Of a stretch of DNA of 32,415 nt, positions 1-32,415 are shown piece by piece. This DNA comes from Desulfovibrio sp. GTDB taxonomy: Bacteria > Bacillota > Dethiobacteria > DTU022 > UBA8154. The stretch is from assembly GCA_020060185.1 (NCBI GenBank), contig JAGVAS010000054.1:1-32415 (forward strand). The letters are read 5' to 3'. Under the pieces are notes generated by a model that was not told the origin of the DNA, did no database searches, and worked only from the letters and a program-made list of their open reading frames with translations. A program made the translations under genes and the position numbers. The stretch's first letter is position 1, and every line of letters begins with the position of its first letter.

Positions 1-172
1 AAAAAGTATATCGGTCCAAGTTCGTTTTCTGACATCCTGTCAGCTGGGTCGTCTCCAGCTCTCGTTTCGTAGTGAACTTGTTTCCTCGCTGCACAAGTCG
101 CTCCGCCAACAGCAAAATGCTGCCTCTGTGGAACAATCGCGGGATCTAAACCCGGTCATTTTCATCCAATAA

Positions 173-499
173 AAAGGGGAAATTGTAGACTGGTCAGATG
201 TAAAAGAAGCATTTACATGCTGGCCCCTTATCATGAAAGACGGCCAGGTTGTCGCCCCCGTATCCCGTACTCCTGCCAACCGCTCCGTTATGGCTTTCCG
301 CGCTGACGGCCGCATATTCCTTTTAAATTCAACTCCCGCAACCCTTGAACAGCTGGTCCAAATCATGACGGAAAATCTCGGTGTTTACCATGCTATAAAC
401 TTAGATGGCGGAGGTTCCGCAGGCCTTTATTTTCATGGAAGATACTTAATTGAACCCCGCCGCCTGATCCCCAATGCCCTGGTTTTCCATAAGTTATAA
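173..499 (+). pseudogene. Phosphodiester glycosidase / NAGPA-domain protein, C-terminal fragment
   Basis: Translation has ...AINLDGGGSAGLYFHGRYL..., typical of the NAGPA/phosphodiester glycosidase C-terminus. The frame stays coding-like upstream of the ATG at 233 (KGEIVDWSDVKEAFTCWPLIMKDGQVV) but a TAA at 170-172 interrupts it, so the N-terminus is missing. Confidence 0.6.
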
Positions 500-514
500 G
501 AAGCTTTCTGATTT

Positions 515-3019
515 TTAGCAGGAACATGTTTCCCGACAAGTAAGGATAAAACCTGATTTGTTCATTTCATTTATTAACAGTGAAGAAGAAAAGGGAAGCA
601 TCGTTTTGATCTTCCAGGAGTACCCGTTGCTTTTTAAAATAACAGCACCATGAAAATCTGTACGGTAAATTTCCACACCCCCGTCCTCCAGGGCCGAGAG
701 AGTGGCGGGATGGGGGTGCCCAAAGGAGTTGGCTCCCACGGTAATAACGGCCACACGGGGAGCAGTGCTGTCAAGAAATTGTGGCAGGTTGGAGAGGTAC
801 CCGCCGTGATGGGGTACTTTTAAGATCTGGACGGGCAATATCTTTTCTCCCTTTAAAAGATTATCCACCGCCCTTGTCTCTATATCGCCCGTAAAAAGGA
901 AGCTTATTTCCTTATATCGCAGGTGTAAAACCAGGGAATTATTGTTAGAATCGCTGTTGGTACCGTTAAATAATTCCGAAGGCGGGCTTAGCACCCTTAT
1001 CTCCAGAGACGGACCCGCAACAAAGATGTCCCCTCTCCGGACAATTTCCCGGGGAATATTTTTTTCCCGGGCCAGTTCCAGGAGCTCGCCGTAGGACTGC
1101 GTCTCGGGTAATTCTACCGTTGTTACCAGCCGCTTTACCGGGATTTTATCCAGGACAGCAAACAACCCGCCGTAATGATCCTCATGAGGGTGGCTTATTA
1201 TAACCATATCCAGCTTTTTGACACGGCGGTATTCCAGGAAAGGTACCACAACAAGGCGCCCCGTTTCGTCAATATTTCCCATGTAAGCAGGCTTTCCGCC
1301 GCTGTCCAGAAGAATATTTTGCCCCTGCGGGGTGTGGATAAAGATGGCATCTCCCTGCCCCACATCCAGGAAAACTATTTCCAGCGTGGAAGAGCCGATG
1401 CCGGGCAATCCCCACCATGTTACAAAAAGAGCTATGAGCAGGAGAAACACCAGGAAATAAAAAGGCCTTACCCGAAACTTGCAACGGTAATAGGCGGAAA
1501 GTAAAACTCTCCACCCGCCGGCCAGTAGCGCAAGGAAAAGATAGTATAACATTATTTCCGTTAATCTCGGTGGGTACACTTCACGGTACGAAAAAGGCAG
1601 GGCGCTAAACATCCTGGCAATAAAGAGAATGTAAGACAAAAGAGGATAATTTGCCAGGTTTAACAGTGAACCGGATAGGGGCCATACCAGGCCCAGGAGC
1701 GCAGAAACAAGCCCCAGGCCCAGTACCAGGGCCATAACGGGTAAAACAAATATATTGGCAATAAGGGCTACCAGGGAAACCTGCCTGAAATAATAGGCGG
1801 TCAGGGGAATTACGCCGAGCTGGGCTGCCAGCGTTACGGCTAGAAGCGAGGAAATCATCTTTACCGGAGAAAGAGTAAAAGAGAAAGGCAACCTGGCCAG
1901 AATTGCGGCGATCTTTTCCTGCAATAACGGGGTTAAAAAGAGTATTGCTGTTGTAGCCGCATAGGAAAGCTGGAAACTTACGGAAAATAGTAAAAGAGGG
2001 TTATAAACAAGGGTAATCAATACCGCAGCCGCCAGGGCTGTGGGAAAGTCCCCGGGCCGATCCAGGTGTACGGCTCCCATGGCCAGGAGAACCATTATAA
2101 AGGCCCGTATGGCAGCAGGCTTTAAACCGCACAGGTAAACGTAGGCAAAAAGAAGCAAAGCAACAAAAAGGTACGTGCACCATCCCTGCAGGCCTGTCCG
2201 CCTTCCCAACAGAAAAATAGCACCGGCTACCAGCCCTACGTGCAGGCCGGAAACTGCCAGCAAATGAGAAATGCCGCTCTGGCTGAACAATTGTCCTGTT
2301 TCCCGATCCAGGGCACTTCTTTCACCAAAAAGCATCCCCACCAGCAAGTTCCCCTCCCTTTGGGGAAGGTACGCTCTTAAAACAGCTGACATCCTGTTCC
2401 TGACTTTAAAGGCTGCCAGCTGCAGGCGGGAAAGCTCTTTAGAGATGCCCAAAAAAGTGACACCGGCAGCCGGACCATAAAAAGCTGCCGCTATTCCCCT
2501 CGTTTCCAGGAAAGACTGGTAATCAAATCCACCCGGGTTGCGGAGGCCTTTAGGCTCATATATTTTCCCCCGTAAGGATACTTTCTGCCCGTATGACAAA
2601 TCTAAAGGTATCTCCGCTTTTTCTTTCCATTGAAGAGTTACCCGGACCCTGCCGTTTACGGAATACTCCTCTTCCCTGAAACGAACTTTTTCCGAACGAA
2701 GCGTAAAGACCACATCATCCTCACGCCAGAGAGGCTCGTCTTCCACCATCCCTACCAGCAGGCAGTTCTCCCCGCTGTAGTCCCGGATGTTGCCCCGAAC
2801 CTTATGCAAAGAATAATTATAAACAAGCCCCCCGGCAACCAGGAAAACCAGCAAAAGGGGGATAAAAACCTGTACCACGTTTTTCTGGTTAAAGATATTC
2901 CATAAAGCCCAGAGAAGAGCGGCAGCTGCCGGAAGGATAAATATGTAAGGCGAAAAACAACGCCCCAGGATAATTCCTGCGACGTACGATAAGGTTAATA
3001 AAACCAGGGGACGGGTCAT
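515..3019 (-). CDS. comEC: DNA internalization-related competence protein ComEC/Rec2
   Basis: 834 aa. N-terminal DUF4131-like region, competence TM domain (GMLFGERSALDRETGQLFSQSGISHLLAVSGLHVGL), C-terminal metallo-beta-lactamase-like domain (VFLDVGQGDAIFIHTPQGQNILLDSGG, ISHPHEDHYGG). Confidence 0.95.
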   Translation of the reverse strand: MTRPLVLLTLSYVAGIILGRCFSPYIFILPAAAALLWALWNIFNQKNVVQVFIPLLLVFLVAGGLVYNYSLHKVRGNIRDYSGENCLLVGMVEDEPLWREDDVVFTLRSEKVRFREEEYSVNGRVRVTLQWKEKAEIPLDLSYGQKVSLRGKIYEPKGLRNPGGFDYQSFLETRGIAAAFYGPAAGVTFLGISKELSRLQLAAFKVRNRMSAVLRAYLPQREGNLLVGMLFGERSALDRETGQLFSQSGISHLLAVSGLHVGLVAGAIFLLGRRTGLQGWCTYLFVALLLFAYVYLCGLKPAAIRAFIMVLLAMGAVHLDRPGDFPTALAAAVLITLVYNPLLLFSVSFQLSYAATTAILFLTPLLQEKIAAILARLPFSFTLSPVKMISSLLAVTLAAQLGVIPLTAYYFRQVSLVALIANIFVLPVMALVLGLGLVSALLGLVWPLSGSLLNLANYPLLSYILFIARMFSALPFSYREVYPPRLTEIMLYYLFLALLAGGWRVLLSAYYRCKFRVRPFYFLVFLLLIALFVTWWGLPGIGSSTLEIVFLDVGQGDAIFIHTPQGQNILLDSGGKPAYMGNIDETGRLVVVPFLEYRRVKKLDMVIISHPHEDHYGGLFAVLDKIPVKRLVTTVELPETQSYGELLELAREKNIPREIVRRGDIFVAGPSLEIRVLSPPSELFNGTNSDSNNNSLVLHLRYKEISFLFTGDIETRAVDNLLKGEKILPVQILKVPHHGGYLSNLPQFLDSTAPRVAVITVGANSFGHPHPATLSALEDGGVEIYRTDFHGAVILKSNGYSWKIKTMLPFSSSLLINEMNKSGFILTCRETCSC

Positions 3020-3210
3020 AACAACGCTCCTCTAAAAACCTTAAATTAAATACAAGTATACTTCTCCTTTCCCCCTCTTTTCCCTTTATTTCCCGGGAAA
3101 CATTTTTTTCCATTTTTCCTCATTTTTTATCTGTTTTTTCCCGGATTACTGTAGTTCCTTCAAAAAAATGCCGTCTAGCCAGTTATAGTACTACTTTTGT
3201 CTCTTAAAAA

Positions 3211-4278
3211 TTACTGGTTTTTAGCGTAGAAAAATTGTAAATGTTGTTCTGGCGTTGTCATCGTTCCCTCCACGGGAGTAAAAACAAGTGATGTTTTCCC
3301 TATTAAAACGAAAGCCAGAGTCCCCAGGCAAAAGGGTAATGTAAGAGCAGGAACACCCCATGGAACTAAAAACGCACTTATAGCTCCAAAAAGCAAAGCA
3401 ACAACGATAGCACAACCAATTGCCAGAAGGGCGGATCGCCACGTAAGGACATAAAAAAAACCACCAATAGCAATAGCAGCAACAAAAGTATTAAATCCCC
3501 ACAGGCCGTTATAAATTGTATAACTGTTCGCTCCAAGGGCAACTCCTGCCAGCATCCCCACTCCCGAACCAACAAGGGCAAAAGTTCCTGCAATACGTGA
3601 AGCTGCAAGGATCCCGGCAAATATAATAATTCCACTTAAAGGATTGTTGACAAAAAAAAGCTGCCCGATTCCACGAAAAACCGCATTAAAAATAAAGATA
3701 ATATCTAAATAATAAATATTATCAACAACATCGGTTATCGCAGGCAAAGGCGGAGCAGCTACTGAAATTATGGTACTTTCAAAAAAATAAAAAGAAGCGG
3801 CAAGAAAAAGCAAAGCTACAAAATTAAAAGGTAATGTAAAAGACGGTATTTTCCAGACATCAAATATTTTATTTAATGCCTCTGTCAATATAGTGCTTAT
3901 GGCGCTGAGGATAAGAATAAAAATAATTACCCTTCCATCCCACATGTTTTTACTAAATGTTGCCAGGGCCAACCCTACCAGTACACCATTAAAGCCATAG
4001 AGACCAGCACGAATTGTTTCTCTATTTAAACCAAGAATGATTGCTGCTAAAACAGAAACCGCAACTCCAAACGTACCTGCAAAACCAAGCCATCCGGAGA
4101 AGAAATATATTCCTGTTAAAATCATCAACCCTGTGAAGGGATTATTCATAAACACAACCTGGCCAATGCCCCGCAAGCAAGAATCAGCAAAGGCCAAAAC
4201 GGGGATACGAGCCGCCGTTTTTAACCACGCGGGCATGGTTCCATTAATATAACTAAACATAACATTTTCTCCAATCAC
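3211..4278 (-). CDS. Urea transporter (UT family)
   Basis: 355 aa membrane protein with two homologous halves (LRGIGQVVFMNNPFTGLMILTGIYF / FRGIGQLFFVNNPLSGIIIFAGIL) and GLYGFNGVLVGLALATF / GLWGFNTFVAAIAIGGFF repeats, typical of UT-type urea channels. Confidence 0.9.
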   Translation of the reverse strand: MIGENVMFSYINGTMPAWLKTAARIPVLAFADSCLRGIGQVVFMNNPFTGLMILTGIYFFSGWLGFAGTFGVAVSVLAAIILGLNRETIRAGLYGFNGVLVGLALATFSKNMWDGRVIIFILILSAISTILTEALNKIFDVWKIPSFTLPFNFVALLFLAASFYFFESTIISVAAPPLPAITDVVDNIYYLDIIFIFNAVFRGIGQLFFVNNPLSGIIIFAGILAASRIAGTFALVGSGVGMLAGVALGANSYTIYNGLWGFNTFVAAIAIGGFFYVLTWRSALLAIGCAIVVALLFGAISAFLVPWGVPALTLPFCLGTLAFVLIGKTSLVFTPVEGTMTTPEQHLQFFYAKNQ

Positions 4279-4304
4279 TTTAAAATCAGTAGGTCCTTTT
4301 CAAC

Positions 4305-5432
4305 TTAGAGCAAGGATAGAAAAATACCGGCTGCTACGGCAGAACCGATAACCCCGGCTACGTTAGGGCCCATGGCATGCATTAAAAGGTAATTATTCGC
4401 ATTGGCTTCCTTACCGACAACCTGGGATACCCTGGCAGCCATGGGGACCGCCGAAACTCCCGCTGAACCAATTAACGGATTGATCTTGCCTCCTGTCAGC
4501 TTACACATAATTTTGCCCATAATAATGCCACCGGCAGTTCCAAAGGCAAAGGCCAACATACCCAACCCTATTATTAACAGGGTTTGCGTTGTCAGGAAAT
4601 AAGCGGCGTTGGCTTTTGCTCCCACAGCTACCCCCAGAAAAATGACAACAATATTATTCAGCTCATTCTGTGCCGCTTTGCTCAGGCGCTCCGTCACCCC
4701 GCATTCTCTCAACAGGTTCCCGAACATCAGCATTCCTAAAAGAGGGATGGCAGCAGGTAGAAAAAGTCCGGTTAAAATTATAACAATAATGGGGAAAAGA
4801 ACTCGTTCTGTTTTAGAGACCGGTCTTAATTGCTCCATAACTATGCTTCTCTCTTTTTTAGTAGTTAATGCTTTCATAATTGGAGGCTGGATGATGGGTA
4901 CTAGTGCCATATAAGAATAGGCAGCAATAGCTATGGCTCCAAGAAGATGAGGTGCCATTTTGGAAGTAAGAAAAATAGCCGTAGGCCCATCAGCGCCACC
5001 TATAATGCCTATGGAGCTGGACTCCTGTGGTGTAAATCCCAGCATGGAGGCACCGATAAATGTTGTAAAGATACCCAGCTGGGCTGCAGCTCCCAGTAAC
5101 AGGGTCATGGGATTGGAAATCAGGGGACCAAAATCCGTTAATGCACCTACTCCTAAAAAAATTAAAGGTGGGTATATTCCCAGTTCGATACCCTGGTAAA
5201 GATAATAAAGCAATCCCCCTACTTGTCCATCAGCGGGAGGAGCCATCAGCGCCCCAAGCGGCAAATTAACCAGCAGCATGCCAAAACTAATAGGCACCAG
5301 CAGTAAAGGTTCATATTTTTTGGCAATACCCAGGTACAGAAGAAAAAGGGCAATAATAATCATAATAAGTTGAGGAATTGTCAGGTTAGCAAATCCTGTT
5401 GAAGATATAAATTCCCCTAGCTTTGCAAGCAT
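4305..5432 (-). CDS. Sodium ion-translocating decarboxylase, beta subunit (OadB/GcdB/MmdB family)
   Basis: Contains [59 protein letters not shown] and [47 protein letters not shown], hallmarks of the beta subunit. Start moved to the ATG at 5432, preceded by GGGAGGGG; the ORF track used an upstream TTG. Confidence 0.95.
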
Positions 5433-5448
5433 TTGTACCCCTCCCTGG

Positions 5449-5859
5449 TTATTCAATAACTATCATTACATCTCCAGTATTAACGGTTGAACCACTAGCA
5501 ACATGTATTGATTTTATCAGTCCTGATGTGGGAGCGGTTACTTCATTTTCCATTTTCATCGCTTCCAGGATCAGTAATGTATCTCCTTCGTTAACGTTAT
5601 CACCGACTTTAACTTTAACGTTAATGACAGAACCAGGCATGGGCGCAACTACCTGGAAGCCAACACTGGTTTTAGGTCCGGTATCTTTTTTCTTCTCTTC
5701 AGAGGGAGATACTGAAATTGTCGGCTTTGCAGCAGGTGTTTGCTGCGCTTTGGGTATTGCAGATTTAGGTATTACGGGTGTAGAAAGAGCAGGTGAATCT
5801 GCTTCTTCCACTATGACCTCAAACGGCTCGCCGTTAACATATACGTTATATTTTTTCAT
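5449..5859 (-). CDS. Biotin carboxyl carrier protein of the decarboxylase complex
   Basis: Biotinylation motif [41 protein letters not shown] preceded by a Pro/Ala-rich linker; N-terminus [18 protein letters not shown]. Confidence 0.93.
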
Positions 5860-5894
5860 CTAAATTTCCCCCTTCTAAAGCATAAAGTCTTGTC

Positions 5895-6284
5895 TTAAGT
5901 TTGATAATCTTGTTCTCTCTGGTTGTCCCCCCATGTTCTGGAGCGGTTCCGATCTACTGATTTTATGTGATAGGTACTGAAGTCTTTTTTAAAAGAATAT
6001 AAAAGGACACCCATGCTTGCAGCTACTCTTTTAGGTATTAAGTCCTGGCCGGAACCTTTCGTGGTACAGGCACTTTCCGCACCGGCTTCAAGATTGACTC
6101 CTGCAGCCGAAACAGGTTTTTCCGCTGTGTTAAAGACAGTTTTTGGTTGTTTTTTTCCTCGGACAGTAAATACTTTGTTAAAAATCATTAAAATAAACGC
6201 AAGTACAAGAAGTGTTACTATAACAACCAAAAACCCTACTGTTAAAATTTCAAAACCAAAGATAATAGTGTTATTCATACTCAC
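5895..6284 (-). CDS. OadG-like small membrane subunit of a sodium-pumping decarboxylase
   Basis: Single N-terminal TM helix (FEILTVGFLVVIVTLLVLAFILMIF), Pro/Ala linker, C-terminal YHIKSVDRNRSRTWGDNQRE segment; lies next to the biotin carrier and OadB. Confidence 0.75.
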   Translation of the reverse strand: MSMNNTIIFGFEILTVGFLVVIVTLLVLAFILMIFNKVFTVRGKKQPKTVFNTAEKPVSAAGVNLEAGAESACTTKGSGQDLIPKRVAASMGVLLYSFKKDFSTYHIKSVDRNRSRTWGDNQREQDYQT

Positions 6285-6303
6285 CTTCCCCTAAATGAGA
6301 CAT

Positions 6304-7299
6304 TTATGTTAAGCTATTAAGCATTTTTTCTTGCCTCCAGCGGTTAGCAAAGGCTTCCTTGTAGCTCATTTTTTTAAAGTAAATGACGTTGTTAGCCGCT
6401 GCCTGACCAATCTTCCAAAACTCGGAGGTTACTATCGTAGCAATGGATACAAACCCGCCTAAGCTTGGACCATCAACTGTAAGGATAACAGGCATATCGC
6501 CTGTAAAATTTATGGTTCCGATGGCATAAGCACAATCATGAATGTTCGATGGATGGCTCCCGCCCTCCCCTCCATCTGTTCTTGCAAATTGCAGGCGTGG
6601 TCCTTCAAGCCTGTAGCCGAGCCTGTTGGAGTTGTGATGTACGCGCCACGGTGTACTGTAAAAAGTCTCAACATCTTCCGGAGTGAAAAAGTCCGGCGCC
6701 TCGTGAGGTCCGGGAATCACTCCTACGGCCCATTCGTGGTTATATTCAGGTATGTTTTCGGGAGGCAATGTCCTGCCCTCTTTTGTTAAAACTTCTTTTT
6801 TCTTCGCCTCGTCGATTGAAAGCAAATCTCCGGCTTTAAGTGGACGTCCCTCAAGCCCACCAAACCGTCCGTAGGGAAACGTGGCCTTGCTTCCAAGATA
6901 AAGTGGAATATCAAAACCGCCAGCAACGCTCAGGTAGGAACGAAAGCCGGAACCCTGCAAAGTTCCGAAAGAAAGAATATCACCTTTTTTTACATGTACA
7001 GCTTCCCACCAGGGAACCTCCTGGTCCGCAAGATTTCCATGCAACTTGGCGCCTGTTAAAGCAATCATGGTATCCTTCAGGAAAAGTAATTTCGGACCTT
7101 TAGCTGTTATCTCCAACCCTGCCGCATCATCCTGGTTTCCTACCAGCCTGTTGGCGATACGAAAAGCTAGTGGGTCCATCGGCCCCGATGGTGGAATACC
7201 TATATTCCAGTAACCTACCCTGCCAGGAAAATCCTGCACGGTAGTGTGCAAGCCGCCATCTATTACAGCTATCATGGCCTGATCCGTCCTTTCATTCAA
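6304..7299 (-). CDS. Urea-carboxylase-type carboxyltransferase, AHS2/KipA-like half
   Basis: DGGLHTTVQDFPGRVGYWNIGIPPSGPMDPLAFRIANRLVGN and ARTDGGEGGSHPSNIHDCAYAIGTINFTGDMPVILTVDGPSLGGFVSIATI. From memory these motifs match the carboxyltransferase domain of urea carboxylases rather than generic KipA/PxpC. Confidence 0.85.
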   Translation of the reverse strand: MNERTDQAMIAVIDGGLHTTVQDFPGRVGYWNIGIPPSGPMDPLAFRIANRLVGNQDDAAGLEITAKGPKLLFLKDTMIALTGAKLHGNLADQEVPWWEAVHVKKGDILSFGTLQGSGFRSYLSVAGGFDIPLYLGSKATFPYGRFGGLEGRPLKAGDLLSIDEAKKKEVLTKEGRTLPPENIPEYNHEWAVGVIPGPHEAPDFFTPEDVETFYSTPWRVHHNSNRLGYRLEGPRLQFARTDGGEGGSHPSNIHDCAYAIGTINFTGDMPVILTVDGPSLGGFVSIATIVTSEFWKIGQAAANNVIYFKKMSYKEAFANRWRQEKMLNSLT

Positions 7300-7304
7300 A
7301 GATA

Positions 7305-8339
7305 TTAATAACCCTTTGTCCAGCGAAATGACGCTTCTTCCTGTTTAGCTTTAAATGCCTCAACTTCATCTTTAATTGAATTGAGAAAAGAATTATATTT
7401 TTTAAGATTAAAAATGTCACTTTCAATTCGTAACGAATAATCTTGTAAAAGCATCGCCTCCCTAGCCTCTTCCAATTCAGGTTCGCTTACCGGTTCAAAC
7501 TGGATACGATCAAAAGGTCTTAGCAACCAGGGTGCCTCGGAAAAAGCGGGAGAAGTCTGGTTCGTGCTCCAAATGGAAAGTGTACGCCCGACTAACTGGT
7601 AGCCTCCAGGGGATTCCATCGGATAAATACAAACATAGGAACCTCCAATACCCACGGCACCTTCGGGAGTCCACATTCTTGCCGGGTTATATTTGGGAAC
7701 TACAAGGCGGTACCTGGGATCCAGTGGGACAGCACAGGGTGCTCCCAGGTAGACATCCCCTAGGGCCAGAACCATATGCTGTGTAGCAGTATGATAGTAT
7801 ATAACCTGCTCTATTCCATCCAGAGCGTTACAGCGGGCAACAAACTCCATATTATCCGGGAGATAGGGAGCCTCAGCCCTTACCGATTTCATATATTTGG
7901 CTATGGCCTCCTTGGTCCAGCGATCATGATAGGCAATGGGAAGGTAAACAATCCGTGAGGAAACCTCTGCTTCCCCAAGGGAGGGTAAAGAATGTTCAAG
8001 GTCATAAAGCTCCTCAAGTAACTTGTTGAGAGGAAGACGCAGGCAATCATAATTTACCAGCAAAGAACGAACCCCCGGAGCAGTTTCAAGCACTCCTTCT
8101 ATTTGTTTTTCCTTAATAGCATGATCAAGAGCATACACACGGAAAGTAAGATCTAAATCCAACACCATTTCTCCGTATTCCACCAGCAGATAAGCATCAC
8201 CCGCCATTCTATAAACCACGCGCGGGGCCCCTTCTCTTTCAGGGATAGAACTGGCAACAGCATCAGAAAACAATTCCACCATTTTTCCCGGGGTTAGATC
8301 TAACAGGTTTCCTTTATCATTTTTTTTGTTTATGTTCAT
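7305..8339 (-). CDS. Urea-carboxylase-type carboxyltransferase, AHS1/KipI-like half
   Basis: VVYRMAGDAYLLVEYGEMVLDLDLTFRVYAL, SSRIVYLPIAYHDRWTKEAIAKYMKSVRAEAPYLPDNMEFVARCNALDGIEQV and GDVYLGAPCAVPLDPRYRLVVPKYNPARMWTPEGAVGIGGSYVCIYPMESPGGYQLVGRT, closely resembling urea carboxylase CT-domain sequence. Only 5 bp from the AHS2 gene. Confidence 0.85.
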   Translation of the reverse strand: MNINKKNDKGNLLDLTPGKMVELFSDAVASSIPEREGAPRVVYRMAGDAYLLVEYGEMVLDLDLTFRVYALDHAIKEKQIEGVLETAPGVRSLLVNYDCLRLPLNKLLEELYDLEHSLPSLGEAEVSSRIVYLPIAYHDRWTKEAIAKYMKSVRAEAPYLPDNMEFVARCNALDGIEQVIYYHTATQHMVLALGDVYLGAPCAVPLDPRYRLVVPKYNPARMWTPEGAVGIGGSYVCIYPMESPGGYQLVGRTLSIWSTNQTSPAFSEAPWLLRPFDRIQFEPVSEPELEEAREAMLLQDYSLRIESDIFNLKKYNSFLNSIKDEVEAFKAKQEEASFRWTKGY

Positions 8340-8532
8340 ATAAATAACCCCACACCTCTCTATAATCTCTTCAATCGGTTATGAGTGGGGGAGAACAGCC
8401 TTCTTATTCAATGAAGCCATTCTCCCCCTTTTCTCAGCTGAAAATAACAACTTATGGCTTCGCTTTACACCTCACCACGCAGTACAATACCGTAACGAGT
8501 AGTTCATTCTCGGCAAGCTTGACATTGTTAAC

Positions 8533-9393
8533 CTACTTCAGATTCGCAGATTTTACAGCGTCTATAAAACGCTGCGAGTCAGAAACCCAGCCAAAGACGC
8601 CTCCCTGCATCTTAATGGATTTAATGGCTGATTGATAGTTGCCGTAGTCTGTCGCTCCGGTGCAATCCTTCAGCAGTACGCACCAGTAACCAAAATCGTT
8701 TGATTCTCGCATGATGGTATGGACACATACATCAGTAGTAATCCCGGAGATTACCAGATGTGTAACGCCAAGATTTTTTAATACCATGTGGATAGTACTG
8801 GAACCATAAGCTCCCTTTCCGGCCTTATCCACAATATATTCTCCCTCAACCGGGTAAAGCTGCTCAATAATATCCCAATTTTTCTCCCCACGGACCAGCA
8901 GTCGCCCCAGACCATTGGGAGGAATATCACCTATACCTACCCCGTTACCGATTATCTTGCTGCGTAGAACTTTATTAAATGGTGCATCAGAAAGATCAGG
9001 TTCATGACCTTCCCTGGTATGCACAACTTTAATATCGGTTCCCCGAACCGCATCCAGAACATTCCTGATTGGTTTAATAGGTGCGGCTGTTAGAGATAAA
9101 TCATAACCCATAACATCGACATAACCTTTTTCCCCGCAAAAGTCTACCTGCATATCAATGGCAATAAATGCAGTCCTGGCAGAATCAAATTCCACATAGG
9201 CGACATCACCAAACTGAGGGCAATCCTCTACCTCTAACTTAAAAAGTTTACCTTTGGGAGGTCCGTACAGCCAGGTTGGAAAAGCAAAGGTTTTAGTCTC
9301 CTTGAAATATTCATAGCCCTCTTGAACTTTCTCTAACAGTATTTCACGGTTTTTTTGCAGCAAAGACTCATATTTTCTGATTTCAGACATCAT
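8533..9393 (-). CDS. Isochorismatase-family cysteine hydrolase, biuret/ureide amidohydrolase-like
   Basis: Catalytic-type motifs AFIAIDMQVDF (Asp), LLVRGEKNWDII (Lys region), GITTDVCVHT (Cys); YDLSLTAAPIKPIRNVLDAVR...HTREGHEPDLSDAPFNK and MQGGVFGW resemble biuret/triuret/ureidoacrylate-type hydrolases. Confidence 0.8.
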   Translation of the reverse strand: MMSEIRKYESLLQKNREILLEKVQEGYEYFKETKTFAFPTWLYGPPKGKLFKLEVEDCPQFGDVAYVEFDSARTAFIAIDMQVDFCGEKGYVDVMGYDLSLTAAPIKPIRNVLDAVRGTDIKVVHTREGHEPDLSDAPFNKVLRSKIIGNGVGIGDIPPNGLGRLLVRGEKNWDIIEQLYPVEGEYIVDKAGKGAYGSSTIHMVLKNLGVTHLVISGITTDVCVHTIMRESNDFGYWCVLLKDCTGATDYGNYQSAIKSIKMQGGVFGWVSDSQRFIDAVKSANLK

Positions 9394-9542
9394 TTAACTC
9401 CCCTTTCGAAGATTATGTTTTTAAATCTTATTCTTTATAATTTACGAAGCATTCACCTTTGCAGGTATTTTTTTTCTGAGTCTTTCACCTCCCCTGGTAA
9501 TATATTAATTTAAGAGTACCTTTGCCTGAAAAATTCCTGCTA

Positions 9543-10892
9543 CTAAAAGTTTTGCTTCTCTGAAGCCGAACTTTTTACTTCCGGTGCAACTTCCTTTTCA
9601 CGGAAAATAACCTGTTCCATAATTATTACGAGGATAATAACCAGAATAACGGGATTATTCAGAAGCGTTCCAACCAGGCGGGGTATATTATCATAAAACC
9701 CCTGTGGAAGCATGGACATCCCCAGCGCAAAGAACACAGAAAAACCGACGATAAATATTTCCCTGGTCTGGAACGTGCTTCCCTGGTGCCATATATTTGC
9801 GCCAATACCGATCAAGGTTGAAGCCACACCCAGTAAAACAGCTCCAGCTACTGGTTGTGGCATTGCTGCCATAAGCCCCCCAACCTGCCCAAAGAAACTT
9901 AATACAATAAAAACTATGCTGGCAACCAGGATAAAGAAACGGGCAGCCACCCTCGTTAGAAGAATCAGTCCTAAATTTTCACCGTAGGAAACATGGCTCG
10001 GAACACCGAGAATACCTGCAACAGTACCCTCGACGAGGCCGAAAATGAAGAAATAACGCTTTTCTCTTGTAGCGGGTAATTGTGCACCAATGATACCTGT
10101 ATATCCCTGTATATTGCCGTACAGGTTTATAGCGGAGAAAATATTCACAATGATCATTGTAATAATTAAATCAACAGGGGGTATCTGAGTACCAAAGGGG
10201 AAAAGGCTCGGGGTAACAAATACAGGCATGGATCTGACCAGTGCCCAGTCAAATTCTCCCAGGGCGATAAAAATTACATAACCCAGTACGATCGCAATAA
10301 GTACTGGGATAGTAGCCAGCAAGCCTTTCCCTTTAATGGAGATATAACCGCATAACAAAGCAAGAATAATTCCGGCATAGAAAGGCCATGCCGCCTGGTA
10401 GGAAGCAATCAGGCTAATTCCTACCGAGCTGGTAGCCAGCCCCACCATCATAACCATGGCCCCAAGAACTAGCGGCGTCCATACCTTGCCAATATAGCTT
10501 ATAAGGCCTAGTCCTCCGATAATTGCTACAAATATCCCGGCAATTATATATGCGTTAAAAGATAAAAGCGCATATTCCTTGCCCCCAATAACATAAGCTG
10601 CAACAATAGCAAGGGAAGGGATGATATTGGGACCAGAAACCATGGCCAGCCGGTGTCCGCTTGCTGCCTGTACCAGGGTTGAAATACCAATCATCAAAAC
10701 AACTCTGGCCATATAACTGGCAAGAACGTCTCCCGTAAGCCCCAGTCCGAGTCCCACAATGGCATAACCCCAAACTACCGGGTAGAACATTATCAGCACC
10801 CATTGAATTGAATAAATGATCATATCTTTTGTTGACTTTGGCTTATCGTCCGTTCCGTAAACCAGTTGGAACTGGCTTTGTACATCTGCCAT
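9543..10892 (-). CDS. NCS2-family (xanthine/uracil-type) permease
   Basis: 449 aa polytopic membrane protein; VSGPNIIPSLAIVAAY, VGLATSSVG, GVPSHVSYGENLGLILLTRVAARFFILVASIVFI... and MAAMPQPVAGAVLLGVASTLIGIG fit the NCS2 architecture. Confidence 0.85.
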   Translation of the reverse strand: MADVQSQFQLVYGTDDKPKSTKDMIIYSIQWVLIMFYPVVWGYAIVGLGLGLTGDVLASYMARVVLMIGISTLVQAASGHRLAMVSGPNIIPSLAIVAAYVIGGKEYALLSFNAYIIAGIFVAIIGGLGLISYIGKVWTPLVLGAMVMMVGLATSSVGISLIASYQAAWPFYAGIILALLCGYISIKGKGLLATIPVLIAIVLGYVIFIALGEFDWALVRSMPVFVTPSLFPFGTQIPPVDLIITMIIVNIFSAINLYGNIQGYTGIIGAQLPATREKRYFFIFGLVEGTVAGILGVPSHVSYGENLGLILLTRVAARFFILVASIVFIVLSFFGQVGGLMAAMPQPVAGAVLLGVASTLIGIGANIWHQGSTFQTREIFIVGFSVFFALGMSMLPQGFYDNIPRLVGTLLNNPVILVIILVIIMEQVIFREKEVAPEVKSSASEKQNF

Positions 10893-11121
10893 AACTATAA
10901 CCTCCTTCCAAATTTTTTAACCTTTTAAATTGAACCGAAACATTTTATGAGAAAAGAGTAACTTTTAGTTATTAACACCTCCAGTTCAGGTTTATATTTG
11001 ATTTCTTAATAAAATTTTAAAATAATAGCAGGGAGAAATCTTTAGATTTGTGAGATAAAAAAACAGCATAATATTGCTGTTAAGGGATAAAAAATGTGTT
11101 TGATATTGTAAAAATAAATAT

Positions 11122-12728
11122 TTAAATATCGACCATGGCAAGTATTTTCAAAGCCATATGAAGAGAAAATCTGCACTCGGCATTATTAAGTGAAACCCCA
11201 AGTATTTCTTCGATATTTTTTATGCGGTAAGCCAGGGTCTTGGGATGTATGAACATTTTTTCTGCCGTTAGCTTCTGGTTATTATTATTAGCAAGCAACT
11301 GCTCCAGCGTAAATAAAAGCTTGGTATTCTTTTTTTTGTCATAGTCCAGGAGATTGCCAATTGTTTTATCAACAAAACTTTCCAGTTCTTTTTTATCATG
11401 GAATTGCGCCAGAATCCTGTATACTCCTAAATCATCATAATGGTAGACACCATTGTTTCCCCATACCGATTTACCCACCTTGATAGCAGTAAGCGCCTCC
11501 TTGTAACTGTTCTTAATATCCATAATATCGGGGTAAAAGGAGCCTATTCCAATAGTTACTGTAAAATCCTTAATATTCTCATCTATGGCTCTTTTAATGT
11601 GCCTAGCAATACTGCAAGAAAATTTTTTAACATCTTGATCCAAAGTAGGATTTGGAAAAGGATAAAGAACAATTATGCTGTCACTACGATCCCAAACAAT
11701 GCTTTCCCCCGCTTTAGAAAAAAAGGTTTTAAAAACAAAATTAAACAAGCTGCTTAACAGGTTGTGAGACATTTTTTCATCTTTTTTTAAATTTTGTAAG
11801 AATATATCCTCAAAGGAATCGACATCAATTAAAAATAATATATACGAAAGAGTTAAATTCATGTTAAAAAACGCGCCTCTTTGTATAACTGTCTCCTTTG
11901 ATTCTATTTCCCCATCTACAAGATCATTGAGAAAATCATCACGATATTTTTTTCCACTTCAGCAGCAGCCTGTTTTTTTAACAAAACCAGGGCAACAATC
12001 GTTGCAGCCCTTTCAATTGCCACAATATCTTCACTTTCCACCGATCGCCCTAGAATATTCATAGTTATATTGGCAAATATTTCATTATTAAGAAATACGG
12101 GCCTTTGAATAAACCCGTTTTCAGTTTCACCCCTATTTCCCAGTATATTTTCCAGGTTTTTATTTCTTTCTTTTTGTGGCTCAGCTTCTGCCAGCACTTC
12201 ATCGAAAACATTAATTATTTGCACCCGTGCATAACAAAGATTGGCAAGAGCAAAGGCAACTTCCTGAAATTCCCCTCCAGATAGTACCAAGCTGGTAAAG
12301 GTCTGGTGAATTTGTTCAGTCCTTTTGATAATGAGATAATCCCTGTTAATAACTTCTGCCAGTAAATCCCGAATAATTTTATCAAAGTGTGCATCTGGAG
12401 GCAATTCTATGATGGGAAAATTAAACTTATTTGCAATATTAATGGCTTCTTCGGGAAGGCCCTCCAGGAAACGGCGGGTTTTAACCGCTAGCCCTGTAAG
12501 TTTCTTGCCTGATAACTTTTTAATAAGATCAACAAAACTTGTAGAAGAATCTTTAAAAGGATAGCCCGTGGTTAAAAGAAACTCATCTTCTGAAACCCAA
12601 TCAACTATGTCAGGTACCTCCATAACATTCACAAAACGAATTTCCCGATACAAGCCTTGTTTACCAGCAATAACCCTGGCATTTTTCAAGCATTCCATGG
12701 TTAGCGCTTCTGATAAAGTGAAAGCCAT
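11122..12728 (-). CDS. PucR-family transcriptional regulator, split into two ORFs (12728-11916 and 11862-11122) by a -1 frameshift at poly-A
   Basis: First ORF: PucR N-terminal domain (MAFTLSEALTMECLKNARVIAGKQGLYREIRFVNVMEVPDIVDWVSEDEFLLTTGYPF). Second ORF: C-terminal HTH (LEQLLANNNNQKLTAEKMFIHPKTLAYRIKNIEEILGVSL). A -1 shift at A7 (T7 at 11947-11953 on the + strand) reads EVEKKYRDDFLNDLVDGEIESKETVIQRGAFFNMNLTL and joins them. Confidence 0.8.
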
Positions 12729-12817
12729 AGCATTACACCTCTAGCTAATTTTATGTTTTTTATTTCTTTAAAAAGTAATAAATACCTTTATTCTTTTTGG
12801 GAATCGTAATCCGCGAG

Positions 12818-13404
12818 TTAGAGGTTTAAGTCTTCTTCCAGGAAAGCCCGGTAATCAAACCCACCCGGATTGCGTCTTTCCTTTGGCTCGTAGAGAACAC
12901 CCCGCAGGGATATTTTCTGTCCGTATGATAAAAAGGCAGAAGTACCCTCCTTACTCCTGTCCTCCTTTCCACCCCGGATCCCACCCTCGCTCACTCTGGA
13001 ATCATCCAACCGAAGCGTGACCCGGACCGTGCCGCTTACGGGATGCTCCTCTCCCCTGAACTGTACTTTTTCCGAACGAAGCGTAAAGACGACATCAATC
13101 CCCAAGCCAGAGAGGCTCGTCTTCCAGCATCCCCTACCAGCAGGCAGTTCTCCCCGCTGTAATCCCGGATGTTACCGCTAACCTTTTGCAGGGAAAGGTT
13201 GCAGCCCAGGCTCCCGGCAGTCAGGAAAATTAATAACAGGGGAATAAACGCCTTCAAACCTTCCCCCCTGCAAAGCAGGTTGAAGATAGTCCAGGCCAGC
13301 GCCCCCATAGCAAGGTAAACGGATACCCGGGTAGAAAAAGAATAACGCCCCAGGACTATTCCCAGGACATAAAAAAGGGTAATGAAAACCAGGGAACGGG
13401 CCAT
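12818..13404 (-). pseudogene. Truncated, frameshifted comEC N-terminal copy
   Basis: Two overlapping ORFs align with the N-terminus of the intact comEC: GNIRDYSGENCLLVG, DVVFTLRSEKVQFRGEEHPVSGTVRVTL, LSYGQKISLRGVLYEPKERRNPGGFDYRAFLEE; ends where the intact protein continues. Confidence 0.9.
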
Positions 13405-13602
13405 ATAAGCACTCCTCAGGCTAAACTGTAAACACAGGAAATACTTCTACTTTTTCCCTGATTTTCCTTTCCAAAAACAACAGTAGTAAAGAGCTTTAGA
13501 AATGAGTGCTTTACTGTCCAAAATTAGACGTGCGGGTAAACTCCTAATTTTGAACACTAATCTTTCTTAGTTTCCAACTTCAGCCAATTTCAACTAATAA
13601 TA

Positions 13603-15195
13603 TTAATATGGCTTGACAGAATAGTGTTCTCCAGGTTCAGCAGGAGGGAGCCCGGCCGTTTTGTTCAAAGCCGCGGGGAAAAAGTCTAAAATATCCCCTG
13701 CCTTACTGCCCCGCTGGCCTAAACGAGCAGCAAGCATATCTGCAGCTAACCCGTGCAGGTAAGTCCCGCAAATAGCAGCCTTTTCCGCATCCAATCCCTG
13801 GGCTGCAAGGGCAGCAATCAGGCCTGTAAGCAGATCACCCGTCCCGGCCGTGGAGAGAACAGGATTCCCAGTAGGATTTATATAAATCTCACCTTCAGGT
13901 AAAGCAATAACAGTATGTGCTCCTTTAAGTACCAGAACTACCTGCCATTCTACTGCCTGCCTGGCCGCTAAACCCCACCTATCCTGTTGCACACTGACCG
14001 TATTACTCCCGACCAGCCTGGCCATCTCCCCGGGATGAGGTGTTAAAATGAAAGGCACTTTTACTTCTTTTAAAAAGTCCGGTTCCAGGGACAGGGCACT
14101 TACTCCCCCGGCATCTACCACAAAGGGTACGGATACTTCCCTAGCCAGGTTTTTTAGCAGGTTTAATGTTTCTTCACTGGCGCTTAAGCCCGGCCCCAGG
14201 GCAAGGGCCTGGCAACCTCTGGCATGTTTCAAAATCTCAGTACTTCCACTGGATGTTAAGTTGCCATCACCATCCCCGGGAAAACCCAGCACTATAACCT
14301 CCTTTAACTTGGCTTCCAGAACCGGCCGAAGTTCTGCCGCCGTGCCCAAATAAACAAGTCCTGCACCTCCCCTTAAAGCAGCTTCACCGGCCAGTGCCGC
14401 CGCACCGGTCATCCCCGGCGACCCTGCCAAGATAAGCACCCGGCCATAAGAACCTTTATGACTGTCCAACATCCTGAATGGTAGTTGTGACCGGACATAA
14501 CCTCCTGTTACCAGGTTTTCTTTAATTCCTGCCTGGGAGGCCAGTTCTTCCGGTATACCGATATCTGCTACGAGCAAAATGCCGGTATATTCTGCACCGG
14601 GAAAAAGCAGTAAACCCCTCTTGGGTAAAGCAAACGTAACGGTATAATGAGCTCTAACCGCTACTCCCATCACTTCCCCGGTGTCGGCGGAGATTCCGGA
14701 AGGTATATCCACGGAAACTATCGTGGCTATGCTGTCATTAATTGCCATGATAATCTCTGCAAAAGCCCCGCTGACCTGGCGCTGAATCCCGGTACCCAAA
14801 AGGGCATCTATAATTAAATCGTCGGCTTTTAAACCTTTAATAAATGCAACCGGATTTTTTTCTCCGATCCTGTTAACGTCATATCCCTTTTTTAGCAGAA
14901 TATTGTAATTAACCGCCGCATCACCTTTATATTCTAAGACATCACCTATAGCCCAGGTTTCTACATGATATCCCAGCTGCCATAAGTGCCTGGCGATGAC
15001 AAAACCGTCACCACCGTTATTGCCCCTCCCGCAAAAAATTACTATTTTTCCCTGTTTCCGATCAGGACGTATTTTTTGTACTAAACGTACTACCTGCAGC
15101 CCGGCGTTTTCCATCAGAATAAGCCCGGGTATACCAAACCGGGTCATGGCGAGCCTATCTATTTCACCCATTTTTTCTCCGGAAACTATTTTCAT
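13603..15195 (-). CDS. nnr: Bifunctional NAD(P)H-hydrate epimerase / ADP-dependent (S)-NAD(P)H-hydrate dehydratase
   Basis: YjeF_N: IVIFCGRGNNGGDGFVIARHL; carbohydrate-kinase-like domain: GRVLILAGSPGMTGAAALAGEAALRGGAGLV, LTPHPGEMARL, TGNPVLSTAGTGDLLTGLIAALAAQG. ATG at 15195 preferred over an upstream TTG. Confidence 0.95.
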   Translation of the reverse strand: MKIVSGEKMGEIDRLAMTRFGIPGLILMENAGLQVVRLVQKIRPDRKQGKIVIFCGRGNNGGDGFVIARHLWQLGYHVETWAIGDVLEYKGDAAVNYNILLKKGYDVNRIGEKNPVAFIKGLKADDLIIDALLGTGIQRQVSGAFAEIIMAINDSIATIVSVDIPSGISADTGEVMGVAVRAHYTVTFALPKRGLLLFPGAEYTGILLVADIGIPEELASQAGIKENLVTGGYVRSQLPFRMLDSHKGSYGRVLILAGSPGMTGAAALAGEAALRGGAGLVYLGTAAELRPVLEAKLKEVIVLGFPGDGDGNLTSSGSTEILKHARGCQALALGPGLSASEETLNLLKNLAREVSVPFVVDAGGVSALSLEPDFLKEVKVPFILTPHPGEMARLVGSNTVSVQQDRWGLAARQAVEWQVVLVLKGAHTVIALPEGEIYINPTGNPVLSTAGTGDLLTGLIAALAAQGLDAEKAAICGTYLHGLAADMLAARLGQRGSKAGDILDFFPAALNKTAGLPPAEPGEHYSVKPY

Positions 15196-15375
15196 TAGAT
15201 ACACTCCCAGTAAAGTAATCTTCTCCAATTTTCTTCAATTATATCATAAAAAAACAGATTTTTCCCATGAAACACCATCTTTTTATTTCCCGGGAAATTT
15301 GATAGTATTAATAAAAACGGGGAGGGTTAGCAGCAGGGTACCCCTGTTTACATAAAAACCTGCTTAAAGAGAAAC

Positions 15376-16518
15376 ATGAGAAAAAATTTACAGTTGCTAT
15401 TTTGCCTGTTTTTCAGCCTGTTACTGCTTTTTGCATCAATTTCATGCCAGGTACAGAATGATCGGGGAGAAAAAAAGAAATCTCCCGGTCAAAGTGAAAC
15501 TGTGCAGGAACAAGAAAAAGATAACGATCATGAAGATATGGAAAAAGATCAAAAAAGCACAGGGCAAGAAGAGGAGGGTGCTCCAGAAGAAAAGCCCGGC
15601 ACAATGCCCCCGGAACTACTGGTACATAAACCTAACGAACTGGGAGAAATTATGATCTTGATGTATCATGAAATCGGCTATCCGGAAAGCGAATGGAGGC
15701 GAACTCCGGAAAATTTCCGGCGTGACCTGGAAATCCTTTACGAACAGGGTTACCGGTCCATATCTTTAACGGACCTGGTTAGGGGAAATATTAATATTCC
15801 TGCCGGAACCTCACCTGTAGTACTGACTTTTGATGATGGAAACAAGGGAAATTTTTATTACCAGGAAAAAAACAGCGAGTTAGAGATAGCCCCGGATTGT
15901 GCTGTGGCCATCATGAAAAGTTTTTATAAGGAAAAACCGGATTTCGGCCTGGCTGCTACCTTCTTTATTTATTTCCCCAACCCTTTTAGAGAATCCCAGT
16001 ATATTGAAGAAAAGCTTAACTACCTGGCAGCAAAAGGCTTTGAAATCGGCAATCACACTTACGGGCACGCCAATCTTTCACACCTTGGATCCGCAGAAAT
16101 TCAACGGGAACTGGCACAACATGTCCAGGCAACCCGAAAATATGTCCCCGGCTATGAGGTCAATTCCCTCGCCCTGCCTTACGGGAGTTATCCCAGAGAA
16201 AATTTCGAACTGCTCAGGCAAGGTTCATATGAAGGCATCACCTACCGGCATGAAGCGGTGCTCTTGGTGGGATCCAATCCCAGCCTTTCACCTTTTCATA
16301 AAAAGTTTAACAGTTCCAGGCTCCCACGGATTCGTGCCAGTGAGCTAAAAACCGATGGGGTGGGTTTGTATGACTGGCTGGAATATTTCGGGCAAAATCC
16401 CCACAAGCGCTACATTAGCGACGGGGATCCTCGTTACATTACTGTCCCCGAATCATTAAAAGATTTACTCAACGAAGAAGTATTAGGGGAAAAAGAGGCC
16501 CGCTTTTATGCAAACTAA
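15376..16518 (+). CDS. Polysaccharide deacetylase family lipoprotein
   Basis: N-terminal signal with lipobox-like LLFASISC, charged linker, NodB-like motifs (MILMYHEIG, PVVLTFDDGN, FEIGNHTYGHANLS). Confidence 0.9.
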   Translation: MRKNLQLLFCLFFSLLLLFASISCQVQNDRGEKKKSPGQSETVQEQEKDNDHEDMEKDQKSTGQEEEGAPEEKPGTMPPELLVHKPNELGEIMILMYHEIGYPESEWRRTPENFRRDLEILYEQGYRSISLTDLVRGNINIPAGTSPVVLTFDDGNKGNFYYQEKNSELEIAPDCAVAIMKSFYKEKPDFGLAATFFIYFPNPFRESQYIEEKLNYLAAKGFEIGNHTYGHANLSHLGSAEIQRELAQHVQATRKYVPGYEVNSLALPYGSYPRENFELLRQGSYEGITYRHEAVLLVGSNPSLSPFHKKFNSSRLPRIRASELKTDGVGLYDWLEYFGQNPHKRYISDGDPRYITVPESLKDLLNEEVLGEKEARFYAN

Positions 16519-16559
16519 CCTTCACAACCCTACGGGATACAACAATGCACGAAAATGTC

Positions 16560-16806
16560 CTATTTTAGATACCGTTCTATGACCCGACCAGGTGGCGCAA
16601 GGCTGGAGCAGGCGACTTGTGAAGCGAAGCAAAAAGTTCACTGCGAAGCGAAAGTGGGAGATGACCCTGCTGGCCTGGATGCCAGCAGCCAGGAGGCGAG
16701 TAGAAGGCGAGCTCCTCCTGGGAAGGTCGTCGGAAGCTCGAGGAGAGCAGTAGAACTTGCCGAGCTGAACCCGGAACTACGCCACCAGCAAACGCTGCGC
16801 TATTTT
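16560..16806. repeat. Structured intergenic element flanked by 7-bp CTATTTT direct repeats
   Basis: Nested perfect or near-perfect stems: GGTGGCG (16591-16597)/CGCCACC (16780-16786); GATGACC (16660-16666)/GGTCGTC (16725-16731, one G-U); CTGCTGGC (16667-16674)/GCCAGCAG (16681-16688); CCAGGAGG (16689-16696)/CCTCCTGG (16714-16721); AGCTCG (16735-16740)/CGAGCT (16761-16766). CTATTTT at 16560-16566 and 16800-16806. Confidence 0.6.
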
Positions 16807-16839
16807 CATATTAAGAAAAAGAAAAGAGGATTAAGCAAT

Positions 16840-17316
16840 ATGTCCCTCCCGCTGCTAACATTTCCCATTATCCTTTTCTGCCTGGGTATTATAGGAACCA
16901 TCTTACCCTTGTTGCCGGGCGTAACACTGATCTGGATCGGGATGCTTCTTTATGGAATCCTGACAGGATTTCAAAACCTTACTCCTGAATTTTACATCCT
17001 CCAGGGGCTGGCAGCCTTTTTGGTAATGTCCATCGACTATATGGCCACCGCCCTGGGTACCAAACATTTCGGTGGTTCCAGGACCGCTATGTGGGGAGCC
17101 GCACTTGGTCTTTTACTTGGTCTTATTATTTTAGGGCCCCTCGGAATTATTTTCGGCCCCTTCCTGGGAACACTGCTGGGTGAAATGCTAAAAGGAATAC
17201 CCCCGGAAAAGGCCCTTCGTTCGAGCTTCGGCGCCTTATTAGGCCTCCTCGGGGGTATAATACTGAAACTCAGTATAGAAATAGTTATGATTTATGTTTT
17301 TTTCCAGCACATCTAA
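16840..17316 (+). CDS. DUF456 domain-containing membrane protein
   Basis: FPIILFCLGIIGTILPLLPGVTLIWIGMLLYG..., DYMATALGTKHFGGSRTAMWGAALGLLLGLIILGPLGIIFGPFLGTLLGE. Start placed at ATG 16840 (RBS-like AAAAGAGG upstream); the ORF-track start at 16555 runs through the structured element. Confidence 0.85.
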   Translation: MSLPLLTFPIILFCLGIIGTILPLLPGVTLIWIGMLLYGILTGFQNLTPEFYILQGLAAFLVMSIDYMATALGTKHFGGSRTAMWGAALGLLLGLIILGPLGIIFGPFLGTLLGEMLKGIPPEKALRSSFGALLGLLGGIILKLSIEIVMIYVFFQHI

Positions 17317-18344
17317 TGGACGACAGCAGCCCTGTTTTCCTCTTCCTGGGCGATTTTCTGGTGAAAAGCCGCATCAAGGCTGGCAGTAATGACCAGAGAG
17401 ATATCGTCAATAAGAGTATCTATTTCTTTGGGAGTCACAATCAGGTCGCCCGCGAAAGGCTGCATAACTTCCTTGATAATATTTCTTTTTTCCTCCCAGT
17501 CCATTTTTTGAACTATGCCGGCAAACATATTTCCCTGTGGAGATTCCCTTTTTAAAGCCTCCGCCAGTTTATCCATGCTGTCCCCGGCAATGGTTATAGC
17601 ATCTACCACCGTTGGTACGCCTATGGCAAATACTGGTATACCTTCCATCGTTTGCCTGTTTATCCCCAGGCGGCGGTTGCCCACCCCGGAGCCGGGAACA
17701 ACACCTGTATCGGATACCTGGATGGTAGTAGCCAGCCTATCCATTCGTTGAGCGGCTAGGGCATCAATAGCTATAATCACGTCCGGGCGGATTTTTTTCA
17801 CGACTCCTGTAATGATCTCGCTGGTTTCAATACCAGTAATGCCTAACACCCCGGGTGAGATAGCACAGACGGAGCGGTAGCCCTCCCCCAGTATTTCCGG
17901 CTTCATCTGCAGAATGTGGCGGGTAATGAAGAGCTCCTGCACCACCCGGGGTCCCAGGGCATCGGGGGTGACGTTCCAGTTGCCCAAGCCGATGACCAGT
18001 ACGCTTTGCTCACCATTCAGGTTAAAGAAGGCTTGCAGCTCTTTATAGAATACGCGCACAACCTTATCCTGTAAAGCAGTATTCTTCTTGCGCAGGCCGG
18101 GGACTTCAAGTGTCAAGTAGTTGCCAATTTGCTTTCCCATCCGGGCTGCAGCCTGCTCCGTAGTAATGGAAACCCGGTTAATGATAATGTCTTCGTCTCC
18201 TTCTTTTTCCACGTTCACCCCCGGGATATCTTCAGTCCTGGTAATGACTTCATGCGCCTCCAGGGCCAGGTCAGTCCGGACGTTAAACCCCGGTACACAA
18301 CCAAATTTCTCAGAGCTGTTTAATTCAGAAAAACTAAAAACCAT
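17313..18344 (-). CDS. gpr: Germination protease (spore protease GPR)
   Basis: FNVRTDLALEAHEV, SVLVIGLGNWNVTPDALGPRVVQEL, SPGVLGITGIETSEI, DVIIAIDALAAQRMDRLATTIQVSDTGVVPGSGVGNRR. Confidence 0.95.
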   Translation of the reverse strand: MVFSFSELNSSEKFGCVPGFNVRTDLALEAHEVITRTEDIPGVNVEKEGDEDIIINRVSITTEQAAARMGKQIGNYLTLEVPGLRKKNTALQDKVVRVFYKELQAFFNLNGEQSVLVIGLGNWNVTPDALGPRVVQELFITRHILQMKPEILGEGYRSVCAISPGVLGITGIETSEIITGVVKKIRPDVIIAIDALAAQRMDRLATTIQVSDTGVVPGSGVGNRRLGINRQTMEGIPVFAIGVPTVVDAITIAGDSMDKLAEALKRESPQGNMFAGIVQKMDWEEKRNIIKEVMQPFAGDLIVTPKEIDTLIDDISLVITASLDAAFHQKIAQEEENRAAVVH

Positions 18345-18403
18345 ATTGTGCCCAGAACAACCGGGCCTCCCCCCTTTTCTTTTTCAGTATTATCCTTTTT
18401 AGG

Positions 18404-18790
18404 TTAACCGAAAATCAGGAGGGTATACAGTAACGCAATAGAAATGAATATGTAGCGCCTGCCTAAAAATATGCTCTTTGATCTGTAAAAGGGCTGGCAG
18501 ACGTGGCCGATCCAGCGCACCTCACCGCTACGGTGGATAATACGAAATTCCACGGAAAGTGTGCTGCTGCTAGCGAATGAATTCCGAATATGATTCTTCA
18601 GCAGAGGAAGGTCATCGGGGTGGGTTATCTTCTCAAGCAACCCGGGATTCTGGAGGAAATTCTCGGGACTGTAACCGGTGATATTTATACAGGATGGTGG
18701 CACATAGGTAAAGTTTCCCTCGGCATCCAGCAAAAAGTCCCAGTCCCGGAGTAAAGTCTATCAGCGCGCGAAAACGTTCCGTTTTTAATT
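18404..18790 (-). pseudogene. PAS-domain protein remnant
   Basis: PAS fold motif DWDFLLDAEGNFTYVPPSCINITGYSPENFLQNPGLLEKITHPDDLPLL...VEFRIIHRSGEVRWIGHVC with no output domain. Upstream ERFRALIDFTP lies in a different frame, implying a frameshift. Confidence 0.7.
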
Positions 18791-18856
18791 TCTATATCGC
18801 TCCTGGCTGTTACGGCATTGTAACAATCCTTTTAACAGTTATGATAGAGAGAGTTA

Positions 18857-20458
18857 TTATCTCTCATCAATAATCCTGCCTTTCGCTTTTTTAAACCGGA
18901 AACCTTTCCTTCTGAAAAGTCTCAGACAGGCTTCAACAACTTGTTCATCATAGAGCAACCCATTGTTTTTTGAAATCTCTTCAAGTGCATTTTTTACGCC
19001 ATAGGCTGGACGGTAAGGTCGATGCGAAGCCATGGCCTCCACGACATCGGCAACAGTTATTATCCGGGCTTCAAATAGTATATTCTCACCGGAAAGTCCT
19101 TCGGGGTAACCTGAACCATCTAACCTTTCGTGATGCTGGGCAACCATTTTAGCTATGGGCCAAGGAAATTCTATTTTTTTTAATATTTCATATCCCATGA
19201 GAGGATGGGTTTTAATCAGGCTAAACTCGGTGGAGCTGATCTTCCCTGGCCTTGTAAGGATTTCAGCAGGAACATAAATTTTGCCAATATCATGAATCGC
19301 TGCAGCCAAACGGATGCCATTAATTTCATCTTGAGAAAGCCCCATCTCTTCTGCTATAGCAACGGCAAGTTTGGAAACCTGCTGTTGATGTCTAGCAGTA
19401 AATGGATCTCGCATTTCAACTATTATCTCCATTGCTTCTATAATCTTTTCCAAAGTAAGATTAATATTTTTTTCGTTTTGCTTGCGCTCTAATATATCAC
19501 GCAAACAGAGCACAGCTCCTGTAACATGACCAGCATCATCAGTTAATGTGCTGCTTGTAGCCTCGATCCAGAAATAGTTTCCTTTCTCATGTCTAAAGCG
19601 AAACTCGGTTTTTTCGGGAGATTTATTGTTAAATATTGCGGAGATAATCTTTTTTATTTTATCTCTATCTTCAGGATGTATTAGCGTAAAAAACGTAACA
19701 TTTGTCAATTTACTGGGATCGTATCCCAAGTTTTTAAATGACGGGCTAACGTATTTTATCGCTCCGTCTTTATTGATTTGAGTAATAAAGTCATTCATGT
19801 TATTAGTAATCATTCGAAGCATTGACTCACATCTTCTTAACGATTCTTCCGAACGTTTCCGTATCAGGCTATTGATAAAGATTTCACCCAATATTTTAAG
19901 CAAAGAAATTTCTTCTTCTTTCCATCTTTTTTCTTTTGCTACCGTAGCAAATCCAAGGAAGCCGATAAGCAATTTGTTATTGATCATTGGTACAATAACA
20001 AATGAGGAAATGGAATGTTTTTTAACTATTTTTTTTTCTATTAAAGCTTCTTGAGGAAGATCCTGTACTCTGGAAACATATATAATTTCGTTCTTCTTCA
20101 GTTTTCTAATACTCCAGGGAAAATCATTAACAGGTAATCCTCTTAGTTCTTGTGCAAAAGGCGAATTTCCAGGGGAGCACCATTCATATGTTTTTTCTAT
20201 GTTCAGGCCGTCATTTGCAAAAATAAAAAGGTAACAATGGTCTGAAGCCGTAAATTCTCCGATTTTTTGTAAAGCTTTATTAATGCCGTCATCAATTTCA
20301 TCGGTCGGAATGTTTATAAAACCGGAGGAGATGTTTAAAATCAACCTTTCAAAATCAAATCTGTATTGGAGGTCTTCTTTAAGTTGTTCTTCCTGTCCAG
20401 TGGTAAGCTCATTTTCTACTGTTGAAATACCAGACCTTCTACTTTTTCCCGTCATCAA
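18857..20458 (-). CDS. GAF-PAS-HD-GYP domain protein (putative cyclic-di-GMP phosphodiesterase)
   Basis: 533 aa: GAF-like N-terminus, PAS (ITQINKDGAIKYVSPSFKNLGYDPSKL...TLIHPEDRDK), HD-GYP (RDPFTARHQQQVSKLAVAIAEEMGLS...AAAIHDIGKIYVPAEIL...HHERLDGSGYPEGL...ADVVEAMASHRPYRPA). Confidence 0.92.
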   Translation of the reverse strand: MMTGKSRRSGISTVENELTTGQEEQLKEDLQYRFDFERLILNISSGFINIPTDEIDDGINKALQKIGEFTASDHCYLFIFANDGLNIEKTYEWCSPGNSPFAQELRGLPVNDFPWSIRKLKKNEIIYVSRVQDLPQEALIEKKIVKKHSISSFVIVPMINNKLLIGFLGFATVAKEKRWKEEEISLLKILGEIFINSLIRKRSEESLRRCESMLRMITNNMNDFITQINKDGAIKYVSPSFKNLGYDPSKLTNVTFFTLIHPEDRDKIKKIISAIFNNKSPEKTEFRFRHEKGNYFWIEATSSTLTDDAGHVTGAVLCLRDILERKQNEKNINLTLEKIIEAMEIIVEMRDPFTARHQQQVSKLAVAIAEEMGLSQDEINGIRLAAAIHDIGKIYVPAEILTRPGKISSTEFSLIKTHPLMGYEILKKIEFPWPIAKMVAQHHERLDGSGYPEGLSGENILFEARIITVADVVEAMASHRPYRPAYGVKNALEEISKNNGLLYDEQVVEACLRLFRRKGFRFKKAKGRIIDER

Positions 20459-20518
20459 CGAACCTCCCTATCTCAACAACAAGATGGTAACATATTTCCA
20501 TTGAATAACCCGAAAGAG

Positions 20519-20537
20519 AAAAAAATCCCGTTCGGGA
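20519..20537 (-). terminator. Probable intrinsic terminator at the end of the gas vesicle operon
   Basis: On the minus strand TCCCGAACGGGA hairpin followed by a T7 run, downstream of the last ORF (20599). The stem is short. Confidence 0.5.
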
Positions 20538-20598
20538 ATAAATTGTGATAATAATTTTGATTTAAGTTTCTACAGCACGGAAAATAACTTCAGCTTAA

Positions 20599-20793
20599 TT
20601 ACAAAACTTTATTTTGTAAAATATTTTCTGCTTTCCTTTCCGCTTCTTGTTTTCCTATTAAATGCATAACTACAAACATTTCCTTTTCCATTCTTCTTAA
20701 AACTTCATTTTTGTTTTCTACTTTTATTACCCCAGCTAAAATCAACTCATTAAGCGCTATGACGGCATAGGCCTGCGCCTGTGATTCTGTCAC
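20599..20793 (-). CDS. Small hypothetical protein (64 aa), last gene of the gvp operon
   Basis: GTG start preceded by AAAAGGAGGGTTAAGGA; helical charged sequence; co-directional with the upstream Get3-like gene. Confidence 0.55.
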   Translation of the reverse strand: MTESQAQAYAVIALNELILAGVIKVENKNEVLRRMEKEMFVVMHLIGKQEAERKAENILQNKVL

Positions 20794-20826
20794 TCCTTAA
20801 CCCTCCTTTTAAAGTTTTCTTTCTAA

Positions 20827-22770
20827 TCAAAAAGCAAACAAAAGACGGGAAAGTTCTTTAATCTTTTTTATACCTTTTACCTGACGGGGAAACAACGGAA
20901 TTTTTGCGATATGAATTCCTGAATATTTTTTATGCAAGTGGATCAGGTACCGTTTCTGCTGAACTCTTAGCTGACTGCAAAAGCTGCAGTTGCTGGCAGG
21001 AACAAGCATGTTCACCACCATGCTTGAGCTTTCGATCTTTAATTGTTCGAGGGTGGAAAAAAGCCGTTTTGTCTCAGACACAATCATTTCTTCTGGGACA
21101 ACCACTCCAATAAAAGCTGTTTCCTTGGGATTAAGGAGTTTATCCTGCAGAGTCCTTACAGATCTTGCCATTTCCAGCATCAGATTTGCCGTTCTCTGCA
21201 GCTGAACAAACTCTCTATATTTAAGCATCACCTTAAAAAAAGACCTGAGCCAGTTCCTGGTCAAATCCGGCAATTCAAGGAATCGAACCAAATGCCCCGT
21301 AGGAGCAGAGTCGAGGACGAAGATGTCGAAACCTTTCTGCACCTCCGGTTCCATCAACCTTAACAATGCCATAATTTCATCCAGTCCAGGGGGAGTGAGA
21401 TTGATAAGCTCGGTCAGAACCTCCCTGTCAAACTTTATATCCAGGTTTTTGCTGCCCAGGAACCCCTCAAAAACCTCTTCGATTTCTTTTTTGTACCTGC
21501 TTTTGAATTCACCCAGCATTTGCGGCGCGGCAATTTCCAAACCGAAAAGATTCCTCAATCCGGGCACCTCTGTAACACTGTTCCCAATGGCAACGCCAAA
21601 GCAGTCTGATAAAGAATGAGCAGGATCGGTAGAGCAAAGGAGAACTTTTTTCCCCTGTTCGGAAAGGTATAAACCCGTAGCTGCTGCAACGGTTGTTTTA
21701 CCTACCCCACCTTTTCCACCAACGATAATGTATTTTTTGCCGAGCAGCTCTTCTCCTGGAAGATAAGTTGATTTTAAAAGATCGTCGCTTAAACCTGTTA
21801 TTTCGGTAAAAAATTCTTTTCTTTGCCTTCTGGAGGTAAATATTTCTTCTCCAAAAGCCTCAAGCTCTTCAATTCCTTTCACTTCACGGGGCCACAAAGG
21901 TGCAAGAACTTTTTTAAACCCTTTAAATTTCCTCTCTATCGTCTCCAGCGCTTCGTCCTGATCGGACTTTCTCTCCTTGCAAAAAATACATTCAGGGTCT
22001 GATATTATACGATTAATAACCACCTGCTTCACAGGGATATTGTGCTCTTGTAAAAAGGCTACGAGCCTCTCTGTTTCATTGATGCTCATCACTTCCGGTA
22101 TCATTACGGGGACAAATAATGTTTTAGTTGAATCGCTGAGTAACTTTCGCAAGCGAGAGACTCTATTCTTCCAGCTCTCAATGAATTTATCGGTTTCGTC
22201 TGAGGTATAACGACCGAAAACCGAACTTATGTAGCGGTGTTTTGCCAGCATTAGGTCCATTACATGGAGCCAATTATTCATCTGTTCGGGGAGTTCAAGC
22301 ATCCTGGAGGTATGTCCGGTGGGCGCGGTATCAAGTATTATTACATCATAACTATGTTCCATCAAATATTCTGTCAGCACAATAATCGCCATGAGTTCAT
22401 CCAAGCCGGGCAGCGAAAGAGAAAAAAAGTGTTTAATATCTTCTTCGTCAAAGTAAGTGCCTCTTTTGACAATTTCAGTTAATACACTGTTGTAATTGCG
22501 CTTGAACAGCTCCAGCTCTCTAGAGGCATCAAGTTCCAGGACAAAAAGGTTCTCCACACCTGATACAGGTACAGGAGTGTTTCCCAGAGATGTTCCCAAG
22601 CTGTCGCTCAGGGAGTGGGCCGGATCGGTAGAGGCTAGCAGAGTGCTTTGACCCCTCCGGGCGCAATGCAAAGCTGAGGCAGCTGCACAGGTGGTTTTAC
22701 CCACTCCTCCTTTGCCGCCAAATAAAATCAGGGCAAGATTTCTGTCCAAAATGAAAGAAGTAGAACACAT
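20827..22770 (-). CDS. Tandem-domain Get3/ArsA-type ATPase
   Basis: Two Walker A/deviant P-loops (LILFGGKGGVGKTTCAAASALH and YIIVGGKGGVGKTTVAAATGLY), two STDPAHSLSD, two DTAPTGH/DSAPTGH motifs, and a CxxC in each half (DPECIFCKER; NCSFCSQLRVQQKRYL). Confidence 0.93.
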   Translation of the reverse strand: MCSTSFILDRNLALILFGGKGGVGKTTCAAASALHCARRGQSTLLASTDPAHSLSDSLGTSLGNTPVPVSGVENLFVLELDASRELELFKRNYNSVLTEIVKRGTYFDEEDIKHFFSLSLPGLDELMAIIVLTEYLMEHSYDVIILDTAPTGHTSRMLELPEQMNNWLHVMDLMLAKHRYISSVFGRYTSDETDKFIESWKNRVSRLRKLLSDSTKTLFVPVMIPEVMSINETERLVAFLQEHNIPVKQVVINRIISDPECIFCKERKSDQDEALETIERKFKGFKKVLAPLWPREVKGIEELEAFGEEIFTSRRQRKEFFTEITGLSDDLLKSTYLPGEELLGKKYIIVGGKGGVGKTTVAAATGLYLSEQGKKVLLCSTDPAHSLSDCFGVAIGNSVTEVPGLRNLFGLEIAAPQMLGEFKSRYKKEIEEVFEGFLGSKNLDIKFDREVLTELINLTPPGLDEIMALLRLMEPEVQKGFDIFVLDSAPTGHLVRFLELPDLTRNWLRSFFKVMLKYREFVQLQRTANLMLEMARSVRTLQDKLLNPKETAFIGVVVPEEMIVSETKRLFSTLEQLKIESSSMVVNMLVPASNCSFCSQLRVQQKRYLIHLHKKYSGIHIAKIPLFPRQVKGIKKIKELSRLLFAF

Positions 22771-22849
22771 ACCGAATGATCTCTCCTAAAAAAAGAAGAA
22801 CCGCCTTATCTTTTTATCCACAAACCAATTTCCAAAATACTAATTATCC

Positions 22850-23107
22850 TTATTCTTCTGTATCTGCCCGGTTCCTGAGGCTTTTTCTTTTAAATTCCAG
22901 CAGATTTCCATTTTCATCTACGGTTACTTCATAAAGACCGAGCACGTCCATAGACGATGGTATCGATTCCTTTTCTACAAGCTCAACTTGAACAATCCAC
23001 CCTCCTTCGCTCTTGTTAATAGCAACTACCCCGGAAGGCTTCCGTTTGGTCAGGCTTGCTACAGAATTAAGTGCAGATTCAGCAATTTTTTCCAACAGGT
23101 TTGACAA
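22850..23107 (-). CDS. gvpO: Gas vesicle protein GvpO
   Basis: GVVAINKSEGGWIVQVELVEKESIPSSMDVLGLYEVTVDENGNLLEFKRKSLRNR matches the GvpO pattern. Confidence 0.88.
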   Translation of the reverse strand: MSNLLEKIAESALNSVASLTKRKPSGVVAINKSEGGWIVQVELVEKESIPSSMDVLGLYEVTVDENGNLLEFKRKSLRNRADTEE

Positions 23108-23128
23108 CGCTTCTCACCTCTCCTTTTT

Positions 23129-23515
23129 TCAATACTCAATAAACATGGAAGAATTGCTGCTGTTTTGAGCTGTTTCACTAATTGTCCTTTCCTTACCTGT
23201 TTCTTTTTTCTGCCTTTCGGCCATAAGCTGCAGCCTGTGCCTGCTTCTTTCCTTGTTCTGTTCTTTAATGGATTTAAGTTTTGAGCGCATGCTGAAGAGT
23301 TTTTTTCTCGCTTTTTGCATGGCAAGCTCCTGTTTGGCAAACCATTGCCGGTCTGTCTCTTTCTGAGCTGCCAGTAAGTTTTCATCTATGGAGTAAGGAG
23401 TGTTCTCTTCTGTTCCAGAAAGGGCGTTAATTGTCTTCAAGCGAGCTTGAGAAAATATCTCGCCCGGCATCTTTAAATCTCTCATCGTCCTCAGATTCCA
23501 GAGACTTTCACCCAT
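23129..23515 (-). CDS. Hypothetical charged coiled-coil protein in the gvp operon
   Basis: 128 aa, Lys/Glu/Gln-rich helix; start overlaps the 3' end of the preceding gvpJ-like gene (translational coupling). Confidence 0.6.
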   Translation of the reverse strand: MGESLWNLRTMRDLKMPGEIFSQARLKTINALSGTEENTPYSIDENLLAAQKETDRQWFAKQELAMQKARKKLFSMRSKLKSIKEQNKERSRHRLQLMAERQKKETGKERTISETAQNSSNSSMFIEY

Positions 23516-23856
23516 TTTTCATTCTCCTTATTCAAAATATTTTCCCAGATCTGGTCCTTGAGCCCAGGAGGAAGCTCTGTTTTAACCGGTTGAAGGCTCT
23601 TTTCCCTATTTAAGCGGGTTGAGGAATCGGCCTTAAGGCGCTCGCGTGCCCGCGCCCTTTGTGCTTCGCCCCAATCAGCCATTAGGCCGTATTCAAGCAT
23701 TGTCTCCATTCCCGCAAGCGCAGCTTTAAGGTTCACCCCTAAAAGGGGAATATCAGCAACACAGATAATCAGATCCAGGTTGAGGACCAAACCCTTGTCC
23801 AGCGCCCTGTTGAGGAGGTCTACTATGGTTGCTCTCCCAGCGGGTAGCGGTTTCAT
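23491..23856 (-). CDS. GvpA/GvpJ/GvpS-family gas vesicle protein
   Basis: TIVDLLNRALDKGLVLNLDLIICVADIPLLGVNLKAALAGMETMLEYGL is the GvpA-fold core, with a charged C-terminal extension. Confidence 0.9.
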   Translation of the reverse strand: MKPLPAGRATIVDLLNRALDKGLVLNLDLIICVADIPLLGVNLKAALAGMETMLEYGLMADWGEAQRARARERLKADSSTRLNREKSLQPVKTELPPGLKDQIWENILNKENEKWVKVSGI

Positions 23857-23857
23857 C

Positions 23858-25021
23858 TTAATCTACGAAGCTGTAGGGCGGCCAAGGTCCTGTAAACCGC
23901 ACCTTATATCCTTTCATCTCAGCAACCCCCTCCAGGACTGATCCGAGGGCCTCAACCTGGTCGGGCGCAACCAGGCAGGACCAGTTTCCGATCATTTCAT
24001 AGCCGTCCTCTGTTTTTTTATTCCGCTCCACTTTGAAATCCGCACAAAAAGGCCGGATTTTTTCTATTAGCTCGCGATGGCGGTTCGCTGCCAGCGCTTC
24101 CATTTTATCTTTGAGCAGCCTTTCCAGTTTTTCCTTGTATATATATGCTGCCCCCGCAGATTGGCCCGCCATATTCTGCTTCAAAGCAGCAAGCTCCTGC
24201 TCGACTTGAAGCAGCTCGTCGGCGATTGACCTGGTATTCCACAAAAGTTGGACGCCGTACTCCTGCCTGTTTTTCACCTTTGCAAGACGCTTTTCCAGCT
24301 GAGGCGCTTCTTTTTTCAGCCAATCCACAACAACGAGATCGGCATCTTCCTTTGAAGGATCATGCAAAATTGTATTGAAGGCATAGGGAAGAACAGCAGG
24401 AAACCTTTCGGCACACTTCTCCAAAACATCATTGTGCCTTTCTACCCACGTTTTTGCCAGCTCCTCATTCTCTGTCACGTAAGGTTCAGGGCTGCAGCGG
24501 TGTACTACCGCAGCCAGGCCTTCGGCAATCAACAGGTAAACCTGCTTTTCGTCAATGCCGCTGCATTCCAGCTCAAGCCCCTCGCGGTATTCTACCACCC
24601 CGTAGAGGTAGCAGGCGGAGCTGTTTTGTACAGTCCCCTGTTCTTCTCCTGAGTGTGCCGCTGGGCCTGATTTTTCTGAGGATGTATCCTTTTTCCCTTT
24701 TACTGTCTCCCTCAGGGAAACAATTTTATTTTCCCCGGGAACCTCTGTAGACCGCAGGGCAAGCAATCTGTTCATATTTTCCTCTACTCTATTTACGCGG
24801 GAACACAGCGATTCTATCTGGGCTTTAATGCTTCCCTGGGCTTCTTTACCGTTAAGACAGCCATAAGAGTCGCCTATAAGAGCCTGCTGCAGGAGCATTA
24901 TTCCCTTTAACTCTTCTGCAGGAGGGTTTTCATCAATTAGGCGGCACATTTCCTGGAGGCTTTCCAGGGTCAACTTTTTGCCACTTGCCAGCACGGCAAG
25001 AGCACAAAGAATGCTAAGCAA
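23858..25021 (-). CDS. GvpL/GvpF-family gas vesicle protein with long N-terminal extension
   Basis: C-terminal two-thirds is GvpL/F-like (CYLYGVVEYREGLELECSGI...LLIAEGLAAVVHRC...HNDVLEKCAERFPAVLPYAFNTIL...GYKVRFTGPWPPYSFVD). The first ~130 aa are not part of the standard GvpL/F domain. Confidence 0.88.
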   Translation of the reverse strand: MLSILCALAVLASGKKLTLESLQEMCRLIDENPPAEELKGIMLLQQALIGDSYGCLNGKEAQGSIKAQIESLCSRVNRVEENMNRLLALRSTEVPGENKIVSLRETVKGKKDTSSEKSGPAAHSGEEQGTVQNSSACYLYGVVEYREGLELECSGIDEKQVYLLIAEGLAAVVHRCSPEPYVTENEELAKTWVERHNDVLEKCAERFPAVLPYAFNTILHDPSKEDADLVVVDWLKKEAPQLEKRLAKVKNRQEYGVQLLWNTRSIADELLQVEQELAALKQNMAGQSAGAAYIYKEKLERLLKDKMEALAANRHRELIEKIRPFCADFKVERNKKTEDGYEMIGNWSCLVAPDQVEALGSVLEGVAEMKGYKVRFTGPWPPYSFVD

Positions 25022-25328
25022 GAGATTCTTCCTCCCATCGCTCAGGGTTGACGATTTTGTCTATTAATTCGTCTACCAGATCATCAAGGCCTTCGCGCAC
25101 CGTCCTTACGGATTCCGTAATACCCTGCTCTTCCTTAATGTCTTCTATGGCCTGGTCAAGTCTTAGCAGCGCCTGTCCCAGGCGTTCTATCTCCTCGCCT
25201 GTCAGGGAACCGCTGTCCATTCGGCGATAAGCCTGGTGCTTTAAGGCATCCCTGATGACCTCGACCAGCGCCAACACAAGGCCCAGAACTCCATGCTTGA
25301 GATTGTTTTCGTCAATCTTGATCGCCAC
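25014..25328 (-). CDS. gvpK: Gas vesicle protein GvpK
   Basis: LKHGVLGLVLALVEVIRDALKHQAYRRMDSGSLTGEEIERLGQALLRLDQAIEDIKEEQGI is typical of GvpK. Confidence 0.93.
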   Translation of the reverse strand: MAIKIDENNLKHGVLGLVLALVEVIRDALKHQAYRRMDSGSLTGEEIERLGQALLRLDQAIEDIKEEQGITESVRTVREGLDDLVDELIDKIVNPERWEEESLA

Positions 25329-25737
25329 GGGGAAGCCCCCCTTTTGAGATCTTTACCACCGCATTTCTTTTTGTTACCCAGGCTTCAGCGCTGCCGCTGA
25401 ATGAACTGTTGTCATCGGCGGTAAGGGAGATTAAAACCTCTCTGTCAGATTCACATACCTCGACTAGAGAGCCTGGAGCCATTTCCAGCCACCAGTGATA
25501 GGTCACCGTCTCTCCTGTCAAAGGGTCTGTGGCAGCTCGTTTTAGTGTAAGAAGCTCCTTCCCTGCCAGCCGGCGCGCAAGAGGATTTATTATTTCCCGA
25601 ACGCATCTCAGCGCTTCCATGTGATTTCGTAATCCCGCTGCGGAAGCAAGCTCATGAAGCGAGGCATGGCGCCTGGGAATAAAATATTTGACGATGGCCC
25701 TGCTTTTGGGGTCCAGTTCAGAAAGAACTTTTATCAT
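25312..25737 (-). CDS. Hypothetical protein, possible winged-helix domain, gvp operon
   Basis: MIKVLSELDPKSRAIVKYFIPRRHASLHELASAAGLRNHMEALRCVREIINPLARRL...; ATG overlaps the TGA of the upstream gvpJ-like gene (ATGA at 25737-25734). Confidence 0.7.
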   Translation of the reverse strand: MIKVLSELDPKSRAIVKYFIPRRHASLHELASAAGLRNHMEALRCVREIINPLARRLAGKELLTLKRAATDPLTGETVTYHWWLEMAPGSLVEVCESDREVLISLTADDNSSFSGSAEAWVTKRNAVVKISKGGLPRGDQD

Positions 25738-26135
25738 GATCTCTCCACCACCGGCAGGGGTGCTTTCAAAGATATTGCACTTTGCCAACCGCACCAGGGG
25801 CAGCCGAATTTAAGAAGCTCAGTGGTATATGACTTTTTCCCGCACTGTGGGCAGTCTTCCTTCTCCAGCGCGGCATTTCTCCAAGCTTCGGTGTTGTAGT
25901 TGGTCCCGCTGGGAAATTCAAGCCCGTAGCGGGCAGCAGTTTCAAAAGAAGCAAGCGCCGCCCTTACCTTCACACCCAAAAGCTCTACCCCGGCCACGGA
26001 AACAGCAATATCCGCATTTACTACCAAGCCCTTGTCCAGAACCCTGTCTATAACATCTACAAGGGAGCTTCCCTCTTTTTTCCTTCCTTCTATTTCCAGC
26101 ACAGCTTTATTCCCCTCCTCCCTGTTTGCTTTCAT
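25734..26135 (-). CDS. GvpJ-like gas vesicle protein fused to a C-terminal zinc ribbon
   Basis: GvpA fold (SLVDVIDRVLDKGLVVNADIAVSVAGVELLGVKVRAALASFETAARYGL) followed by CPQCGKKSYTTELLKFGCPWCGWQS (two CxxC pairs). Confidence 0.9.
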   Translation of the reverse strand: MKANREEGNKAVLEIEGRKKEGSSLVDVIDRVLDKGLVVNADIAVSVAGVELLGVKVRAALASFETAARYGLEFPSGTNYNTEAWRNAALEKEDCPQCGKKSYTTELLKFGCPWCGWQSAISLKAPLPVVERS

Positions 26136-26400
26136 GCCTTGCCTCTGCCATAAGCCTCATCCTCCCGGCGATTTTTGAGCGCAGCTGCCTGTATTCCTCT
26201 TCGCCGATGCTACCCAGCTCGTACTCCATCTCAAGCTCCAGTAATTTTTTCCGCAGCTCGTCCTCGTCATAAAGCTCTTTGTCTACCATTTCCCTGATCT
26301 GTTCCAGAAGAAAAACAAAACCCTTTACCGGGACGGCAACAGGGAAAAAAACCAGGTCAAGCAGGGAAATCTTAATCTCTTTACCCTTCAATTTCTTCAC
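26107..26400 (-). CDS. gvpG: Gas vesicle protein GvpG
   Basis: PVAVPVKGFVFLLEQIREMVDKELYDEDELRKKLLELEMEYELGSIGEEEYRQLRSKI matches GvpG. Confidence 0.9.
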   Translation of the reverse strand: MKKLKGKEIKISLLDLVFFPVAVPVKGFVFLLEQIREMVDKELYDEDELRKKLLELEMEYELGSIGEEEYRQLRSKIAGRMRLMAEARHESKQGGGE

Positions 26401-27149
26401 ACCTTCTCCCAGGGAACCTCAAGCCTCAGATTGACAAAATTATAGGGGGGAACAGGGGCAACGTAGCGGAAGCCGAATTTCCCCGAATATTCTTGGGCAA
26501 CTTTTTCCAGCTCATGTTCAAATTCTTCTCTTCTTGACTTCTTCAAAAGAAAGGAGGAATTGAAAAGCATCTGGACGCCCACCACATCATTCATTTTCAA
26601 ATCCATAGCATAAGGTTTAAGGCGCTTTAGTATTAAGGGAGTATATCGCTCTCTCCACTGCTCCACAGTGTTTTGAACAAGCTGGCCTACCTTTACAGCA
26701 GCCTCATAAGATTTTTTCTTATCTTCCTCTTTCTTTAAATCTTCTATTTTTCCCTGCTTGGCCTCCACTTCCCGCTGCACGGCCTCCTTTGCCCAAAATA
26801 CCTTCAGGCCAGCTTCTATTGTTCCCCGAAGCCTTGTTATTTCAGAAAGCAGATCTTCATAGTAACAACGGAGAAGCTCCAGCACATCCCTTTCGCCAGG
26901 AGCTACCGTCCCAAAACGCATCGGGAGCACTGTGTGTTCTTCCATAACTCTTTCCAGGACCTTCTGGTGGAGAAGCACATCCTCGCGCTCCGGCACGGAA
27001 TAATCGTCTTTGGCCTCCCCTACCACCGCAGCCAGGTGGCCGCAGTTAACCAGCGTAACCTCTGAAGGCGGATTTCCGAAGCCAACCTGCCCGAGGCTTT
27101 TTGACTGTGCACAGTCTGCTATTCCAAAAAGATACTTAGGGCTGCTCAA
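26397..27149 (-). CDS. gvpF: GvpL/GvpF-family gas vesicle protein
   Basis: YLFGIADC...LAAVVGEAKDDYSVPEREDVLLHQKVLERVMEEHTVLPMRFGTVAPGERDVLELL...FRYVAPVPPYNFVNLRL. Confidence 0.92.
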   Translation of the reverse strand: MSSPKYLFGIADCAQSKSLGQVGFGNPPSEVTLVNCGHLAAVVGEAKDDYSVPEREDVLLHQKVLERVMEEHTVLPMRFGTVAPGERDVLELLRCYYEDLLSEITRLRGTIEAGLKVFWAKEAVQREVEAKQGKIEDLKKEEDKKKSYEAAVKVGQLVQNTVEQWRERYTPLILKRLKPYAMDLKMNDVVGVQMLFNSSFLLKKSRREEFEHELEKVAQEYSGKFGFRYVAPVPPYNFVNLRLEVPWEKV

Positions 27150-29292
27150 GGTATTTCTCCACCCCCTTGCGGGACTTTACTTCTTTTATTCCCTCTTCAA
27201 AATCTGCCCCGGCCAGCAGGGGGCTTGTTTCTTTCCCTTCTTTTTGACTGCGAATATAGCGCCGCATCGCCCTTAAAGCTGCGCTCTGGCAAACCGCTTC
27301 AATCTCTGCACCGCTGAGTCCCTCGCTTTCTTTAGCAAGGTGTTCAAGGTTGACATCTCCACGAATTTCTTTATGGCGCAGATGAATACGAAAGATCTGC
27401 TTGCGCCCTTCTTCCTCCGGTAAAGGAAGATTGATTGTGAGATCAAACCTCCCCGGCCTTAATACGGCGGGATCGAGGATGTCCGGACGGTTTGTAGCAG
27501 CGAGCACGATCACTCCTTTAAGCTCCTCGATCCCGTCCAGTTCGGTCAAAAACTGGCTGACTACCCGATCGGTAACACCCGTATTGTCAACAAGGCCGCG
27601 CCTGGGGAGAAGGGCATCGATCTCGTCGAAAAAGATAATGCAGGGGCTTGCCTGCCGCGCCTTGCGAAACACTTCTCTGACCGCCTCCTCAGACTCTCCA
27701 ACATACTTGGACATTAATTCAGGACCCTTTACGGAGATAAAATTGGCACCGCACCTGGTCGCTGCTGCTTTGGCCAGAAGTGTCTTCCCTGTCCCCGGAG
27801 GCCCGCACAAAAGGATTCCTTTAGGGGGGCGTACCCCAAGCCTGCTGTAGAGCTCACCGTGCTCTATCGGCCATTCGATGGACTCGAGCAATATCTGCTT
27901 CACTTCGTCAAGTCCGCCCACGTCATCCCAGTCAACCTGCGGTACTTCCACGTATGTTTCGCGAAGGGCCGAAGGTTCGACCTCGCCCAGCGCCTCCACA
28001 AAGTCCTGCATCTTTACTTTTAAATTTAAAAGGAGATCGGCAGGCAGTTCGCTTGTATAATCGATTTGCGGCAGGCATCTCCTAAGGGCGTACATGGCCG
28101 CTTCTCTACAGAGGGCCGCCAGATCCGCCCCTACAAAACCGTGGGTAATAGCTGCTATCTTTTCAAGGTCCACATCGGAGGCAAGCGGCATCTCACGGGT
28201 GTGTATATCCAGAATTTCCTTTCGCCCGGCGCGGCTCGGTACGCCAATGGATATTTCCCGGTCAAACCGCCCCGGGCGCCGGAGAGCCGGGTCAAGAGCG
28301 TCCGGGATATTGGTCGCACCGATCACAACTACGCTTCCCCTCGATTTAAGCCCATCCAATAACGCCAAAAGCTGGGCAACAACACGTTTTTCTACATCTC
28401 CTCTTGTTTCTGTGCGGCGGGGTGCAATAGCGTCAAGCTCATCAATGAAAACTATTGCCGGTGCATTCTTTTCTGCTTTTTCGAACACCTCTCGCAGGTA
28501 AGCTTCGCTTTCTCCATAAAACTTGCGCATTATCTCCGGCCCGTTTACGGAAATAAAATATGCCTCTGTTTCTCCTGCAACAGCACGGGCAGTCAAGGTT
28601 TTCCCGCACCCAGGCGGGCCGTGCAAAAGTACCCCTTGGGGAGGGTCAATGCCCAGCTTTTGAAATATCTCGGGATGCCTGAGCGGCAGCTCTACCATCT
28701 CGCGTATTTTACGGATTTCCGTACCAAACCCCCCGATATCCTTATATGTGACACGCCCCGGGGCCGTCTTCATGGAGTTTTTCTCCAGCGCCAGTACAGT
28801 GTCAGGGGAAAACACAACGATACCATCCGGAGAGATTTCCAGCACCTCAAAGTCAGCCCACCGGGCTGTGGGGAAAACTACCCGAAAACGGTCTCCAGCT
28901 GTAGTAGGAAATCCTTCCAGGTAAGATAGTATCTGTGCAGTGTTTTCTGTAGGAAGGTTGCCGGAAAGAAGCTTTACATGAACTTTACCAGCACTGCTCG
29001 TACATGCAAGCGACACCTCCACCGGTTCACCCGTTTCAACCCCGGCGTTATATCTGGCCAGGCCATCAAGCTGGATAACAGCCCGGCCACGCTCTTCCTG
29101 GAAGGCGGGCATCGCTTTTAGCGGTGTCGTTCTCTTGCCGCTAACGGCAATGATATCCCCCGTGCGGGCACCTATTTTCCCCATGTCGACAGGGTCAAGA
29201 CGGGCAATGCCCCGCCATGCATCGCGGGCACCTGCTTCAACCACCTGCAGGGAGATTGGAAGAGGTTCGTTTCTGTGGGGTTTCGCCAGCAT
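27136..29292 (-). CDS. CDC48/p97-like double AAA+ ATPase
   Basis: N-domain (LPISLQVVEAGARDAWRGIARLDPVDMGKIGARTGDIIAVSGKRTT), D1 (GPPGCGKTLTARAVAGE, IVFIDELDAIAPRR) and D2 (GPPGTGKTLLAKAAATR, IIFFDEIDALLPRRG) with second-region-of-homology arginines. Confidence 0.95.
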   Translation of the reverse strand: MLAKPHRNEPLPISLQVVEAGARDAWRGIARLDPVDMGKIGARTGDIIAVSGKRTTPLKAMPAFQEERGRAVIQLDGLARYNAGVETGEPVEVSLACTSSAGKVHVKLLSGNLPTENTAQILSYLEGFPTTAGDRFRVVFPTARWADFEVLEISPDGIVVFSPDTVLALEKNSMKTAPGRVTYKDIGGFGTEIRKIREMVELPLRHPEIFQKLGIDPPQGVLLHGPPGCGKTLTARAVAGETEAYFISVNGPEIMRKFYGESEAYLREVFEKAEKNAPAIVFIDELDAIAPRRTETRGDVEKRVVAQLLALLDGLKSRGSVVVIGATNIPDALDPALRRPGRFDREISIGVPSRAGRKEILDIHTREMPLASDVDLEKIAAITHGFVGADLAALCREAAMYALRRCLPQIDYTSELPADLLLNLKVKMQDFVEALGEVEPSALRETYVEVPQVDWDDVGGLDEVKQILLESIEWPIEHGELYSRLGVRPPKGILLCGPPGTGKTLLAKAAATRCGANFISVKGPELMSKYVGESEEAVREVFRKARQASPCIIFFDEIDALLPRRGLVDNTGVTDRVVSQFLTELDGIEELKGVIVLAATNRPDILDPAVLRPGRFDLTINLPLPEEEGRKQIFRIHLRHKEIRGDVNLEHLAKESEGLSGAEIEAVCQSAALRAMRRYIRSQKEGKETSPLLAGADFEEGIKEVKSRKGVEKYLEQP

Positions 29293-29302
29293 TTTTTACA
29301 CC

Positions 29303-29842
29303 TCATTTTATGTTTCTTTTTTTGAATTTTAGCTCCAGAATGCCGTTCCTGTACGATTTTTGCAGTGAAGAGGCATCTACACCTGAAGGAAGAATGATTT
29401 TTTTCTCATAGTGCCTCCCTTTACGCCTGCCCTCTACCGTAAGAATCCTTTCCTTTACCTGGACGTTTATCGCTTCGACATCAACACCGGGCATTTCTAA
29501 AATAACAACAAACTGATCTTCTTCGTCGAATACATCGGTCAATGGTTCAATGGTATCATCGACCCTGCCGTCTTCCCGGATATTCCCAAAGCGCTCGAGC
29601 GCAGGTTTTCCGCCCAGGCCGAGGCGAACCGTATAACCGTAAACAGCCCTGGTTCTGCCGGGTCCTCTTACCTCTTTTCTCCTGGTTATTTCACTTTTGC
29701 CTTCCTTTTCCATTTCGCCGACCAGCTTTACAAAATTCCCCAGCCCTTTAAAAAAGTCACCCAGGGAGAGGCCTATCTCGACCTCGGCCTCGCGGCCTTC
29801 TTCATGATTGTTTCCGTTGTGCTTTTTCTTTTCATCGCCCAC
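29303..29842 (-). CDS. gvpH: Hsp20/alpha-crystallin family protein (GvpH-like)
   Basis: C-terminal alpha-crystallin domain: PLTDVFDEEDQFVVILEMPGVDVEAINVQVKERILTVEGRRKGRHYEKKIILPSGVDASSLQKSYRNGILELKFKKR; lies between gvpN and the AAA+ gene. Confidence 0.85.
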   Translation of the reverse strand: MGDEKKKHNGNNHEEGREAEVEIGLSLGDFFKGLGNFVKLVGEMEKEGKSEITRRKEVRGPGRTRAVYGYTVRLGLGGKPALERFGNIREDGRVDDTIEPLTDVFDEEDQFVVILEMPGVDVEAINVQVKERILTVEGRRKGRHYEKKIILPSGVDASSLQKSYRNGILELKFKKRNIK

Positions 29843-29864
29843 GTTTTCTCACCCGCTTTCCGCT

Positions 29865-30773
29865 TTATGAAACACCCCTTATAGCAGTCGAAGCAAGGAT
29901 TTTCTTAAGAGATTCCAAGGTGCTTTTCCTGGCCTCGCTTCCATTAATGTGGGAGGAAATTACATCGATGACAACCGCCCTGATGTAAGGATCCGAGAAA
30001 TCCGTTTTCAGGTTGAGGGCCGCCAGTATCTTTGCAATAGCGATAGATGCCCTTGCTGTCGGCCGTACAGGGATATTATCATCTTCCCTGATTCGCCTTA
30101 CCAGCTGAACGATTTTCTTTGCCTCTTTTCCGGGCAGGCCGGATTTCGCAGCGGTAATAGCGGATTCGGTTTCTTCGTCATACTGATCGAGGTAAATGGT
30201 AACCATCCTGTCACGCAGAGCGTCCTGGCTTTTATATACACCGGCGTACTCTTCAGGATTGCTTGTAAATATCGCCGAAAAGCGGGGATCCACCTTGACG
30301 TAAGAAGTTTCGTTGGGTAGGGCAAGCACCCTCTCCTCGAGCGCGGCAAGAAGAACGTTGTTGGCCTCGGGACGGGATCTCGTAAACTCGTCATAAACCA
30401 GGGTGTAGCCCATTTTACACGCTGTAACGAGGCGGCTGTCCACCCAGTGCCGGGAAAAATCCTCCTCCGTTTTTGTCACCGAGTGGATAAAGTTGTCTAC
30501 AACGCGCCTGTACCTATAACCGGACAGCCCTCCCATGATATCCGTGCTGCCAAACTGCTCGTCACCGTAGATGAGCACAACGGGACGGAAAAGACGGGCC
30601 GCAATATGCAGCGCCAGCGTCGTTTTGCCCACCCCCGAAGGGCCGCTTAGGTTTACGGCGAACCCGCACCTGAGGTAAGAAAGCGCTCTCTCCACCACAT
30701 CCCTGATAAAAGTCGTCTCCACGAAATGCTGGCTGGGTCTGGGTTCCAGGGTCATCAGCTTTTCCAACCGCAT
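29865..30773 (-). CDS. gvpN: Gas vesicle protein GvpN (AAA+ ATPase)
   Basis: ALSYLRCGFAVNLSGPSGVGKTTLALHIAARLFRPVVLIYGDEQFGSTDIMGG...LVYDEFTRSRPEANNVLLAALEERVLALP. Confidence 0.95.
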   Translation of the reverse strand: MRLEKLMTLEPRPSQHFVETTFIRDVVERALSYLRCGFAVNLSGPSGVGKTTLALHIAARLFRPVVLIYGDEQFGSTDIMGGLSGYRYRRVVDNFIHSVTKTEEDFSRHWVDSRLVTACKMGYTLVYDEFTRSRPEANNVLLAALEERVLALPNETSYVKVDPRFSAIFTSNPEEYAGVYKSQDALRDRMVTIYLDQYDEETESAITAAKSGLPGKEAKKIVQLVRRIREDDNIPVRPTARASIAIAKILAALNLKTDFSDPYIRAVVIDVISSHINGSEARKSTLESLKKILASTAIRGVS

Positions 30774-30794
30774 AGCAGTTCACCGCCTTTAGGG

Positions 30795-31640
30795 TTAGTC
30801 CTCTTTCCGTAACGGTACATACAGCAATCCTTCCTTCGCGATTTTTCCCTCGTCAATCAGGGCCCTGGTTAGATTTCCACCACGGATGCGCGGGATATTA
30901 AATTCCAATTCGATATCGGTAAGCTTAACTCCCTGCGGATGGCTGTTTACATAAGCAAAAATACGCTCCTTTATCTCTTCTTCATCTACACCTTCAGGCG
31001 CTGCAGCCTCTTCCGGAACAGGGGTCTCAAAGACAGTCTCTTCTACTATTTCAGCAGCTTCTTCCGGCCTCTCCACGGGCTGCTCCGGCAACACGGGTTT
31101 CACGGCATACAGCGTAAACCAGGCCTTCCGGCATTCTTCTCGTTCCGCCCTGCAGTTTTGGAGGAATCGGTACACATCTTTTCTTCTTTCCAAGCAGCTC
31201 TTTTCCAGCGCTGCCTTCGTCTCTTTCGCATTTTTTCTCCTTGCTTCTCCGAATTCCCTTAGAGTATTACCGACAGCCCCGGCGCGATCTTTTGTCAAAG
31301 CACGAACTTCTGAAAGAAAGTCATTGATATCGGAAAGAAGCCCGTCAATTTCTTTCTTGTTCTGAAGCCGGTATTCGGAAAGCTGTTTTCTCAAATCTTT
31401 TCCAGCATCTTTACGGTAACGTCCGTACTCACTCAGAAGTTCGGCCAGTTCCCTGCGGCGCAGTTGTTTATCCTGGTGAAGCTCCTCCCTCATCAGTTTT
31501 GCTTCAGCCATTCTCGTTTGACAAAAGCCAGATAAGGAGGAAGAAACATCTTTTTTTAAAAAAACTCGCCAACTTTTTCTTTCATCACGCTCTGCGGAAA
31601 TATCCTTACATAGAGCATGGACCTCTTCTGCACGTCCCAT
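30795..31640 (-). CDS. GvpC-like coiled-coil repeat protein with C-terminal winged-helix domain
   Basis: Long charged heptad-like region (ELLSEYGRYRKDAGKDLRKQLSEYRLQNKKEIDGLLSDINDFLSEVRALTKDRAG...), acidic Pro/Glu linker, C-terminal EEIKERIFAYVNSHPQGVKLTDIELEFNIPRIRGGNLTRALIDEGKIAKEGLLYVPL. Directly follows gvpA. Confidence 0.7.
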   Translation of the reverse strand: MGRAEEVHALCKDISAERDERKSWRVFLKKDVSSSLSGFCQTRMAEAKLMREELHQDKQLRRRELAELLSEYGRYRKDAGKDLRKQLSEYRLQNKKEIDGLLSDINDFLSEVRALTKDRAGAVGNTLREFGEARRKNAKETKAALEKSCLERRKDVYRFLQNCRAEREECRKAWFTLYAVKPVLPEQPVERPEEAAEIVEETVFETPVPEEAAAPEGVDEEEIKERIFAYVNSHPQGVKLTDIELEFNIPRIRGGNLTRALIDEGKIAKEGLLYVPLRKED

Positions 31641-31668
31641 AAAAGCTTACACCTCCGTTATGTTTTTT

Positions 31669-31698
31669 GAGGGCACACTCCAAAAAGGGTGTGCCCTC
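31669..31698 (-). promoter_or_regulatory. Strong stem-loop between gvpA and the next gene
   Basis: Perfect 10-bp stem GAGGGCACAC/GTGTGCCCTC with a 10-nt loop; no U-tract on the minus (coding) side, so a read-through, processing or stabiliser hairpin is more likely than a terminator. Confidence 0.65.
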
Positions 31699-31713
31699 AT
31701 GTCACCACATCCC

Positions 31714-31938
31714 TTACGCTACAGCTGGAACCGCCTCTGGCGCCGCTGTGAGCCCGACAGCCTCGGCGTACTTAAGGTAAGTCTCCACCGAAGCGATCAC
31801 AGCCCTGAGCTCTACCGCCAGAATCTCAATGCCCACCAGCGAGACCCTTGCCCAGACATCCACCACTATCCCCTTGTCCAGCACCCGATCCAACACTTCG
31901 ACAAGACTCGATGACGCATTGGTTTTTTGTACAGCCAT
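31714..31938 (-). CDS. gvpA: Gas vesicle structural protein GvpA
   Basis: [55 protein letters not shown], typical GvpA; strong RBS GAAAGGAGGTTTAACTG before the ATG. Confidence 0.97.
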
Positions 31939-32086
31939 CAGTTAAACCTCCTTTCAGCGATTTTTTTAGTGTTTCGACAATATTTTACTTTATTCGATTG
32001 TTTTTTGAAAGTTGTAACTTTGGTTGATATTTGCTGCCGCAAGGCGGAGGCTCTGTAGACCAAAGGGTCTAAACCGTTTGGTGGAG

Positions 32087-32110
32087 AAAAAAAAGCCCAC
32101 TAAGGGCTTT
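32087..32110 (-). terminator. Intrinsic terminator, minus strand
   Basis: Minus strand reads AAAGCCCTTAGTGGGCTTTTTTTTTC: 7-bp stem, short loop, U-tract. The + strand also has a T-run just downstream. Confidence 0.75.
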
Positions 32111-32271
32111 GACAATTTTTTTTCAATTTTGGACATCCGTGAAGAACCGTTTACCACAAAATGATAATACTTGCCAAATGTGGGAAAAATATCAGTAGCT
32201 GTTACAAACATCCCTGGTTTCTCATAATAACAGTTACAAAAATATCCTGCAAAAAGTTGCCTCCGCTGTTA

Positions 32272-32305
32272 AAATAAAAAACCCAAAAATGGAATGACTT
32301 TTGGG
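32272..32305 (-). terminator. Second intrinsic terminator-like hairpin, minus strand
   Basis: Minus strand reads CCCAAAAGTCATTCCATTTTTGGGTTTTTTATTTT: CCCAAAA/TTTTGGG stem followed by a U-rich tract. Confidence 0.65.
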
Positions 32306-32359
32306 CAGATCAGGGAACTTAATATTAAATTGGCAAAAAACAGGGATTTCTAAAGTTAT

Positions 32360-32415
<56 letters not shown>

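Follow-up and report, generated by a model that had tools for sequence, protein, structure and literature searches.

Between the genes for a polysaccharide deacetylase and a DUF456 protein, the window (the whole 32,415-nt stretch of DNA that was analysed) contains a multi-stem sequence that is, as first described, richer in G+C (54%) than its flanks (46-48%). This raises the question of whether the locus is a mobile DNA element or a structured RNA. A preliminary description had offered the two as alternatives, i.e., a mobile palindromic element of the MITE or REP kind and a structured RNA in the leader of DUF456. Each was partly right, and they are one and the same thing. Taken as a whole, the locus is very probably a worn member of a non-coding mobile repeat family of high copy number, which carries a TwoAYGGAY-like core and is presumably moved in trans. 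The coordinates of this copy and its parts are given in Table 1.

Table 1. Positions of the repeat, its parts and a second copy within the window
Feature	Position	Strand	Basis
Whole mobile repeat, one copy (296 bp)	16519-16814	+	Copy alignment and empty site in G001/G003
Insertion target CTAA	16515-16518	+	Its TAA serves as stop codon of the upstream deacetylase gene
Conserved left end, consensus CCGCCACGACCCTRCGGGTCACAACAATGGATGAAAATG, worn in the window	16519-16552	+	Genome-wide left-end count
Core, TwoAYGGAY-like structured RNA	16610-16778	+	Covariance model built without the window copy, 154.6 bits, E 2.3e-34
Three-way junction, GATGACC/GGTCGTC enclosing two hairpins	16660-16731	+	Covariation and model match
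Hairpin 1, loop CTGGAT, GGA kept	16667-16688	+	Letters read, loop comparison
Hairpin 2, loop AGAAGG, GGA lost	16689-16721	+	Letters read, loop comparison
Conserved right end CGCTGCGCTATTTTCATATTAA	16790-16814	+	Copy alignment
Truncated second copy of this repeat, at the edge of the contig	1-168	-	Core part 1-103, 53.2 bits

A dispersed repeat inserted upstream of DUF456

The limits originally set for the element (16560-16806) were wrong. Aligned copies and an empty site place its left boundary after CTAA and its right boundary after TTAA. The consensus termini are CCGCCACGACCCTRCGGGTCACAACAATGGATGAAAATG directly after YTAA at the start and ATTTTCATAYTAA at the finish; the conserved left end of the repeat in the genus of the window can also be given as CCGCCACGACCCTRCGGGTCAC. 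The repeat is abundant in its own genome, a Dethiobacter-related MAG (2.47 Mb, 200 contigs, 89% complete). The BLASTN search for dispersed copies that had been proposed as a check yielded 46 matches, and the left end occurs 62 times, compared with zero for a control (up to three mismatches). With 139 covariance-model matches and a covarying core, this is not the single-copy sequence without covariation that had been named as the contrary outcome. Short, non-coding and present in many dispersed copies, the family resembles MITEs in these respects. The dispersed mobile element of the early reading therefore stands, but not its assignment to REP sequences, as the unit of about 296 bp contrasts with the 20-40-nt palindromes and RAYT transposase of REP systems. 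Copies with an internal GGGGACA...GTCCCC repeat are found at several loci, as are nested type-A-in-type-B copies in the same-genus genome G003, which indicates that modified copies have multiplied. Among named organisms, the closest relative in which the repeat occurs is Dethiobacter sp. SURF_39, the sole result of a pattern scan of named genomes, and a BLASTN search for phage or plasmid carriage gave no match.

Many copies in the MAG are located at the ends of contigs, as would be expected if assembly stopped at the repeat, and the repeat may therefore be a cause of fragmented assemblies. A second short repeat, GGGGACACACC...GGAATGTCCCC, resembles the REP sequences of RAYT systems and occurs inside copies and elsewhere (L025, L079, L089, L102, L104, L093; own genome). 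Elsewhere in the window, a 122-aa ORF (13036-13404, - strand) looks by eye like the N-terminal part of a broken duplicate of the 834-aa ComEC/Rec2-like protein encoded at 515-3019 (- strand), and the region 23859-31640 (- strand) contains gas-vesicle-like genes (GvpF/L-, GvpN-like, AAA ATPases, Hsp20-like) as judged by eye from translations.

The same pair of polysaccharide deacetylase and DUF456 genes is present in G001 and G003, both from the same genus, with a spacing of 21-22 bp. These loci are empty sites lacking the repeat, and they place the insertion of the window copy at the CTAA that holds the deacetylase stop codon. Together with the mixed orientation of copies (18 sense and 20 antisense to the next gene, n = 38), they also contradict the leader part of the structured-RNA reading. 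A cis-regulatory leader of DUF456 would agree with the position of the repeat upstream of this gene and in the same direction, and with the typing of TwoAYGGAY (RF01731, clan CL00106) as cis-regulatory by Rfam. Neither of the two relatives, however, has the repeat in the 21-22 bp before DUF456, and with 20 of the 38 copies antisense to the next gene we give this explanation hardly any credence. The gene context of the repeat holds no cis-regulatory signal, and 34 of the 38 copies lie outside long reading frames. Coding capacity was a further candidate, since conservation of a 95-aa upstream extension as protein had been named as evidence against a non-coding element. This extension was rejected as protein-coding and lacks such conservation, the two closest relatives having a 163-aa open frame for the 158-aa query.

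The core is a conserved, covarying fold

The core of about 170 nt is a conserved, covarying RNA-like fold. Its structure, predicted on the + strand, is a rod with internal loops that are mostly tandem G-A pairs, as read from the alignment, followed by a three-way junction with two hairpins. We extracted 62 distinct full-length cores. Among 39 family members, 24 of the 41 predicted pairs had changes on both sides, and the entire outer stem has been exchanged yet still pairs (GGTGGCGCAAGGTTG/CAACCTTCGCCACC, GCAGCGTTTTGCTG/CAGCAAACGCTGC, GGTGGTGAAAGGATGTAGTG/CACTACATCCTTCACCACC, GATGACGCAGGACTGTAG/CTACAGCCTTCGACATC). On the + strand, the strand used for the structure prediction, G-T cells outnumbered A-C cells by 171:52 in the family and, more weakly, by 48:30 phylum-wide. 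Across 60 phylum-wide matches, both-side changes affected 40 of 41 pairs and 91% of pair cells were standard (63% when shuffled), although these pair counts lean towards the model because the alignment (A2) was fitted to its structure; the covariation score was 0.667, compared with 0.05-0.10 in slid controls.

Several parts of the early structural description belong to this fold. The junction closed by GATGACC (16660-16666) and GGTCGTC (16725-16731) is present, conserved and covarying among copies, and the two perfect 8-bp hairpins are situated in it. The GCGAAGC repeats were confirmed in the letters, with two occurrences. Two further stems are there in their letters but not in their supposed roles. 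GGTGGCG (16591-16597) and CGCCACC (16780-16786), read as an outer stem, are out of register with the family pairing, in which GGTGGCGCAAGGTTG pairs with CAACCTTCGCCACC adjoining the right end, or GCAGCGTTTTGCTG with CAGCAAACGCTGC. AGCTCG (16735-16740) and CGAGCT (16761-16766) have no part in the family structure. The outer stem of the window copy is a hybrid, with its left half of the first type and its right end of the second. This mismatch and the loss of GGA from one hairpin loop indicate that the window copy is probably a worn, degenerate fossil of the repeat. Its predicted folding does not surpass that of shuffled versions (z -1.31; equalled by 24 of 200 shuffles), and an impression gained from folding this single sequence is therefore insufficient.

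Relationship to the TwoAYGGAY RNA family

A chain of model matches links the core by homology to the TwoAYGGAY RNA family, and the core occurs widely among the Bacillota. In this chain, sequences found by the model of the repeat reach the Rfam gathering score (43 bits for RF01731). Matches above gathering were obtained for L172 (46.2 bits) and L181 (54.5 and 53.5 bits), and they share coordinates with matches of our model R1. The window copy fails this threshold, the Rfam scan of the window returned no TwoAYGGAY match even at E up to 10, the window-genus copies tested score below gathering and the related copy L050 reaches 32 bits; the family came to light through relatives alone. The Rfam and covariation check suggested at the outset thus had a divided outcome, i.e., no Rfam match for the window copy and covariation among its homologs, both within the family and phylum-wide. 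The core has the conserved covarying stem with a three-way junction that characterizes TwoAYGGAY, and strict AYGGAY loops occur in only 18-20 of 60 phylum-wide copies (for the window loops see Table 1).

By model search, the core was found in 28 of the 98 genomes from the class and in 46 of 399 sampled Bacillota genomes, representing 40 of 268 genera, mostly at full length and in multiple copies. In unrelated genera the RNA is often arranged in divergent pairs (- then +) about 120-320 bp apart (G220:C20, G396:C72, G396:C49, G020:C8, G009:C127). TwoAYGGAY was listed in 2010 by Weinberg et al. as a probable RNA that is not cis-regulatory and has no assigned function (PMC2864571). A description of the family as mobile was not found in those parts of the literature that mention it, and a search for literature on mobile TwoAYGGAY or Dethiobacter repeats found none in the papers listed. 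The model of the repeat detects many copies that Rfam misses, and the occurrence of TwoAYGGAY relatives as high-copy mobile elements changes the reading of the distribution of the family and of its 'regulatory' contexts.

Insertion at YTAA in the genus of the window

The CTATTTT heptamers at 16560-16566 and 16800-16806 had been taken as possible target-site duplications. The letters are correct, but these are chance repeats: the right one is inside the conserved right end (CTATTTTCATAYTAA), and the left one is intra-element, at a position where the consensus reads CGGGTTTAG. Among 25 intact non-tandem copies, no target duplication was found beyond the invariant (Y)TAA, where a 1-3-bp duplication inside TAA is possible; neighbouring tandem copies have a TTAA in common. 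Longer duplications in other registers were also not found in the window family, whereas the same test recovered the 9-bp duplication of a positive control from another family, G279 (152 matches observed vs 49 expected). Terminal inverted repeats are likewise lacking in the window family, only ATGAAAAT being common to both end regions. In duplication and inverted repeats the family therefore departs from MITEs, whereas the G279 element described below has both.

We propose that the repeat would multiply by transposition in trans, served by any transposase able to recognise its acquired ends. In the genus of the window, an enzyme acting in trans would insert it at (Y)TAA and leave no detectable duplication. 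No transposase with matching ends was seen among the left ends read in the MAG. A fixed short target (YTAA) without duplication, save for the possible 1-3 bp inside TAA, is also the behaviour of IS200/IS605-type elements. Accordingly, the repeat could instead be a gene-less single-strand Y1 element, for which TnpA uses end hairpins and inserts 3' of YTAA, the fold serving single-stranded DNA transposition. Insertion at YTAA without duplication, the hairpin GACCC-TRC-GGGTC located 7 nt inside the left end and the strand-asymmetric G-T pairs would suit such an element, but the own genome has just one partial Y1 transposase match and copy-rich G003 has none. The Y1 loci examined had no ends matching the repeat, which speaks against a Y1 transposase as its mobiliser, and type-B copies are devoid of a local hairpin at the right end. 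Moreover, the same core is associated with an IS4-type system in G279, and ends alone would not need a fold of 170 nt conserved across Bacillota. A Y1 element is therefore an unlikely explanation.

A second mobile form of the core in another family

In G279, a genome from another family of Bacillota, the core sits in a 262-bp MITE. Near-identical copies have 18-bp inverted repeats (CTGAGYTATCCCCAGTTT) as their exact termini, with a duplicated 9-mer on either side. We examined 21 pairs of terminal repeats, 239-273 bp apart, 18 of which contain the core; the duplication extends to at least 7 of 9 bases in 16 of the 21 pairs and is perfect in seven of those. A 1,120-bp partner element shares these ends and is flanked by a perfect 9-bp duplication; it encodes an IS4-family transposase, divided between two frames, and lacks the core. 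Inverted repeats, duplications, the core inside and an IS4-family element sharing those ends together show that the G279 core travels within a MITE, which could be mobilised by an IS4-family enzyme. With the repeat in the genus of the window and the MITE in G279, at least two lineages have a known orphan RNA as cargo of mobile DNA.

Apparent terminal repeats of single copies in other genomes are mostly just the outer stem. One possible further MITE with a TwoAYGGAY-like core, L171 (G343:C5), has an inverted repeat matching at 12 of 16 positions and the 9-bp repeat CCTTAAAGG on both sides (9 of 9 duplicated bases; score 21 vs a null maximum of 18).

A strongly conserved multi-domain fold within mobile DNA could also be the RNA partner in a mobile system, RNA-guided or RNA-dependent, that has so far escaped recognition. 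There is a precedent in RAGATH-18, an orphan RNA now explained as TnpB guide RNAs (PMC11061315). However, inspection of 20 loci by eye showed no obvious protein gene recurring beside the core, and the IS4 element of G279 has no core, which makes such a system very unlikely here.

GGA loops and CsrA

Each hairpin loop contains GGA in 58 of 60 phylum-wide copies. Within the own genome 33 of 38 copies have it in both loops, the window copy being among the five without the second. GGA in hairpin loops, as in CsrA-titrating sRNAs, is thus found at the level of the family, with one lost in the window copy. Binding of CsrA by TwoAYGGAY has been proposed from motif matches in a later paper (PMC4333381). 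A CsrA gene is present in 44 of the 46 genomes that carry the element compared with 240 of 353 without (Fisher p 2e-5, uncorrected for phylogeny). Searches of the own MAG (89% complete) and of G275 (94% complete, six element matches) detected none; three genus mates of the own MAG have one. In a transcript of the + strand, both GGA hairpin loops may bind CsrA, and the copies would then act as mobile CsrA-binding sites or decoys, a possibility that we advance tentatively on the strength of these motifs.

The GGA in both loops, the co-occurrence with CsrA and the binding proposal of PMC4333381 would also fit a family of trans-acting CsrA-binding (sponge) RNA genes that was multiplied by recombination and not by transposition. 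The empty site, the insertion at a stop codon, the composite copies and, in G279, the terminal repeats flanked by 9-bp duplications call for a process akin to transposition, and we regard a recombining sponge family as quite improbable.

If the mobile repeat moved in trans is viewed more broadly, it is conceivable, albeit doubtful, that the TwoAYGGAY RNAs of Bacillota are generally cargo of non-autonomous transposons with repeatedly captured ends, persisting via CsrA binding. The captured ends would be IS4-type in one lineage and those of a YTAA-inserting system in the genus of the window. If true, transposons would spread CsrA-binding decoys or post-transcriptional control sites. Two questions become testable in this light: which transposases carry TwoAYGGAY, and whether CsrA-binding RNAs are spread through genomes by mobile elements.

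Comparison with known systems

Like TwoAYGGAY RNA, the core has a three-way junction, two hairpins with A(N)GGA loops and tandem G-A loops, on the same strand and over the same extent. It differs in that the tested copies from the genus of the window are sub-threshold, number about 139 matches in one genome and reside inside a mobile repeat. CsrA-titrating RNAs of the CsrB/RsmZ type have GGA in hairpin loops as in the core, but the repeat has two putative sites only and is mobile. Like the MITEs mobilised by IS4-family transposases, the 262-bp G279 element has inverted repeats (18 bp), target duplications (9 bp) and an IS4-family partner, whereas the window family has neither inverted repeats nor duplications. 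Palindrome-associated elements of IS200/IS605 share with the repeat the lack of duplication, the short left-end target and a subterminal hairpin; by contrast, no matching Y1 transposase was found and the right end of the repeat has no constant hairpin. Repeats of the ERIC, Correia and bcr type are 100-300 bp long, non-coding, palindromic, intergenic and of high copy number. By description, the window repeat is alike in all these traits, yet it differs in having a fold that is conserved between genera and that corresponds to an RNA family.
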